This document shows positions 1-64,000 of a stretch of DNA of 64,000 nt, one piece after another. Origin of the DNA: Spirochaetes bacterium ADurb.BinA120 (GTDB taxonomy: Bacteria > Spirochaetota > UBA4802 > UBA5368); contig MVZN01000010.1 in NCBI GenBank assembly GCA_002069125.1, forward strand, positions 1 through 64,000, read 5' to 3'. Numbering within the stretch: the stretch's first letter is position 1; each line of letters begins with the position of its first letter. The notes beneath the pieces were generated by a model. That model was not told the origin of the DNA and did no database searches. It worked only from the letters and a program-made list of their open reading frames with translations. The position numbers and the translations under genes are program-made.

Positions 1-143
1 AAATTAGAACGCCTTAAATTCGTTCCTCCGGAGTTACAATTGGATTTCGGATTTTAAATGTATGGGACAGTAGTGATTCGAAATGATGACAGATCCGTAA
101 TGTATTGCAAGCCAATTATTTTCCCTCCTGCGGCCAGAGCTCA

Positions 144-171
144 TTGACGTTGACATTTTACATGCGATAAT
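144..171 (+). promoter_or_regulatory. sigma-70-like promoter for ogg
   Basis: TTGACG at 144-149 and GATAAT at 166-171 with a 16-base spacer, each one base off consensus. Predicted transcription start is near 178, giving a leader of about 38 bases before the glycosylase ATG. An overlapping TTGACA at 150-155 has no good -10 partner. Inferred by eye only. Confidence 0.55.
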
Positions 172-215
172 CGAATATCGGCCCGTATTAACGACTACGC
201 ACAGGGGTTTGCTTT

Positions 216-881
216 ATGACGGCCATGCGCGATCCCGGCCCATTGCTTGCCGAACTCCACGCAATCCACCGCTCCATTCGCTCCGAGGTCGAGCTTCGCT
301 TAGAGAGCTTCAAAACAATCTGGCGCGATGGAAGCGACGAGGACATTTTCCATGAGCTTGTGTTCTGCCTGTTCACGCCCCAGTCGTCCGCTTATCGCTG
401 CTGGGAAGCGGTGGAGCTTTTAAAATCCAAAGGCCTCATATTCCACGGCGCCGCCGAAGAGATAAGCGCGCACATCAACACGGTCCGGTTTAGAAACACC
501 AAAGCGCAAAATCTTGTTCTTGCCCGCAAGCTTTTTATAAGCGACGGCCGGATGAGCATAAAGAGCATGCTTTCCGCATATCCCGAGCCCCCGGAGCGCA
601 GGCTCTATCTGGCCCAAAACGTCCGCGGGATGGGCTGGAAGGAGGCGAGCCATTTTCTGCGCAACACCGGCTTCGGGGAAGATCTTGCCATTTTGGACCG
701 GCACGTCTTAAAAAACCTTGTCCTGCTTGGAGTAATCCCCGAGCTGCCCCGCTCGCTTGGCCCCAAACGCTACCTGGAAATAGAAAGCCTCATGGCAGCC
801 TTCGCCAGTCGCATACGGATTCCTCTTGCGCACCTCGACTTCGTGCTGTGGTACAAGGAGGCAGGTTCCGTATTCAAGTAG
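216..881 (+). CDS. ogg: N-glycosylase/DNA lyase, Ogg2 type (8-oxoguanine repair)
   Basis: Bifunctional base-excision repair enzyme of the Ogg2 (archaeal-type 8-oxoguanine glycosylase/AP lyase) family, removing oxidised guanine and nicking the abasic strand. The 221 residues span the family length of about 205-220. The hallmark segment GMGWKEASHFLRNTGFG carries the Schiff-base lysine of the helix-hairpin-helix, and LAILDRHVLKNL carries the catalytic aspartate; FCLFTPQSSA near residue 50 matches the family FCLxTPQS signature. Start taken at 216; an ATG at 225 is equally possible and neither has a strong ribosome binding site. The last codons (GSVFK-stop) lie inside a 45-bp direct repeat whose second copy is 1.5 kb downstream. 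It stands alone behind its own promoter. Confidence 0.9.
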   Translation: MTAMRDPGPLLAELHAIHRSIRSEVELRLESFKTIWRDGSDEDIFHELVFCLFTPQSSAYRCWEAVELLKSKGLIFHGAAEEISAHINTVRFRNTKAQNLVLARKLFISDGRMSIKSMLSAYPEPPERRLYLAQNVRGMGWKEASHFLRNTGFGEDLAILDRHVLKNLVLLGVIPELPRSLGPKRYLEIESLMAAFASRIRIPLAHLDFVLWYKEAGSVFK

Positions 882-906
882 GCCGTCGGTCTCATTGCGC
901 GGGAAG
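862..906 (+). repeat. 45-bp direct repeat, copy 1 (ogg 3' end)
   Basis: Identical at 43 of 45 positions to 2392-2436. This copy includes the final codons and stop of ogg plus 26 bases beyond. Together the two copies bracket the DUF4143 ATPase gene, as expected if a segment was inserted at, and duplicated, the end of ogg. Confidence 0.85.
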
Positions 907-971
907 ACGTAGGAGGCGGCCCATCGCCGGCGGAAAGCAAACCGCTATCGTTCGTGGGATATTTCCCCGCC

Positions 972-1000
972 AAATGTATCCTTTTGCAAAGGACACATTT
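972..1000. promoter_or_regulatory. 29-bp inverted repeat, candidate operator of the ATPase gene
   Basis: AAATGTATCCTTT (972-984), a TGC centre and AAAGGACACATTT (988-1000) form arms of 13 with one mismatched pair. It lies just upstream of a -35 element at 1015. Position and symmetry suggest a dimeric regulator site; binding protein unknown. The ATPase itself could be autoregulatory, but that is speculation. Confidence 0.5.
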
Positions 1001-1014
1001 TACACAATCTATCC

Positions 1015-1044
1015 TTGACACAATGACACATTCTGGTCCATTAT
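1015..1044 (+). promoter_or_regulatory. promoter of the ATPase gene, possibly leaderless
   Basis: Perfect TTGACA at 1015-1020 and CATTAT at 1039-1044, spacer 18. The expected transcription start (about 1051) coincides with the first ATG of the ATPase frame, and no ribosome binding site precedes that ATG. The mRNA may therefore be leaderless. Confidence 0.45.
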
Positions 1045-1050
1045 ATCTTC

Positions 1051-2373
1051 ATGGACCTCCATCCCGTATTGCTCGGAAAACTGAACGAGGCGCTTATGCC
1101 TTTCAGCGCCGGTGGATTCACGAGGCGCGATGCCGCCCTTCCGAACGTTCGCGGAAAAGTTCATGCAGTAATCGGCATGCGCCGCTCCGGCAAAACCACC
1201 TTCCTGAAACAGCTTTTAACGGCCCAAAAACAATCACGTGAATCGGAGCTGTCGCTATATATCAGCTTCGACGACGATCGGCTTGCGGACGTTTCTTTGG
1301 CGGACCTGTCCCATCTTATCGAGGAATACTACAGGCGTTACCCGGAGCTGCGAGGCAGGGAAACGATATGCTGGTATCTCGATGAAATTCAGCTTGTTCA
1401 AGGCTGGGAACGCTTTGTACGCCGGATAATGGACACCGAGCGTGTGGAAATAGTGGTTTCGGGGTCCTCGGCGCGCATGCTGTCACGCGAAGTGCATACC
1501 TCCCTTCGCGGGCGCGGAATCGACACGGTCATACGTCCATACAGTTTCAGAGAATTCCTGCGCCATCGCGGGGAAGAGCCATCCAGGGGGCCCAGACGAT
1601 GGACACCCGCATAGCGTTCGCGAATCGAGAAAAGGTTTCTTGAATTTCTTTCGGAAGGAGGCTTTCCGGAGGTCCAGGGGCTTCCGGCCCCGCTCCGCAT
1701 CGAGCTCCTGCAGGGATATGTGAACACAGTGCTGTTCCGCGATATCGTGGAGCGGTACGGGGTTACCCAGGTGGCCGCATTGCGATGGCTAATTCGCCAC
1801 TGCCTTCGCAACCCTGCGGCCGCGTACAGCATCCACCGCCTCTATAACGACCTCAAATCCCAGGGACACGCGATAGCGAAGGACACGGTATACGCGTTTC
1901 TGGAACACATTCTGGACTCCTTCCTGCTGTCATCGGTGCCGCTGGCAACCGACTCTGAAAGGCGGCGCAACTCGAATCCGCGCAAGCTCTACCCTGCGGA
2001 TACCGGACTTATTGGCGCCTTTGACATGGGAGGCCGCGCAAACACCGGGCACGCATTGGAAAGCGCGATATTGACTGAAATTGAGCGGCGAAAAGCGGAT
2101 ATCGGTTATGTTAAAACCGATGAGGGCCATGAAATAGACTTCCTCGCCCGTTATCCCGCAAGGGGAGCGGAACTGATCCAGGTATGCTCGGACATTTCAA
2201 ACGAGGCGACACTCAAGCGCGAACTTCGCGCGCTGAGAGAAGCCAGGGACATTCCACATAAGGCCAGGAAGCTCCTGCTCGTACTCACCCACGAACACGC
2301 ACTTTCATTTATAGGCACCGGCATCGATGCCGTCCCGGCGTACGAATGGATGCTCCCCGACGAGGGAGAATAA
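1051..2373 (+). pseudogene. AAA+ ATPase of the DUF4143 (COG1373-like) family, interrupted by an in-frame TAG
   Basis: One reading frame of 441 codons with a single amber codon at 1612-1614 and no frameshift. The N-terminal part (1051-1611) has Walker A GMRRSGKTTF and Walker B-like ICWYLDEIQ; the C-terminal part continues in the same frame with KRFLEFLSEGGFPEV and LFRDIVERYGV, typical of the DUF4143 half, and ends in the nuclease-like EIDFLARY segment. Flanking residues TPA-stop-RSRIEKRF suggest that GAG (Glu) became TAG. Family members are predicted P-loop ATPases of uncertain function, often mobile or toxin-like in distribution. The gene sits between 45-bp direct repeats and behind a palindrome. 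It is most likely a recent pseudogene; translation of two fragments (restart at ATG 1720) or stop readthrough cannot be excluded. Confidence 0.85.
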
Positions 2374-2391
2374 AATTTACGCCCGAATACC

Positions 2392-2436
2392 CAGGTTCCG
2401 TATTCAAATAGGCCGTCGGGCTCATTGCGCGGGAAG
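2392..2436 (+). repeat. 45-bp direct repeat, copy 2
   Basis: Second copy of the ogg-end sequence (43 of 45 identical to 862-906), including the equivalent of the last codons and stop of ogg. It lies 18 bases after the ATPase stop and 40 bases before the tRNA-Pro promoter. Its last six bases are the left part of the perfect palindrome GGGAAGGCCTTCCC at 2431-2444, which copy 1 lacks. Confidence 0.85.
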
Positions 2437-2475
2437 GCCTTCCCCCATTTTTTACGCCAGTGCGGAATATTTTTG

Positions 2476-2503
2476 TTTACACTCGAAGCATCGAAAGTAT
2501 ACT
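2476..2503 (+). promoter_or_regulatory. promoter of tRNA-Pro
   Basis: TTTACA at 2476-2481 and TATACT at 2498-2503, spacer 16. Predicted start is near 2510, about 12 bases before the mature tRNA 5' end, a normal geometry for a single tRNA gene. Confidence 0.6.
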
Positions 2504-2521
2504 TTGGTCGCTTTCAACGCA

Positions 2522-2596
2522 CGGGGCGTAGCGCAGTCCGGTTAGCGCACATGACTGGGGGTCATGGGGTCGGAGGTTCAAATCCTCTCGCCCCGA
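2522..2596 (+). tRNA. tRNA-Pro (anticodon GGG)
   Basis: Folds into a complete 75-base cloverleaf: acceptor CGGGGCG (2522-2528) with CGCCCCG (2589-2595), D stem GCGC/GCGC, anticodon stem CATGA/TCATG around loop CTGGGGG (anticodon GGG), and T stem GGAGG/CCTCT with one G-T pair around TTCAAAT. Discriminator A at 2596. The 3' CCA is not encoded, so it must be added after transcription. It reads proline codons CCC/CCU. The gene stands alone with its own promoter, next to a repeat-flanked insertion. Confidence 0.97.
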
Positions 2597-2935
2597 AGCT
2601 TGAAAAACATCTCGGTATAGCGAGGGGAGATCGCCTCTCTTATGGAGAGTGACTATAATATAACACGGACGTTGACCGGAAGAGAGAAATCCCGCCATAC
2701 CGCCGCCTTGCCCTCAGGCCCGATAGAGTCGCCCGCCGCGTCCCCGGGCAAACGGCAATCCCCGATAATTTCAAAGGGTAATCGAAAAAACAGCACACCG
2801 TAAAGCGATCTATCGACGGTGTGTCGCCCCGTGCCGGAAACACTGCCGGAAAACATCGGGATTTGGAGCGGCAGGATGTATGGAAAGGCGTAGATTTTCG
2901 TGATAGACTTAGTTCATCGACGGAGGAAAAAATCA
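2597..2935. other. intergenic region after tRNA-Pro
   Basis: 339 bases without a convincing gene. Two short stem-loops follow the tRNA: GAGGGG/CCTCTC (one G-T pair) at about 2621-2638 and CTCTC/GAGAG at about 2634-2648. Either could help end tRNA transcription, though no U-run follows. TATAAT occurs at 2654-2659 without a matching -35. The far end has a strong ribosome binding site (GGAGG at 2922-2926) for the next gene. Confidence 0.5.
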
Positions 2936-3754
2936 ATGGTTCTGGAAAACTATCTCGATAAAACGCAGGTGTTTTTTCTGAAAAACACCGAAAAACAGAT
3001 GGTTATAAAGGAGATGCTGCAGCGCCTCGAAAAGCTCGGAAAGATAGAGCATTCGGACCGGTACTACGCCCAGGTGATTCACCGCGAATCGCTCGAAAAC
3101 ACAGGCGTAGGCGCGGGCCTCGCCATTCCTCACGCCAGGACCGATTCCGTACACGATTTCATCTCCATCCTCGGGGTCTCGACCGAGGGGATAGACTACC
3201 AGTCCTTCGACAACGCCCCGGTACGCTATGTTCTGCTTAGCATTTTCCCGACCGACATGAGCACCAAGTATCTTTATCTGGTGGGCATGATAGCGAGGAT
3301 ATTCTCGAACGAGGAAAAGCGCCGGGAACTCGACGAGGCGAACACTCCGGCAAAGGTATATTCGAAACTGGCCAGGGACGCCAAGCGCTATTTCGAGAGC
3401 ATATCGCAGAAGGAAGAGCCCGGCTCCGAAAGCTCCATCAACCTTTCCGGCGTTCCCTCCTCCGATCTCGACCTTATAATCCGTCTCGACAGCCTCTACC
3501 ATCTTCTCGACGAGGAAAAAAACTCGGACTCCATAGGGAAGAAAATCGAGGGCATGCGCAAACTGATAGACAACCGCTCCCTCACCTATTACGAGCGCAT
3601 GCGTAAAAAATGCCAGAACCCTTTCGCCATCGTCGACAAGAGCAGTTGCAGCGGCTGCCACCTGGAGATACCCCCCATCTATTTAAAGCAGATCAAGGAA
3701 TCCAAGGGTATCTCGGTCTGTACTCACTGCGGCAGGTTTCTCATCATCCTCTGA
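2936..3754 (+). CDS. PTS IIA-type (PtsN-like) domain fused to a C4 zinc ribbon
   Basis: 272 residues. Residues about 1-150 match the PTS EIIA type 2 (PtsN/fructose IIA) fold, with the phosphorylatable histidine at His66 in GLAIPHARTD. A helical linker follows (residues 160-230). The C-terminus carries Cys238-x2-Cys241 and Cys262-x2-Cys265, a zinc ribbon like that of zf-RING_7 proteins. The start at 2936 is chosen because GGAGG lies 9 bases upstream; an earlier ATG at 2900 has none. The IIA part suggests a regulatory phosphorelay role rather than sugar uptake; no EI, HPr or permease gene is nearby. The ribbon suggests nucleic-acid or protein contact (inference). It converges on cls with a short gap. 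Confidence 0.85.
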   Translation: MVLENYLDKTQVFFLKNTEKQMVIKEMLQRLEKLGKIEHSDRYYAQVIHRESLENTGVGAGLAIPHARTDSVHDFISILGVSTEGIDYQSFDNAPVRYVLLSIFPTDMSTKYLYLVGMIARIFSNEEKRRELDEANTPAKVYSKLARDAKRYFESISQKEEPGSESSINLSGVPSSDLDLIIRLDSLYHLLDEEKNSDSIGKKIEGMRKLIDNRSLTYYERMRKKCQNPFAIVDKSSCSGCHLEIPPIYLKQIKESKGISVCTHCGRFLIIL

Positions 3755-3757
3755 TCG

Positions 3758-3786
3758 AGGGCGTCGCCCGGCAGGCCTGGCGCCCT
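3758..3786. terminator. possible bidirectional terminator
   Basis: AGGGCG (3758-3763) and CGCCCT (3781-3786) can pair between the convergent IIA and cls genes. The loop is long and partly self-complementary and there is no real U-run, so this is weak. Confidence 0.3.
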
Positions 3787-3794
3787 TCATTTCG

Positions 3795-5069
3795 TCAAAA
3801 CAGGTTGCGGAAACGGTAGAAAAACCATTCCAGCAGAATGTTCCATGCGGAGCGCTTCTTCCAGTCCCGAAGAAGCAGCTCCTCGCTTTTTTTGAGGTCC
3901 GAAAAAAACACCCTCTCCATCTCGTCGCCGAAGGGCTGGTCGAGTATTATGGCGTTTATCTCGAGATTGCGCGAAAAGCTCCGCCTGTCGATGTTGGATG
4001 AACCGACGGTCGACCATATCCCGTCGATAACCGCCGTCTTGGCGTGCAGCACCGAACGCCTGTATTCATACACGCGTATTCCGTGCCGGAGATACCGCTT
4101 GTACAGATACCGGCTCGCGTGCTGCACCATCGCAAGGTCGCTTTTTCCGGGCAGGAGCAGGCGCACATCGACGCCGCGCCTCGCCGCGCGTACGAGCGCG
4201 CGGTAGATCCTTGCGTCGGGGATGAAGTAGGCGTTGGTGATATAAATCGACTGTTTGGCGAAATTGATGGCCGATATATACGACTCCTGAATGGGCTTTA
4301 CCTGCCGGCGCGACTTGCTGCAGAGCACCATTAGGAGCTTTTTACCGGGCTCGTAGAGGTTCGGGAAATGCCGGGCGCTGTCGACCGTCGCGCCGCCATA
4401 GCGGTACCAGTTCTCGAAAAAGAAAAACTGGACGTCCCGCACCGCCGGCCCCTCTATTCTAAGATGCGTATCGCGCCAGTCTCCGCCGGAGTATTTACGG
4501 CCCGCGTACTCATTGCCGATATTCATTCCGCCTACGAACGCCACCCGACCGTCCACTATCAGAAGCTTTCTGTGGTCCCGCATGTCGATGTTGAAGTACT
4601 TGCGCCATGGAATGACGGGATGGAACTCCACCAGTTCCACCCCACCTAATCTCAAAAAGGAGAAGAGGGCCGGCGATGTGCCCAGGCAGCCCACGGCGTC
4701 GTAGATTATATTTACCTCCACACCGCGCCCGGCCTTTTTTGCCAGTAGTTCCGCGATCATCCAGCCGATCGCGTCGCTTTTAAAAATGTATATTTCGAGA
4801 TTGATGCTGCGCCGCGCGGAATTGATCGCGGAGACAAATTCATCGAAACAGGCGTCGCCCGTGGTGAGAAGCCGCACGCTGTTCCCGCCGGACAGCCCCC
4901 CTATGCGGAGGCGCCTCATTTCGGCCAGAAATCCAGGCAGAAAGAACCTGTTCTTCAGCCGGGCGAGCGCCTCCCTGGCCTGCTTTCCGGCCCTGACTGC
5001 GCGCGGCAGTGCGCCCAAAGAAACCCGGGCTTCCTCCGGAGGGATGATGTTACGGTTTTTTTTTCGCAT
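3795..5069 (-). CDS. cls: cardiolipin synthase-type phospholipase D protein
   Basis: 424 residues with two HKD motifs of the phospholipase D superfamily: DHRKLLIVDG in the first half and HAKTAVIDG in the second, each followed by the expected GG/GSxNID segment. The enzyme class condenses phosphatidylglycerol, or PG with PE, into cardiolipin. It lacks the two N-terminal membrane helices of classic ClsA, so it resembles the ClsB/YbhO-like soluble type; the basic N-terminus may hold it on the membrane. The start at 5069 has no clear ribosome binding site but lies only 23 bases after the clpC stop, so it is probably the last gene of the mcsA-mcsB-clpC transcript. The exact substrate is not decided by sequence. 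Confidence 0.87.
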   Translation of the reverse strand: MRKKNRNIIPPEEARVSLGALPRAVRAGKQAREALARLKNRFFLPGFLAEMRRLRIGGLSGGNSVRLLTTGDACFDEFVSAINSARRSINLEIYIFKSDAIGWMIAELLAKKAGRGVEVNIIYDAVGCLGTSPALFSFLRLGGVELVEFHPVIPWRKYFNIDMRDHRKLLIVDGRVAFVGGMNIGNEYAGRKYSGGDWRDTHLRIEGPAVRDVQFFFFENWYRYGGATVDSARHFPNLYEPGKKLLMVLCSKSRRQVKPIQESYISAINFAKQSIYITNAYFIPDARIYRALVRAARRGVDVRLLLPGKSDLAMVQHASRYLYKRYLRHGIRVYEYRRSVLHAKTAVIDGIWSTVGSSNIDRRSFSRNLEINAIILDQPFGDEMERVFFSDLKKSEELLLRDWKKRSAWNILLEWFFYRFRNLF

Positions 5070-5092
5070 CTTTGGGGAGGGCGCGCCGCGCC

Positions 5093-7564
<2,472 letters not shown>

Positions 7565-7569
7565 GCCGT

Positions 7570-8619
7570 TCAACCCGCCCGTTCGAACCGTTTCCTTAAA
7601 AAGTCGGCCCGGTAGCTGTCGCACTCGAATGCGCCGCCGAAAATCCTGCCCGCGCTCTTCTGGAGATGCGACCACTGCACCATTACCATTAAATCATTTA
7701 TTCTGCCCAAATCAATATTTTTTATGATCGATAATATTACACCGAGGCGGATGTTCGACAGGTGCTCCATGGCGTCCGGATAGCTGAGTATCCGGGAATG
7801 GGCAAGCATCCCGAAGGAGCGCCATATTCTGTCCTCCAGTTGGCGCGCGTACTGCGCCAGATAATCGTCGCGCGCCTCGTTCTCCATGTCGATGACCATG
7901 GCCGCCACCTCGTCGAGCTCCTCCAGTATTTCCACCTCGGGCTTCCCCAGGGAAACGCGGTTGGAAATCTGATACATGCAGGCAACGGTCTTGCCGCCGT
8001 CGCCCGCGGAGCCGCGCATCTCCGCCCCGTAGTCGCGGACCAGCCGGGTGACGTCGGCGATGGACCGCATGAAGGTGAGCGTGGGCAGATGCATGAGAGC
8101 GGATACCCGAAGCCCCGTGCCGAGATTCGACGGGCAGGCGGTGAGGTAACCGAAATCGTCGGAATAGGCGTAGGCCGCCAGGCGGTTCAATTCGTCGTCG
8201 AGCCGGTCCGCCAGTCCGAAGGACTCCATCACCTGAAAACCGGGATTGATGACCTGTATACGGAAATGGTCCTCCTCGTTAACCATTATCACGAAATTCT
8301 GTTTTTCCCCCAGGATCACCGAGCAGTTGGGGGCCGTTTCCATTTCGCCGGTGATGATGTTTCTCTCGCGCAGGAAACGCTTGTCGTCGGGGTCGAGGCC
8401 GTCGAGCCGGAGAAGCCTGGCCCCGTCGTGGAGGGAGGCGTCGGAGGCGAACCGCTCGGCCACGGAGTTGATGAGCCGGAGGTCTCCCTCCTCCTGCCCG
8501 CGGGGAAAGTTGACCGCGGCGAGGTTTCGCGCCAGGCGGACGCGCGTCGACAGAACCACGTCGCCGCCGGGCCCATGTCCCGCCCAGAACCCGGGTTTTT
8601 CGAAAAGCTCCTCGAACAT
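7570..8619 (-). CDS. mcsB: protein-arginine kinase McsB
   Basis: 349 residues of the ATP:guanido phosphotransferase family. Visible hallmarks: STRVRLARN near residue 25 (nucleotide-binding arginines), NEEDHFRIQ near 115-125 (substrate carboxylates) and [10 protein letters not shown] near 165 (the catalytic-loop cysteine). All key residues are present, so it should be active. McsB phosphorylates arginine side chains and so marks proteins for ClpC-ClpP in Gram-positive bacteria. It lies between mcsA (11 bases upstream) and clpC (5 bases downstream), clearly one operon. No matching arginine phosphatase (YwlE) gene is seen nearby. Confidence 0.95.
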
Positions 8620-8630
8620 GCCGCCCCCCG

Positions 8631-9164
8631 CTACTCGGCGGCCTCGTCCCGGCGAATCCGGTCCCTTAAAACGGCCGCCTCCTCGTAGCGCTCCTCTTCG
8701 ACCGCCTGTTCGAGCTTTTTTTTAAGGTCGACGATGGTGTCGGTTTTCTCCGCGAGCTTCAGGTTTTTATCGGGAAGGGCCCTCACCGGCGCCTTCATTT
8801 CTATGTAATTGAGCGGCATTTTCCCGACATGCCGCTTACCCCCGTGATAGCCCGCCACAACCTGATCGAGCGAAGAACGCAGGTAGCGGTAGCATTCGGG
8901 ACAGCCCAGCTTGCCGGTTTTCCGGTAATCGAGAAACGTGTAGCCGCAGCCGCGGCACCGGTTGGCGTCGACAAGCTCCCCGGCCTCCTCGAGATCCAGA
9001 AATGAGAGCATGTCCGGCACCGTGAGATTGAAATTCGCGAGCTTTGAATTGAGCCCGATCTCCCGCGCGCAGGCCTCGCAGAGATGCACCTCGGACTTGA
9101 CGTTTTTTATTATTTCCGTCAGATGGACCGTAGCTTCGTTATGTTTGCATTTTTCGCAGAACAT
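8631..9164 (-). CDS. mcsA: McsA-like zinc-finger/UVR protein, activator of McsB
   Basis: 177 residues. Four CxxC motifs (CEKC at the N-terminus, CEAC, CRGC, CPEC) form two zinc-binding sites, and the C-terminus has a UVR motif (EEERYEEAAVLRDRI). This is the McsA architecture; McsA activates McsB. Start chosen at 9164 (MFCEKCKHNEATVHL), which matches the family N-terminus and has GGTGAG just upstream; a longer start at 9209 adds unrelated residues. It is the first gene of mcsA-mcsB-clpC. The CtsR repressor gene that leads this operon in Firmicutes is absent. Confidence 0.93.
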   Translation of the reverse strand: MFCEKCKHNEATVHLTEIIKNVKSEVHLCEACAREIGLNSKLANFNLTVPDMLSFLDLEEAGELVDANRCRGCGYTFLDYRKTGKLGCPECYRYLRSSLDQVVAGYHGGKRHVGKMPLNYIEMKAPVRALPDKNLKLAEKTDTIVDLKKKLEQAVEEERYEEAAVLRDRIRRDEAAE

Positions 9165-9514
9165 ATTCTCACCGGCGGGCGACCGGACCCCCGGAATGGC
9201 CCGCACCAAGATTAAGTGTATATCAGTTCGATAATCTTGTCCACCAAAATATGCGAATCCGCGACCATTAGACGCCTTGGCGGGCGAGGCATTTTATCCG
9301 GAAAGACCGAGTCCGGCCCTGGTTCGCGGTCGATGAAGATTTATTGACTTTTTGCCCCGTTTTCCTCATTTTAGGCCGATAATGAATCGATCGGGGCCGG
9401 ACGGCGCGGGGAGCGCTTCTCCTGCCGCGAAAGGCGCCACTCCGCATGAAACCGTCATGGCGGAATAAGCGTACCGGAGCGTGAAAAACGGTTCCGGCAC
9501 AGGGAGATCTCCAA
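9165..9514. other. divergent intergenic region between mcsA and the YvlD-like gene
   Basis: 350 bases between divergently transcribed units. It contains the mcsA promoter candidate. On the plus side TTGACT at 9344-9349 lacks a good -10. A ribosome binding site (AGGGAGAT) precedes the gene at 9515. No RNA gene or repeat recognised. Confidence 0.5.
9215..9243 (-). promoter_or_regulatory. promoter of the mcsA-mcsB-clpC operon
   Basis: Reading the minus strand: TGGACA (9243-9238) and TACACT (9220-9215) with a 17-base spacer. The predicted start near 9208 leaves a leader of about 44 bases. No CtsR heptamer direct repeat or CIRCE element was recognised around it. Confidence 0.4.
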
Positions 9515-9862
9515 ATGCGAATAGTGCTCATCCGCTGGGGTATCATTACTGTCGGTATCTGTTTCGCCTCTTACATCCTGCCCGGCTTCTCGGTGAGCTC
9601 CGTCACCATGATGATCGTCGGGGCGGCGGTGCTCGGACTTCTCAACCTAACGCTCAAGCCCCTGCTAATCCTCTTCACCCTTCCCCTAAATGTGCTGACG
9701 CTCGGGCTCTTCACTCTGGTCATAAATGGAATAATCATCCATATTACCGGAGGGCTCATCGAGGGCTGGCACATCGAGTCATTCTGGACCTCCCTTGGGG
9801 CCTCGCTTATTATAAGCGCCATTACGCTTGCGTCCAACGCCCTGCTTGGGTACGAGCGATAA
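9515..9862 (+). CDS. YvlD/phage-holin-4-like four-helix membrane protein
   Basis: 115 residues, nearly all hydrophobic, with four predicted transmembrane segments (about 5-25, 30-50, 55-78, 88-110). The pattern (N-terminal RW, then LNLTLKPLLILFTLPLNVLTLGLFTLVINGI) matches the PF04020 group, known as YvlD or mycobacterial-type phage holin 4. Despite the name, these chromosomal proteins are not shown to be holins and their function is unknown. AGGGAGAT lies just upstream. It starts a compact plus-strand cluster: the ATP-grasp gene begins 3 bases after its stop. Confidence 0.85.
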   Translation: MRIVLIRWGIITVGICFASYILPGFSVSSVTMMIVGAAVLGLLNLTLKPLLILFTLPLNVLTLGLFTLVINGIIIHITGGLIEGWHIESFWTSLGASLIISAITLASNALLGYER

Positions 9863-9865
9863 TCG

Positions 9866-11083
9866 ATGTTTTTCCGAAAACGAAAACGGCCCACAAGGCC
9901 CCACTTCGTCTCCATCGGCGCGGGGGAGAACCAGGTGCCGCTAATCACCGAGGCGTCGCGTCTTGGATTCCATGTAATCACCGTCGACCGAAATCCGCTG
10001 GCCCCCGGCGGGAAACTCGGCAATTTGAAGATAATAGAGTCCATAGAGAACCACGCGGAAATATATCGGCACCTCCAGGAGGCCCTCATCTATGGCGACA
10101 TGGCCGGGGTCCTGACGAAATCGTACGGCAGCGCCGTCAGGACGGCGTGCTATATCGCCGAGCGGACAGGCAGGCCGCTCGTGCCCTTCCGGCGAGTGGA
10201 CGATTTCATCGACAAAAAGAGGATGAAGGCGGTCCTCTCGCGCGCGGGCATAGACACCCCGGAGTTCATGACGATAGAAAGGGGCCTGCCCCGCAAAAAG
10301 GCGGACCGGCTCGGATACCCGCTTGTAGTGAAACCCGTCACCGGACACGCCAAAAAGGACGTGCGGCTGGTCGCAAATCAGCGCGAACTCGAGGCGGCTC
10401 TTGAGGGAAAAAAGGGAAATGGGAGTGAATTCATCATCGAACGCTATTCCGAGGGCAGCGAGCTAATCGCCGCTGGCATCGTGTTTCGCGGCACTTTCCA
10501 TCTCGCCTCGCTTTCGGACAAAACGCTTTCGCCCGCGCCCTTCTTCGTGGACATCATGCACTCGACGCCCTCACGGTTCGAACACCTCCACGACCGCATC
10601 AGGGCCCTGGGACAGCGCATCGCCGACGAATTCGAGGTGAACGTCTCTCCGCTCATTATGGAGATCATAGTGGGCCAGGGCGGCGAACTGTCGCTGATAG
10701 AGACAGTGCCGGAGTTCGGCGGCGAGTTCATCCCGGACCTGCTCATTCCCGAAAGCACGGGATACCGCTTTATTCACGAAACCATCAGGGCGGCGACGAA
10801 CACGGGTTTCACGCCGCCTTCCTTTCGCGCGAAGAGGGCCGTGGTTGTACGCTATATCACCGGCTTGAAGGGCAGGCTTCTGTCTTTCAACCGCCGGCCG
10901 CGCAATGTCCCGGGTCTCGTGGCGTGGAAGATGTTCAGGCAGGAGGGGGCCGAGCTCCCGGAAAAAGCCGCCACCAACCACGACCGAGTCGGGGTCGTAA
11001 TTGCGCGAGGCCGTAACCGCGAGGCGGCGCTCGAGGCGGCGGAGCGCGCAATAGGCGAGCTCGACATAAGGCTTCAGGAGTGA
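9866..11083 (+). CDS. ATP-grasp domain carboxylate ligase, substrate unknown
   Basis: 405 residues. The N-terminal pre-ATP-grasp Rossmann-like domain begins with FVSIGAGENQVPLITEA, close to PurK/PurT and biotin-carboxylase-like ligases. The ATP-grasp core follows with YPLVVKPVTGHAKKDV (ATP-binding lysine), FIIERYSEGSE (hinge) and a metal-binding stretch ending LIETVPEFGGEF. The C-terminal domain resembles the DUF201 family. Such enzymes join a carboxylate to an amine or thiol through an acyl phosphate; the substrates cannot be read from sequence. It is followed after 7 bases by a methyltransferase, which suggests stepwise building and methylation of a small molecule (inference). It is not a purine gene by context. 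Confidence 0.85.
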   Translation: MFFRKRKRPTRPHFVSIGAGENQVPLITEASRLGFHVITVDRNPLAPGGKLGNLKIIESIENHAEIYRHLQEALIYGDMAGVLTKSYGSAVRTACYIAERTGRPLVPFRRVDDFIDKKRMKAVLSRAGIDTPEFMTIERGLPRKKADRLGYPLVVKPVTGHAKKDVRLVANQRELEAALEGKKGNGSEFIIERYSEGSELIAAGIVFRGTFHLASLSDKTLSPAPFFVDIMHSTPSRFEHLHDRIRALGQRIADEFEVNVSPLIMEIIVGQGGELSLIETVPEFGGEFIPDLLIPESTGYRFIHETIRAATNTGFTPPSFRAKRAVVVRYITGLKGRLLSFNRRPRNVPGLVAWKMFRQEGAELPEKAATNHDRVGVVIARGRNREAALEAAERAIGELDIRLQE

Positions 11084-11090
11084 CGACCGA

Positions 11091-11735
11091 ATGGACTCGG
11101 AAAGGGCATGGGAGCGCCATTACACCAGGGAAAGGTCCGTGCTTCTCCACCCGGACGAAAATCTCGTACGCATGCTCGCGCCGTACACTAAGGGCCGCGA
11201 TATCGGCGGCATCCGCGCCCTCGACCTCGGCTGCGGCACCGGCCGCCATGTGAACCTGATGATCGGGATGGGCATAAACCGTCCCCTGGGACTCGACACC
11301 AGCCTCAACGCGCTTTCCCTGTGCGCGGACCTGTACGACGCTCCGTTCGTCCAGGCCGACGCGCGGGCGATACCCCTTAAATCCGGAACGATCGACATCG
11401 TCGTGGCATGGGGCTCGCTGCACTACGCCCCCAAGGAAGACCTGGAAGCGATGCTCGCCGAGGTGCGGCGCATTCTCGGGAAAGGCGGAAGGCTCTTCGG
11501 CACGCTGCGAAATTCGCGGGACTCGTATCTTAAAAAGGGCCTGCACCTGGGAAACGACGTCTGGAGGACGGGCCCAGGCGACATAGAGAGCTCCACCGTG
11601 GCCTTCTACTCCGAGGACGAGCTTGGCGCGGCCCTTTCGAGGTTTTCGTCGTTCCGGTACGGATTCATGGAACGAAGCCCCCTCGGCAGACCCGATTTGG
11701 TCATCTCCCACTGGTACTTCGAGGCCGAGAGGTGA
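11091..11735 (+). CDS. class I SAM-dependent methyltransferase
   Basis: 214 residues. Motif I is ALDLGCGTGRHVNLMI near residues 44-60, followed by an acidic residue ending the second strand (GLDTS), motif II-like IDIVVAWGSLHYAP and post-motif EVRRILGKGGRLFGTLRN. This is the Methyltransf_11 fold. Acceptor unknown. AGGAG sits 11 bases upstream of the start. It follows the ATP-grasp gene by 7 bases and overlaps or abuts the next methyltransferase, indicating co-translation. Confidence 0.88.
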   Translation: MDSERAWERHYTRERSVLLHPDENLVRMLAPYTKGRDIGGIRALDLGCGTGRHVNLMIGMGINRPLGLDTSLNALSLCADLYDAPFVQADARAIPLKSGTIDIVVAWGSLHYAPKEDLEAMLAEVRRILGKGGRLFGTLRNSRDSYLKKGLHLGNDVWRTGPGDIESSTVAFYSEDELGAALSRFSSFRYGFMERSPLGRPDLVISHWYFEAER

Positions 11736-11737
11736 GC

Positions 11738-12649
11738 ATGGATTTCGGCGATCCGGCCGTATACGAGCGGCCGCTTTCGGCCTGCCCCCTCTGCACAAGC
11801 GGCGACATCGCCCGCTTGCATGAAATTAGCCGCTTTTCGCCGCCCTTCCGCGTCGATCGGTGCGAATCGTGCGAATTTATCTTCATGAATCCAAGGTTTA
11901 CGGAGCGGACGGTCCGCGCCCTCTACAGCGAGGACTACTACCGCGGAACGGCCGAATACTCCTACTTCGACGAGCGCGAGGCGGAGCGGTACGCGCGATA
12001 CGTGTGGGACGCGCGCCTTCGGGTAATGGGACGATACGCCAGGGGCGGCAATTTTCTCGACGTGGGTGCGGCGTTCGGAGGGTTTATGAACGCCGCCTCG
12101 ACACGCTATTCCGTTTACGGGATCGAGCCATCCGAGTATTCCGGAGGCGAGGCCAAAAAGCGCTACGGCGAGCGTGTCCATATAGGCACGCTCGAGGACC
12201 ATCCATTTGAAAGCGGGTTCTTTTCGGCGATCACGATGATAGAGGTGATAGAGCACCTGGCCGACCCGGCCGGGGCGGTGCGCGAGTGTTTCCGCCTGCT
12301 CCGCGACGGCGGCGTTCTCGTCGTGCAGACCGCGAACATGGCCGGCAGGCAGGCCCGATTGCGGGGGGAACGATACGAATATTTTATGCCCGGGCATCTT
12401 TCCTACTTTACGCGGAAAAACCTGACAGGGCTTCTCCATAAATCCGGTTTCTCCAGCGTCGACGCCTATCTCCCGGTGGAATTCGGCCTGCTCCCCAAGC
12501 TTTTAAAATCACGCTATAGCTTCAAGTCCATCGCCGACTACCGAAGCTGGATTCGCATCGCCTTGTATCATCTCAAAAGCTCCGTTCATTTCGGCGATTT
12601 CGCGCTTACAAGCTCCATGGTGCTTTACGCGGTCAAACACGCGAAATAA
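11738..12649 (+). CDS. class I SAM-dependent methyltransferase with N-terminal zinc knuckle
   Basis: About 303 residues. The N-terminus has CPLC and CESC pairs (a zinc knuckle), then the methyltransferase core with FLDVGAAFGGFMNAA, TMIEVIEHLADP and LLRDGGVLVVQTAN, and a C-terminal helical part. This architecture is common among methyltransferases of surface-polysaccharide and secondary-metabolite loci. A GTG at 11732 overlaps the previous stop and is an alternative start; the ATG at 11738 is preferred because GAGAGGTGA lies immediately before it. It is the last gene of the YvlD/ATP-grasp/methyltransferase cluster. Acceptor unknown. Confidence 0.88.
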   Translation: MDFGDPAVYERPLSACPLCTSGDIARLHEISRFSPPFRVDRCESCEFIFMNPRFTERTVRALYSEDYYRGTAEYSYFDEREAERYARYVWDARLRVMGRYARGGNFLDVGAAFGGFMNAASTRYSVYGIEPSEYSGGEAKKRYGERVHIGTLEDHPFESGFFSAITMIEVIEHLADPAGAVRECFRLLRDGGVLVVQTANMAGRQARLRGERYEYFMPGHLSYFTRKNLTGLLHKSGFSSVDAYLPVEFGLLPKLLKSRYSFKSIADYRSWIRIALYHLKSSVHFGDFALTSSMVLYAVKHAK

Positions 12650-12651
12650 TG

Positions 12652-12683
12652 TTGACTTTTCAGACTGAATGGCGTTCAGTCTG
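12652..12683 (+). promoter_or_regulatory. -35 element with a perfect 23-bp palindromic operator
   Basis: TTGACT at 12652-12657 is followed by CAGACTGAA (12661-12669), TGGCG, TTCAGTCTG (12675-12683), a perfect 9-bp inverted repeat with a 5-base centre. The right arm covers the expected -10 position. Size and symmetry resemble operators of TetR-family repressors such as fatty-acid regulators. No U-run follows, so it is not a terminator. It controls the outer-membrane gene at 12726. Confidence 0.6.
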
Positions 12684-12725
12684 TCCGGTGGCAACTTATC
12701 ATCATTCGCCAAGAGGAGAACTAAT

Positions 12726-14036
12726 ATGAAAAAATGTCTGGTAGTATGCCTGGCGTTCGTCATGGCACTGGCCTTCCTCCCGCTCGGCGCACAGGCGGCA
12801 AAGCTAAGCGAAGACACGCTGGCAAAAAAGAAAGAGGGCTGGTATCCCACGGGTCTTCCGCTGGTCAATTTCTCAAGCGACGACGGATTCGGCTACGGCG
12901 CCCGTGTCTACATGTATTACAACGGCTCGAAGGAGGATCCTTATTTCGACAGCACCCCGTATTTTATGCAGCTTTACGCCCAGTACTACGCCACGACCAA
13001 CGGCGTCTCTTATCACGAGCTTAACCTCGACATGCCGTACCTTGCGGGAAGCACCTTCCGCATCAAATCGGCCCTGGTCCTAAACCGCGACAGAAACGCC
13101 AACTATTTCGGCCGTGGGGCCGACGCCGCACAGCAGAAGATATTGAATCCATTGGACGGCACCACAACATACAGTAATTACTCCGATTATCAGGATTTCA
13201 TAGACGACCACAAGGAGTACATGAAGTTTTACAAATACGACATCAACAAGCCCAAGGGCTACTTCTACCTGTTCAGCAACGTAACCGAGGAGCTAAAGCT
13301 CATGATCGGCGCCGAGTTCAAGAAGATCGGCATTCATAGCTGGGCCGGAGAGAGCGGGAAGGAGGTTGACCATGTCTTACAGCAACCCACCGCCCTGGAC
13401 CTTGACAATCCATTGGGGAGAGACGGCGGATGGACCAACTACGCGCGCGCGGGCATAGGCTACGATACGCGCGACTTCGAGCCCGATCCCAAGAAGGGCT
13501 ACTACCTCGATTACTGCTTCGAGGTCTCCAACGGGGCCCTGGGCTCCGAGTACGATTTTACCAAGCACAACGTTCAGGCCATGTACTTTTTAAGCCCTCT
13601 GAATTCCCTAACCTTCGCCTTTAGGGCCGGCTACACGACCGCCGCCAACGACATTCCGTTCTACGAGCAGGACTGGTTCGGCTTTGCGCTCGAGCGCAGG
13701 CAGGGCCTTGGCGGCAACCGCACGCTTCTGGGATACAAGAAGGGGCGTTTTGCCGGAAAGACCATGACCGTGGGTAACGCGGAGGCGCGCTGGCAGTTCG
13801 GCGAGCTTACCGGCGCCGGACAGCGTTTCGGCTTCAAGCTGATAGGTCTGGCGGCGGCAGGTAACGTCTTTGACGAGGCGGGCGATCCCTTCACCGATCC
13901 GCGCTTCGACGAGTACTTCACCACCTTCGGCGGCGGACTCGCAATCGCCTGGAACCTCAATACGATCGTCCACTTCCTCTATGGCGTAAGCAAGGAGGAT
14001 ACCGGAATCTCGATCGACTTCAACTATACGTTCTGA
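12726..14036 (+). CDS. outer-membrane beta-barrel protein, BamA/TamA-like C-terminal barrel
   Basis: 436 residues with a clear signal peptide (MKKCLVVCLAFVMALAFLP, cleavage after AQA near residue 23). The mature part is rich in alternating aromatic strands ending in IDFNYTF, a C-terminal phenylalanine signature recognised by the BAM machine. Segments such as FSSDDGFGYGARVY, YFGRGADA and RRQGLGGNRTLLGY resemble surface-antigen D15/BamA barrels without POTRA domains. The start at 12726 has AAGAGGAGAA upstream. The promoter overlaps a perfect palindrome, so expression is probably repressible. It stands alone, followed by a strong hairpin. Cargo or transport role unknown. Confidence 0.82.
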   Translation: MKKCLVVCLAFVMALAFLPLGAQAAKLSEDTLAKKKEGWYPTGLPLVNFSSDDGFGYGARVYMYYNGSKEDPYFDSTPYFMQLYAQYYATTNGVSYHELNLDMPYLAGSTFRIKSALVLNRDRNANYFGRGADAAQQKILNPLDGTTTYSNYSDYQDFIDDHKEYMKFYKYDINKPKGYFYLFSNVTEELKLMIGAEFKKIGIHSWAGESGKEVDHVLQQPTALDLDNPLGRDGGWTNYARAGIGYDTRDFEPDPKKGYYLDYCFEVSNGALGSEYDFTKHNVQAMYFLSPLNSLTFAFRAGYTTAANDIPFYEQDWFGFALERRQGLGGNRTLLGYKKGRFAGKTMTVGNAEARWQFGELTGAGQRFGFKLIGLAAAGNVFDEAGDPFTDPRFDEYFTTFGGGLAIAWNLNTIVHFLYGVSKEDTGISIDFNYTF

Positions 14037-14048
14037 TCCGAAGCATCC

Positions 14049-14079
14049 CCATGGGAGGGGGCTTGCCCCCCTCCCATGG
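14049..14079. terminator. 13-bp perfect hairpin after the outer-membrane gene
   Basis: CCATGGGAGGGGG (14049-14061), a 5-base loop and CCCCCTCCCATGG (14067-14079) pair perfectly 12 bases after the stop. It is very GC-rich but lacks a U-run. It may stop transcription poorly, protect the mRNA 3' end, or be a repetitive-palindrome element. Confidence 0.5.
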
Positions 14080-14270
14080 CGCCTCACGAACCGCTCCGCA
14101 TAGGCAGTTCTCGCCTCTGGTTGTATAGCATCGAAAACTATCGTGTAATTATCATTTCAACCTGGCGGATGATTTACAGAATTGAGGGTTCGAATGTTTA
14201 TATCGTCGCGCTTTTCGATGGAAGAAGAAATTTTGAAGATATATTGTTAAGAAGAATTATCAGAGAATAA
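14076..14270 (+). pseudogene. RelE/ParE-family toxin remnant (C-terminal half)
   Basis: The 64-codon frame ends with ENYRVIIISTWRMIYRIEG, VYIVALFDGRRNFEDILL, which fits the last two beta strands and C-terminus of RelE/ParE toxins. The N-terminal helices, about 35-40 residues, are missing, and the only ATG lies in the arm of the GC-rich hairpin with no ribosome binding site. No antitoxin gene is adjacent. The end overlaps the end of nnr by 24 bases on the opposite strand. Its lower GC content than its neighbours fits an acquired, decayed toxin gene. Confidence 0.65.
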
Positions 14271-15809
14271 CTCCGCCATGGCTTTTCTGATGTGCGAAAC
14301 CGTGTCCCCCGCTTTGAGCACCATTACGCCGGAGGCCTCCACGGCGAGCTCGGCCGCGCGCCCGTGCAGATAGGCGCCGATGCCGGCCGCGTCGAGCGGG
14401 GCCATGCCGCGCAATAGGAGCGAGCCCGTAAGGCCCGACAGCACGTCGCCGCTTCCGGCCGTACCGAGGGCCGGAGTGCCGGTGGTGTTTACCAGGTGGC
14501 GTTTTCCGTCCGTGGCGATGGAGGCCGGCCCTTTTAAAAGCGCCACGGCCCCGGTACGCAGCGCCAGTCGCAAGGCCGCTGCGTGTCGGCTGTGCTTTAT
14601 CGCCTCGACCGGCTCTCCAAGAAGGCGCGAGGCCTCGCCGAAATGCGGCGTCAAAACGAAGTCGATGCCCGCCGGAAGCGGCGAGCGTTCGAGGTGGTCC
14701 GAGAGATGATACAGTCCGTCGCCGTCAACAAGCACCCGCCTTATGCCGCTTTCCGGAAGTGCGTCCATTAAGGCGCCGAATACCGCGCGCGAAAGCCCGT
14801 TTCGCCCCATTCCAGGCCCCAGGACAAGCGCGTCATATCGCCTGTCGCCGGAAAATAACTCCCTAACCCCCTTTTGGGCCCCGACAACTCCGTCGGAAGC
14901 CGGGATCGCCCGCGTCATTAGCTCGGGGACCTTCCCCGCGATAATCGGGCGCGCCGTCTCCGTGGTGAGCAGGGTCGCAAGCCCGACCCCCGCCTCGAAA
15001 GCGGACATGGCGGAGAGCATGATGGCGCCCTCCATAAAATCGAAGCCGCCGACCAAAAGCAGATGGCCCGCCTCCCCCTTGTGGGTGTCCATACCGCGTT
15101 CGAGGCTCAGGCGCGCGCGGGCGTATCCGGCGTCGACCAGATCGGTCGCAAGCTCCCCGCTTTCCAGAAGCCGGCGGGGAAATCCTATATCGGCAACGCG
15201 TACCTCTCCCGCGTATTCGCGGCCCGGCCAGGTCACAAGGGAGATCTTTGGAAGCCCCATGGTAACGGTATAGCTCGCTCTTACGGCGGGCCCATCCGGG
15301 CCGGCGCCGTCGGAGGGAAGGCCGCTTGGAACGTCCACAGCGATGACCGTGAGGCCCGAGGCGTTTATGGCCCCTATAATGGCCGCCATATTGGACCGAA
15401 CGGCCCCCTCGAATCCGGTCCCGAGCAGCGCGTCGATTATGAGCGAGCAGCCCTCGAGGTCCAGATCGCGCGCAGGCCCGGGGCCCGCAAGGGTGACAAT
15501 GGGGATGCCGGTGTTAAGACACAGCTTCAGGTACGCCGCGGAATCGGGGCTGACCCGATCGGCTTCCCCGGCGAGGAAAAGCCTTACGGCTATTCCCTCC
15601 TCCGCAAGGCGCGCCGCGGCAACGAACCCGTCCCCGCCGTTGTTGCCCGTCCCGCAGAGCACCGCAACGATTCCGTCGCGGTGAACGGCGCGCGCGAGGT
15701 CCGCAACGGCCCCCCCGGCCAAAGCCATAAGCACGCCGGCGGGGATCCCCATCACCTCTATCGTTTCGCGGTCGATTCGCCGCATCTCATGTGCCGTGAC
15801 CGCCTTCAT
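14247..15809 (-). CDS. nnr: bifunctional NAD(P)H-hydrate epimerase/ADP-dependent dehydratase
   Basis: 520 residues, the normal length for the fused repair enzyme. Residues about 1-215 are the YjeF_N epimerase (GTGNNGGDGFVAAARL, DALLGTGFEG, VPSGL). Residues about 225-515 are the ribokinase-like dehydratase (VGGFDFMEGA, VLGPGMGRN, LTPHFGEASRLL, GTAGSGDVLSGL). It converts damaged R/S-NADHX and NADPHX back to NAD(P)H. The start at 15809 lies directly after the stop of the upstream lipoprotein gene, so the two are co-transcribed. The 3' end overlaps a toxin-gene remnant on the other strand. Confidence 0.95.
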   Translation of the reverse strand: MKAVTAHEMRRIDRETIEVMGIPAGVLMALAGGAVADLARAVHRDGIVAVLCGTGNNGGDGFVAAARLAEEGIAVRLFLAGEADRVSPDSAAYLKLCLNTGIPIVTLAGPGPARDLDLEGCSLIIDALLGTGFEGAVRSNMAAIIGAINASGLTVIAVDVPSGLPSDGAGPDGPAVRASYTVTMGLPKISLVTWPGREYAGEVRVADIGFPRRLLESGELATDLVDAGYARARLSLERGMDTHKGEAGHLLLVGGFDFMEGAIMLSAMSAFEAGVGLATLLTTETARPIIAGKVPELMTRAIPASDGVVGAQKGVRELFSGDRRYDALVLGPGMGRNGLSRAVFGALMDALPESGIRRVLVDGDGLYHLSDHLERSPLPAGIDFVLTPHFGEASRLLGEPVEAIKHSRHAAALRLALRTGAVALLKGPASIATDGKRHLVNTTGTPALGTAGSGDVLSGLTGSLLLRGMAPLDAAGIGAYLHGRAAELAVEASGVMVLKAGDTVSHIRKAMAELFSDNSS

Positions 15810-16886
15810 TTATTTCCACTCCATCACTTCGACTTCTTTTTTATTTACGTGCGCCGAATACAGTTGCCCCGTTTCGTCCGCGAACACCTCCTCATAGAAC
15901 TTGTTATCCCGCATCTGCACCAGCACGTTGTTTATGACGTTGCCGTCGAGGTTGAGTATGGCGAACTTGATCTTTCCCCCCTCGACGTTCCACAGGAATA
16001 GGTGCTTGTCGTCGACCAGATTGAAAAGCTCGTTCTTGGGGTCCGGAATCGTTATTACGCTCCGCTCGTCCTTTCGCCCCTTCTCGAGGGAATAGTCGTA
16101 GATTTTTCGATACTTGAACCGCGACCCGTGGTAATAGGCGACCGAAACGAGAAAATCCTCGCCGCTTGCAAACGCCTTTATGTTCTCTATGCGCCCGGTG
16201 TAGCTCTCCCCCTTTTCGGTCTCCCGAAAATCGGAAACGCCGAGGCTAATAAAAAAGTCCCGCTTTCGGTTGTCGAAACGGAACACGCTCCAGGTGTCGA
16301 ATGTGCGCGAGACGACGAACAACCTGTCGCTCCGGTCGATCTGAATATCCTCGATGTAATAGAAGGGGATGTCCGGGCTTCCCTTCTGCCCTATGGTGTG
16401 CATGAGGCCGCCGGATTTATCGAAGACGAGTATGTAGCTCGGCGAGAAATCGATTTCGTCCCCGCGTTCGGAGCGCATGGCCCCTCCGGAGGGCATGAGC
16501 CTGTTCTGCACGTATATGGATCCGCGGGAATCCACCGCCAGGGCGCCTATCACGCTGAAGTTGAAGGTGGACTGTTTTACGTCTCCGGCGTCCTCCCGCG
16601 ACATGCGCGGGCCTATCATTAGAAGCGGCTCGCCTTCCCGGTTCAGCACCTGAAGGCGCTTGAGCAGGTTATCGGCCGTATAGATCCTGCCGTCGAAGAC
16701 CCTTATGCTGAACGACTGGTTGAATGTTCCGCTTTCATCGAAATCCATCATAACGCCGCCGGGGGCGCTGGCGTTCGGAATCGCACAGAGTTTCTTCTCC
16801 TTGAGGGCGCTCACCTTCCATTGCCCGCACGCGGAAACGCCGGCCGAAAGACCGATTACGACCGCCATGAGTAACGCTTTTTTCAT
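15810..16886 (-). CDS. lipoprotein with a six-bladed beta-propeller (NHL/6-bladed) fold
   Basis: 358 residues. The signal peptide ends in lipobox VSAC, with acylated Cys20. The rest shows repeated strand pairs with the pattern RIYTADNLLKRLQVLNREGE, GSIYVQNRLMP and LFVVSRTFDTWSVFRFD, typical of 6-bladed/NHL-type propellers. Start chosen at 16886 (MKKALLMAVV), preceded by GAGGTGG; an ATG at 16913 would put the signal peptide inside. It is probably anchored at the periplasmic face of a membrane. The partner is unknown; it shares a transcript with nnr only by position. Confidence 0.8.
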   Translation of the reverse strand: MKKALLMAVVIGLSAGVSACGQWKVSALKEKKLCAIPNASAPGGVMMDFDESGTFNQSFSIRVFDGRIYTADNLLKRLQVLNREGEPLLMIGPRMSREDAGDVKQSTFNFSVIGALAVDSRGSIYVQNRLMPSGGAMRSERGDEIDFSPSYILVFDKSGGLMHTIGQKGSPDIPFYYIEDIQIDRSDRLFVVSRTFDTWSVFRFDNRKRDFFISLGVSDFRETEKGESYTGRIENIKAFASGEDFLVSVAYYHGSRFKYRKIYDYSLEKGRKDERSVITIPDPKNELFNLVDDKHLFLWNVEGGKIKFAILNLDGNVINNVLVQMRDNKFYEEVFADETGQLYSAHVNKKEVEVMEWK

Positions 16887-17243
16887 ACCACCTCGCATAA
16901 TTCCGGACGGCAAATATTTCGATACACTGCATAGTAAAGGTCCGGCTTAAATTCAAGAGAAAAACTCCCTCAAGCGGCCGCCCCGCGGCCCGACGAATGG
17001 CCCGTCTCGAGACTCGTTGTTCCCCGACAAAGGCGTGGAACAGACTGTCTTAATCGGGGAATCGGGATTTTTTCCACGCATAAAGCCCACTTTATTCGAA
17101 CCGCTCCGGAATTTTGATTGCATTGAAATGCACAAAGACCATTCTGTGTACATATAAACACAAGGGCCTTTCCGCAATCCGCGGGCGCCGGTACGGCGTA
17201 TGCGGCTTGCAAACGGCCTATTACCGCATGCGAGGAGAATTGT
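16887..17243. other. divergent intergenic region (lipoprotein / acyl-CoA dehydrogenase)
   Basis: 357 bases between divergent genes. It holds the palindrome GTCTCGAGAC, the small inverted repeat TGCAT-TGAA-ATGCA (about 17119-17132), TGTGT/ACACA arms around TATATA-like DNA at about 17144-17161, and GAGGAG just before the plus-strand gene. TATAAA at 17153-17158 may be a -10 element but lacks a good -35. No gene recognised. Confidence 0.5.
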
Positions 17244-18395
17244 ATGGATTTCATGCTCAATGACGAACAACAGATGGTAAGGGAAATGTGCCGCAAGTTC
17301 GCCGACAACGAGCTCGCGCCCAGGGCCGCGGAATACGACCGAACGCACGAATTTCCGTGGGAGCCCGTAAAAAAGCTCGGCGAGATGGGGATGCTCGGCG
17401 TCGTCTATCCCGAGGAATACAACGGCGCGGGAATGGACTACGTGTGTTACGCCATCGCGGTCGAGGAGATATCGCGCGGATGCGCCTCCACCGGCGTCAT
17501 AGTCTCGGCGCACAACTCGCTCTGCCTTTCGCCGATATACTACTTCGGCGCCGATGAACAGAGGAAAAAATATCTGTCCAAACTCACCACTGGCGAATGG
17601 ATCGGATGCTTCGGCATTACCGAGCCGGGCGCGGGCTCGGACGCGGCCGGCACCAAAACCACAGCCGAGCTTAAAAACGGCAAGTGGGTGCTTAATGGAA
17701 CCAAGAACTTCATTACCAACGGCGGCGTGGCGGACGTGGCGGTCGTTATGGCCGTCACCGAAAAGGGCATAGGCCACAGGGGCCTCAGCATGTTCATCGT
17801 GGAGAAGGGCACGCCCGGGTTTTCGGTGGGCAAGGTCGAGGACAAGCTGGGCATCTGCGCCTCCTCCACGACGGAGCTGGTTTTCGACAACTGCGAGATC
17901 CCGGAAGGGAACCTCCTGGGAAAGAAGGGGGAGGGATTCGCCATCGCCATGCATACCCTGGACGGCGGCCGGGTCGGCATCGCAGCCCAGGCCCTCGGCA
18001 TAGCCCAGGCCGCGCTGGACGCCGCCGCTAAATACGCCAAGGAGCGCGTTCAGTTCAACCAGCCGATAGCCAAGCTCCAGGCGATCCAGTGGATGATAGC
18101 CGACATGGCGACCGAGATTGAAGCGGCGAGACTGCTCACCTATCGCGCGGCGCAGCTCATCGGCACGGGCGACAGAAGGAGGCACTCGCGCCACGCCGCC
18201 ATGGCCAAGCTCTTCGCCTCGGAGGCGTCGCACCGCGTAACGCACAAGGCCATACAGATTTTCGGCGGATACGGATACATCAAGGAATATCCCGTGGAGC
18301 GGCATTACCGTGACGCCCGCATCACCGAGCTGTACGAAGGCACCTCCGAGATCCAGCGCCTGGTAATCTCCTCCAACGTGCTGAACGACTACTAA
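17244..18395 (+). CDS. short-chain (butyryl-CoA type) acyl-CoA dehydrogenase
   Basis: 383 residues of full-length ACAD fold: N-terminal helical domain, middle beta domain (CFGITEPGAGSDA, GTKNFITNGG) and C-terminal helical domain. The catalytic base is the Glu of LYEGTSEIQR (about Glu365), in the position used by short-chain and medium-chain enzymes; RVQFNQPIAKLQAIQ and IQIFGGYGYIKEYPVER are family signatures. It oxidises acyl-CoA to enoyl-CoA, passing electrons to ETF. GAGGAG precedes the start. No etfAB, thiolase or crotonase gene is adjacent, so the pathway partners lie elsewhere. argJ begins 21 bases downstream. Confidence 0.93.
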   Translation: MDFMLNDEQQMVREMCRKFADNELAPRAAEYDRTHEFPWEPVKKLGEMGMLGVVYPEEYNGAGMDYVCYAIAVEEISRGCASTGVIVSAHNSLCLSPIYYFGADEQRKKYLSKLTTGEWIGCFGITEPGAGSDAAGTKTTAELKNGKWVLNGTKNFITNGGVADVAVVMAVTEKGIGHRGLSMFIVEKGTPGFSVGKVEDKLGICASSTTELVFDNCEIPEGNLLGKKGEGFAIAMHTLDGGRVGIAAQALGIAQAALDAAAKYAKERVQFNQPIAKLQAIQWMIADMATEIEAARLLTYRAAQLIGTGDRRRHSRHAAMAKLFASEASHRVTHKAIQIFGGYGYIKEYPVERHYRDARITELYEGTSEIQRLVISSNVLNDY

Positions 18396-18416
18396 GGCGT
18401 CGACCGGGGGTGGAAT

Positions 18417-19607
18417 ATGGAATTCATGGAGGGCGGGCTCGAAAACGTTTCCGGCTACAGGTTTTCGGCCGTGGAATGCGGCATAAAATACAGGGACCGG
18501 CTGGACCTTGCGCTCATTGCAGGCGACAAGCCCTGTCATGCGGCGGGCGTATTCACCATCAACCGCGTCTTCGCGGCGCCGGTCCGGTTGTGCCGTGAGC
18601 GGACGGGCTTCCCAGTGCGGGGCATCCTGATAAACGCCACGAACGCCAACGCATGCACCGGCGAGGAGGGATACGCCAACGCCGTCGAGCTAACCGCGGA
18701 GACGGCGCGCCTCCTCGGCGCTCCCGAAAACTCCATTCTTATGGCGTCCACCGGCGTCATTGGCGTTCAGCTTCCGGTTGAGAAGATGCTAAAAAGCCTG
18801 CCCTCGCTCGTGGAGGGGGCCTCCGCAGCGAAGGGCGGGATTGTGGCGAGAGCCATCATGACGACCGACACCTTCGCCAAGGAGTGCGCCGTGCGCTTCT
18901 CCGCAGGCGAAAAATCCTATACCGTGGCCGGCGCAGCCAAGGGCTCTGGAATGATCGCCCCGAACATGGCGACACTGCTCGCCTTCCTGCTTACCGACAT
19001 CCCTCTTGCGAAGGCCGATCTCGACGCCATATTCCGCCGCTGTGTCGGCGAAAGCCTTAACGCAATCACCATCGACGGAGACATGTCGACCAACGATACC
19101 GCCCTCCTCCTGTGCCCGGCCTCCCCCTCCCCCAGGTCGGACGCGCCCGCCCTTTCGGCCTTTGAGGAAGCGCTGCTTGCGGTATTGAAAAGGCTTGCGG
19201 AGCTGCTCGCGCGCGACGGCGAGGGTGCGACGAAATTGGTTCGCGTGCGTGTACGCGGCGCCGCCGACGTATCGGACGCGAGGCTCGCCGCCCGCGCCAT
19301 AGCCGAGTCCCTGCTGGTCAAGACGGCGCTTTTCGGAAACGATCCGAACTGGGGAAGGATAGCCTGCGCCGTCGGCTACTCCGGGGCCCGGGTCGAGGAA
19401 GGGACTCTCAGTATAAGCATCGACGAGGCGAGGCTCTTCGACAGGGGGGCGCCCGTGGCCTTCGAGCGCGCCGAGATGGCGTCGAAACTCGCGAAAAAGG
19501 AACTCGTTATCTCCGTGGACCTGGGCCTGGGAGACGCCGAGGCGGAATTCATTACCACGGATCTCTCGTATGACTATGTGAAGATTAACGCGGAATACAC
19601 AACTTGA
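18417..19607 (+). CDS. argJ: bifunctional ornithine/glutamate N-acetyltransferase ArgJ
   Basis: 396 residues. ArgJ recycles the acetyl group from N-acetylornithine to glutamate in arginine synthesis and, in the bifunctional form, also uses acetyl-CoA. The self-cleavage site is in IAPNMATLLAFL (Thr about 186), and KGSGMIAP, INATNANACTG and FGNDPNWGRI are family signatures. GGGGGTGG lies before the ATG. It sits between an acyl-CoA dehydrogenase and an outer-membrane gene; the rest of the arginine genes (argD, F, G) begin 1.3 kb further on. The bifunctional versus monofunctional activity is not decided by sequence. Confidence 0.95.
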   Translation: MEFMEGGLENVSGYRFSAVECGIKYRDRLDLALIAGDKPCHAAGVFTINRVFAAPVRLCRERTGFPVRGILINATNANACTGEEGYANAVELTAETARLLGAPENSILMASTGVIGVQLPVEKMLKSLPSLVEGASAAKGGIVARAIMTTDTFAKECAVRFSAGEKSYTVAGAAKGSGMIAPNMATLLAFLLTDIPLAKADLDAIFRRCVGESLNAITIDGDMSTNDTALLLCPASPSPRSDAPALSAFEEALLAVLKRLAELLARDGEGATKLVRVRVRGAADVSDARLAARAIAESLLVKTALFGNDPNWGRIACAVGYSGARVEEGTLSISIDEARLFDRGAPVAFERAEMASKLAKKELVISVDLGLGDAEAEFITTDLSYDYVKINAEYTT

Positions 19608-19667
19608 CGAATATTTCATTCTTGACGAAATGACGCTTCTGGTCGACAATAAGGACATATCGAGGTC

Positions 19668-20828
19668 ATGGAACCGGGCATGGTCATTACATCGGGCGTC
19701 AGGCGGGCGGCCCCGTATCGCTCATTAACCGCATTACGCTTGGCGGCGTCGATTTTATGCCTTGCCATGCCGCTTGCGGGCCGGATGGCTTATGCGCAAA
19801 CGGTAAAGAGCGAATACCCCGAAAGCAAGATCATACTGTACAATTTCCAGAACACGGGCAAGGCCGCCGAGTTCGGCTATTATTCGTACATCATCCCCGA
19901 CTCCATCTCCACCGAACTGAAGCGTTCAAAGAAGTACGATATTCGTTCTTTCCCCGTTACAATCGAATATGTCGATTCCAAGGCCCCCGAGGACGTCCGC
20001 GCGAACGCCGTCCGCCTTCTGGCGGAACGGGGAAAGGAGTTCGGCGCGGACTTCGTGATTACCGGGTCCTACCAGGTGGAAAACAGAAGGATCTCTATAA
20101 AGACCCAGGTTTTCGACGTTCATAATGGGAAAATCAGGGACATTAGCGAGACCAGCGAGGAGCTCGGCGCGATGCTTCTCATCATAATAGACAGCCTTAC
20201 GGAAAAGATCGACACCGAACTTCGGAAGGGAGCGGCCGATAGGCTGGCCGCAAAGGCCGCCTCGCCCTATATCCCTTTTTATCGCGCGCTTTGCGGGTGG
20301 AGCCTGGGCGCGACCATCGGCACGGTCCAAATGCTCGGGCCATGGGGGGATATATACGAAGATAGATATAAAAGCGCCTCGCTCTATGTCCGATACGATC
20401 CCGCCGAATCGGGCCTGGCGAAAGGCACCCCCATCCTTCGTAACATGGCCTTCTCCCTTCAATACGACTACCTGACCGCCGATAATAGCGACAAAGACGA
20501 ACCGGCCCAGTCGATATTCACCATGCGCTCCTTTTCGCTTAGCGGCTTGTATCTCTACCGAATAGAGAGTTTTTTCGCCCTCGCGGCCGGCGCGGGAGCG
20601 GGCCTTGCCGTCTCCCTCGTCGAAATTCCCGGCCCGGATATTGGAGGCCCATCCGAAATCCTCGATTCGAGACGGACATACGACCCCTCGATCCAACTCT
20701 CGGCGGGCGCCCTGTTCCTATTCTCCAGGGTGGAGCTTGGAGCCGGCATCGAGTGGCATCATATATTTTTTAAGGACCGGGGCATGGATTTCACGCGCCT
20801 TTATTTCAGCCTCGGCTACCGGCTTTAG
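19668..20828 (+). CDS. exported protein: TolB-N/CsgG-like domain plus C-terminal barrel-like region
   Basis: 386 residues, function not recognised. A long N-terminal region with a hydrophobic core and AYA ending near residue 43 suggests a signal peptide. Residues about 50-190 (KIILYNFQNTG, ADFVITGSYQVENRRISIKTQVFD) resemble the peptidoglycan-associated TolB-N/CsgG-like fold seen in spirochaetal and deltaproteobacterial lipoprotein-like proteins. Residues about 205-386 alternate aromatic and polar residues and end in YFSLGYRL, which suggests an outer-membrane barrel. The start at 19668 has GAGG close by; 19680 is an alternative. It lies between argJ and argD but is probably closed off by the terminator at 20888. 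Confidence 0.65.
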   Translation: MEPGMVITSGVRRAAPYRSLTALRLAASILCLAMPLAGRMAYAQTVKSEYPESKIILYNFQNTGKAAEFGYYSYIIPDSISTELKRSKKYDIRSFPVTIEYVDSKAPEDVRANAVRLLAERGKEFGADFVITGSYQVENRRISIKTQVFDVHNGKIRDISETSEELGAMLLIIIDSLTEKIDTELRKGAADRLAAKAASPYIPFYRALCGWSLGATIGTVQMLGPWGDIYEDRYKSASLYVRYDPAESGLAKGTPILRNMAFSLQYDYLTADNSDKDEPAQSIFTMRSFSLSGLYLYRIESFFALAAGAGAGLAVSLVEIPGPDIGGPSEILDSRRTYDPSIQLSAGALFLFSRVELGAGIEWHHIFFKDRGMDFTRLYFSLGYRL

Positions 20829-20887
20829 GTCCTTCCGGCCTTTTTTTAATTGACATTAAGGAAGAATGTCCGATCCTGATTTTCGCG

Positions 20888-20918
20888 ATCGGGGTTGCGT
20901 CCCCGATGTTTTTATTTT
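20888..20918 (+). terminator. intrinsic terminator between the outer-membrane gene and argD
   Basis: ATCGGGG (20888-20894), a 6-base loop and CCCCGAT (20901-20907) are followed by GTTTTTATTTT, a standard rho-independent terminator. It ends only 21 bases before the argD start, leaving no room for a promoter downstream, so argD must be read through it or use a promoter overlapping it. A perfect TTGACA lies upstream at 20850-20855 without a strong -10. Confidence 0.7.
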
Positions 20919-20939
20919 ACACGTCCCCGGTAAACTGCC

Positions 20940-22157
20940 ATGAGCTCGAAAAAACTCCGAAGTATAATGGAAAATGACCATAAATACCTGTTCCAGAACT
21001 ATGGCGACCGCCTTCCGGTCTGCTTCGTCGGCGGAGAGGGGTCGTCGCTCTACGACCAGGACGGGCGCCGGTATATAGATTTCTTCGCCGGCATAGCGGT
21101 CAGCACGCTGGGCCACGCTCATCCCGGCTTCGTAAAGCGACTTCAGGCGCAGCTCGAGCGCCCAATACATTCCTCCAACTGGTTCTACAACGGCGAACAG
21201 GCCGCCGCCGGCAGGCTGATAGGCGAACTCTCGTTTCCGGGAAAGACCCTTTTTGTAAACAGCGGCACCGAGGCGAACGAGGCGGCACTTAAGCTTGCCC
21301 GCGCCCACGGGCAGTCCATTTCGCCCGAGCGGTATGAAATCATCTCCTTCGAGGGCTCCTTCCACGGCCGCACATTCGGCGGAATGTCCGCCACCGCCCA
21401 GGAGAAGATACGGAAGGGCTTCGGGCCGATCGTCCCCGGTTTTGCCTATCTGCCCTTCAACGATATCCGGGCGGTCGCCCAAAAGATCGAGCAAAGCGAC
21501 CGCGTGTGCGCCGTCATTACGGAACTTGTACAGGGCGAAGGCGGCATCCGCATCGCCGACAGGGAATTCATCCGAAGGCTCTCGGCGCTCTGCTCCGAGC
21601 GCGGTGTCCTTCTCATAATCGACGAGGTGCAGACGGGCGTGGGACGCACCGGGCGGGCCTTTGCCTATCAGCACTTCGGCATAAAACCAGACATCATCAC
21701 CCTCGCCAAGGGGCTTGGCGGCGGAGTTCCGGTGGGGGCCATGCACGCTCGAAGCGGCCTGTCGCCTCTCTTCGGAAAGGGGGTCCACGGCACCACCTTC
21801 GGCGGCAACCACCTGGCGTGCGCGGCCGTCGAATTCATACTTAAGGAGCTTAAAAAACCCGCGCTCTCGAAAAACGTCTCGTCGGTTTCCGCTTTCATCT
21901 TCGACAGGCTGCGCTCCATGAAGGCAAAGAGCCCCTCCCTTATCCGCGAGGTGCGCGGCCTGGGGCTTCATATAGGCATCGAGCTCTCCAAACCCGGCAT
22001 GGACATTGTAAAAAAGGCCCTTGCGGCCGGACTCATCATCAACTGTACGGCCGAAAGGGTGATACGCATAATGCCCCCCCTCAACATCTCCATCAGGACG
22101 GCACGGGAGGGCATGAAAATACTGGAATCCATTCTCGAGAGCGAGGCCTCATCGTGA
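20940..22157 (+). CDS. argD: acetylornithine aminotransferase ArgD
   Basis: 405 residues of the class III PLP aminotransferase family. Signatures: FVNSGTEANEAALKLAR (phosphate and cofactor binding), FEGSFHGRTFGGMSAT, IIDEVQTGVGRTG and the PLP lysine in ITLAKGLGGGVPVGAM. It interconverts N-acetylglutamate semialdehyde and N-acetylornithine. Start taken at 20940 although no ribosome binding site is clear; an ATG at 20967 is an alternative. The stop overlaps the GTG start of argF (GTGA), so the two are translationally coupled. Confidence 0.95.
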   Translation: MSSKKLRSIMENDHKYLFQNYGDRLPVCFVGGEGSSLYDQDGRRYIDFFAGIAVSTLGHAHPGFVKRLQAQLERPIHSSNWFYNGEQAAAGRLIGELSFPGKTLFVNSGTEANEAALKLARAHGQSISPERYEIISFEGSFHGRTFGGMSATAQEKIRKGFGPIVPGFAYLPFNDIRAVAQKIEQSDRVCAVITELVQGEGGIRIADREFIRRLSALCSERGVLLIIDEVQTGVGRTGRAFAYQHFGIKPDIITLAKGLGGGVPVGAMHARSGLSPLFGKGVHGTTFGGNHLACAAVEFILKELKKPALSKNVSSVSAFIFDRLRSMKAKSPSLIREVRGLGLHIGIELSKPGMDIVKKALAAGLIINCTAERVIRIMPPLNISIRTAREGMKILESILESEASS

Positions 22158-23092
22158 AGATACCGAAACTCGCCGCCAAGGACCTCGTAACCCTGACAGA
22201 CCTCACCGCGCGCGAGATCCTCGGCATCTTCGATCTTTCCGCGCGCCTCAAAAAGGAGCTGGCCGCCGGAAGGCGAACGCCGATTTTAGAGGGCAAGACG
22301 CTGGCCATGATATTCGAGAAGAACTCCACGCGCACGCGGGTATCCTTCGAGGCGGGCATGTTTCAGCTTGGAGGTTATGCGCTGTTCCTTAGCAGGGACG
22401 ACATCCAGCTCGGGCGCGGCGAGACGGTTGCGGACACGGCGCGCGTGCTGTCCCGATATGTGGACGGCATTATGATACGCACCGATCGACACTCAAAGGT
22501 CGAGGAACTGGCGAAAAATGCGACCGTCCCGGTCATCAACGGCCTAAGCGACACCTATCATCCCTGCCAGGCCCTTGCGGATTTCTTTACGATCTACGAG
22601 CGCGAAAAGAAGCTCGAAAAGATCAAGCTGGCCTACGTCGGCGACGGCAACAACATGGCCCATTCCCTCCTGATAGGCGCCGCGATGCTGGGCATGGACA
22701 TTTCGGTCGCCTGCCCCAGGGGGTACCAGCCGGACAGTCGGATAAGCGCACAAGCCTTCAGCATATCCTCCGGAACGGGCTCGAAGGTGACGGTGACGAC
22801 CGACATAGGCCTGGCCGTCGAGGGTGCGGATTACCTCTATACCGATGTGTGGACCAGCATGGGAATGGAGAAGGAGGCCGTACGGCGCAGGAAGGCCTTC
22901 GCGGGCTACAGAATCACCCGGAAGATTTTAAGCAAATGCTCCGACCGGTGCGCGGTGATGCACTGCCTTCCCGCTCACCGCGGCGAGGAAATCGATGACG
23001 ATGTCATCGACTCCGAATGCTCGATAGTCTTCGACCAGGCCGAGAATCGGCTGCACGTACAGAAGGCCCTTGTTTGCGCGCTCATGAAATAG
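22154..23092 (+). CDS. argF: ornithine carbamoyltransferase ArgF
   Basis: 312 residues. Carbamoyl-phosphate site STRTR (about 57-61), HPCQALADF (ornithine/carbamoyl binding) and HCLPAHRGEEI at the C-terminal active site; WTSMGME is the SMG loop of ornithine enzymes. It makes citrulline from ornithine and carbamoyl phosphate. The GTG start at 22154 overlaps the argD stop. argG follows after 75 bases. Since ArgJ supplies free ornithine, ornithine rather than acetylornithine is the expected substrate. Confidence 0.96.
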   Translation: MKIPKLAAKDLVTLTDLTAREILGIFDLSARLKKELAAGRRTPILEGKTLAMIFEKNSTRTRVSFEAGMFQLGGYALFLSRDDIQLGRGETVADTARVLSRYVDGIMIRTDRHSKVEELAKNATVPVINGLSDTYHPCQALADFFTIYEREKKLEKIKLAYVGDGNNMAHSLLIGAAMLGMDISVACPRGYQPDSRISAQAFSISSGTGSKVTVTTDIGLAVEGADYLYTDVWTSMGMEKEAVRRRKAFAGYRITRKILSKCSDRCAVMHCLPAHRGEEIDDDVIDSECSIVFDQAENRLHVQKALVCALMK

Positions 23093-23167
23093 GAGCGCCC
23101 GGGGCGTAATGCGGAAAATAAAGGGCCGCCCCTGTGCGGTCCCCACACCATAGAGCGGGAGAACGCC

Positions 23168-24379
23168 ATGAACGTAAAAAAAGTCGTGCTCGCATATTCC
23201 GGTGGACTCGATACGTCCGTAATAGTGCGCTGGCTTATCGAGACCTACGGCTGCGAGGTCGTCTGCTACGCCGCCGACGTGGGACAGGAGGAGGAACTCG
23301 ACGGGCTCGAGGAAAAGGCCGTAAAGACCGGCGCAAGCAAATGCTATATCGAGGACCTCCGCGAAGAGTTCGTTCGCGAATACGTGTTCCGCGCCATCCG
23401 CGCAAACGCCATATACGAGAACCGGTATCTGCTCGGAACCTCGCTCGCGCGGCCCATCATCGCGCAGAGGCAGGTGGAGATAGCGCTTAAGGAGGGGGCG
23501 GACGCCGTATGCCATGGGGCCACCGGCAAGGGGAACGACCAGGTGCGCTTCGAGTTGACCTTCAAGGCGCTTGCGCCCGGGCTTTCCATCATCGCCCCAT
23601 GGAGGATATGGGACCTTCATTCGAGGTCGCTTCTTTTCGACTACGCGGCAAAGCACGGCATCCCCGTGCCGGTGAGCAAGGACAAGCCCTATAGCATGGA
23701 CCGCAACATCATGCACATCTCTTATGAAGGCGGAATACTCGAGGACCCATACAGGGAGCCTGACGAGAGCATGTTCATTCTTACAAAATCCCCGGAGAAG
23801 GCGCCCGACAGGCCGACTTATCTGGAAATAGACTTCGAGCGCGGCATTCCGGTCGCGCTTAACGGCGAGAGGCTTGGCGGCGTGGAGCTGATGCAAAGGC
23901 TCAATAAAATCGCGGGCGAAAACGGAGTCGGGCGCATAGACATAGTCGAGAACCGCCTGGTGGGAATCAAGTCGCGCGGGGTTTACGAAACGCCGGCCGG
24001 CACGGTCCTCCACGTGGCCCATCGCGATCTGGAGTCCATAACGCTCGATCGAGACACCCAGCACCTGAAGGACGATTTATCGCAGGAATACGCCCGGATC
24101 ATTTACTACGGCCTTTGGTTCGCCCGAAAGAGGATGGCGATAGACGCGTTCATCGACGAAACCCAGAGGTACGTAACCGGCACGGTCCGAGTCAAGCTCT
24201 ACAAGGGAAGCTGCATGGCGGTCGGCAGAAAGTCCGCTGTGACATTGTACGAACCGGATATTGCGAGCTTCGACCACAGCGAGCTCTACGACCAGCGCGA
24301 CGCCACCGGATTTCTCAATATCTACGGCCTTCCCCTAAAGGTCGAGGCGATGCTCTCTAAAAAGCAGGGCCGTGGATGA
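23168..24379 (+). CDS. argG: argininosuccinate synthase ArgG
   Basis: 403 residues. The N-terminal PP-loop [10 protein letters not shown] binds [13 protein letters not shown] and [15 protein letters not shown] are citrulline/aspartate-site signatures. It condenses citrulline and aspartate to argininosuccinate. GGGAG lies 9 bases before the ATG. The next enzyme, argininosuccinate lyase (argH), is not downstream; instead the stop overlaps by 8 bases a GTG-started acyl-CoA-dehydrogenase-like gene. Confidence 0.96.
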
Positions 24380-25292
24380 TTTCCTGAGTCGGCTCGGCGC
24401 AGGCTTATCCGCGCGCCGCGGCGACCGTTCCAGGCGCGCGGCCGCCTGGAACGAGCTATGCACGCACTTCCCCCCTTCTATCGAAGCATGCGAGGTGGAG
24501 ACGCCTCCATCCACACTCTTCGCGCGCGATGCCGGAGACCTGGGAGTGGCCGTTCTATGGATAGTACAGGCCGCGCTGGCAAGGCCGATCGCGGCCGAAA
24601 CCGGCATACCCCCGGAACGCCTTTCGCCTCTTTCGTCGATCGGCGCTCTCGCCCATTCGGAGGATCCCGCCCGCCCTATGAGGTTTTGGATGGATGGCAG
24701 AGAGATCAAGCTCTCGGGACGGAAAAAATACATTACCGGGGGGATGGACGCGGACTGGATCATCATTACCGCGCTCGAAAAGGAGGGTGAAGGCCCGAGG
24801 GCCGTATACGTCCCTGCGGCGGGCCTGCCGGCGGGCGCGCTCGAGGAGATCGACCTGGGGATGCTGCGCACCACAAGCCACGCGCGCCTGACTCTCTCGG
24901 AACAATCCCCGGAAGGGGCCGTCCCGCTTCCCGCCGACGGCCGTACGGTACGGCGTGCCATCAAGCGCTGGGGGATGGTCGAGCGCGCCCTTATCCTGGA
25001 GGCCTATGCGGGACTGTGCCTTCGCCTTGCCCGCCTTATCGGAATGCCGGACATCCAGGGCCGGCTCGACGAATTGATGGCATCCATCTCCTCTTCGCGG
25101 CGCGGGTTGATCGCCGCGGCCATGGCGGGTGAGCGCCTGGCGCCCGGCGGCCTGGACATCGCCGAACTGGCCTGCATAGCCTCGAGCATTGGAGACCAGG
25201 CCCCCGGGGCCGGCTCCGGGGCGGAGGACGAGCCAAGCTTTGACGACCTCAAGCTTGCGCGGCTTTTTTCACCGGACCCACCGCGGGCATAA
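24372..25292 (+). CDS. divergent acyl-CoA dehydrogenase-like protein, probably not catalytic
   Basis: 306 residues beginning with GTG inside the end of argG. The centre resembles the ACAD beta domain: [20 protein letters not shown] mirrors the GxKxFITNG...AD strand and [12 protein letters not shown] mirrors the family's loop before the C-terminal domain. The C-terminal helical part is short and lacks the YEGTSEIQ glutamate motif and the FGGxGY segment, so the usual dehydrogenation seems impossible. The N-terminal helical domain also looks shortened. It is tightly coupled to argG upstream and 96 bases before a MoxR ATPase. Role unknown; a scaffold or regulatory acyl-CoA/FAD binder is possible. 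Confidence 0.55.
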
Positions 25293-25388
25293 TAATCCGG
25301 AAAGCCGAGTTAAAATACTTGCATTTGACGACCCTTTCCGCCTACTGGAACGGACGTCAATCCAGCGCACAACTACGGACAGGCGGCC

Positions 25389-26297
25389 ATGTTCAAGGAC
25401 GTTGAATCGACAATAAAGGCGCTCGAAAACCAGCAGTACATCTGCTCGAAGGATATAGCGACCACCGTCTTCCTCGCAATGAAGATGGAGAAGCCCGTAC
25501 TCGTGGAGGGACCGGCGGGGGTGGGCAAGACGGAGCTCGGAAAATGCGTGGCCCTGGCTCTCGGGATGGACCTCATCCGGCTCCAGTGCTACGAGGGGCT
25601 CGACGAGGCCAAGGCGCTTTATGAATGGGAATACGCCAAGCAGCTGCTCTACACGCAGATTCTCAAAGATAAGCTCTCCGCGCTGCTCGAGGGGGAGAAG
25701 ACGCTGTCCGACGCCGTGGCCAGGCTAACCTCGGAGGAGGACGTGTTCTTTTCCGAAAAATTCCTCATCCCGAGGCCCATCCTCAAGTCCGTTACCGCCA
25801 GTCGCCCCACCCTGCTTCTTATCGACGAAATCGACAAATCGGACTCGGAATTCGAGGCCTTCCTGCTGGAGGTGCTCTCCGATTTTCAGGTGTCGATCCC
25901 GGAGATCGGCACCATCAAGGCCAAGCGCAGGCCCTTTGTGCTTTTAACCTCGAACAACGCCCGAGAGATGTCCGATGCGCTCAAGCGTCGCTGCCTGCAC
26001 CTGTATATAGATTTTCCATCCCGCAAGCTCGAGGAAAGGATCGTCACCATTAAGGTCCCGGAGTGCGGAGAGCGGCTTGTGAGCGAGCTTGTGGCGGCGG
26101 TGCACCGGATTCGAGAGCTTCCGCTTAAAAAGGAGCCCAGCATCAGCGAAACACTCGATTGGGCCAGGGCGCTCGCCCTGCTCGGCTGCGATGTGCTGCG
26201 CCGGGATATGGCCGTGGATACGCTCAATTTCATACTCAAATACGAAAAGGACATAGAGCTCGTAAAAAAGCATTCCGCAGAGGTCTTTATACATTAG
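25389..26297 (+). CDS. MoxR-family AAA+ ATPase (CoxD type)
   Basis: 302 residues. Walker A VEGPAGVGKTELGK (about 37-50), Walker B LLLIDEIDKSD (about 140), sensor 1 LLTSNNARE and sensor 2 in the C-terminal lid. It groups with MoxR/CoxD chaperone-like ATPases, which work with a VWA-domain protein in maturing metal enzymes or complexes. The CoxE-like partner follows after 46 bases. No carbon-monoxide dehydrogenase or other molybdenum-hydroxylase gene is in the window, so the client is unknown. Confidence 0.9.
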   Translation: MFKDVESTIKALENQQYICSKDIATTVFLAMKMEKPVLVEGPAGVGKTELGKCVALALGMDLIRLQCYEGLDEAKALYEWEYAKQLLYTQILKDKLSALLEGEKTLSDAVARLTSEEDVFFSEKFLIPRPILKSVTASRPTLLLIDEIDKSDSEFEAFLLEVLSDFQVSIPEIGTIKAKRRPFVLLTSNNAREMSDALKRRCLHLYIDFPSRKLEERIVTIKVPECGERLVSELVAAVHRIRELPLKKEPSISETLDWARALALLGCDVLRRDMAVDTLNFILKYEKDIELVKKHSAEVFIH

Positions 26298-26343
26298 TGA
26301 TCCGTCCCCACGACGGCCATCTCTATAGTGGCGGGCGAACGCG

Positions 26344-27699
26344 ATGCTATACGCAACCGAGGAACAGCGCCGTGGAACGAGGAAAATCCTCGAGTTCATA
26401 CGGATACTCAAGGACGCCGATGTGCGCGTTTCACCGTCGGAGAGCATAGACGTTTTCGGGGCGCTGGGCCACGTGGACTTCACCGACAGGACGGTATTCA
26501 GGCAGGCGCTCGCCACAACGCTTGTAAAGGATTACACCGATCTTCCCATATTCGACCGCTGTTTCCATGAGTTTTTCGACCGCAGCCCCTCGAGCGAATC
26601 CCCGGGCCCCGGCGAGCTTGTCGGCGGCCCGGATGGCGGAGAGACGTACGAGAAGGGCCTTTCCGCCCTGGATATGCTCGAAGCGGGCGAGGAGATAGAC
26701 GCCTTTATCGACGGCATGGACGAGACCGCGCCCGGCATGCTTACGGAGCGCGATGCTGTGAACATCCTGCTCGACGATGAACGGCTGGCCTCCTCCTCGG
26801 GGGCCCTGGGCATGATGATCATGAACGCGCGCTCGCGGCGCGGCCGTCCGGATGGCGGGACCGATGAGGAGGGGGACGATGCGGCCCTTTCGTTTATCAT
26901 CGGCAGGGTGCGAAGGAGGATGCGGGAGCGCGCCATCGGAAGCTCCATTCGCCGTCGCGAGGAGTATCTGCTAAACAAGTACATATACCAGCTCAAGCCC
27001 GCGGAGGTCCAGGAGATGCGGGAGCTGGTGAGGCGCTTCGGGCAGAAATTGAAAAACAGGATTACTCTTCGGAAAAAGCGCGTGAAACACGGCGGGCTCG
27101 ACGTAAAACGCACGCTCAGGAGCAATCTGGCCCACGGAGGCATACCGTTCAGGCTGTACTACCGCGACAGGAAGATCGACAGGCCCCAGCTCGTGGTGCT
27201 GTGCGATATATCGAGCTCCGTCAACCAGTACTCGCGCTTCATGCTGCTATTGACCTATACCCTGCAGGGCCTGTTCTCGAAGGTGCGGACCTTCGCGTTT
27301 ATCAGCAATATGGTGGAAATAACCCCGCTTTTTATGGAGATGGACCCCGAGCGCGCCCTCAACTCGATCTTCACCGACACCGACTTCACCTACGGTTTCG
27401 GCAGCAACTACGGCCGCTGCTTCGACCAGTTTGTGTCAGAGTTCAGCGACTCCCTTGGAAGGAAGACCACCGTGCTTGTCCTGGGCGACGCGCGGAACAA
27501 CAATCAGGACCCCGGACTCGATTCGTTCATCCGCATAAAGGAGTCCTCGCGGAACATCTTCTGGCTCAATCCCGACAGAAGGCACCTTTGGAACTGGAGC
27601 GACAGTATCGCCGGAATATACGCCGCCCACTCTACCGAGATGAAAGAAGTGAATAATGTTCTGGACTTATCGGAATTCATAGACAGATTGTTCAGGTGA
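26344..27699 (+). CDS. VWA domain protein, CoxE family
   Basis: 451 residues. The N-terminal 250 residues are helical and charged, with an acidic low-complexity stretch. The C-terminal half is a VWA domain with intact MIDAS DISSS (in LVVLCDISSSVNQ) and the later FGSNYGRC and VLGDARNNN segments typical of CoxE. These proteins partner MoxR ATPases. The stop is one base before the start of a histidine-kinase gene, an unusually tight link between a MoxR/VWA pair and a sensor. Confidence 0.9.
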   Translation: MLYATEEQRRGTRKILEFIRILKDADVRVSPSESIDVFGALGHVDFTDRTVFRQALATTLVKDYTDLPIFDRCFHEFFDRSPSSESPGPGELVGGPDGGETYEKGLSALDMLEAGEEIDAFIDGMDETAPGMLTERDAVNILLDDERLASSSGALGMMIMNARSRRGRPDGGTDEEGDDAALSFIIGRVRRRMRERAIGSSIRRREEYLLNKYIYQLKPAEVQEMRELVRRFGQKLKNRITLRKKRVKHGGLDVKRTLRSNLAHGGIPFRLYYRDRKIDRPQLVVLCDISSSVNQYSRFMLLLTYTLQGLFSKVRTFAFISNMVEITPLFMEMDPERALNSIFTDTDFTYGFGSNYGRCFDQFVSEFSDSLGRKTTVLVLGDARNNNQDPGLDSFIRIKESSRNIFWLNPDRRHLWNWSDSIAGIYAAHSTEMKEVNNVLDLSEFIDRLFR

Positions 27700-27700
27700 T

Positions 27701-29632
27701 ATGAATACGAGGATACAGGCGAGCCTTCGCGTCAAACTGATCGTCAGCCTCATCTCGGTGGTGCTAATCATCGGCTCCGCCTCAATCATCATCGGGCTGC
27801 GAATCATCAACAACAACATCGTCGGCCAGGCCTACGAACAGGTCCAGAACGACCTTAAAACCGCCCGCTACATCTACGAGGACAAGATCCACATCATCCA
27901 CCACTTCATGCGCCACCTGTCGCTCCTGCCGTATCTGCACGAAGCCATAGAACGAAACGACCGGAGGCTTTTGGTAAACAAGCTGCAGGAGGTCAAACGC
28001 GAGCTCGACCTCGACATCCTGAACATCGTGGACCCGGCGGGAAGGGTCATAGTGCGCGCACGCAACCCGGTGCGCACGGGCGACAGCGTTGCCGATGACA
28101 AGTATATAAGCTATGTCCAGACCAACCTGAAATCCTGCTTCGGCTCGGACATAATGTCCCACGACCACCTCGCCAGGGAGGGCCAGGACCTGGCCGAAAG
28201 GGCCTTCATCACCCTCGTCCCCACTCCAATGGCGCGCAAGACCGACAACACCTATGAGGACAGGGGGCTGGTGCTCAAGGCGGCCTCGCCCATGATCCAC
28301 AACGGAAAGCTCATCGGAATAATCTACGGCGCGCGGCTAATCAATCGAAATTACGACATGGTGGACCAGATAAAGAGCCTCGTCTTCAAGGACCAGAAAT
28401 ACGGCGGCTTCGAATACGGAACGGCCACCATTTTCCTGGAGGACCTCCGGATATCCACTAACGTTCTGCGCGAGGACGGAGTCCGCGCCATTGGAACGCG
28501 CATTTCCGAGGAGGTTTACAAAAAGGTGTTCGAGCGCGGGGAGCTGTGGCTCGACAAGGCCTTCGTGGTAAACAACTGGTACATCTCCGCCTATAGCCCA
28601 ATATACGACCTCCACCGCAAGGCGATCGGCATACTCTATGTGGGGATAATAGAGAACAAGTTCAACGACATCAAAAAGGAAACCACCATACTCTTTCTGG
28701 TCATAATCATCGTAACGCTGATTATCGCCATCGGCCTTGCGGTTTACCTTATCCAGAATTTTTTACATCCGGTAAATATCCTCGTGGACGCGTCGAAGCA
28801 GATCGCCGAAGGGAATTATTCCATAAAGATACCCGTGGATTCCACCGACGAACTGGGATACCTTTGCAAAACATTCAATTCAATGGTCGCCGCGATAGTG
28901 GAACGCGACAACCTACTGAAGGAGGACACCCAGAAACAGATCATCCAGTCGGAAAAGCTCGCCTCGCTTGGAAAGCTCGCGGCCGGAATAGCCCACGAGA
29001 TCAACAATCCTCTTACGGGGGTTCTGACATACAGTTCGATCCTGCTCGAGGAGTTAAAGGACACGGAACACAAGGACGACCTGGAGGTCATAGTGACCGA
29101 GACCCTGCGGTGCCGCAAGATCGTCCGGGAGATACTCAACTTCGCCAGGGAGACCCGCATAGAGAAGGAGCGGGCCAACGTCAACCAGGTTATCCGGGAG
29201 ATGCTGTCCATCCTGGAAAAACACGTCAATTTCCAGAACGTCAGCATCGTAAAGGATTTCGACGACGCGGTCCCCGACATGGAGATTGACGTCAACCAGA
29301 TCAAGCAGGTGATCAACAACCTGTCCCTCAACGCGGCGGACGCCATGCCGGATGGGGGGACACTTACCATTCGAACCCGCTTCGACGCCGACAGGGATTC
29401 CGTTGTAGTGGATTTTTCCGACACCGGACTCGGGATAAGCGAGGAGAACATTGGAAAGATATTCGACCCGTTTTTCACGACAAAACAGACCGGCAAGGGC
29501 ACAGGGCTCGGCCTTGCGGTAACATACGGCATAATAAAGCGGCATAACGGCACAAGCACCGTAAAAAGCGCGATTGGAAAGGGGACCACGTTCACCATCA
29601 TATTGCCCGTGGCCCAGCCGGGGCCACAGTAA
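27701..29632 (+). CDS. membrane sensor histidine kinase with periplasmic Cache domain
   Basis: 643 residues: a transmembrane helix near 13-33, a periplasmic double-Cache-type sensor (about 35-325; RVIVRARNPVRTGDSV is typical), a second helix (about 328-350), HAMP (about 350-405), HisKA with AAGIAHEINNPLTGVL (phospho-His about 431) and HATPase_c with N box NNLSLNAADAMP, G1 DTGLGI and G2 GTGLGLAV. Cache domains sense small molecules such as carboxylates. It is translationally joined to the CoxE-like gene. The partner regulator could be the receiver-kinase protein that begins 239 bases later. Confidence 0.94.
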   Translation: MNTRIQASLRVKLIVSLISVVLIIGSASIIIGLRIINNNIVGQAYEQVQNDLKTARYIYEDKIHIIHHFMRHLSLLPYLHEAIERNDRRLLVNKLQEVKRELDLDILNIVDPAGRVIVRARNPVRTGDSVADDKYISYVQTNLKSCFGSDIMSHDHLAREGQDLAERAFITLVPTPMARKTDNTYEDRGLVLKAASPMIHNGKLIGIIYGARLINRNYDMVDQIKSLVFKDQKYGGFEYGTATIFLEDLRISTNVLREDGVRAIGTRISEEVYKKVFERGELWLDKAFVVNNWYISAYSPIYDLHRKAIGILYVGIIENKFNDIKKETTILFLVIIIVTLIIAIGLAVYLIQNFLHPVNILVDASKQIAEGNYSIKIPVDSTDELGYLCKTFNSMVAAIVERDNLLKEDTQKQIIQSEKLASLGKLAAGIAHEINNPLTGVLTYSSILLEELKDTEHKDDLEVIVTETLRCRKIVREILNFARETRIEKERANVNQVIREMLSILEKHVNFQNVSIVKDFDDAVPDMEIDVNQIKQVINNLSLNAADAMPDGGTLTIRTRFDADRDSVVVDFSDTGLGISEENIGKIFDPFFTTKQTGKGTGLGLAVTYGIIKRHNGTSTVKSAIGKGTTFTIILPVAQPGPQ

Positions 29633-29870
29633 AGGGCATTGATTGATGGCTTTTACCCTTCCCGGATGGAAGAGGACACCCCCGTGCGGTTATTTAAATG
29701 GCTCTAAAAGGGCTTTTTTGGAATAAGTGCTTGAAATTCACGACCCATTATCGCAGCTTATTCCCTGACGCAGCGGCATGAGCGCGTGGGGGCCGGTTAA
29801 AAATAACGGATGGGGGCGCCCGATTCCCGGGCAAAGAAGCTGTCATTAAACACCCGGATAAAGGCACAAC

Positions 29871-30941
29871 ATGGCCAAGCTCAAAATACTTATAATTGAC
29901 GACGAGGAAGTCGTTCTTAAAAGCTCGCTCCGCATTCTAAAGAACGAAGACTACGAGATCGATACCGCCCCCTCGGGTATCGATGGGCTCGAGATGGCGA
30001 ATTCGAAAAAGTACGATATCGTCATCACTGACCTCATGATGCCCAAGCTGGGGGGAATGGACATCCTGAAGACGCTCCAGAAGGAGCAGCCGGATGTCAC
30101 CGTAATAATCTTTACCGGATATGCGACTGTCGAAACCGCCCGCGAGGCCCTTAAGAACGGCGCTTTCGATTACATACCCAAGCCCTTCACCCCGGACGAA
30201 CTCAGGGACATAGTGAAAAACGCCATCGCCTCGCGTCAGGACAGCTCCCAGACCCGCATGCTCGACCTAATGTCCATAGTATCACACGAGCTAAAAAGCC
30301 CCATATCGGTCGTACACACCACGGCCGAGACGCTCTACAAGGGATATTTCGGCAAGCTCGATGCCGGTCAGGAAAAGACCATCGAGACCATCCTGCGCAA
30401 TTGCCAGTACCTGGAGGACATCATCCGCAACTATCTCGACCTCTCAAAAATGGAGCTTAACGACATCGAGGCCTTCGCTCAACCGATCGACCTTGTAGAG
30501 GAAGTCATAAAGCCGGTGGTGGAGCTCCCCGAACACGCCATCAACATGAAAAAAATGACCATTGTCGCCGATCTTAAAATCAACCCTGTAATAAACGGCG
30601 ATCCGAACCTCCTTAAGATACTGGCCACCAATCTGGTGAACAATGCCATAAAGTACGGCAAGCCCGAAACCGAAATAAAGCTCACCCTGGAGGAGAAAGA
30701 AGGAGCGGTGGCCCTTTCCGTATTCAACGAGGGGGTTGGAATATCCAGGGAGGATATCGAAACCAGGCTGTTCCAGCGTTTTTCCCGCCTCAAGCAGAAG
30801 GGCACCGAGGGGGTCAAAGGAACCGGGCTTGGCCTTTATATATGTAAAACCATAGCGGAAAAGCACAACGGCGCCATCTCCGTGGAATCCGAACCGGGCA
30901 GTTGGGTTCGTTTTACCGTCACCCTGCCCTTGCAAAAATAG
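29871..30941 (+). CDS. receiver-histidine kinase hybrid (REC-HisKA-HATPase)
   Basis: 356 residues, cytoplasmic, no membrane helix. Residues 1-120 are a receiver domain with Asp54 (ITDLMMPK) and the conserved Lys in IPKPFTPDE. The kinase core follows: HisKA SIVSHELKSPISVV (His139), N box LATNLVNNAIKYG, G1 FNEGVGI and GTGLGLYI. The order (receiver first) suggests that phosphorylation of the receiver, perhaps by the upstream kinase, gates its own kinase activity (inference). No DNA-binding domain is present. A STAS protein with its own promoter follows. Confidence 0.93.
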   Translation: MAKLKILIIDDEEVVLKSSLRILKNEDYEIDTAPSGIDGLEMANSKKYDIVITDLMMPKLGGMDILKTLQKEQPDVTVIIFTGYATVETAREALKNGAFDYIPKPFTPDELRDIVKNAIASRQDSSQTRMLDLMSIVSHELKSPISVVHTTAETLYKGYFGKLDAGQEKTIETILRNCQYLEDIIRNYLDLSKMELNDIEAFAQPIDLVEEVIKPVVELPEHAINMKKMTIVADLKINPVINGDPNLLKILATNLVNNAIKYGKPETEIKLTLEEKEGAVALSVFNEGVGISREDIETRLFQRFSRLKQKGTEGVKGTGLGLYICKTIAEKHNGAISVESEPGSWVRFTVTLPLQK

Positions 30942-30995
30942 ATTCGGAAGGAGAGGCGCAATCCCAAGCTGTTAAAAATGGATTAATTTTTTGCG

Positions 30996-31025
30996 TTGAC
31001 ATCTTTCGGCTTGAAAGGGTATTAT
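30996..31025 (+). promoter_or_regulatory. promoter of the STAS gene
   Basis: Perfect TTGACA at 30996-31001 and TATTAT (5 of 6) at 31020-31025, spacer 18, in locally AT-rich DNA. The predicted start near 31032 leaves a leader of about 68 bases with a GGAGGGG ribosome binding site. Confidence 0.7.
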
Positions 31026-31099
31026 TTCCTCTTATGCCGGAATGCCGTTTCGTCTTTGACGCCATGTTTCATTTTTCGAGGAGCGATTTGGAGGGGCTG

Positions 31100-31423
31100 A
31101 TGGAAATTGAATTCAAGGATCTGGGCGAGCATAAAATCGTACAGGTCAGCGGAGAGGTCGACCTGTATAACGTCAGCGAGTTAAAAAAGGCCCTTTTCAG
31201 CATTACCGACGGAAAGCATTCCAGCGTGATCGTCGATTTGAAAAACGTCAACTATATGGACTCCTCGGGCATAGGCGCGCTTGTGGCCGGCCAGAAAAAG
31301 ATGAAGGCGCACAGCGGCAGGTTCGCCCTTGTGAACATACACGATGACGTGCTGAACATCCTAAAGCTCGCCACGCTCGACAAGTTCTTCAAGATATACG
31401 AGAGCGAAGACGAGCTGTTGTAG
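31100..31423 (+). CDS. STAS-domain anti-anti-sigma factor
   Basis: 107 residues, one STAS domain with DLKNVNYMDSSGIGALV; the phosphorylatable serine is Ser55 or Ser56. Such proteins (SpoIIAA/RsbV type) bind anti-sigma kinases when dephosphorylated. The start at 31100 is set by GGAGGGG four bases upstream and by the family N-terminus; a longer frame from 30902 overlaps the kinase gene. It converges on a SpoIIE-type phosphatase with only 3 bases between stops. That phosphatase is the natural candidate to dephosphorylate it, but no RsbW-type kinase gene is nearby. Confidence 0.92.
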   Translation: MEIEFKDLGEHKIVQVSGEVDLYNVSELKKALFSITDGKHSSVIVDLKNVNYMDSSGIGALVAGQKKMKAHSGRFALVNIHDDVLNILKLATLDKFFKIYESEDELL

Positions 31424-31426
31424 CCC

Positions 31427-33028
31427 TCAGGAAACCCGTTTCAACACCAGCGTCGTCATGTCGTCATGCGGCGGCGCGTTTCCCTGGAAGGCCGTAACGT
31501 CCTCTACGATGCGGTCCACTATCTCCTGCGCGTTGAGGCCGCTGCAGGACATGATAAGACTCTGCAGACGGGGCCGCCCGTACTCCTCTTTGTTCTCGTT
31601 ACGCATTTCGGAAATACCGTCGGTGTACAGCACAACGATGTCGCCGGGATCGAGCCTCACCTTGGCGTGCGGATACTCCACGTCCTCGGTGATGCCGATG
31701 GGCATACCCTCCAGGTTGGTCACAGTGCATTTTCCGAGACGGGCCCTGTAGCAGAAAAGCGGTCCATGCCCCGCGTTGGAGAAAGACAGCTCCCCTGTTT
31801 CACGGTTGTATATCATGAAGAAAAGCGTGGCGAACTTGTCGACGGCGAAGTCGGCGCTTAGCGCATCGTTGATCGAGCGCACGATCGTTGCGCAGTCCAC
31901 GCGCCTGTTGTTTTTGATGGAATTGGTGAACACCGTGCGGATCATGACCATCACCAGGGAGGCCGGCACGCCCTTTCCCGAAACGTCGCTTATGAGCGCT
32001 CCCACCCTGGATTCCCCGATATCGATGTAATCGAAATAATCGCCTCCAACGCCCTTCGCCGCGCGCGTAAACCCCTTGATCTGTATGCCTCCCTTTTCAT
32101 AGAAACCCATTGGGTTCAGCCCCTCCTGGATCTCCTTGGCGAGCTCCAACTGCTCCTCCATGATTCGCGACTCTATCTCCATCTCCTTCGCTTTTTTTAG
32201 CTTCTCGGTCATCATGTTGAAATCGCCGGCCAGCAGCCCCAGCTCGTCCGAGCTTTTAATGTCGATCTTGTACTCCAAATCCCCGGTCGAAACGACAGCG
32301 GCCCCCTCGGAAAGCTTCCGGATCGGTTTTATGGTAAAACTTGCGAGCGCGAATGAACCGACCATCGCCGCAGCGAGGAAAAAAACCGCGATGATCATTA
32401 TATTCCTCGTGACCTGGGCGATCTGATCGCGGATAATGCGGTCCGAGAAGCCCATACGCACCGTCGCGATGCGGTTTTTAAAAAGCGTATGGAGCACCGG
32501 TTTGGAAAAATCATAGATAACGCCCCCTTTCTCCACGGGGTCCGGGAAGTCGAGCATCATGGGGCGTTCGGTCCCGGAGTATTCCTTCGCCCTGCGCGTT
32601 ATTTCATCGTCATCCATCTCGGTTCCGTTTTTATCGGGATCGAAATTCTGGATGATCCTGCCGTTGGTGTCGAAGATGTACACATAGCGAATGGCCGTGA
32701 TCTTCTGCACGTTCCGGACGGCGGCTATAAGCGAGAGCTCGTCCTTGGCGCTAATGGACTCCTGGGCGGTGTTGGTGAGGTGCTCTATCTCCCGTTCGGC
32801 GAACTTTATAATCTCGGCCTTTAAAAGCGCGCTCTCCGTACGGATGAAATAAAGCGTCATGATGACGATGACTATGGACACCAGGGTGATTATCGCAAGG
32901 GAGAACTTCATTCTCAGCCCGAATCGGACCTTCCGTCTTTCCCCGCCGCCAGATCCGGCCTTCTCCTTGCCCTTTTTTCCGCCCGCACGGGCCACGGAGT
33001 CCTTTTTCTTTGCATCCCCAGCGGCCAT
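31427..33028 (-). CDS. membrane PP2C (SpoIIE/RsbU-type) serine phosphatase with HAMP
   Basis: About 533 residues. A basic N-terminus is followed by one transmembrane helix (about 43-65), an extracytoplasmic sensor of about 130 residues, a second helix (about 200-220), HAMP (IKPIRKLSEGAAVVSTGD) and a PP2C_SIG domain. Metal-binding aspartates are visible in GGDYFDYID, LISDVSGKG and LYTDGISE. Start at 33028, with GGAAGGTG just upstream; a GTG at 33034 is an alternative. Output is probably dephosphorylation of a STAS protein, possibly the neighbour. It follows a TPR gene whose stop overlaps the translation start region. Confidence 0.93.
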   Translation of the reverse strand: MAAGDAKKKDSVARAGGKKGKEKAGSGGGERRKVRFGLRMKFSLAIITLVSIVIVIMTLYFIRTESALLKAEIIKFAEREIEHLTNTAQESISAKDELSLIAAVRNVQKITAIRYVYIFDTNGRIIQNFDPDKNGTEMDDDEITRRAKEYSGTERPMMLDFPDPVEKGGVIYDFSKPVLHTLFKNRIATVRMGFSDRIIRDQIAQVTRNIMIIAVFFLAAAMVGSFALASFTIKPIRKLSEGAAVVSTGDLEYKIDIKSSDELGLLAGDFNMMTEKLKKAKEMEIESRIMEEQLELAKEIQEGLNPMGFYEKGGIQIKGFTRAAKGVGGDYFDYIDIGESRVGALISDVSGKGVPASLVMVMIRTVFTNSIKNNRRVDCATIVRSINDALSADFAVDKFATLFFMIYNRETGELSFSNAGHGPLFCYRARLGKCTVTNLEGMPIGITEDVEYPHAKVRLDPGDIVVLYTDGISEMRNENKEEYGRPRLQSLIMSCSGLNAQEIVDRIVEDVTAFQGNAPPHDDMTTLVLKRVS

Positions 33029-33030
33029 AA

Positions 33031-34953
33031 TCACCTTCCTAACAATACCAGGCTTTTACGTATATTGTTTCTCGCCTTTTCATGGGTGGGGTCTATCACG
33101 AGGACCTTGCGCCATTCCTCGATCGCCCGGTCGAAGTTGTTGTTCGTATAATAATTGATGCCGTTATAGTAATACGTCCTTACCAGCTCCTTCTGCTTTT
33201 CCGTAAGCCCGGCCCTCTCTGGAGCCGCCTCCCCTCCTCCGTATCGGAGCTGGGACTCTATCCTGTTCATGGCTATAAGCGACCTGGCGTGGTTCGGGTT
33301 GTTGGCGACCACCCAGCGAAAATTCGCAAGCGCCGCCTCGATGTTCGCCTTCCCTCCTCTCTGGTAGAGCTCCATGCCGAGGGCGTACCGGGCCTCTATA
33401 TCCTGCTGGTTGACGCCGGCCGGCGCGGCCCTCTCGGTCCCCCTTTTAGCCTGGGCAATCAGCTCGTTTATCTCCGGATAGTCCGCGGATATCGAGCGTA
33501 TCAGCTCGAACTTCGTAAGCGCCTTGGCGTATTTTCCGCCATCGAGGAGCCCCTTGCCCTCTTCGACGATCTTCTGGGCGAAATCCTGGAAGGCGGCGGG
33601 ATTGAGGGCGAGCTCGCATTTCAGCAGATATTCGAGGGAGACGCGGTTCTTGGGGAAAAGCCTTAGTATCTCATCCCAGCGCTTACGCGATTCGATGTAA
33701 TTGCCGCGGTCGTAAAGCTGTTTTCCTGAAATGATAAGCGGATTGACGATGCTGTAATAAGGGGAATCCACATCTACGACCTCTTCCTCTATGTCGCGAA
33801 TCGCCTCCTTGACCATGCCGATGTACTTTTTGGCGAGCTCGTTGCCGGCATCGAGCGCCAGGGTCTTTTCCAGGTGGGACAGGGCCTCCCTGTACCTGCC
33901 CTCGGAATAGGCGAGCAGGCCGTTCTGGAATTCGCGATCTATGTTTCTAAGCCGCAGAAGCCGCTGCTCTTCGGCGTACTCCTTGCGCAGGCGGTCCAGC
34001 CCGTCGAGCCGGGCGCGAACATCCTTGTAGTCTTTTATCAGTGACAGGGCGTTCTTAAAATCGTCCGCGGCCTGGTCGAAATTCTTATTTCGTATATTCT
34101 CGATTCCGGACAGATAGAACTGCTCAGCCTGAATGCGCTTTAGCTCCATGTTTCTGTTGGATTCGAGCAGCTCGTCGATGCGGTCAATGTATTTTTTGGC
34201 CTCCCGGTTCTTGATATCGAGCGCGAGCGCCTCCTCGAAATCGTTGCGCGCCTCCTTGTATTTTTTTTCTCCGAATAGTACGATACCCCCTGCGAGGAGG
34301 AGCTGTATCTTCTCGTATTTAAGGCGGTTGGAAATCGCCATCTCCGCGTTCCTAAGTCCCTCCAGCGCCGCGGTGTCGTTTGGAACGAAGCGCAGCACCT
34401 CTTTGTAATTGGCGAGCGCCTTCTCGAATTCCATGGATTTCATCCTCGCCGCGGAATCCTCCATCAGCGCGATATAGCGCTGTTTTAGCTCCTCGGAAAG
34501 CCTTTTCTTGGCAAGCTCAATACGCACCTCGTCCTGAAGCCTGCGCATTTCCTCGCGCATAGCCTGGAGATCGGGGTCCGTCGGATCTATCCTGTAGGCC
34601 GTGACGAAATTGTTGATCGCCACGTCCGAATCTTCTTTTGCCTTCTGAACGTCCGTGGGTATTTCCTGGCGGGCCAGGCGAAAATGGAACCGGGCCTTTT
34701 GATAGGCAAGGTCCTTGCGATGCTTCTCCTCGTAGAGCATCTCGATCTTTTTCTGAATGTTCTCGTTGTCAGGCTCGATTTCGAGTATGCGAAGCCATTC
34801 CCCCAGCGCGCGCGTAAATTCCTTGTTCCGATACAATTCCCCCGCGCGCCGGTCGAGCTCTTCGACGCTCTGCGGGCTCACGGCGCTCGACATCATCACA
34901 ATCGCCATGAGCATGAAGGCCGGTATCTTTTTTCGCGCTCTTAGCCGCATCAC
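33031..34953 (-). CDS. exported TPR-repeat protein
   Basis: 640 residues with a signal peptide (hydrophobic AFMLMAIVMMSSAVS, cleavage near residue 27). The rest is helical with many TPR-like repeats: ARALGEWLRILEIEPDNENI type units at about 35, 165, 215, 285, 345, 415, 465, 520 and 595. These are scaffolds in the periplasm or outer membrane. No enzymatic motif. It is transcribed into the PP2C phosphatase gene and may deliver periplasmic information to it (inference from position only). The start could be 34953 or 34950 (adjacent ATGs). Confidence 0.85.
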   Translation of the reverse strand: MMRLRARKKIPAFMLMAIVMMSSAVSPQSVEELDRRAGELYRNKEFTRALGEWLRILEIEPDNENIQKKIEMLYEEKHRKDLAYQKARFHFRLARQEIPTDVQKAKEDSDVAINNFVTAYRIDPTDPDLQAMREEMRRLQDEVRIELAKKRLSEELKQRYIALMEDSAARMKSMEFEKALANYKEVLRFVPNDTAALEGLRNAEMAISNRLKYEKIQLLLAGGIVLFGEKKYKEARNDFEEALALDIKNREAKKYIDRIDELLESNRNMELKRIQAEQFYLSGIENIRNKNFDQAADDFKNALSLIKDYKDVRARLDGLDRLRKEYAEEQRLLRLRNIDREFQNGLLAYSEGRYREALSHLEKTLALDAGNELAKKYIGMVKEAIRDIEEEVVDVDSPYYSIVNPLIISGKQLYDRGNYIESRKRWDEILRLFPKNRVSLEYLLKCELALNPAAFQDFAQKIVEEGKGLLDGGKYAKALTKFELIRSISADYPEINELIAQAKRGTERAAPAGVNQQDIEARYALGMELYQRGGKANIEAALANFRWVVANNPNHARSLIAMNRIESQLRYGGGEAAPERAGLTEKQKELVRTYYYNGINYYTNNNFDRAIEEWRKVLVIDPTHEKARNNIRKSLVLLGR

Positions 34954-35160
34954 TCACCTGCGCCCGGACGGCCGTGCCGATTTCGTCCGCACGGCGGCGG
35001 TATCAAAATGGAGCCAGGCGCCCGCCGAGGTTCCCCATATATGAATATACGGATTATTTCCCCCGGCAACAAGTCGAAAGACACCCCTTTGGATGATTCG
35101 CGCCGGGCGTGTTTCCGATGGGCATTCTCTTTCCATTGATCTCCCGCATGCCGGTCCGGG

Positions 35161-35604
35161 CTACCTGTTGATGGCAATGAAGGTCCTGTTGGACATAAGC
35201 CAGCCCCTGGCCGCCTTTTTACCCTCGATGTATTTAATGAATACCGCGTCCCCACGCACCACCTGATACGGCCTTCCGCTTGCCCTTTTTACAGCGCTTG
35301 CCTCGAAGCTAAGGGATCGGTGAATGAACCGGCCGCCGTCCACGTCGGTTCGCACGTCCTTTTCATCGGCATCCTCCACCGAGGTGACCATCAAGTCGGC
35401 AAGGTAATAATCGCGGTACATGTCCCTGAATACCGCCTCGCTCTTTGGGAAGGCCTCCGCGCCCGCATAGGCCTGGTAGTTTAGGTCCTGTATGGAGCGC
35501 GCCCATTTCACCATAACATAGGCCGGTTCCGGCGTCTTTTCCGCTTTTTTGCACGCGGTCGCCGCGAGAACGGCGACCATTAGGGCCAAAAGCACTCGTT
35601 TCAT
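35161..35604 (-). CDS. small lipoprotein of unknown function
   Basis: 147 residues with lipobox ATAC (Cys18) after a short signal peptide. The mature part is mixed and charged (DMYRDYYLADLMVTSV, GRFIHRSLSFEASAV) and matches no family I recognise. It is not translationally linked to its neighbours. Probably membrane-anchored in the periplasm. Confidence 0.75.
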   Translation of the reverse strand: MKRVLLALMVAVLAATACKKAEKTPEPAYVMVKWARSIQDLNYQAYAGAEAFPKSEAVFRDMYRDYYLADLMVTSVEDADEKDVRTDVDGGRFIHRSLSFEASAVKRASGRPYQVVRGDAVFIKYIEGKKAARGWLMSNRTFIAINR

Positions 35605-35673
35605 CTCAGGATAACCTCCTTAAGACCGGTACACTTCATTATCGTGCGTCCCGAAGCCTCTCTTTAAGGAAAG

Positions 35674-36249
35674 TCAGGGAAGGCCGAGCTCCTTCTCCCC
35701 AAAAACCTGGGCCGAAAACTTTTCTATCCTGGTCCCTTTCGCCCTCCAGGCGTCGGCCGGAAGGCCGGCCTTGTAGCAGGTATGCTGCAGAAAGGTGTCG
35801 CGGTCCCACCCGTATTCGGTCGCGACCTGGGGCAGAAGCAGCCCCGAACGGTAGCCCGAGCTAACGATAAGGCCGTCGCGTCCCACCACGATTTCGGCCA
35901 CGTCCCGCACCTCTTCGATGGGGGACATGATGGAGATCTCTATGTCTATGAGGTCATATTCCTGTTTCCGGAGCGGAGGAAAGCGCGGGTCCTTGAAGGC
36001 CGAGGCGTTCGCCATGTCTATAATGGTCTCGGGAATGGTCTTTACGCCTCGTATATAGCCGATACAACCCCTCAGCGCGCCGCCGGAATGCAGCGTGACG
36101 AAGGCCCCGCATTTTTCGCCGAAAACCGGTTCGTCGAAGCCCTTCAGACCCCCGGGGTCGGGAAGCCCTTTCCCTTCCAGCACCTCCCGTATCGTGCGCC
36201 GCGCCAGGACGAGCAGCCGGACCTTTTGGTCTCCGTTCAGTTCGATCAT
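35674..36249 (-). CDS. amrA: AmmeMemoRadiSam system protein A (AMMECR1 domain)
   Basis: 191 residues, a single AMMECR1 domain: GAFVTLHSGGALRGCIGYIRG is the diagnostic strand, with LLPQVATEYGWDRDTFLQHTCYKAGL near the C-terminus. The biochemical role is unknown; the family usually occurs with a MEMO1-like protein and a radical SAM enzyme. The MEMO1 partner lies immediately upstream, 40 bases away. The radical SAM member is not in the window. Confidence 0.92.
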   Translation of the reverse strand: MIELNGDQKVRLLVLARRTIREVLEGKGLPDPGGLKGFDEPVFGEKCGAFVTLHSGGALRGCIGYIRGVKTIPETIIDMANASAFKDPRFPPLRKQEYDLIDIEISIMSPIEEVRDVAEIVVGRDGLIVSSGYRSGLLLPQVATEYGWDRDTFLQHTCYKAGLPADAWRAKGTRIEKFSAQVFGEKELGLP

Positions 36250-36289
36250 TCAATCCCTCCAAAAACCTCGCCTCGGAATTATCCGGGCG

Positions 36290-37111
36290 TCACTTCGTTA
36301 TGGCCGCGGCGAGGTATCCTACAACCTGTCCCCTGCCCCCGGCGGTGTCCCCCGAGTTCGCGTATTTAAGCACCTCGATTTGCGAGGCGCCCATGGCCTT
36401 GGCGAGCTCCAGCCCCGCAAGGACCGGGCCCTCCCCGCACGCCTGCGCCCTGTCGGTGCTTAGTGCGCCGGAAAGATCCGTGGTATTATAGCGTTTGAGA
36501 GTTTCGATAAAAACAGCGTCTATTCTTTTGGCCTCATCGTAGGAATGATAGTGGGAAAGGTCCGTGGAGAGCACGATTATGAACCGGCGTTTTTCGCCGG
36601 AGAGAACATCCGAAAGCCCGGCGGCCAGCGAACGGCACAGCTCGAGATCGGTGGTCCCCACCACTATGGGCACAAGGGTAAAGTCCCCAAGCACACGCTG
36701 GAGAAACGGCACCTGCACCTCGAGGGAATGCTCCTCCTCGTGGGCCTGGCGTATAAACTTGAAGCGAGGCTTTTCGACGAGCTCCGCACCGATTGTTTCG
36801 TCCACAGTGACGTCCCCAAGGGGCGTGGAATACAGGCCGGACGGTATGATCGAGGCCCCGTCGAATCGGGCGCGATGGCACGGCGCCAGCACCACCGCCA
36901 CCTGAATGTCGAGCTTTCTCAATAGAGCGTAAGAATAGGCGGCCACCGGACCCGAGTACACGTAGCCTGCATGGGGGGCGATCACTCCGAAGAGCTCGCC
37001 CTCTACCTTCGCGCCCTCGGCCTTTTTTAGATAGGCGTCTATTTCGGAGGCGAGTTTGCCGGGGTCCGAGGGATAAAACGATCCGGCCACCGCCGGCTTT
37101 CTGTGCCACAT
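36290..37111 (-). CDS. amrB: AmmeMemoRadiSam system protein B (MEMO1 family)
   Basis: 273 residues of the MEMO1/class III extradiol dioxygenase-like fold: KPAVAGSFYPSDP, VIAPHAGYVYSGPVAA, APCHRARFDGASI and VLSTDLSHYHSYDEA show the histidine/aspartate metal-site residues of the family. No enzymatic reaction is established for bacterial MEMO. Upstream GGGAGG supports the start at 37111. It is paired with amrA. Confidence 0.92.
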   Translation of the reverse strand: MWHRKPAVAGSFYPSDPGKLASEIDAYLKKAEGAKVEGELFGVIAPHAGYVYSGPVAAYSYALLRKLDIQVAVVLAPCHRARFDGASIIPSGLYSTPLGDVTVDETIGAELVEKPRFKFIRQAHEEEHSLEVQVPFLQRVLGDFTLVPIVVGTTDLELCRSLAAGLSDVLSGEKRRFIIVLSTDLSHYHSYDEAKRIDAVFIETLKRYNTTDLSGALSTDRAQACGEGPVLAGLELAKAMGASQIEVLKYANSGDTAGGRGQVVGYLAAAITK

Positions 37112-37184
37112 ACAAACCTCCCTTTATCCGGGAAGCGCCCCCCGACACCGAAAACCCGCGGGCCCCGCAGGGGGAGCGGTCTCC

Positions 37185-37868
37185 CTATTTTACGCGGGCG
37201 GCAAGCCCGGTCTCGATGGTATCGAGTATCGCCGAGGCAAGATCCCTCTTGGACATTAGAGGGAAATCCACCCGGCCTCCGCCGCGCTTGAAAATTACGA
37301 CGATGTTGGTATCGGTCGCAAAACCGGCCCCCTCCCTCGACACGTCGTTCATACAGATCATGTCGAGGTCCTTTTCCTCAAGCTTCGAGAGCGCGTAGGC
37401 CTCGACGTCGTGGGTCTCCGCCGCGAAGCCCACGACGAAAAGCCCCGAGAGGGAGGGGTCGGCCGATTTTCGGGCCGCGACATTTTTTAGAATGTCGGGG
37501 TTTTTTACGAGATCGATCCGCAGCTCGTCCGACCCTTTCTTTATCTTCAGCCCCAGGCGCTCGGCCGGCCGATAGTCCGCCGGCGCCGCCGCCATGATGA
37601 GCACCGCGTCGGGGGATATTTCGTCCATCACCGCCCCAAGCAGATCCCCGGTCGATTCGACCGCCCGCGTCCGGAAGCGCCCGCCGCTCAGGAGCGAAGG
37701 GTCGATAGGTCCGTGTATGAAAACCGTGTCCTTCGAGCGGGCATGGGCGGCGCTTGCCAGCGCGATTCCCATCTTCCCGGAAGAGGCGTTGGAGATATAG
37801 CGCACCGGATCGATCCACTCGCGCGTCGGACCGCCGGTAACGATGATTTTCCTATCCTTCAAGGACAT
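37185..37868 (-). CDS. coaB: phosphopantothenate-cysteine ligase (CoaB)
   Basis: 227 residues equal to the C-terminal half of the usual CoaBC fusion: IIVTGGPTREWIDPVRYISNASSGKMG and the later FFAAETHD-like segment (VGFAAETHDVEAYA) and NDVSREGAGFATDTN. It joins cysteine to 4'-phosphopantothenate in CoA synthesis. Start taken at 37868 (MSLKDRKIIVTGG), which overlaps the end of coaC by 17 bases in another frame, so the two are separate, coupled proteins here. An upstream extension in this frame has no homology. Confidence 0.9.
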   Translation of the reverse strand: MSLKDRKIIVTGGPTREWIDPVRYISNASSGKMGIALASAAHARSKDTVFIHGPIDPSLLSGGRFRTRAVESTGDLLGAVMDEISPDAVLIMAAAPADYRPAERLGLKIKKGSDELRIDLVKNPDILKNVAARKSADPSLSGLFVVGFAAETHDVEAYALSKLEEKDLDMICMNDVSREGAGFATDTNIVVIFKRGGGRVDFPLMSKRDLASAILDTIETGLAARVK

Positions 37869-38385
37869 CGACCGCGACCCGGTAAATGGTCTCCACCTCG
37901 GCGAGCTTACCGTAACCGAAATCGCCGCAGGCCACCGCCCCCTCCGACGGATCGACAAAGCGAACGCCCCAGCTTTTAAGTTTCGCTATGTTCTCCTGAA
38001 CTGCGCGGTGCCGCCACATATTAGGGTTCATGGCCGGGGCGACAAGGACGGGGCATTCCACCGAGAGAAAGGTGGTGCTGAGCAGGTCATCGGCGATGCC
38101 GCCGGCGAACTTGCCCAGTATATTGGCCGTGGCCGGTGCGACAAGCATGAGCGCGGCGTCGTCCTTAAGCTCTATGTGGCCCATTGCGCGTCGCTCGCGC
38201 GCGAAGGTCTCGGTGTAAACAGGATTTCCCGAGAGCGTTTCGAGCGTAAGCGGCGTCACCAGATGGGCCGCGTTTTCGGTAAGCACGCAGTGGACCGAGT
38301 AGCCGGCCTTGACGAAAAGCCTGGTGAGGTCGCACGCCTTGTAGGCCGCAATGGATGAGGAAACACCGAGAATAATCTTTTTCAT
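37852..38385 (-). CDS. coaC: phosphopantothenoylcysteine decarboxylase (CoaC)
   Basis: 177 residues of the flavoprotein family: GVSSSIAAYKACDL (FMN site), PATANILGKFAGGIADDLLS, and PAMNPNMWRHRAVQEN (PxMNxxMW signature). The catalytic cysteine lies in VDPSEGAVACGDFGYGK. It decarboxylates phosphopantothenoylcysteine. Start at 38385 (MKKIILGVSSS), overlapping the mutL stop (ATGA). The frame ends at a TAG where fused CoaBC proteins would continue into the ligase. Confidence 0.93.
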   Translation of the reverse strand: MKKIILGVSSSIAAYKACDLTRLFVKAGYSVHCVLTENAAHLVTPLTLETLSGNPVYTETFARERRAMGHIELKDDAALMLVAPATANILGKFAGGIADDLLSTTFLSVECPVLVAPAMNPNMWRHRAVQENIAKLKSWGVRFVDPSEGAVACGDFGYGKLAEVETIYRVAVDVLEG

Positions 38386-40166
38386 GATCGCTTGAACATC
38401 CTCTCCATATCGGATCTGCCCAGCCTGTACACGAACGGCCTTCCGTGGGGGCACCTGAGCTCGTACTCGCCGGAGAAGGCCTTGCGCACCACAAGCTCCA
38501 TCTCCCCGCCCGACAGCGCGTCGCCCGCCCTCCGGGCGGAGTGGCATGCCATACGCCGGGCCACGCGCTCGCGCATACCGACATCCCCCTCCCCCCCGGT
38601 CCTTAGCGACTCCGCCAGGTCGGCGAAAAAGGCGTCGATGTCGAACGCCGCGGCAAGCACAGGCACCGAGCGTATGATGACAGCATTTTCCGAAAATTCA
38701 TCCATGTCAAATCCTATTTCCGCGAGAAAGGCGGCGCTGTCGGTGATGGCCCCGAAATCCTCCATGGAGAGTTCTATCACCCTGGGGAACACCAGAGCCT
38801 GCGATTCGAAACCGGCGTCCTTTTTCATAAGCTCGTCATAGATGAAGCGCTCGTGCGCGGCATGGAAATCGATTATGCAGAGCGAATCGCCCTCCTCGCA
38901 GAGAATATATGTTTCGAACACCGTCCCCAGAACCCTTACATCGGCCCGCCCCGAAGACCCCATGTACGGCGCGTCAGCATCGCTTACTAAGCGGGCTTCC
39001 GTTTCGTTCGGCCGGGGCGAAGCGTCCGGCCCGACGGCGGCAAGTGGGAGGTCCAAAGCGGCCGTCGCGGATTGAGGCGGTTTTGTCTCCACGGCTTCGA
39101 ACGGAAGGGAGCCGTCGCGCGCAATACCCTCGGACGGAAGAGACGGGGCCGGACGCAGAGCGTCTCGGGCAATCTCGTGCGGGCGCTCGCCCAGGGCCTT
39201 GCCGCACAGTGCGATTATCAGGCTGTCGATGTATTTCTGGTCGAAGAATTTAATCTCGCGCTTGGCCGGGTGTATGTTGACGTCGATGAGGGCCGGGTCG
39301 ATGTTCAGGAAAAGCACCGCGACCGGATGGCGGCCATGAGAGGCGATCCCCTCGTACGCGCGGGAGAGGAGGAATCCAAGATATCTGTATTCCACGGGAC
39401 GCCTGTTGACGTATAGCTGCTGCATCGAGCGCGTCGATTTTAAAAACCCCGGCTCCGAAAGAAAGCCCTCTATGGATACGCTGATGTCGGAAAGGCGGAC
39501 CTCTGTAAGCCTTTTAAAGGCATCAGCCCCGTATACCTGTTCCATCCGCTCCCCGATGGTCGATGTTCTTTCGAGGCGGATTGCCTGCCTTCCCTCCGAG
39601 AGGAGCGCAAAGCGTATTCCGGGGTGCCCGATCGCCATCCTCAGAAATACCGAGCGGATGTTCCTCATCTCGACGGCCCTGGATTTCATGAACTTCTTGC
39701 GCGCCGGAGTGTTATAGAAGAGGTTCTCGACGATGATGGAGGTCCCCACCGGCCCGGCGTAGTCGCTCATCTCAAGAGAGCCTTCGCGGTAAGCGAGCCT
39801 GGCGCCCGTCTCCTCGCCCTGAGTGCGGGTGTACATCGTAATGCGCGAGATCTCCGCGATGCTCGGAAGCGCCTCTCCCCGGAAGCCGAAGGAGCCGATT
39901 CTCTCTATGTCGGCGATGTCCCGTATCTTGCTCGTCGCGTGTTCCATTAGCGCGAGCGCGACGTCGTCCCGGTGGATTCCGGCGCCGTTGTCGCGCACCA
40001 CGAGCTTTTTCAGGCCGCTTTCGAAGACCTCTACCTCTATCTCCGTGGCCCCGGCATCGATGGAGTTTTCGACAAGCTCCTTGACGACGGAAAAAGGCCC
40101 CTCTACCACCTCGCCGGCGGCGATCTTCTTTTTAACCGAATCCGGAAGTATCTGTATACGGTCCAT
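38382..40166 (-). CDS. mutL: DNA mismatch repair protein MutL
   Basis: 594 residues. GHKL ATPase N-terminus: VKELVENSIDAGA, DNGAGI, TSKI and GFRGEALPSI; NTPARKKF motif about 150. C-terminal dimerisation/endonuclease domain with DFHAAHERFIYDE (a variant of the DQHAxxExxxxE metal site), ACHSARR and CPHGRPFVY, so it is probably nicking-competent as in most non-enteric bacteria; the Q to F change is notable. Start at 40166 (MDRIQILPDSV). Translationally coupled to coaC. mutS is 12 kb away. Confidence 0.95.
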   Translation of the reverse strand: MDRIQILPDSVKKKIAAGEVVEGPFSVVKELVENSIDAGATEIEVEVFESGLKKLVVRDNGAGIHRDDVALALMEHATSKIRDIADIERIGSFGFRGEALPSIAEISRITMYTRTQGEETGARLAYREGSLEMSDYAGPVGTSIIVENLFYNTPARKKFMKSRAVEMRNIRSVFLRMAIGHPGIRFALLSEGRQAIRLERTSTIGERMEQVYGADAFKRLTEVRLSDISVSIEGFLSEPGFLKSTRSMQQLYVNRRPVEYRYLGFLLSRAYEGIASHGRHPVAVLFLNIDPALIDVNIHPAKREIKFFDQKYIDSLIIALCGKALGERPHEIARDALRPAPSLPSEGIARDGSLPFEAVETKPPQSATAALDLPLAAVGPDASPRPNETEARLVSDADAPYMGSSGRADVRVLGTVFETYILCEEGDSLCIIDFHAAHERFIYDELMKKDAGFESQALVFPRVIELSMEDFGAITDSAAFLAEIGFDMDEFSENAVIIRSVPVLAAAFDIDAFFADLAESLRTGGEGDVGMRERVARRMACHSARRAGDALSGGEMELVVRKAFSGEYELRCPHGRPFVYRLGRSDMERMFKRS

Positions 40167-40236
40167 CGTCCGATTCGCCTGGAGACTGCCATTCCCCCTT
40201 AAGCCTCGGACCTTCCGACGGCCTCGGAGGAGCGCT

Positions 40237-40971
40237 TTAGAGGCGCGCGACAAGCTCGGGAAGCGTTTTTCCCGCCGGCCCCTGAATGAATACGTCGGTA
40301 ATGGAATGGGTGAGCCCGGTCGACTCGAGGTTCATCTCGATGACGCGGCCTCCATTGGACTTGACTATGAACGGGATGCTGCTGGCCGGGTAGACGACGG
40401 CCGAGGTCCCAATGACGAGTATGGCGTCGGCCAGGTTCGACAGCCGCTCGGACTCCGCCAGCGCCCGCATGGGGATGGCCTCGCCGAAGAACACCACGCT
40501 CGGCTTGAGCACGGCCGAGCAGTCGCGACAGAGTGGCGGAGAGCCGTTGAGATCGAACTCGCTCGCCCCATAGCTCTGCCCGCAATTGAGGCAGTCGAGG
40601 CGGCTCGCGTTTCCGTGAAATTCAATGACATTCCTGCTGCCGGCGGCCTGGTGCAGGTTGTCTATGTTCTGGGTGATTATCGAACGGAGCATGCTCCTTT
40701 TTTCAAGTTCGGCGAGGGACAGATGGGCCGGATTCGGAAGGGCATTCATGGTAATCTCCATGAGCTCGAAGACCATCTTCCATATCTTGCCCGGATTCCG
40801 CCTGAAGGCGTCGATATGCGCGTATTCCATCGGATCGTATTTCGCCCACAGGCCGCCGGCGCCGCGGAAATCGGGGATTCCGCTCTCCACCGAGATGCCC
40901 GCGCCGGTGAGGCAGATGACGGTTTTGGCGTCGTTTAATATTTCCGCCGCCTGTCGGTATCGCTCTTCCAT
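40237..40971 (-). CDS. NAD-dependent protein deacylase, sirtuin (Sir2 family)
   Basis: 244 residues, the usual bacterial size. LTGAGISVESGIPDFRG binds NAD; TQNIDNLHQAAG and EFHGNASRLDC contain the catalytic His; CxxC pairs (LDCLNC and LCRDC) hold structural zinc; GTSAVVYPASS completes the NAD site. It removes acyl groups from lysine. The start at 40971 (MEERYRQAAEIL) fits the family and has GGCGGGA upstream. It precedes mutL by 70 bases on the same strand. Whether it prefers acetyl or other acyl groups is not decided. Confidence 0.93.
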   Translation of the reverse strand: MEERYRQAAEILNDAKTVICLTGAGISVESGIPDFRGAGGLWAKYDPMEYAHIDAFRRNPGKIWKMVFELMEITMNALPNPAHLSLAELEKRSMLRSIITQNIDNLHQAAGSRNVIEFHGNASRLDCLNCGQSYGASEFDLNGSPPLCRDCSAVLKPSVVFFGEAIPMRALAESERLSNLADAILVIGTSAVVYPASSIPFIVKSNGGRVIEMNLESTGLTHSITDVFIQGPAGKTLPELVARL

Positions 40972-41211
40972 GTACTGTCCCGCCTGTTGTTGATGTTCGG
41001 GCGGCCTAAGACACGCCGATAGAGGCCCCGGCCGCGATCGACCTCCGGCCTTATCGCGCCTCGCCCGCCGATCACTCATATTAAATCGAACCGGAGAGCT
41101 ACCCGTCAAGAGAAAAATGATTGCGAATTGAGGCCCCATGGGGCCAATCTGAAGAGCCGGGACAGGCTGCGGTGGAACCGGAAATTACGCCGGAGGAACA
41201 AATAGTATCTT

Positions 41212-41553
41212 ATGGGAATCGGGGCGGAAGAACTGCGTGAAAAAACCGATGAGCTGGCCGGCATGATACGTAAACACCCCCTCGCGCGACGACACGAGAG
41301 GCTGCTTGCGGAGATAAACGCCGACGAAAGCTCCTGCGGGCTGCTCCACAGGCTCATAAATCTCGGGGCCATGATAGACCGCACGGCAAGGGCCGGCAAA
41401 GAGGCCGGGATGGATGCCGACGAAAAGGCCGAACTCGAGAATTCGCTTAAGGCCAACCCGAACGTGCAGACCTATATAGAAACGCGAAGGGAGCTGGTTG
41501 CGCTTTTAGCCGCGGTCATGGAAAGGGTCCGGAATCCGGAACCCGCCGGCTGA
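41212..41553 (+). CDS. YlbF/YmcA-family helical protein
   Basis: 113 residues, all helical: ELREKTDELAGMIRKHPLARRHERL and a C-terminal NPNVQTYIETRRELVALLAAV, matching the Com_YlbF (DUF964) fold. In Bacillus, YlbF and YmcA form a complex that affects RNase Y and competence; the role here is unknown. GGAGG lies 14 bases before the ATG, rather far. The upstream region has the perfect palindrome GGCCCCATGGGGCC at 41132-41145. Confidence 0.75.
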   Translation: MGIGAEELREKTDELAGMIRKHPLARRHERLLAEINADESSCGLLHRLINLGAMIDRTARAGKEAGMDADEKAELENSLKANPNVQTYIETRRELVALLAAVMERVRNPEPAG

Positions 41554-41590
41554 AAACGGCACGCCTCTCCGACCGAAACATCCGGAAACA

Positions 41591-41758
41591 TCACTTTTCG
41601 GCGCAGTCCGTTCTCCCGCCCGCCTCTCTCCCCGGGCAATCCGCCATGGGGCAATGGTCGCACACGCATTCGCGCCGGCCGGCGATCGTCTTTGCGATAC
41701 GAACGACCCCGTAGACGACGGCGATAAGGGTGATGAGTGCCGCAAGCGCCTCCTGCAT
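41591..41758 (-). CDS. 55-residue Cys-rich single-span membrane protein (FeoB-associated type)
   Basis: Short frame with a strong ribosome binding site (GGAGG six bases before ATG at 41758). The protein starts MQEALAALITLIAVVYGVVR, one transmembrane helix, followed by basic residues and a cysteine-rich tail: CVCDHCPMADC at residues 31-41 and a last cysteine at 52. This layout resembles the small FeoB-associated Cys-rich membrane proteins (PF12669), but no feoB lies nearby. The cysteines may bind a metal. It is separated from ylbF by 38 bases in convergent orientation. Confidence 0.7.
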   Translation of the reverse strand: MQEALAALITLIAVVYGVVRIAKTIAGRRECVCDHCPMADCPGREAGGRTDCAEK

Positions 41759-41913
41759 GACCAGCCTCCATCTTCAATGTACCACAATTCGCCGCCCATG
41801 GCAAGTTGTCCGTTTTTCCACTTTTTTTCATCCAGACTCAAAAAGTTTTAACTTTTTCCCCGAGCCATTCGTATTCACAGAAAGGCTTCCAATAATCCAT
41901 CAAGGAGAAGGTC

Positions 41914-42270
41914 ATGTTCAATTACACCGCCGCAACCATAGAGGGAAACGTTACCCACGATCCGGTGATGAAGACCACCAAGACCGGAAAGGCCGTCTGC
42001 ACGTTTTCCATCGCCATCAATCACTACACCTCCCCCGACACCCCTCCAAGGGTCTCATACATCGATATCGAGACATGGGAGAAGGTCGCCGAGATGTGCG
42101 GCAAGAACGTCACGAAGGGGAAAAAGATAATGGTGATAGGCACGCTCAAGCAGGACCGCTGGGAGGGCAAGGACGGCAAGACCCAGTCGAAGATAAAGCT
42201 GGTGGGAAAGGAGATCCGCTTTCTCGACGTAAAGAAGAGGGAGGGGGCGGCCGCCGAGCAGGCGGTGTAG
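41914..42270 (+). CDS. ssb: single-stranded DNA-binding protein lacking the acidic tail
   Basis: 118 residues, one OB fold (EGNVTHDPVMKTTKTGKAVC, FSIAIN, YIDIETW, GKKIMVIGTLKQDRW). AAGGAGAAGG precedes the start. Typical SSBs are 150-180 residues and end in an acidic tip (DDIPF-like) that recruits repair proteins; here the sequence ends REGAAAEQAV, so that tip is missing. It may be an accessory SSB, with a full-length housekeeping copy elsewhere. It stands between a small membrane-protein gene and a structured intergenic repeat. Confidence 0.88.
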   Translation: MFNYTAATIEGNVTHDPVMKTTKTGKAVCTFSIAINHYTSPDTPPRVSYIDIETWEKVAEMCGKNVTKGKKIMVIGTLKQDRWEGKDGKTQSKIKLVGKEIRFLDVKKREGAAAEQAV

Positions 42271-42283
42271 AGAGGACCTTTCA

Positions 42284-42381
42284 GTGCGCCATGAGGGCGG
42301 GACCGATCGTTACCGTAGCCTGTAGCAATCATTCCGTTCGTGCCGGGAAGGTTAAATGGGCTTTGGGTCCTCATGGCGCAC
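42284..42381. repeat. 13-bp inverted repeat enclosing 72 bases; possible structured RNA
   Basis: GTGCGCCATGAGG (42284-42296) pairs perfectly with CCTCATGGCGCAC (42369-42381). The enclosed 72 bases can form inner pairs (AGCC/GGCT and TTCCG/CGGGAA). There is no U-run after it. It could be the 3' end of the ssb mRNA, a small RNA, or a mobile palindromic element. No known RNA family recognised. Confidence 0.45.
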
Positions 42382-42453
42382 GAGAAGCCCGTTTACGCAT
42401 AACAGGTTCGATAATGCGGAGGTAGGGATATATCCGCCATGCGACTGAACGCC

Positions 42454-43269
42454 TTATTTCGAGGAAAAGTATTCCTCCGCCACCTTTTTTAGAAGCGCCG
42501 GATGGTCCGACATGACGGCATCGGCCCCGGTATTGTATATGCGCCGCATCCCCTCCTCGTCGTTGACGGTCCATACGTGCACGCGCAGGCCCTTGCGGTG
42601 CGCCTGCCCCACGAAGGTTTCGCTTACGACCCTCGATGGACCGAAAAACTCCGGAATCTGCAGGACATCGGCGGGAAAACTCCTTTTAAAAAACAGTAGC
42701 CCCGAACGGAACAGAAAATAATAATACAGCGCCTCGGAAAGCGAAAACGATGTGGCCATCTCCGGAAAGCGCGCGCGCACCGGCCTTGTGTTCTCCGAGT
42801 GCTCGGAGGCGGTGAGCACCCTGTGTACGGCCCCGCTTCTCTCCACGAGGTCGCAGTAAAACGGCGCCTGCGCAGGGTTCTTTGCCTTGAGGTCGATATT
42901 AAAGCGCTGACGCGGGAACTCCTCCAAGAGCTCCTCGAGCGACATGAGGCATAGCCCCCTGCCTCGAAACGGATGGCTCGCCCCCCCGTCGGTGGAGAAG
43001 CCATACCCGGCATCGAATTTCTTTAACTCCGCGAGTGTATGGTCCGCCACTGCCCCCGTTACGTCACAGATCCGGCCCAGTTCGCCGTCGTGCGCCACGA
43101 CAAACCTGTTGTCCCGTGTGAAGTGGACATCGGTCTCGATTACGTCCACGCCGATCCTTACGGCCTCGCGGAACGATTCGATCGTATTCTCCGGGTAGGC
43201 GCCCGAGGCCCCGCGATGGGCGAAAATCCTGGGCTCCGGATCGAAAAATTTCTTGTTCATGGCGTCCAT
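42454..43269 (-). CDS. glycerophosphodiester phosphodiesterase
   Basis: 271 residues of the GDPD TIM barrel. AHRGASGAYPENTIESF carries the catalytic His and the Glu of the HRG...PEN motif, ETDVHFTRDNRFVVAHD supplies the metal ligands and the second His, and HVWTVNDEEGMRRI with ADAVMSDHP closes the barrel. It hydrolyses glycerophosphodiesters to glycerol-3-phosphate. No signal peptide with the start at 43269 (GGAG three bases before), so it is cytoplasmic. A longer frame upstream has no homology. Confidence 0.92.
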   Translation of the reverse strand: MDAMNKKFFDPEPRIFAHRGASGAYPENTIESFREAVRIGVDVIETDVHFTRDNRFVVAHDGELGRICDVTGAVADHTLAELKKFDAGYGFSTDGGASHPFRGRGLCLMSLEELLEEFPRQRFNIDLKAKNPAQAPFYCDLVERSGAVHRVLTASEHSENTRPVRARFPEMATSFSLSEALYYYFLFRSGLLFFKRSFPADVLQIPEFFGPSRVVSETFVGQAHRKGLRVHVWTVNDEEGMRRIYNTGADAVMSDHPALLKKVAEEYFSSK

Positions 43270-43460
43270 TAACTCCGTTTTGGGCGGGGCCGTCCCGTTC
43301 CGGCTCGGGCCCTTTCTTTCTCCCGGAATTATCCCAAGAGGGCAGAAAATACGCAGCGTCAAGAAAAATAAATTTTTATTGCTTTTAACCCGGCGCGCGT
43401 ATACACTTTTTGACGGATTTAACGGCTGTCCACATATCATCTGTGTGAAGGAAGCTCATT

Positions 43461-44006
43461 ATGGCGAAGGCAACCTCCCTCCTGAAGGCGTATCTTACCA
43501 ACACCATACCGCCCAATGGCGGATTCATCATCTCCTCCTTTTTCGACACGGGCTCGGCTTATGCCATCTACGAGATCACCTCGTACGTAAACGTCAAGGA
43601 CATCTATAAAAGCCCCGACGGCCTCGTTTTTAAAACGGACGGCAACAGGACCCACGTTCTGGTCGAACCGGCCACCTTCATTAACCGTTTTTCGGAGCCG
43701 GTGCACCGTGAAAAGGGAAAGTCCATACCCTACCGTTTCTCGGAGCTCGAGGTGATCACCGGAAAAAAGCAGGAAAAGATCATGATCCCGCTCGAACCGA
43801 TAATGCTGTATTCCTCCTTCACGATTCTCGACACGGTTGGCGAGGACTTTTCGTTCGTGTTCCATCCGACAGATGATGTCTACCTGGCCATGAGGAAGTT
43901 TATGGCCGACACCCTGTACAACGATTGCAATCTTACCAAAGACGAGTGCCTCAAGGCGTCGGAGCTGGTGCTTGCCACCATCAAGAAGTTCTCCATCTGG
44001 AAATAG
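43461..44006 (+). CDS. conserved-looking hypothetical protein
   Basis: 181 residues, soluble, mixed alpha/beta, beginning MAKATSLLKAYLTNTIPPNG. No family recognised and no catalytic motif. A ribosome binding site (GAAGGAAG) precedes the ATG, and a possible promoter TTGACG / TATCAT lies about 40-20 bases upstream, though with a long spacer. It is divergent from glpQ and is followed by the palindrome-containing promoter region of the corC-like gene. Confidence 0.7.
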   Translation: MAKATSLLKAYLTNTIPPNGGFIISSFFDTGSAYAIYEITSYVNVKDIYKSPDGLVFKTDGNRTHVLVEPATFINRFSEPVHREKGKSIPYRFSELEVITGKKQEKIMIPLEPIMLYSSFTILDTVGEDFSFVFHPTDDVYLAMRKFMADTLYNDCNLTKDECLKASELVLATIKKFSIWK

Positions 44007-44032
44007 GCGGCAGGCCCACGGAGATTATTTGA

Positions 44033-44073
44033 TTGACAGGCGCGTACTTCGAGCGCGAATAGTATTCGCGCTC
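44033..44073 (+). promoter_or_regulatory. -35 with a perfect 23-bp palindrome before the CBS-domain gene
   Basis: Perfect TTGACA at 44033-44038. GAGCGCGAATA (44051-44061), one G, and TATTCGCGCTC (44063-44073) form a perfect palindrome over the expected -10 region. It may be an operator, or alternatively a transcription-ending hairpin of the preceding gene, although no U-run follows. Confidence 0.45.
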
Positions 44074-44108
44074 AAGGCGATACTCCTTTACAGGATGAAT
44101 GCCAGACA

Positions 44109-44963
44109 ATGACATCTGACAGCTCGGATTTGCCCCACCCACCCGGTCGATCGGCGCTTGGAAACCTGTTACTCAAAATGAAGGAGGTCCTCGGCCGGTC
44201 GCGGAATCCCATCGCGTCCAATGAGGCCCCGCAAGAGGGTACGCCCGCCCCCGAGACCGCCGAGCAGGAGATGATCCGCGGCGTGATGGGGCTCTCCAGC
44301 AAGAACGTACGCGAGATCATGATCCCCCGTATCGACGTGGTCGCCGTTTCGACCTCCATCACCCTTAACGCGCTCGTCAAAGTGATAGACGACGTAGGCC
44401 ACTCGCGCATACCGGTCTACAACGAGACCATAGACAACATCGCCGGGATACTCTACGTAAAGGAGCTCCTGCCCTTTATCGCCAACAAACCGCGCAAGTT
44501 CGAGCTCAAGAAGATGCTGCACCGCCCATACTTCGTCCCGGAAACCATGCCGCTCGACGACCTTCTGGTGGAGTTCAAGCGGCGCAGGCTTCACCTCGCA
44601 TGCGTAGTCGACGAATACGGCGGTTTCGGCGGGATCATCACGCTCGAGGACGTTATAGAAGAAATTGTCGGCGACATCAAGGACGAGTTCGACGACAACG
44701 AGCCGCCGGAAATCCGAAAGATCGGCCGCAACACATACGAGATCGACTCGCGCATGACGCTTACCGACTTCAACGAGGAGGCGGGCACCAGGCTGCCCAC
44801 CGACGAGTTCGACACGATAGGCGGACTGGTGTTCGACCTTTTCGGAAAGATACCCAAAAAGAACGAGACGGCGCGCTTCGAAAATATTTCCTTTAAGATA
44901 AAGGAAATAAAGGGGACGAGGCTGACGCGCGTGATCGTCACCATTTCCAGGACCGAACAATGA
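44109..44963 (+). CDS. CorC/hemolysin-type CBS-pair protein with transporter-associated domain
   Basis: 284 residues without membrane helices. An N-terminal tail, then two CBS domains (IMIPRIDVVAVSTSITLNAL; GFGGIITLEDVIEEIVGDI) and a C-terminal CorC_HlyC domain (DFNEEAGTRLPTDEFDTIGG). Members are linked to magnesium or cobalt efflux and bind adenine nucleotides in the CBS pair. It corresponds to the soluble CorC type rather than the membrane CNNM type. recO follows after one base, so they are co-translated. Confidence 0.9.
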   Translation: MTSDSSDLPHPPGRSALGNLLLKMKEVLGRSRNPIASNEAPQEGTPAPETAEQEMIRGVMGLSSKNVREIMIPRIDVVAVSTSITLNALVKVIDDVGHSRIPVYNETIDNIAGILYVKELLPFIANKPRKFELKKMLHRPYFVPETMPLDDLLVEFKRRRLHLACVVDEYGGFGGIITLEDVIEEIVGDIKDEFDDNEPPEIRKIGRNTYEIDSRMTLTDFNEEAGTRLPTDEFDTIGGLVFDLFGKIPKKNETARFENISFKIKEIKGTRLTRVIVTISRTEQ

Positions 44964-44964
44964 G

Positions 44965-45738
44965 ATGGAAATAAGGAAGGCCTCCGGGCTTGTGCTGCAT
45001 TCCCGGCAGTCGGGCGAGGCCGACATTCTGGCGCGCATTCTCACCGCCGAGTTCGGAAAAGCCAACTTCGTCTTCAAGGGGCTAAAGAAAAGCAGAAAGC
45101 GTTCGCTCGCCGCGGGGGAACCCGGCACCCTTCTCGACCTCTTGTACTATCAGCACGACAACCGCGAGTTCCAGGTGGTAAGCGAATTCAGGGTGGTCCG
45201 GGACCGCATGGAGCTCCGAAAGGACCTTTCGCGCATTCTGCACCTTTATTATCTGCTGGAGCTGGTCGACAGGACCACCGCGCAGGGAGACCCCCACTCA
45301 CGGGTCTTCGCACTGGCCGCCGCGGCGGCCGACGCGCTCGCCGACACCATTTACCACGCCCATCTCTCGGCGTTTTTCCTGCTGCACCTCCTTCGCTTCC
45401 ACGGAGTTCTGCCCGATTTATCGAGGTGCGCCCGATGCGGAAGGACCGATTTCACCAGGTTCACGCTCGACACGCCCGATTTCACGCCGGTTTGCGGCCG
45501 CTGTGCGGCACAAAGCGGAAACAATTCCTCCTCGCTCGACACCCCGGCGCGGGAATTTGTGGCGGCTGCGCTATCCGCGCGCTTCTCCGGACTGGACTGC
45601 GGCCGTTTCCCCGCGGAGACGGTCCTTGGCCTGCTGTTTCATCTTTCACTCTTCGTGGAAAGCTATTTCCATTGCGAGATAAAATCCAAAGGGATGATTT
45701 TCAACCTGCCACAGCCGCTCCACAGGGGCGCCGGTTGA
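44965..45738 (+). CDS. recO: DNA repair protein RecO
   Basis: 257 residues. N-terminal OB fold (KASGLVLHSRQSGEADILARILT), a helical middle, and a zinc site CARCGR...CGRCAAQ at about 154-184. RecO anneals strands and loads RecA with RecR. The start is one base after the stop of the CBS-protein gene. No recR or recF in the window. Confidence 0.93.
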   Translation: MEIRKASGLVLHSRQSGEADILARILTAEFGKANFVFKGLKKSRKRSLAAGEPGTLLDLLYYQHDNREFQVVSEFRVVRDRMELRKDLSRILHLYYLLELVDRTTAQGDPHSRVFALAAAAADALADTIYHAHLSAFFLLHLLRFHGVLPDLSRCARCGRTDFTRFTLDTPDFTPVCGRCAAQSGNNSSSLDTPAREFVAAALSARFSGLDCGRFPAETVLGLLFHLSLFVESYFHCEIKSKGMIFNLPQPLHRGAG

Positions 45739-45856
45739 TGGCCCTTTCTTTTCGATCAGCCGGCGGAAAGGCCGGCTTCCCCCAAAAATTGCTTGATTTT
45801 AGATCGATTCGCACGGGACACTTCCAGTTCAACCCGCCCTCCCGGCGGGGAACGCC

Positions 45857-47152
45857 ATGATAGACCGCTATTCAAGAAAAGAAATCGCCGGCATCTGGAC
45901 GCTCGAGAACAAGTTCCGGATATGGCTGGACATAGAAATCGCCGCGTGCGAGGCCAACGCGCGCCTCGGCCTTATTCCGGAGGAGGACCTGGCAAACATC
46001 CGCAAGAAGGCCGCCTTCGACGTCCGGCGGGTCCTGGAAATAGAGGAGCGGGTGCACCACGACGTAATCGCCTTCCTCACATGCGTAGGCGAGTCCGTGG
46101 GCCCCTCGGCGCGTTTTATCCACTACGGCCTGACCTCGAGCGACGTGGTCGATACGGCCCTATCGGTCCAGATGAAGCAGGCGGGCGCCATACTTCTTGG
46201 CGGCCTGGACACGCTTATCGAAAGGCTCCGCGCGCTCGCGCTCGAGCACAGGAAGACGGCCTGCATGGGCCGCTCGCACGGCGTACACGCGGAGCCCACC
46301 ACCTTCGGAATGAAGATGGCGCTCTACTTCAAGGAGTTCCAGCGCGACCGCGAGCGCCTCGCCCTGGCGATCGAGAACGCATCGTACGGAAAGCTCTCCG
46401 GGGCTGTGGGCACCTACAGCAATATCGACCCGGAGGTCGAGCGCTATGTCTGCGAGAAGCTGGGCCTTAAGGCCGAGCCGGTAGCCACGCAGATCATACA
46501 GCGCGACCGCCATGCGGAATTTATGGCGGCCCTGGCAATTACGGCCGGGAGCCTCGACAAGCTCGCCACGGAGATAAGGCACCTCCAGCGCACGGAGGTC
46601 CGCGAGGTCGAGGAGCCGTTCCAGAAGGGCCAGAAGGGCTCCTCCGCCATGCCGCACAAGCGCAACCCCATCCTCTCGGAGCGAGTCTCTGGCCTTTCGC
46701 GCGTCATTAAGGCGAACATGAACGTGGCCCTGGACAACATGACGCTCTGGCACGAGCGCGACATTTCCCACTCCTCCGCCGAGCGTGTGATACTGCCCGA
46801 CTCCACGGTGGCGCTCGACTACATCATCCACCGCATGATCTTCATACTGGACGGCCTCATCGTCTATCCCGAGGCCATGAGGGAGAACCTGGAACGCACC
46901 GGAGGGCTTTACCATTCGCAGTCGCTCCTCCTGAAGCTCGTGGAAAAGGGCATAACGCGCGAGGAGGCCTACGCCGCGGTCCAGGACATCGCCATGCGCG
47001 TATGGAAAAGGGAGGGGAGCCTCGAGGAGCTGGCGCGCCGCGACGAAAGGATAAGCGAGCTTCTGGACAGTGAAGAACTGGACGCGGTATTCGACATGGC
47101 TTCATATTTCAACAATATCGATTATATTTTCAGGAACGCGGGGCTCGAATAG
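45857..47152 (+). CDS. purB: adenylosuccinate lyase PurB
   Basis: 431 residues of the fumarase/aspartase superfamily. Signature SSAMPHKRNPI (about 262-272) holds the catalytic loop serines; TSSDVVDTALS and GRSHGVHAEPTTFG supply further active-site residues. It acts twice in purine synthesis, releasing fumarate from SAICAR and adenylosuccinate. Length matches the Bacillus/Thermotoga-type short form. It stands 118 bases after recO; no other purine gene is adjacent. Confidence 0.96.
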   Translation: MIDRYSRKEIAGIWTLENKFRIWLDIEIAACEANARLGLIPEEDLANIRKKAAFDVRRVLEIEERVHHDVIAFLTCVGESVGPSARFIHYGLTSSDVVDTALSVQMKQAGAILLGGLDTLIERLRALALEHRKTACMGRSHGVHAEPTTFGMKMALYFKEFQRDRERLALAIENASYGKLSGAVGTYSNIDPEVERYVCEKLGLKAEPVATQIIQRDRHAEFMAALAITAGSLDKLATEIRHLQRTEVREVEEPFQKGQKGSSAMPHKRNPILSERVSGLSRVIKANMNVALDNMTLWHERDISHSSAERVILPDSTVALDYIIHRMIFILDGLIVYPEAMRENLERTGGLYHSQSLLLKLVEKGITREEAYAAVQDIAMRVWKREGSLEELARRDERISELLDSEELDAVFDMASYFNNIDYIFRNAGLE

Positions 47153-47192
47153 AGCGCCGGGAAGTAACGCATCGCCCCCTTCCGGAAAAATT

Positions 47193-48392
47193 ATGGCGGT
47201 CAGCATGAACACGACAGAGCTCCCACCTCTCCGGGGAATGAAGGTCCTCGACTTCACCTACCTGCTTCCGGGGCCCTACGGCAGCATGATGCTTGCCGAT
47301 CTGGGCGCCGACATAATCAAGGTGGAAAATTTCAACAACCCCGATCTCATGCGCATAAGCGCCCCCTTTATAGACGGAGTGTCCGCGGCGTACGCGCACA
47401 TCAACAGGGGGAAGCGTTCGCTGGGGCTCGACCTTAAGACCCCGGGCGGACGCGAGATAGTCTTCCGGCTGCTAGGCGAATACGATATCGTGCTGGAGCA
47501 GTTCAGGCCGGGGGTGATGGAAAGGCTCGGCCTGGGCTACGAAGAGGTACGCAGGGCCGCTCCCTCCGTCATCTACTGTTCGCTTACCGGCTACGGAAGC
47601 ACGGGCCGCTACGCCGAACGCGCGGGCCACGACATAAACTATCTCGCGCTGTCCGGAATCGACTCGTACTCCGGCCGAAAGTCCCAGGGCCCGACTCTCT
47701 CCGGAATACAGATAGCCGACGTCTGCGGCGGGGGAAAGAACCTTGCCATAGCCGTGATGGCCGCCTATATACGCAGGCTTGCTGGCGGCGGGGGCGCCTA
47801 CATCGACCTGTCAATAACCGACAGCACATTCGCGCTTTCGGCCTTTCAGGCGGCCGGATTTCTCGCCGGGGGCCTGGAGCCCGCCCGTGAGGGCGAGATA
47901 CTAAACGGCGGCTCGGTTTACGACTATTATCGGACGTCCGACGGCAGGTATCTTTCGGTCGGATCACTCGAACCCAAGTTCGCGGAGGCCTTTTATCGCG
48001 CTATAGGCATGGACGAGATGGTCTCACCGGGCCTGCTGTCGCAGGAGGAGCTTATGGCCTCCAAGCGCCGGGTGGCGGAGACCATCGCCTCCCGAACGCT
48101 CGAGCACTGGCGCGGCGTATTCGGCGGCATCGATGCCTGCGTGGAGCCGGTACTCACCATGGACGAGGCCGTCCACTCCCCGCCGCTTGCCGACAGGGGC
48201 ATGGTGGCCGATGTGACAAACCACGCCGGGAGGACTTTGCGCCAGGTGGCAAGTCCTATCAAGATATGCGGCAAGGGCACCGCGACCGAGGCCGGTGCGC
48301 CGATAGGGCATCACAACGAGGAAATCCTCTCCTCGCTCGCCTACTCCCGGCAGGAGATCGATGAATTCAGAAAAAAGGGCGTAATAAACTGA
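47193..48392 (+). CDS. CaiB/BaiF-family CoA transferase
   Basis: 399 residues. GMKVLDFTYLLPGPYGSMMLADLGADIIKVE is the N-terminal CoA-binding region, given here as family features near residues 15-45; the catalytic aspartate is in RAGHDINYLALSG (about 150). Class III CoA transferases and alpha-methylacyl-CoA racemases share this fold; substrate not decided. Start at 47193 (GGAAAAATT upstream) or 47205. The stop overlaps the apparent CTG start of miaB. Its lack of a metabolic operon makes the role unclear. Confidence 0.88.
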   Translation: MAVSMNTTELPPLRGMKVLDFTYLLPGPYGSMMLADLGADIIKVENFNNPDLMRISAPFIDGVSAAYAHINRGKRSLGLDLKTPGGREIVFRLLGEYDIVLEQFRPGVMERLGLGYEEVRRAAPSVIYCSLTGYGSTGRYAERAGHDINYLALSGIDSYSGRKSQGPTLSGIQIADVCGGGKNLAIAVMAAYIRRLAGGGGAYIDLSITDSTFALSAFQAAGFLAGGLEPAREGEILNGGSVYDYYRTSDGRYLSVGSLEPKFAEAFYRAIGMDEMVSPGLLSQEELMASKRRVAETIASRTLEHWRGVFGGIDACVEPVLTMDEAVHSPPLADRGMVADVTNHAGRTLRQVASPIKICGKGTATEAGAPIGHHNEEILSSLAYSRQEIDEFRKKGVIN

Positions 48393-49696
48393 AAGGCAAA
48401 CGGTATTTCATAGAGACCTTCGGCTGTCAGATGAACAAGGGCGATTCGGACCTAATGGCCCATTCGCTCGAAAAAGCCGGCCTGCGGCGGGCGTCCGGCG
48501 AGGAAACGGCCGACATAGTCGTTTTCAACACCTGCTCGGTCCGCGCCCACGCCGAGGAACGCGCCCTGGCCCGCATACGTTCGGCGCGCAGTAAGGGCCA
48601 GGCGCTCATTGTCGTAACCGGCTGCATGGCGCAGCGCCTGGGAAAAAGGCTCCTGGCCCAGGGCTACGCGGACCTCGTGGTGGGGCCGTACCAGTCTCCG
48701 CGCCTGGGCGAGATTCTGTCCTCAGGCGGAGGGGCCCGGGCCTATCTGTCGCAGGACCATCGCGACTTCGCGCCGCGGACCGACGAGGCCGCGGCCGGGA
48801 GGCGCGACGAGCTCCCCTTCCACAAATGGGTAACCATCACCCATGGCTGCGAAAACTACTGCTCGTACTGCATCGTCCCTTACGTCAGGGGGAGGCTTAT
48901 ATCCTTCCCGTCGGAGGCCATACTGCGCCACATACGGCAGTGCGTCGAGGGAGGCGCGACCGAGATAACACTACTCGGACAGAACGTCAACCAGTACGGC
49001 ATGGACAGCGGAGACATCCCATTCCACCGTCTGCTTGCGCTGGCCGCGGAGACGCCGGGGCTTCTGCGGGTGAACTTCCTTACCTCGCATCCCATGGACT
49101 TCCGCGACGATATCGTAAGGGTCATCGCCGACCACGGCAACATCTCGCGCTCGGTCCACCTGCCCCTGCAGAGCGGCTCCGACAGGGTCCTCGCTCTCAT
49201 GAACCGAAAATACACGCTGGAGCGCTACGCCTCCATCATCGCCCACCTGGAAAGAACGCTCCCAGACCACGCCGTTTCGACCGATCTGATAGTCGGATTT
49301 CCCGGCGAGACCGAGGATGATTACGAGCTTACGCTCGAGGCGGTACGGCGCTTCCGATTCGACGAGGCCTTCATGTACGCCTATTCGCCGCGCGAGGGAA
49401 CGCCGTCCTTCGCCATGGAGGAAGGGATAGGCCGCGAGCGCAAGCTCGAGCGTTTACAAAATCTGATAGACCTTCAGCGGGCCATATCCCGGGAAAAGCT
49501 CCTCGCGCGGGTGGACCGCGCCGAGGAGATCATAGTGGAAGGACCGAGCAAAAAATCCCCCGACGAGTACCGCGGCCGTACCTATCTAAACCACCCCGCC
49601 GTGCTGCCGGCCGGGCCGGCCGATGTGGGGCGCAAGGTCAGCGTTATAATTAAAAAGCTGCGCGGCTCGACGCTTTACGGGGAGCGTAGTGCCTAA
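48389..49696 (+). CDS. miaB: tRNA 2-methylthio-N6-isopentenyladenosine synthase MiaB, apparent CTG start
   Basis: 435 residues if translation begins at CTG 48389, giving KGKRYFIETFGCQMNKGDSD at the N-terminus. The first ATG (48431) would omit the essential first cysteine of ETFGCQMN. The other cluster ligands are in NTCSVR and GCMAQ; the radical SAM cluster is in GCENYCSYCIVPYVRG; a TRAM domain ends at GSTLYG. An in-frame TGA at 48362 rules out a start further up, and no ATG, GTG or TTG lies between. The CTG overlaps the CaiB-gene stop (CTGA), suggesting coupling. It adds a methylthio group to ms2i6A37 of tRNA; the next gene overlaps its end by 8 bases. Confidence 0.9.
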   Translation: MKGKRYFIETFGCQMNKGDSDLMAHSLEKAGLRRASGEETADIVVFNTCSVRAHAEERALARIRSARSKGQALIVVTGCMAQRLGKRLLAQGYADLVVGPYQSPRLGEILSSGGGARAYLSQDHRDFAPRTDEAAAGRRDELPFHKWVTITHGCENYCSYCIVPYVRGRLISFPSEAILRHIRQCVEGGATEITLLGQNVNQYGMDSGDIPFHRLLALAAETPGLLRVNFLTSHPMDFRDDIVRVIADHGNISRSVHLPLQSGSDRVLALMNRKYTLERYASIIAHLERTLPDHAVSTDLIVGFPGETEDDYELTLEAVRRFRFDEAFMYAYSPREGTPSFAMEEGIGRERKLERLQNLIDLQRAISREKLLARVDRAEEIIVEGPSKKSPDEYRGRTYLNHPAVLPAGPADVGRKVSVIIKKLRGSTLYGERSA

Positions 49697-50822
49697 GGCG
49701 TCCATCGCCCTCGCCCTCGTTGCCGCGCTCTGCGCGCGCGCCCATGCCGCCGCGCCGTCGGAACGGGATTTCCTCGATAGAATACGCGCTCACGCCAGGC
49801 TGGGCGAGTCGGAGAAGCTGCGCTCCCTCGCCGCGGAATTCTATCGGGCGTATCCGAAGAGCGACTCCGTGGCCGAGGTCCGGCTGTATGCGGCCGACGC
49901 CGAGGAGGCGCCGGAGGAGGCCATCAGGCAATATAGGATCCTGCTCGAAAAATACCGCTATTTTAAGGACAGGGACCGCGCGGCGCTCGGCATCTGCCGG
50001 ACGCTGTACCTCCTCGCGCGATGGGGCGAGCTCGAGGCCGAGAGCGCGAGGGTCCTGGGGCTCTTTCCGAAAAGCGAGCACACCGCGGGCTTCCTGCTGT
50101 ACCGCGCCAAGGCTCTCATACATCTCGAACGCTTCGAGGAGGCCCTCGAGGGCTTACGCCGCGTCTCGGAGCTAAACCGCGAGTACGATGAGCTTGCCGC
50201 CACTCTCCTCGTAATGGCCTATGTGGAGAGAAAAACGACCGGCTACTCGCGCGCCTATCTCGTCTCCCTTCGGGAGCTCGTAACGGGTTTTCCCGAGGCG
50301 CCGAGCGCGCCGGGGGCGCTTTACCTGCTTGGGCGCTTCCACGAGAACAGGGGGGATTACGGCCGCGCCTACAGCGCGTACGCCGATCTCATGAAGCGCT
50401 ACCCTCGGGCCGTGGAGAGCGGCTTCGCCGCGGGGAGGATGGAGGAGCTTAAGGCGCACAAACCGACTCCGGCCCCATACCTGCCGGAGGAGGCCGCGAT
50501 CAGGCAGCTCGACTCCATCGACCTTCGCCACGATTCGGAACCGGGCGGCGCCGACGAGGAGGCCGAAGTGGCCTACGCCGTGGCCCTGGGGCCATTCTTT
50601 TCAAAGGCGGAGGCGGAGCGCGTGCGGCGGATCATATCCGGCGAGTTCTCGCCGATTCAGTCGGTAGCGGTAGCCGGCCGTCACCTCATTTACGTGGGCC
50701 GGGCGCGCGACACCGACTCCGCCGTTTCGCTAAAGATCCGGCTGGCCGAGGAATTCGCCATAAACGGTAACATCGTGAGGATTCGCAGGGACGAAAACCG
50801 GCGCTACATCTACGGAGACTGA
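49689..50822 (+). CDS. exported TPR protein with C-terminal SPOR domain
   Basis: 377 residues starting with GTG at 49689, inside the end of miaB. Signal peptide SIALALVAALCARAHAA. Helical TPR-like repeats (about 25-260, FEEALEGLRRVSELNREYDE type) are followed by a SPOR domain (about 297-370: YAVALGPFFSKAEAERVRRI and HLIYVGRARDTDSA). SPOR domains bind denuded septal peptidoglycan, so it is probably a periplasmic cell-division or envelope protein. mutS follows after 2 bases. Confidence 0.82.
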   Translation: MPKASIALALVAALCARAHAAAPSERDFLDRIRAHARLGESEKLRSLAAEFYRAYPKSDSVAEVRLYAADAEEAPEEAIRQYRILLEKYRYFKDRDRAALGICRTLYLLARWGELEAESARVLGLFPKSEHTAGFLLYRAKALIHLERFEEALEGLRRVSELNREYDELAATLLVMAYVERKTTGYSRAYLVSLRELVTGFPEAPSAPGALYLLGRFHENRGDYGRAYSAYADLMKRYPRAVESGFAAGRMEELKAHKPTPAPYLPEEAAIRQLDSIDLRHDSEPGGADEEAEVAYAVALGPFFSKAEAERVRRIISGEFSPIQSVAVAGRHLIYVGRARDTDSAVSLKIRLAEEFAINGNIVRIRRDENRRYIYGD

Positions 50823-50824
50823 GA

Positions 50825-53401
50825 ATGGACGCGAAGCTCACACCCATGCTCAAGCAGTACCTGGAGATAAAGAAAAAGCATCCGGGGGAGATCCTCTTCT
50901 TCCGCATGGGCGATTTCTACGAGATGTTCTTCGACGACGCGCACACCGCCTCGAAGGCGCTCAGCATAGCCCTCACCTCGCGCCAGAACGACGTCCCCAT
51001 GTGCGGCGTGCCCCATCACGCCGCCGAGAGCTATATAGCCCGCCTTATAAAGGCCGGACACCGCGTGGCGATCTGCGAGCAGATGGAGGCCGTCCCATCG
51101 TCGGGAACGGTGGTACGCCGCGAGGTGACGCGCGTCATCACCCCCGGCACCCTGGTGGAGCAGAACCTGCTTCAGTCCGACCACAACAACTACCTCGCCT
51201 CCGTGGTGGAGGGGCCGGACCGCATTGCCTTCGCCTTCGTGGACGTCTCGACCGGCGACTTTCACCTGTCGTCCATGGCTCACTCGGCCGACAAATACCG
51301 CGGAGAGCTCGCGCGCTTCTCGCCCCGCGAGGCCATTCACCACTCAATGAACGGCGCGGACGATACCGTGCTCGGATACCTCAAAAGCCGCGGGATACCG
51401 GTAAACCGCATAAACGAATGGCTGTATGACGTCGAATATCTCACCTCGGCCATAGCGGAGGCGTTTCGGCTCGCCGGGATAAAGGGCCTCGGCATGGAGG
51501 ACCCCCTCGAGATCCTCGCAGCCGGCTCCATACTGGAGTACTTAAAGGACACCCACAAGAAGGCCTTCGGCCACCTGAAGCCCCCCCGGCGAATCGTTGC
51601 CTCGGACTATATGGCCCTGGACGAGGCGACCATAGCCAACCTCGAACTGGTGCATAACTCGAACGACGGCGGCCGCGAGCGCACGCTCTACTCGGTGCTA
51701 AACAGGACCAAAACCGCCATGGGCCGCCGCCTGCTGGAGCGCAACCTGCTCCAGCCGCTCATCCGCGCCGACGAGATCGAGAAACGGCTGGACACGGTGC
51801 GCCTGTTCCACGAATCGGCTTCCCTTACCGCCGATCTCCAGGACCGCCTCGACGGCGTTTACGACATCGAGAGGCTCATAGCGCGTTTCGTCATAGGCCG
51901 ATGCACCCCGCGCGATTACCTGGCGCTCGCCGCCTCGATCGAGGCGGCCCTGGAGACCGCCAGGCTGCTGGAGGGAATCCCCCACGAGCTTGGAGCCAGG
52001 ATCATCGCGGCCGCAAACGAGTGCAAGCCCCTTGCGAAGCTTATCGGAGAGGTGATAGACGACGATCCGGCGCTTTCGCCCGAGCAGGGCCGCGTGGTGC
52101 GGCCCGGCCGAAGCGCGGAGCTCGACCGGCTTTACGATCTGAAAAAGGACTCGAAGAACTGGATGGTGGAATATCAGGAGGAGGAAAAGCGCCGCCTTGA
52201 AATCCCCACGCTAAAGGTGAAATACAACCGGGTGCTGGGCTACTATATCGAGGTTAGCAAGGGCCAGTCGTCGAAGGTGCCGGCCGATTATTTTCGCAAG
52301 CAGACGCTGGTGGGCGCCGAACGCTATACGACCGGGCGGCTGCAGTCATTCGAGTCGGACATTCTGGGCGCTTCGCAGAAGATAGCGGCCATGGAGACGG
52401 CCGAGCTCGAATCGCTCCACGGCGAGGTGCTCGCCCAAAGGCCCGGAATCCAGGAGCTGGCGGAGGCCCTGGGGGAGATCGATTTTCACTGCTCGCTTGC
52501 GGTGGCCGCGCTCGAAAACAGGTTCGTGCGCCCTTCCTTCAACGACCGGGGGGTGATGAACGTCTCCGGCGGCCGGCACCCGATAGTCGAAAAGTATTAC
52601 ACCAGGGAGGTCTTCATACCCAACGACGTGCGCATGGACGATTCGGGCGACTTCATCAAGATCATCACCGGCCCCAACATGTCGGGCAAGTCGACCTATA
52701 TACGCATGGCCGCGATTATTCAGCTTATGGCGCAGGCGGGATCGTACGTTCCCGCGGCCTCGGCGGAGCTGCCGATAGCGGACCGCATCTTCACGCGCAT
52801 AGGCGCCTCCGACAACATCTCGCGGGGAGAGTCCACCTTTCTCGTGGAGATGAACGAGACCGCCCTGATCCTGAACAACGCCACACATAAGAGCCTCATA
52901 GTTATGGACGAGGTGGGCCGGGGCACCAGCACCTTCGACGGCCTCTCAATCGCCTGGGCCGTGGTGGAGTACATACTGCGCTACATCCGCGCGAAGACCC
53001 TGTTCGCCACCCATTACCACGAACTGACCCGTCTTGGCGGACGGCGCGGAATCGTCAACTATACGGTGCTCGTAAAGGAGCACATGGGCGGGGTCGATTT
53101 CCTGCACCGGGTGGTCCCCGGCGCCGCCGACAGGTCCTACGGCATCCACGTGGCGCGCCTGGCCGGAATCCCGCGCGAGATCACCGCGCGCGCGCAGAAG
53201 ATACTGGAGCGCATGGAGAAGACCAACCGCGCAGGGAACGCGCCCGAATCGGCGGGAGAGGACGACGCGGGCGAACAGCTCGAGATATTCAACGCCGCCA
53301 ACCACCGGCTGGTGCAGGCGATCCGCGCCCTCGACATCGACACCCTCACCCCCCTCGACGCGATGAACGAACTGAACCGCCTGAAGAAGCTCGTGGAGTG
53401 A
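50825..53401 (+). CDS. mutS: DNA mismatch repair protein MutS
   Basis: 858 residues. Mismatch-recognition N-terminus with FYEMFFDDA (Phe-x-Glu), connector, lever and clamp, then the ABC ATPase: Walker A GPNMSGKSTYIRM (about 617), signature region SRGESTFLVEM and Walker B LIVMDEVGRGTSTFDG with the switch ATHYHEL. GGAGACTGAGA precedes the ATG. Length and motifs indicate full-function MutS1. It is the last gene before a tandem-repeat locus. Confidence 0.97.
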   Translation: MDAKLTPMLKQYLEIKKKHPGEILFFRMGDFYEMFFDDAHTASKALSIALTSRQNDVPMCGVPHHAAESYIARLIKAGHRVAICEQMEAVPSSGTVVRREVTRVITPGTLVEQNLLQSDHNNYLASVVEGPDRIAFAFVDVSTGDFHLSSMAHSADKYRGELARFSPREAIHHSMNGADDTVLGYLKSRGIPVNRINEWLYDVEYLTSAIAEAFRLAGIKGLGMEDPLEILAAGSILEYLKDTHKKAFGHLKPPRRIVASDYMALDEATIANLELVHNSNDGGRERTLYSVLNRTKTAMGRRLLERNLLQPLIRADEIEKRLDTVRLFHESASLTADLQDRLDGVYDIERLIARFVIGRCTPRDYLALAASIEAALETARLLEGIPHELGARIIAAANECKPLAKLIGEVIDDDPALSPEQGRVVRPGRSAELDRLYDLKKDSKNWMVEYQEEEKRRLEIPTLKVKYNRVLGYYIEVSKGQSSKVPADYFRKQTLVGAERYTTGRLQSFESDILGASQKIAAMETAELESLHGEVLAQRPGIQELAEALGEIDFHCSLAVAALENRFVRPSFNDRGVMNVSGGRHPIVEKYYTREVFIPNDVRMDDSGDFIKIITGPNMSGKSTYIRMAAIIQLMAQAGSYVPAASAELPIADRIFTRIGASDNISRGESTFLVEMNETALILNNATHKSLIVMDEVGRGTSTFDGLSIAWAVVEYILRYIRAKTLFATHYHELTRLGGRRGIVNYTVLVKEHMGGVDFLHRVVPGAADRSYGIHVARLAGIPREITARAQKILERMEKTNRAGNAPESAGEDDAGEQLEIFNAANHRLVQAIRALDIDTLTPLDAMNELNRLKKLVE

Positions 53402-53442
53402 ACCAGGGCCCGGCGGCATGCGCCTGAAAGCACGGTACACGC

Positions 53443-53602
53443 GTGAAAGCGCGATTTCCGGCTCTACTCAGCGGAAAGCCCCGTACTTACTTAAAAAGCG
53501 GCCGGACACGTGAAAGCGCGATTCCCGGCTCTACTCAGCGAAAAGCCCCGTACTCACTTAAAAAAGCGGCCGGACACGTGAAAGCGCGATTCCGAAATCG
53601 CG
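53443..53602. repeat. 67/68-bp tandem repeat, about 2.4 copies
   Basis: Units at 53443-53509 (67 bases) and 53510-53577 (68 bases) differ at three positions and one extra A; a third unit begins at 53578 and ends as GCGATTCCGAAATCGCG, a small hairpin. Each unit starts GTGAAAGCGCG and contains CACGTG at the junction. The frame running through it on the plus strand is compositional and overlaps a real gene, so it is not counted as coding. Confidence 0.85.
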
Positions 53603-53647
53603 CCGCGCCGTGCCGTGCCGTGCCGCGCCGTGCCGTGCCGCGCCGCG
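53603..53647. repeat. pentanucleotide repeat (CCGYG), nine copies
   Basis: Nine consecutive 5-base units, alternating CCGCG and CCGTG, directly after the longer tandem repeat. The whole block from 53402 to 53718 holds no gene; it separates convergent mutS and slipin genes. Confidence 0.85.
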
Positions 53648-53718
53648 CCCTCAGTATGTACGCTCCGCGCATCCGGCACGCGGGCGCCAAACGGGCGCCC
53701 GTCGGCCCGACGTGCGGT

Positions 53719-54462
53719 CTATTTCTTCATGAAATGCGAGATGACATCCAGCGGAATCGGGAAGAGCGTTGTCGAGTTGTTCTCGGTAGCCACCTCCCTG
53801 AGCGTCTGCAGATAGCGAAGCTGCAGCGCGATGGGATGCGTCTCCATGAGGGAGGCCGCTTCGATGAGCTTCGCCGCCGCCTGAAATTCGCCCTCGGCGT
53901 TGATGACCTTCGCGCGGCGCTCGCGCTCCGCCTCCGCCTGCTTGGCCATTGCCCGCTGCATCTCCTGCGGAAGGTCCACGTGCTTCACCTCGACCGCCGT
54001 CACCTTTATGCCCCACGGATCGGTGTGCGCGTCGAGCACGTTCTGAAGCTCCGAGTTTATGCGCTCGCGGTCGCTCAAGAGGTCGTCGAGTTCGTTCATG
54101 CCCAGTATGCTGCGAAGCGTGGTTTGCGCGAGCTGGGACGTCGCGTACATGAAGTCCTCGACCTCGGTTACCGCCTTGTTGGGATCGATGACCCTGAAAT
54201 ACACGACCGCGTTCACCTTGACTGAAACGTTATCGCGGGTAATGATGTCCTGCGGCGGAACGTCCATAACCACAAGGCGAAGGCTGACCCGCACCCATTT
54301 ATCGATGAACGGTATGATGATGATGATACCGGGCCCCTTGTGCGTTTTTAAAAGCCTTCCAAGCCGGAACACGACCGCCCGCTCGTACTCCTTGACGACC
54401 TTGATCGAAGCGATGACCAGAAGCACCGCAAGTATCAGCAATGTTGGAAACATCTCGAACAT
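53719..54462 (-). CDS. slipin (SPFH/band 7 stomatin-like protein)
   Basis: 247 residues. One N-terminal membrane helix (about 5-22), then a band 7 domain ([68 protein letters not shown]) and a coiled coil with [18 protein letters not shown]. Slipins oligomerise in membranes, and their genes often sit with nfeD, as here (88 bases downstream of nfeD on the same strand). In Pyrococcus the NfeD protease cleaves the slipin. Role: membrane quality control, inferred. Confidence 0.92.
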
Positions 54463-54550
54463 CGTACACCTCCTGTGTGTCTTGTAATGTATAACTCCGG
54501 CGGATGGTCCGCGCCGCGGCCCCTCCGCGTTTCAGCCGCGGCGGGCTTCG

Positions 54551-55858
54551 CTAAAGCTTTCTTACGAAGAGGGTCATGCCCTTCGAACCGGTCACCGTCA
54601 CCCTGTCGTCGCGCTTTATCTCATCCTCCGAAACCGCGTTCCATATCTCGCCGTGGACGAACACCTTGCCCCCGGCCTTAAAATCGCGTATGGCCACGCC
54701 GGTTTCGCCTACCATCCCCTTCATGCCAGTGGTGACCTGGCCCCTGTGAGCAAGCACTACCGAGCGCACCACCACGAAGAAAAACGCCAGCAGAAACAAC
54801 ATCACGGCGATTATGGAGCGCATCGGAATCCGTCCGCCCGGCAGTGGCGAATCGAATAGGATCATGGAGCCGAAGATGAACGCGACTATCCCGCCAATGG
54901 TAAGCAGGCCATAGCTTGCAATCTTTAGCTCGAGTATGAAGAGCACGACCGCCAGGATGATGAGCGCGAGACCCGCAAGATTTATAGGAAGCACCCGAAC
55001 CGCCATGAGAAAGAGGAAGAGCGCGATGGCCCCCAGAACCCCCGGCACGATGAGCCCCGGGCTTTTAAACTCCATTCCGATGCCGGCCACCGCGATTATG
55101 AAGAGCAGAAACACCATCTGAGGGTCCGCGAAGTAATTGAGCATCTTCTCCTTCCAGTCCATTTCGAACGAAAGCGGCGCAACACCGGCCGTCGAGATGA
55201 CGACCACCGAACCGTTGACATCAACCCTTTTACCGTTTAGCTTTACGAGCAGGTCGTCCACGTCCTCGGCTATGATATCCACGATGCCGAGTCTGTGGGC
55301 CTCGAGATATGTGCTCGAAATGGCGTCGCGGATGGCGCGCACGGTCCAGTCGACGTTCCGCCTGCGCTTCTGCGCAAGGCTCTTGCCGTATGCTATGGTG
55401 TCGTTCAGCACCTTCTTTTCCATTATTCCGCCGGCCGGATTTCCCTGTTCGTCCTTCTGGCCGAAGTTCAGAAAGGGACTCACCGGATGCATGGCGCCGA
55501 TCTCGGTGCCCGGGGCCATGGCCGTAACGTGCGCGGCGAGCATGATGTATCCGCCCGCGGAGGCGGCCTGCGCCCCTTTCGGCGCGGTAAACACGACCAC
55601 CGGCGCTTCGGAGGAGAGGATGGACTTTATGATCTCTCGCATGGAGCCCATCAGTCCGCCCGGCGTGTCCATCTGTATGATGATGAAGCGCACATGGGCC
55701 TCGTTCGCTTTTTCTATCGATTTGACTACATGCTCGCCGATGATCGGGTTTACCGAGCCCTCGAGTTTTATGAGGGCGTAGCGGTCCGCCGCAAAAGACG
55801 GTGCGGCGAATGCCGTCGCAAAAAAAAGCGGCGCAATCCATGCTATGGCGGTTTTCAT
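54551..55858 (-). CDS. nfeD: NfeD-type membrane serine protease (long form)
   Basis: 435 residues. Signal peptide (about 1-23), a ClpP-class protease domain (about 25-225: QMDTPGGLMGSMRE, TAPKGAQAASAGGYIMLAAHV with the Ser of SAGG, and a later Lys), four to five transmembrane helices (about 245-370) and a C-terminal OB-fold NfeD domain (GMKGMVGETGVAI). This is the NfeD1b/1510-N long form, associated with slipin. The nearby promoter gives a leader of about 90 bases. Confidence 0.93.
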   Translation of the reverse strand: MKTAIAWIAPLFFATAFAAPSFAADRYALIKLEGSVNPIIGEHVVKSIEKANEAHVRFIIIQMDTPGGLMGSMREIIKSILSSEAPVVVFTAPKGAQAASAGGYIMLAAHVTAMAPGTEIGAMHPVSPFLNFGQKDEQGNPAGGIMEKKVLNDTIAYGKSLAQKRRRNVDWTVRAIRDAISSTYLEAHRLGIVDIIAEDVDDLLVKLNGKRVDVNGSVVVISTAGVAPLSFEMDWKEKMLNYFADPQMVFLLFIIAVAGIGMEFKSPGLIVPGVLGAIALFLFLMAVRVLPINLAGLALIILAVVLFILELKIASYGLLTIGGIVAFIFGSMILFDSPLPGGRIPMRSIIAVMLFLLAFFFVVVRSVVLAHRGQVTTGMKGMVGETGVAIRDFKAGGKVFVHGEIWNAVSEDEIKRDDRVTVTGSKGMTLFVRKL

Positions 55859-56244
55859 GATGTGTATCCTGTCTAAACGGTATCGCGGCGCCGGAAGCTC
55901 CTCGCCCGGCGAACGAACCGCATATTTTCCTCTCGAAAAGCCCCGTCAAGCCTGAATGTTACACATTTAAATGGGCGGTGTCAAGAAATAATGGCCCGGT
56001 CTAACCATGCCGTCGACGTTTTTATTCGGCCGGATTGCGTATAAACGGCGTCCATGCGGCCCCGAAATGGCCGATAATATCGATGATGGCGTGTAAATCG
56101 CGTTTCTTCCGGGCGGCCGCGTTCCGTTTCAGTGCGCCGTATAGGGTTTTTGTTACACGGATGCGCCGGTCCGCCTGTATGCGGGCGAATGTGCTTGCGC
56201 CCCGCACGGCCTCCGCATATAATCAGCCGGAAACGAGGGATAGC
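55859..56244. other. divergent intergenic region (nfeD / HEAT-repeat gene)
   Basis: 386 bases. It contains the nfeD promoter. A minus-strand frame at 56022-56207 (61 codons, starting MRGASTFARIQ) has an odd, protein-like end (IIDIIGHFGAAWTPFIRNP) but no ribosome binding site or recognised relative; it is left uncalled. The plus-strand side has GAGGGA before the HEAT gene. Confidence 0.5.
55956..55984 (-). promoter_or_regulatory. promoter of nfeD-slipin
   Basis: On the minus strand a perfect TTGACA (55984-55979) and TAACAT (55961-55956) with a 17-base spacer. A second TTGACG occurs about 30 bases closer to the gene but with a poor -10. Confidence 0.55.
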
Positions 56245-57417
56245 ATGAGAATTTCTTCCGTATGGATAAAAGCTCTGGTCCTTGTCGCCTTCATGGCGGC
56301 GGGACGGGGTGCGCCTTTGGCCCAGAAAGGGCCATCGAAGCCCGCGGCGGACAGGCCCGCAAAGGCTGTGGAGACTGCCGAGGAGAGGGAGCGAAAGCAA
56401 AAGGAAAAACAGGCCGAAAACGAGAAGAAGCGCGCCGAGTGGATAGAAAAAACCGTTCGTTTCGGCATCAACAAGGACCGCCGCGAGGCGATCAACATGA
56501 TACTCGGCATACGCGACGAATCGCTGAAAAACTCCCTGGGAGACCTGCTTATCGATGTCATACGAAACGAGACCGACCCGGAGGTAAAGGCCAGGGCGCT
56601 CACCGTGGCGGGCGACCTTAAAAACAGCCGGGCCGCTCCGGCCATGATGGAAGCGCTGGGCGACGACTCCGAGGACGTGCAGATCGCTGCGGTCAATTCG
56701 CTTAAAAACCTTCGGCACGAGCCGGCGCGGCAGGCCCTGGCCGAAAAGCTCAAGGCCCGCGACCTGTCGGCCGATTCGAACCTTACGGAAAGCCTCATCA
56801 CCGCGATGGGGGAATTCGGGGCGGAGGAGCTTGCCGGGTTCGCGAAAACGGCCATCAAGGACGTAAAGACCACCCGCACCATCCGCGGATCGCTGACCAT
56901 GTTCATGGGGCGGCTCGGCTCCGCCGCGCCAAGGGACTTCCTCGTCGAGCTTCTGAAAGACGAGGACGAGGACCGGGACGTGCGTGGATACGCGGCAAAC
57001 GCCCTGGCGAGGCTTGGAGCGAGGGAGGCCGCCAAGGACATCGACGCGGTGGTCGCAATAATCGAGTCCTATCCCTTCAAGAAGCGCAAGGAGTACTATA
57101 CGCTGTACATCTACTGTGTCGCGGCGATGGCGAAACTGGGCGACGAGAAGGCCTTCCCCCGCCTGATGGAAGCCCTTAAAAGCGACAACTCCATGGTGCG
57201 GCTTCGCGCCATACGACTCCTTAGGGACATGAAGGAACAAAGAACAATTGACATTTTAAAATACAAGCGCGACTATGACCCGAGTCCGGCGGTGCAAAAG
57301 GCCGCGCGCGAGGCCCTGGAGGAGATGGGGGTGCGCTCCGAGGAAGAAAAGACGCCGGGCGCGGCGCGAAGGCCCGAACGCGGAGAACCCGGCCCGGACG
57401 AGTCCTCCGAAAAATAA
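56245..57417 (+). CDS. exported HEAT-repeat protein
   Basis: 390 residues. Signal peptide (AFMAAGRGAPLA region), a highly charged coiled stretch (AEERERKQKEKQAENEKKRA), then HEAT-like repeats of about 31-37 residues (for example DPEVKARALTVAGDLKN, SEDVQIAAVNSLKNLRHE, DRDVRGYAANALARLG, NSMVRLRAIRLLRDM, SPAVQKAAREALEEMG) and a charged tail. A periplasmic scaffold by prediction. Start at 56245 with GAGGGA close upstream; a longer frame lacks a signal peptide. Followed after 14 bases by a small membrane protein gene. Confidence 0.83.
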   Translation: MRISSVWIKALVLVAFMAAGRGAPLAQKGPSKPAADRPAKAVETAEERERKQKEKQAENEKKRAEWIEKTVRFGINKDRREAINMILGIRDESLKNSLGDLLIDVIRNETDPEVKARALTVAGDLKNSRAAPAMMEALGDDSEDVQIAAVNSLKNLRHEPARQALAEKLKARDLSADSNLTESLITAMGEFGAEELAGFAKTAIKDVKTTRTIRGSLTMFMGRLGSAAPRDFLVELLKDEDEDRDVRGYAANALARLGAREAAKDIDAVVAIIESYPFKKRKEYYTLYIYCVAAMAKLGDEKAFPRLMEALKSDNSMVRLRAIRLLRDMKEQRTIDILKYKRDYDPSPAVQKAAREALEEMGVRSEEEKTPGAARRPERGEPGPDESSEK

Positions 57418-57431
57418 AACGGGAAACAACC

Positions 57432-57845
57432 ATGCGCAGCGCGACCCTTTTCGAAAAAAACCGTATTGTCGACAGGCTGAAGTCGGTGATGATTCTCTGC
57501 GCCTTTATCGCCGCCTCGGCGCTCGCCTCCGCTTTTCTGATGGATCTAATCGTTGCTCCGATAGCGCTTCTTGCCGTCGGCAACAGGGAGCTCTTCAATA
57601 TCATCGTAGCCTGGGCGGTGCGCCTGGGGTTAACAGGCGCGCTCATATATCTCTTCGTTCGAAGGATATGCGCCATGCGCCAAGACGGCCACTCGGGCGG
57701 CAGTGTGGCGCTGTATATGTGCGCCAGGCCCCTGCGGGCGGCCGGGCTGGTCCTTTCCCTGATGGCGGTTTCTACAGCGGTGATCGCGCTCATCTATCTT
57801 TTGTTCAGCTATAACTACTATTTTATATACAAAATCTCTAACTGA
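57432..57845 (+). CDS. small membrane protein of unknown function
   Basis: 137 residues with about three to four hydrophobic segments (about 20-45, 47-80, 100-130). No family recognised. GGGAAACA before the start is a weak ribosome binding site. It sits in line between the HEAT gene and the AXE1-fold gene (14-base gaps on both sides), so an operon is likely. Confidence 0.7.
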   Translation: MRSATLFEKNRIVDRLKSVMILCAFIAASALASAFLMDLIVAPIALLAVGNRELFNIIVAWAVRLGLTGALIYLFVRRICAMRQDGHSGGSVALYMCARPLRAAGLVLSLMAVSTAVIALIYLLFSYNYYFIYKISN

Positions 57846-57859
57846 CCGGACTCCGAGCA

Positions 57860-58792
57860 ATGCCTGTAACGGGCGATTTCGACCGCTTCTTCCCGCACCT
57901 GCCACCCTTCGACCGGCAGGAGGATTTCGACGCCTTCTGGAAGGGTTCCATTTCCGAGTTAAGGAAGATTCCCATGGAACCTTCGTTCACCCCGATCAAT
58001 TCCCCGCGCTCTCCGTTCAACCGTTTCGAGGTGACGTTCAGGGGGATGTTCCGCTCGACGTTGACCGGAAGCCTGCTGGTCCCAGCCGGAAGACGAAAGG
58101 CCAGGGCGGTCATCATCATCCACGATTACAACAGGCCCGATCCCTATGCCGGGTATCCGCTTGACGAAAAGGCCGCCTACTTCTTCCTGCGCCTGCGCGG
58201 CCACGGAGAGACGTCCGGCGCCTTGACCGAAAAAAGCCCGGGCTATTTGGTCGATTCCATCACCGACATTTATGGCTATTATATGCGCGGAGTGTACCTT
58301 GACGCCTACCGCGCCATCGACGTTTTACGATTGAACGACCGTCTGGACTGCGGCGCGATGGGCCTCATGGGAAAGGGCATGGGAGCCGCGGCCGCGCTCT
58401 TCGCCGCGGCCAATACGGGCCGTCCGACCGCCCTTGTGCTCGACACACCCTCGTTCGCCCACCTCGGCGAGAGCCAGAACATCTCCACCAGCGAGGCTAC
58501 CGCCGAGATAAACGAATACCTTTCGCTTCAAAGGGCCAGGAAAAGGCTCGTCAAAAAAAACCTTTCCTATTTCGACGCAATCAATTTCGCCGACCGCATC
58601 ACCGGTCCGACGCTCGCGACCGTCGGATTTAAGGACACCGAATCGCCGCCGCAGTGCGTCTTCGCCCTCTTCAATCACCTGAAATGCGACAAGACGATCG
58701 AGGTTTATCCGGACGACGGAAACGACGCCGGCGGCGCCGCGCAGTTCGAAAAATCCGTTCGCTGGATGGTGGAAACGCTTGAATCACTTTAA
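57860..58792 (+). CDS. AXE1-family alpha/beta hydrolase lacking nucleophile and histidine
   Basis: 310 residues matching acetyl-xylan esterase/cephalosporin-C deacetylase (AXE1) proteins throughout: RLRGHGETSG, DAYRAIDVLRL, YFDAINFADRI and VGFKDTESPPQCVFALFN. The nucleophile elbow, GxSxGG in active members, reads GKGMG (171-175), with Gly173 in the serine position. The catalytic Asp259 remains, but the histidine loop reads YPDDGNDAGG, with Asn288 where YxxxGHE has His. No esterase activity is expected unless another residue substitutes. Last gene of the HEAT-membrane-AXE1 group; no carbohydrate genes nearby. A binding or regulatory role is possible. Confidence 0.85.
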   Translation: MPVTGDFDRFFPHLPPFDRQEDFDAFWKGSISELRKIPMEPSFTPINSPRSPFNRFEVTFRGMFRSTLTGSLLVPAGRRKARAVIIIHDYNRPDPYAGYPLDEKAAYFFLRLRGHGETSGALTEKSPGYLVDSITDIYGYYMRGVYLDAYRAIDVLRLNDRLDCGAMGLMGKGMGAAAALFAAANTGRPTALVLDTPSFAHLGESQNISTSEATAEINEYLSLQRARKRLVKKNLSYFDAINFADRITGPTLATVGFKDTESPPQCVFALFNHLKCDKTIEVYPDDGNDAGGAAQFEKSVRWMVETLESL

Positions 58793-58977
58793 GGGGCGCG
58801 CCGATTAAGGGGCCGAACGGTCGAGGCACGCTCCCGCCGCCATGCCGGGGGGCGAGGCCGTCGGCATTCCCGTGCTCCGCGGGATGTGGAATATAATCGC
58901 GCGGGAAAAACTCCTTTATTCACGATTTGTTTCGGGCGCGGCGGACCGCGAACGCCTCCGGGCCAGGGCGGCCAGGC

Positions 58978-61023
58978 TCAGGGGACAAAATACCCGCCCC
59001 ACTCCGTGCCCTTCTGGCCGCGGTAGTCGACCTCTATGCGGACGTCGGACCACCAGCCTTTAAGGGCGGGCGACTTGAACGTGGAATAGACCACGACATA
59101 GCGGTACTCCTCGCCGTTACGGATGCGGTCGTATATGCCTCTCAGGCCGTCCATCTCGCGGGTTGCGTATATCGACCCGCCCGTTGCCGCGGCGATACGG
59201 GAGAGAGAGGGGTCCTTCGCGCCGAGGCTGATGATGAAAACCGGAACGTGATGGCTTTTCGCGTAATCTATTACGACCTTCTCCGAATAGCGGGCAAACG
59301 AGCCATCGGCCTCGCGGCCGTCGGTAACGAGGATTACGCCGCGGCGGTTCACTTTCGGCGCGACGTCGGAGATGGCGTTGTAGAGCGCCTTTCCGATGTC
59401 CCTGCCCTCACCGTAGGAGCGCTCCTTGAGTGCCCTGAGGGCCCTCCGGCGGCTCCAGTCGAAGTCGTTCTCGGTGCGGTAATCATCGTTGAAGCCGGCC
59501 ACCTTGAGCGAATCGTTTTTCCGCATCTTCTTTAAAATGAACTCGGCGACCCATGGTATGTCGTTGTGGTAAGCGCCCATGGCGCGGGAGCGGTCCACGC
59601 ACAGCACCATGGCTGCCGAGGGCGCCCTGTCCCTGAGGTAATCGACGTAGATGCCGGACGGACGGGCGCCGTCCTCCACGACGGAGAAGTTGTCCCGCGT
59701 CAGTCCGTACAGGGGCCTTCCCGACCGGTCGCGTACGTTCAAATAAAGCGCCACTACCGGAAATTTGCGCGTATCGATCGAGGCTATCTCGAGGTCGTAA
59801 TTCGAGTAGCGCCGCTCCAGCGGCGAGAAGATGAAAAGGCTCTCCTGAAGATAGTCCAGACAGTACAGAAACCCGTCGCGGTCGAAGAGCCCTGCGTACG
59901 ACCGGCGAAACGAGCGTTTGCCCCCATCCCAGGAGGAGAAGGCTGCCGCGTTTTTATTGGCTATGTCGTAGAAAATCAGCCCCCTTTTCTCGTCGGCAAG
60001 CACGAGCGACGAACCGTGAAGCGTTACGCCTCTCGGCCGTTCGCTGCCCTCCACGGAGAGGTTCTCCAGGAAGTTGCCGGAATCGTCGAAAACGGCCACT
60101 CTGTTGTTCCCCGTGTCGGCAACGTACACCCGCTCCCTGTCCGCCGCGCAATCCGAGGGCTTGTCGAGCTCTCCCTCGTATTTGCCCTGCCTGCCGAAGG
60201 AAAGTATAAACTTCCCGTCACCGTCGAACTTCTGCACCCTGTGGTTTCCCGAATCGACCACGTAAAGGCGCCCTGCGGGGTCGAAGCACACCCCCTGCGG
60301 GCCGTGAAACAGCCCCTCGCCGCTTCCCGCCGAGCCGAAGGTCTTAAGTATCTTCAACGACTCGTTCATGAGGTATACGCAGTCGCGTCCGAAATCGGTG
60401 ACGGCTATCCTGCCTCCGAAGTGGTCGATTCCGTACAGCCTGCTCTCCAGAGACGGAGAGAAGGAGTCTATCCCCTGCCTGTTCGGATCGATCTTGACGA
60501 GCTTTCCCGAGGAGAAGGAGGTGATGTAGGCGTTGCGCCCGGCGTCCACCGCGACGTCAACGGGATTCGGAAAGCGGAAGCGCTTCATTCCGGCCGAGGC
60601 GTACTCGTCGGCCAGGACGAACTCCCCGGAGCGTCCCGGCGCGAAGAGCCCTCCTTCGCGGAAGCGGATGGCGTCTATTTTAGCCCGGACCGGCGCGTTG
60701 TCGGGCGACTCTTCGGCCAGGGTTTCCCATTCGCCCAGAGCCTCCTCGGTGAAGCCCGCCAGGCGGTACGATCGAGCCAGGTATTCGCGAGCCGTATAGT
60801 AATCGGGATGGATGGAGAGCGCCCTGCGAAAGAACTCGACCGAGGCGAGATAGCGCATATTGTTGAAATGAATCATTCCCTGGCGGAACTCTTCCTTGGC
60901 GCGCTCGAAACGCGCCAGGTCGCGCGATTGGGCCGCGGACGGGGCCCCGGAGAGGAGGACAAGGACGGCCGCGGCCGCCGCCGCAAGACGCGCCGGGATG
61001 GTCGTGCCGAAAGGCATGCTCAT
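58978..61023 (-). CDS. exported TPR-NHL-VWA protein
   Basis: 681 residues. Signal peptide (AAAAAAVLVLLSGAPSAAQ), TPR-like helices (about 35-110), NHL propeller repeats (about 140-400; FHGPQGVCFDPAGRLYVVDS, ELDKPSDCAADRERVYVADT), then a VWA domain (about 460-660). The VWA metal site reads VDRSRAMG instead of DxSxS, though the later VTDGREADGS aspartate is kept, so metal binding may be weakened. Resembles large spirochaetal or myxobacterial periplasmic proteins. Convergent with the AXE1 gene and located downstream of uvrA on the same strand. Confidence 0.85.
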   Translation of the reverse strand: MSMPFGTTIPARLAAAAAAVLVLLSGAPSAAQSRDLARFERAKEEFRQGMIHFNNMRYLASVEFFRRALSIHPDYYTAREYLARSYRLAGFTEEALGEWETLAEESPDNAPVRAKIDAIRFREGGLFAPGRSGEFVLADEYASAGMKRFRFPNPVDVAVDAGRNAYITSFSSGKLVKIDPNRQGIDSFSPSLESRLYGIDHFGGRIAVTDFGRDCVYLMNESLKILKTFGSAGSGEGLFHGPQGVCFDPAGRLYVVDSGNHRVQKFDGDGKFILSFGRQGKYEGELDKPSDCAADRERVYVADTGNNRVAVFDDSGNFLENLSVEGSERPRGVTLHGSSLVLADEKRGLIFYDIANKNAAAFSSWDGGKRSFRRSYAGLFDRDGFLYCLDYLQESLFIFSPLERRYSNYDLEIASIDTRKFPVVALYLNVRDRSGRPLYGLTRDNFSVVEDGARPSGIYVDYLRDRAPSAAMVLCVDRSRAMGAYHNDIPWVAEFILKKMRKNDSLKVAGFNDDYRTENDFDWSRRRALRALKERSYGEGRDIGKALYNAISDVAPKVNRRGVILVTDGREADGSFARYSEKVVIDYAKSHHVPVFIISLGAKDPSLSRIAAATGGSIYATREMDGLRGIYDRIRNGEEYRYVVVYSTFKSPALKGWWSDVRIEVDYRGQKGTEWGGYFVP

Positions 61024-61082
61024 GGGTGGAAGTCCGGAAAGCTTTTCATCGCGTCATCCCTCCTTCCCATTATCGTCTTATG

Positions 61083-63899
61083 TCACTTTTTTTTCAAGAC
61101 AGATTTAAGGTATTTTCCCGTGTACGACTTCTCGGAGGCGGCGACCTCCTCGGGGGTGCCGCTTGCCACCACGGACCCGCCACCGTCACCACCCTCGGGC
61201 CCCAGGTCGAGCACCCAGTCGGCGTTCTTGATTACGTCCAGGTTGTGTTCTATGACTATAACCGTATTGCCCCGCTCCACCAGCGATGAGAGCACCTCGA
61301 GGAGCCTGCGTATGTCGTCGAAGTGCAGGCCCGTGGTGGGTTCGTCGAGTATGTAGATGGTCCTCCCGGTGGCCCGCCGGGAGAGCTCGGTGGAGAGCTT
61401 TATGCGCTGCGCCTCTCCTCCGGAAAGCGTTGTGGCGGGCTGCCCGAGCTTGATATATTCGAGCCCCACCCGGTGAAGGGTCTCGAGTTTCGAACGCACG
61501 GCCGGAATGTTCTCGAAAAAGGCGAGCGCCTCCTCCACCGTCATGTCGAGGATCTCGAAGATGTTCCTGCCCTTGTAGCGCACCTCCAGGGTCTCATGGT
61601 TGTAGCGCTTGCCCTTGCACACCTCGCAGGTTACGTAGACGTCGGGCAAAAAGTGCATCTCTATTCGTTTTATACCGTCGCCCTCGCAGGCCTCGCAGCG
61701 CCCTCCGGACACGTTGAAGGAGAAACGGCCCGGGCGGTAACCCCGCACCTTCGATTCTGGAAGCTGGCTGTAGAGCTCCCTTATCGGCGTAAAGAGGCCG
61801 GTATAGGTCGCGGGATTGGAGCGGGGGGTTCTCCCTATGGGCGATTGGTCGATATCGATCACCTTGTCGATATGCTCCACCCCGGAGATCTTATCGAAGG
61901 CGCCCGGATGCTCCTTCGATTTCATGACCAGCGACGACAGCGCCCGGTAGAGCACCTCGATGACGAGCGTCGACTTGCCCGATCCCGAAACTCCGGTAAC
62001 GCACGAGAACACCCCCAGGGGAAAGGATACGTCGATCTTTCTAAGGTTATTCTCGCGCGCCCCCTTTATCTCGATGAAGCCGCGCGGCTTTCTTCGCCTG
62101 GCAGGCAGGGGAATGCGCTCCTTCCCCGAAAGATAACGCCCGGTGAGCGATTTTTCGTCCGCGGCGATCGCGTCGGGTGTGCCGGCCGCGACCACGTAGC
62201 CGCCGTCGAGACCCGCCCCGGGTCCGAGGTCCACCACGAAATCGGCGGCGCGGATCGTCTCTTCGTCGTGCTCCACGACTATGACCGTGTTGCCCAGATC
62301 GCGCAGGTATTTGAGCGTCGCGAGCAGGCGCTGATTGTCGCGCTGGTGCAGGCCGATGCTCGGTTCGTCCAATATGTAAAGCACGCCCATGAGGCTCGAG
62401 CCTATCTGTGTAGCCAGGCGAATGCGCTGCGCCTCGCCGCCCGACAGCGTCCCCGCCGCGCGGTCCAGCGAGAGGTATTCTATCCCCACGTCGTTTAGAA
62501 ATCCGAGGCGTTTGCGGATCTCCTTAAGCACCTGGGCGGCTATAAGCGCCTCGGTCTCGCCAAGCTTTATATTTTCGAAAAAGGCGGCCGCCGTTTTTAT
62601 CGACATGGCCGATATCTCGTCGATTGACCTCCCCGCCACGCGAACGAAAAGGCTCTCGACCCTCAGGCGCTTGCCTCCGCACTCGTCGCAGACGCTGTTG
62701 GACATGAACCTTTCCATCCATTCGCGCATATCCTCGGACTTCGTCTCGCGGTAGCGCCGCTCCATGTTTGGGATGACCCCTTCGAAGGAGCGCGTAAACC
62801 TGAACTCGGCATTGTCGCGCTTGATGTCGAAATCGATCTTCCGGTTTCCGGAGCCGAAGAGGATGATGTCCCGGATTTTTTTAGGGAGCTTTTTCCAGGG
62901 GGTGCCGGCGTCGAATTTAAGGTTCTTTTCGAGTGTTTCGATCTGTTCCCGGTACCAGTAGCTTGTGGTCTTGCCCCACACCTCGAGCGCGCCGTCATAG
63001 AGGGACTTGTCAGGGTCCGATACGATCAGCTCCGGATCGAAGCTCATGATGAAGCCAAGGCCGCTGCATTTGGGGCACGCGCCGTAGGGATTGTTGAACG
63101 AGAACATGCGCGGAGAGAGCTCCGGAATTGAAATGCCGCACTCCGGACACGAGAGGCTTGTTGAGTAAAGGCGCTCTTCGCCCTCGACGTCGGCGATAAG
63201 AAGCCCCGCGGCAAGGCCGATCGCCGTTTCCACCGAGTCGGCCACTCGTGAGCGCACACCTTCTTTAATCACTATTCGGTCTACGACGATCTCTATATTG
63301 TGCTTCTTGTTCTTTTCGAGCCTTATCTCCTCCTCGAGCTCTCTGGTCTCGCCGTTTACGCGCACACGGGTAAAGCCGTTTTTTCGCGCCGCGGCGAAGC
63401 GGTCCTCGTGCTCGCCCTTGCGTCCGCGCACTACGGGGGCGAGAATTTGCAGGCGGGTCCCCTGGGGAAGGGTCAAAATCGATTCGACGATCTGATCCAC
63501 GGATTGCGAGGCGATGCGCCTGCCGCATTTATGGCAGTGCGGTACGCCGACTCGCGCGTAGAGCAGGCGCAGATAATCGTGGATTTCGGTAACTGTGCCC
63601 ACGGTGGAGCGCGGGTTTCGGTGGGTTGTCTTTTGCTCGATCGAGATGGCGGGCGAAAGGCCGTCGATAAAGTCCACGTCGGGCTTTTCCATCACCCCCA
63701 GAAACTGGCGCGCGTACGCCGAAAGCGATTCGACGTATCGCCTCTGCCCCTCGGCGTAGATTGTGTCGAAGGCGAGGGAGGATTTGCCGGAACCGGAAAG
63801 CCCGGTGACCACCACCAGGGCGTCCCTGGGCAGGTCTATCGAGATGTTCTTGAGATTGTGCTCGCGAGCCCCCCGTATTCGTATAACCCGACGGCTCAT
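61083..63899 (-). CDS. uvrA: UvrABC system protein A
   Basis: 938 residues, full length. Two ABC ATPase halves: Walker [13 protein letters not shown] (about 32) and [15 protein letters not shown] (about 640); signature LSGGEAQRI twice; zinc-finger cysteines at CPECGISI...CPKCSG and CEACEGDGI...CEVCKGKRY. Start at 63899 ([15 protein letters not shown]), overlapping the stop of the upstream gene by ATGA. UvrA scans for bulky lesions and loads UvrB. uvrB and uvrC are not in the window, and no LexA box could be checked because the promoter lies outside. Confidence 0.98.
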
Positions 63900-64000
63900 A
63901 TCAGGGTGATGTTGGTGGAGCCGCACATGGGGCAGACGACGTCTATCTCCTCGTCGTCCTCGAGCCGGTTTTTCTTTTTGATTATGACGTCCTCCCAGCG
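63896..64000 (-). CDS. partial gene: C-terminus of a zinc-ribbon protein
   Basis: The last 34 codons are visible, running off the window edge: ...[22 protein letters not shown] with a final [12 protein letters not shown]. The stop TGA overlaps the uvrA ATG, so the two are translationally coupled. The CPMC pair may be half of a zinc ribbon. The identity cannot be told from this fragment. Confidence 0.7.

Follow-up and report, generated by a model that had tools for sequence, protein, structure and literature searches.

The gene and its neighborhood

The window, i.e., the whole stretch of 64,000 nucleotides that was analyzed, harbors at 57860..58792 on the plus strand a gene for a pseudo-esterase with the AXE1/CE7 fold, which encodes 310 amino acids from ATG to stop. 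No hydrophobic segment was found in this AXE1-like protein at the threshold used. The Pfam family AXE1 (PF05448) matches residues 19–304 with 157.2 bits (E 5.7e-46), which is above the curated cut-off of 21 bits, and in a comparison with acetyl xylan esterases and cephalosporin C deacetylases of solved structure the best E-value was 5e-39. With NCBIfam, only partial matches were obtained for six proteins, all far under the cut-off (the best 36.7 vs. 400 bits).

The protein was modeled as a monomer with AlphaFold2, using as input the protein itself and 15 proteins from related loci. The model displays a pLDDT of 85.7 and a pTM of 0.89, with residues 117–125 below a pLDDT of 50. The cephalosporin C deacetylase from B. 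subtilis (1L7A) could be aligned to the model over 295 residues at 2.3 Å with a Z-score of 37.1. Furthermore, the best 34 Foldseek rows have query TM-scores of 0.84–0.88, and every title among the best 48 rows is acetyl xylan esterase, acetyl esterase or cephalosporin C deacetylase. The strong AXE1 family match that the earlier note had reported for this open reading frame is borne out by these scores, and the structure prediction that it had proposed as a check recovers the CE7 fold. With the CE7/AXE1 esterases, for example CAH from B. subtilis (1L7A/1ODS), TM0077 from T. maritima (1VLQ) and AXE from B. pumilus (2XLB), the protein shares the whole fold including the N-terminal extension, the L-S-Y-F-D and Y-Y-x-R motifs as well as the Asp of the catalytic triad. 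According to one report, CE7 esterases form a donut-shaped hexamer with the active sites in a tunnel (PMC6209228).

Two genes precede the AXE1-like gene. At 57432..57845 (+), 14 bases upstream of it, lies a gene for a membrane protein of 137 amino acids with three hydrophobic segments on the Kyte-Doolittle scale, for which Pfam gave no match at E 1. It is itself preceded, again at a distance of 14 bases, by a gene for a HEAT-repeat protein (56245..57417, +). As listed (56035-57417), the open reading frame of the latter seems over-long, and the ATG at 56245 is the more likely start compared to the TTG at 56035, which would provide the HEAT protein with a signal-peptide-like N-terminus. That the AXE1-like gene stands in line with HEAT and membrane genes had been noticed before, and this arrangement is real and kept: of 36 loci from the window's order, 35 have both genes upstream in the same orientation, and the remaining one runs off the end of its contig. 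An N-terminal hydrophobic stretch is present in the HEAT open reading frames of 30 of 35 order loci; it is not clear in L033, L051, L164 and L165, and for L168 the N-terminus is doubtful since the start of the open reading frame is over-extended.

A profile of the membrane protein matches the same 43 genomes of the order that contain the AXE1-like gene and misses the same three. By profile coordinates, the two genes are 16–96 bases apart in 42 of these 43, and in the remaining genome (G042) the pair is located on two contigs. Elsewhere in the phylum, the membrane-protein profile yielded eight weak matches of doubtful meaning (E 1.6e-6 to 6.9e-4). Convergent with the AXE1-like gene, 58978-61023 (-) encodes a protein that starts with a hydrophobic stretch and contains NHL repeats and a VWA domain as well as weak TPR matches; many order loci encode a relative of it downstream. 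Further upstream, Band 7 (SPFH) and NfeD genes identified by Pfam form an ordinary membrane pair (53719-55858, -).

Loss of the catalytic serine within Spirochaetota

In 1L7A the triad consists of Ser181, Asp269 and His298, as counted along the alignment. The nucleophile Ser, located in the motif G-G-S-Q-G, aligns with Gly173, the Asp with Asp259 and the His with Asn288, and the residue numbers previously assigned to the two replaced positions and to the retained Asp are right. The codons of Lys172 and Gly173 (58373..58378, +) give the nucleophile elbow the sequence G-K-G-x-G in place of G-G-S-Q-G; the alignment places the retained catalytic acid at 58634..58636 (+) and the position of the catalytic His, now Asn, at 58721..58723 (+). 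The Gln after the nucleophile, which has an oxyanion role in CE7 enzymes, is Met174 here, and a Gly of the oxyanion loop is replaced by Asp. Thus, the protein displays the fold and the catalytic Asp of a CE7 esterase and lacks the Ser of G-x-S-Q-G, the Gln next to it and the His. Judged by these residues, esterase activity would not be expected.

In a scan of near relatives, 47 of 59 match, and the family profile matches 129 of the 392 genomes of the phylum at an E-value of 1e-10. Loci were read from 107 of these 129 genomes, namely the 43 in the window's order and 64 of the 86 others; the triads of the other 22 (all ≤ 153 bits), whose loci were not fetched, are outside the counts given here. 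Within the order, the gene is present in 43 of 46 genomes, each with Gly at the nucleophile position, and the three genomes without it are 73, 71 and 66% complete. Members of the same clade were found in 38 further genomes (f11, 2; f34, 18; f22, 13; f38, 2; f41, 2; f46, 1), which results in a total of 81 Spirochaetota genomes. The seven further clade members that were compared with Pfam AXE1 all match it with 91–173 bits.

None of the 78 near-full-length clade rows contains the full triad. In 77 of them the Ser is missing and the position is Gly, 10 of these rows having both Asp and His; the remaining one has Ser and Asp and lacks the His. All 45 canonical rows, which originate from Spirochaetota and other phyla, contain both Ser and His. 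A full triad in relatives at the same position was regarded by the earlier note as the sign of a mutation in a single genome. It was looked for and is absent from all 78 clade rows, and the loss of the Ser is common to the relatives in the same HEAT and membrane-gene position; the triad loss is not a single-genome mutation. Of the idea that relatives share both changes, the part on Ser to Gly stands (80 of 81 genomes), and the part on the His holds for some of the relatives. At position 288, 30 of the 42 near-full-length order rows have Asn, 9 have His, 2 have Glu and 1 has Tyr, and outside the order the catalytic His is found in 1 of 36 clade rows. Within the order, Gly at the nucleophile position is invariant (42/42). 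The loss of the Ser is the fixed trait of the clade, and that of the His is patchy. Of the 42 order rows, 40 retain Asp259, as do 23 of 36 rows elsewhere in the clade. In two order rows, L035 and L040 (f3), it is replaced by Ser and Ala, respectively, together with Glu at the His position, so that all three triad positions are gone.

The history of this loss was addressed with a tree of 123 rows. This tree and the counts of 78 and 45 rows leave out L049–L051, which by length are on the same contigs as L002, L005 and L004, and the fragments L043, L134, L150 and L069. The first three fragments all read G-x-G-x-G, and their placement in the clade is by profile and motif rather than by tree. All rows without Ser, together with the row L044, are on one side of a branch with an SH-aLRT support of 99 in this tree, in which long branches meet near the base of the clade. 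In a second tree of 112 rows, from which 12 motif columns as well as 11 distant or long rows (L052, L058, L061–L067, L126 and L153) were removed, L126 being a clade member, the corresponding branch has a support of 100; the distant rows flagged for the long branches of the first tree were among those taken out. The clade and the canonical group were defined after the motif had been seen, and the second tree, built without these columns, divides the rows in the same way. This suggests that the Ser was probably lost once and long ago, at the root of a Spirochaetota clade or close to it.

L044 (5001-5918, -, in genome G049) is the row that retains a Ser. Its elbow reads G-K-S-L-G, the Asp is kept and Asn occupies the His position; the Ser codon TCT is two steps away from any Gly codon. 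Holding the Gly rows together without L044 was not rejected (p-AU 0.242), and L044 may represent an intermediate or a reversal. L101, which belongs to the same family, has G-K-G-L-G with both Asp and His, and in this family the gene is present in just two of eight genomes. For other phyla than Spirochaetota, the analysis covered one pattern-based search with the window protein, a method restricted to close relatives; it yielded 22 loci, and the Ser is present in the 18 non-spirochaete loci (fragment L069 aside).

In comparison to three close relatives, dN/dS amounts to 0.079/0.547, 0.141/1.473 and 0.140/1.187, i.e., about 0.15, 0.10 and 0.12, dS being near saturation (1.2–1.5) in two of the three comparisons. 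The gene is under purifying selection within the genus. The matches in the 43 order genomes are all free of internal stops; in G042, close to the end of a contig, the gene is divided over two frames. Furthermore, the nucleophile site does not drift, since all 80 Ser-less genomes read have Gly. The protein thus qualifies as a pseudoenzyme, i.e., a homologue of an enzyme that has lost catalytic residues and whose gene is kept under selection, as measured within the genus.

A duplicate that covers for an active copy was considered and rejected. In the window's own genome, a second match to the AXE1-like protein was not found at E-values up to 10, and no second copy of this clade was seen in the 43 order genomes. 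One of the 46 genomes of the order (G009) carries a second copy of another kind, L048, a canonical AXE1 with Ser and His alongside the Ser-less L040, so both forms can coexist.

Residues around the former active site

The Gln next to the nucleophile, present in 44 of 45 canonical rows, is found in none of the 78 clade rows. Other positions nearby have become fixed. By coordinates computed from the start of the open reading frame, the codons of Asp89 and Tyr90 in the oxyanion loop are at 58124..58129 (+); that of His115, which follows the next strand, is at 58202..58204 (+). Asp89 is present in 78 of 78 clade rows vs. 0 of 45 canonical rows, of which 36 have Gly. Tyr90 is equally invariant in the clade (78/78) and also occurs in 34 canonical rows, and His115 is found in all 42 order rows, in 25 of 36 other clade rows and in 9 of 45 canonical rows (Gln in 35), hence it is not unique to the clade. 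This leaves Asp89 as the only residue that is both universal and new. Lys172 is present in 39 of 42 order rows, and the commonest residue there in canonical rows is Gly (22/45). Outside the order, Lys172 gives way to Arg, Gln, Ile, Thr and others. Asp89 throughout the clade and Lys172 in most of the order are fixed beside a dead site.

In the model, Asp89, Tyr90, His115, Lys172 and Asp259 are at or just after the ends of the strands 81–87, 105–111, 162–173 and 251–256. Judged by topology, these strand ends would lie on the usual active-site face of this fold. The enzyme may instead have been neofunctionalized, with a rebuilt site made of these five residues that catalyzes a Ser-independent lyase, isomerase or cofactor-free reaction. 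The invariant Asp89 and Tyr90 and, within the order, the nearly constant Lys172 and His115 would fit to this, as does their position in the model. However, residues that work together in catalysis should be fixed, whereas outside the order Lys172 varies and 11 of 36 clade rows have lost His115; this speaks for a pocket rebuilt for binding rather than for a new catalytic set common to the clade. A new enzyme is therefore considered unlikely. Some residual or altered chemistry is conceivable, since 9 of 42 order rows combine Asp with His and L044 combines Ser with Asp.

Possible roles of the protein

Since the loss of the Ser is common to relatives across many spirochaetes, the gene has most likely been kept for another job. 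The explanation favored here, at a probability of roughly 0.6, is that of an old and fixed pseudo-esterase working by binding, which in this genome is probably the cytoplasmic subunit of an envelope module. An α/β-hydrolase of the CE7/AXE1 type would have lost its catalytic Ser near the base of the clade and would have been kept in a non-hydrolytic role. The protein would stay in the cytoplasm, where its old active-site pocket may bind a small ligand or a partner. In the window's order, the small protein of the inner membrane and the exported HEAT protein would be the other parts, and binding in the pocket, with no turnover, would probably alter the docking of the AXE1-like protein on the membrane protein. 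Other lineages of the clade would use the same binding function with different partners.

The role as a partner in such a module is suggested by gene order, which is no proof of a complex, and the co-occurrence of adjacent genes does not count as independent evidence for it. HEAT and membrane neighbors were found in none of the 38 loci of the other lineages within the flanks fetched. Being limited to one order, these partners cannot explain the conservation throughout the clade. A more specific version can only be put forward tentatively: a pseudo-esterase family seen here in Spirochaetota only, whose signatures are D-Y in the oxyanion loop and G-x-G-x-G at the elbow, would have turned into a ligand-binding subunit. 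In the window's order it would be the cytoplasmic part of an envelope complex that extends through the inner membrane to the periplasm and further consists of the small membrane protein and the exported HEAT protein.

Alternatively, the protein might act on its own as a ligand sensor or housekeeping scaffold, the neighbors being merely co-transcribed without a physical complex. This would be in line with the gene neighbors, named by eye from their sequences, which differ between the lineages of the clade: cNMP-binding, S18-like and SucAB proteins in most f34 loci, CoaE, SPOR and OTCase in several loci of f22, f38 and f41, and FolD and CysS in f11. Nevertheless, in the window's order all 43 genomes with the AXE1-like gene also have the membrane gene, and 35 of the 36 loci read have the HEAT gene as well, across seven families, which makes a stand-alone protein quite improbable there.

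An esterase that still works via a displaced nucleophile or a water molecule is very improbable. The 10 clade rows with Asp and His and the Ser of L044 would agree with it. However, no column of the 78 clade rows reaches 90% Ser, Thr or Cys; only three exceed 70%, i.e., 164, 209 and 276 with 65, 61 and 61 of 78, and the Gln beside the nucleophile is gone from all 78 rows. Nucleophile mutants of the S181A type are inactive. Structures of such S181A mutants have been solved (3fyt). Finally, a decaying pseudogene or an assembly error, to which the missing residues and the split gene of G042 might point, is ruled out for practical purposes, since the order matches contain no internal stop, dN/dS is low (0.10–0.15) and the same Gly is shared by independent assemblies (43 of 46 order genomes).

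Binding proteins derived from this fold are not without precedent. The plant gibberellin receptor GID1 and the animal neuroligins and NDRG proteins are former hydrolases that became receptors or adhesion scaffolds. These are eukaryotic and belong to other branches of the fold. Inactive α/β-hydrolases are a known kind, and families that are inactive or lack the triad include DUF3530, the Arb2 domain of histone deacetylases and PF05095, as described in one study (PMC11878206). According to the same study, DUF3530, which is a separate family, has a conserved neighborhood with an envelope-assembly gene, similar to the kept neighborhood of the AXE1-like gene (PMC11878206). In the main text of this source, the term AXE1 does not occur and acetyl xylan esterases are mentioned once, with regard to overlapping clusters. 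The literature covered by the search yielded no account of a Ser-less AXE1/CE7 clade that is fixed in several families of spirochaetes.

Since two of the three CE7 catalytic residues are lost, acetyl xylan esterase would be the wrong annotation for the AXE1-like protein. This is the label that the Pfam match would assign to a gene which 43 of the 46 order genomes have kept, although a residue required for the mechanism is absent, and counts of carbohydrate enzymes for these bacteria could be wrong as a result. If the module indeed exists, it would be an unstudied component of the spirochaete envelope and would clearly exemplify how an esterase fold became a binding protein, one relative (L044) still having the Ser.

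Outside the window's order, a divergent pair of cNMP-binding-like genes (named by eye) adjoins the AXE1-like gene in most f34 loci, for example at L123:4060-4917 (-). Judged by these names, a link to signalling is possible in this lineage.
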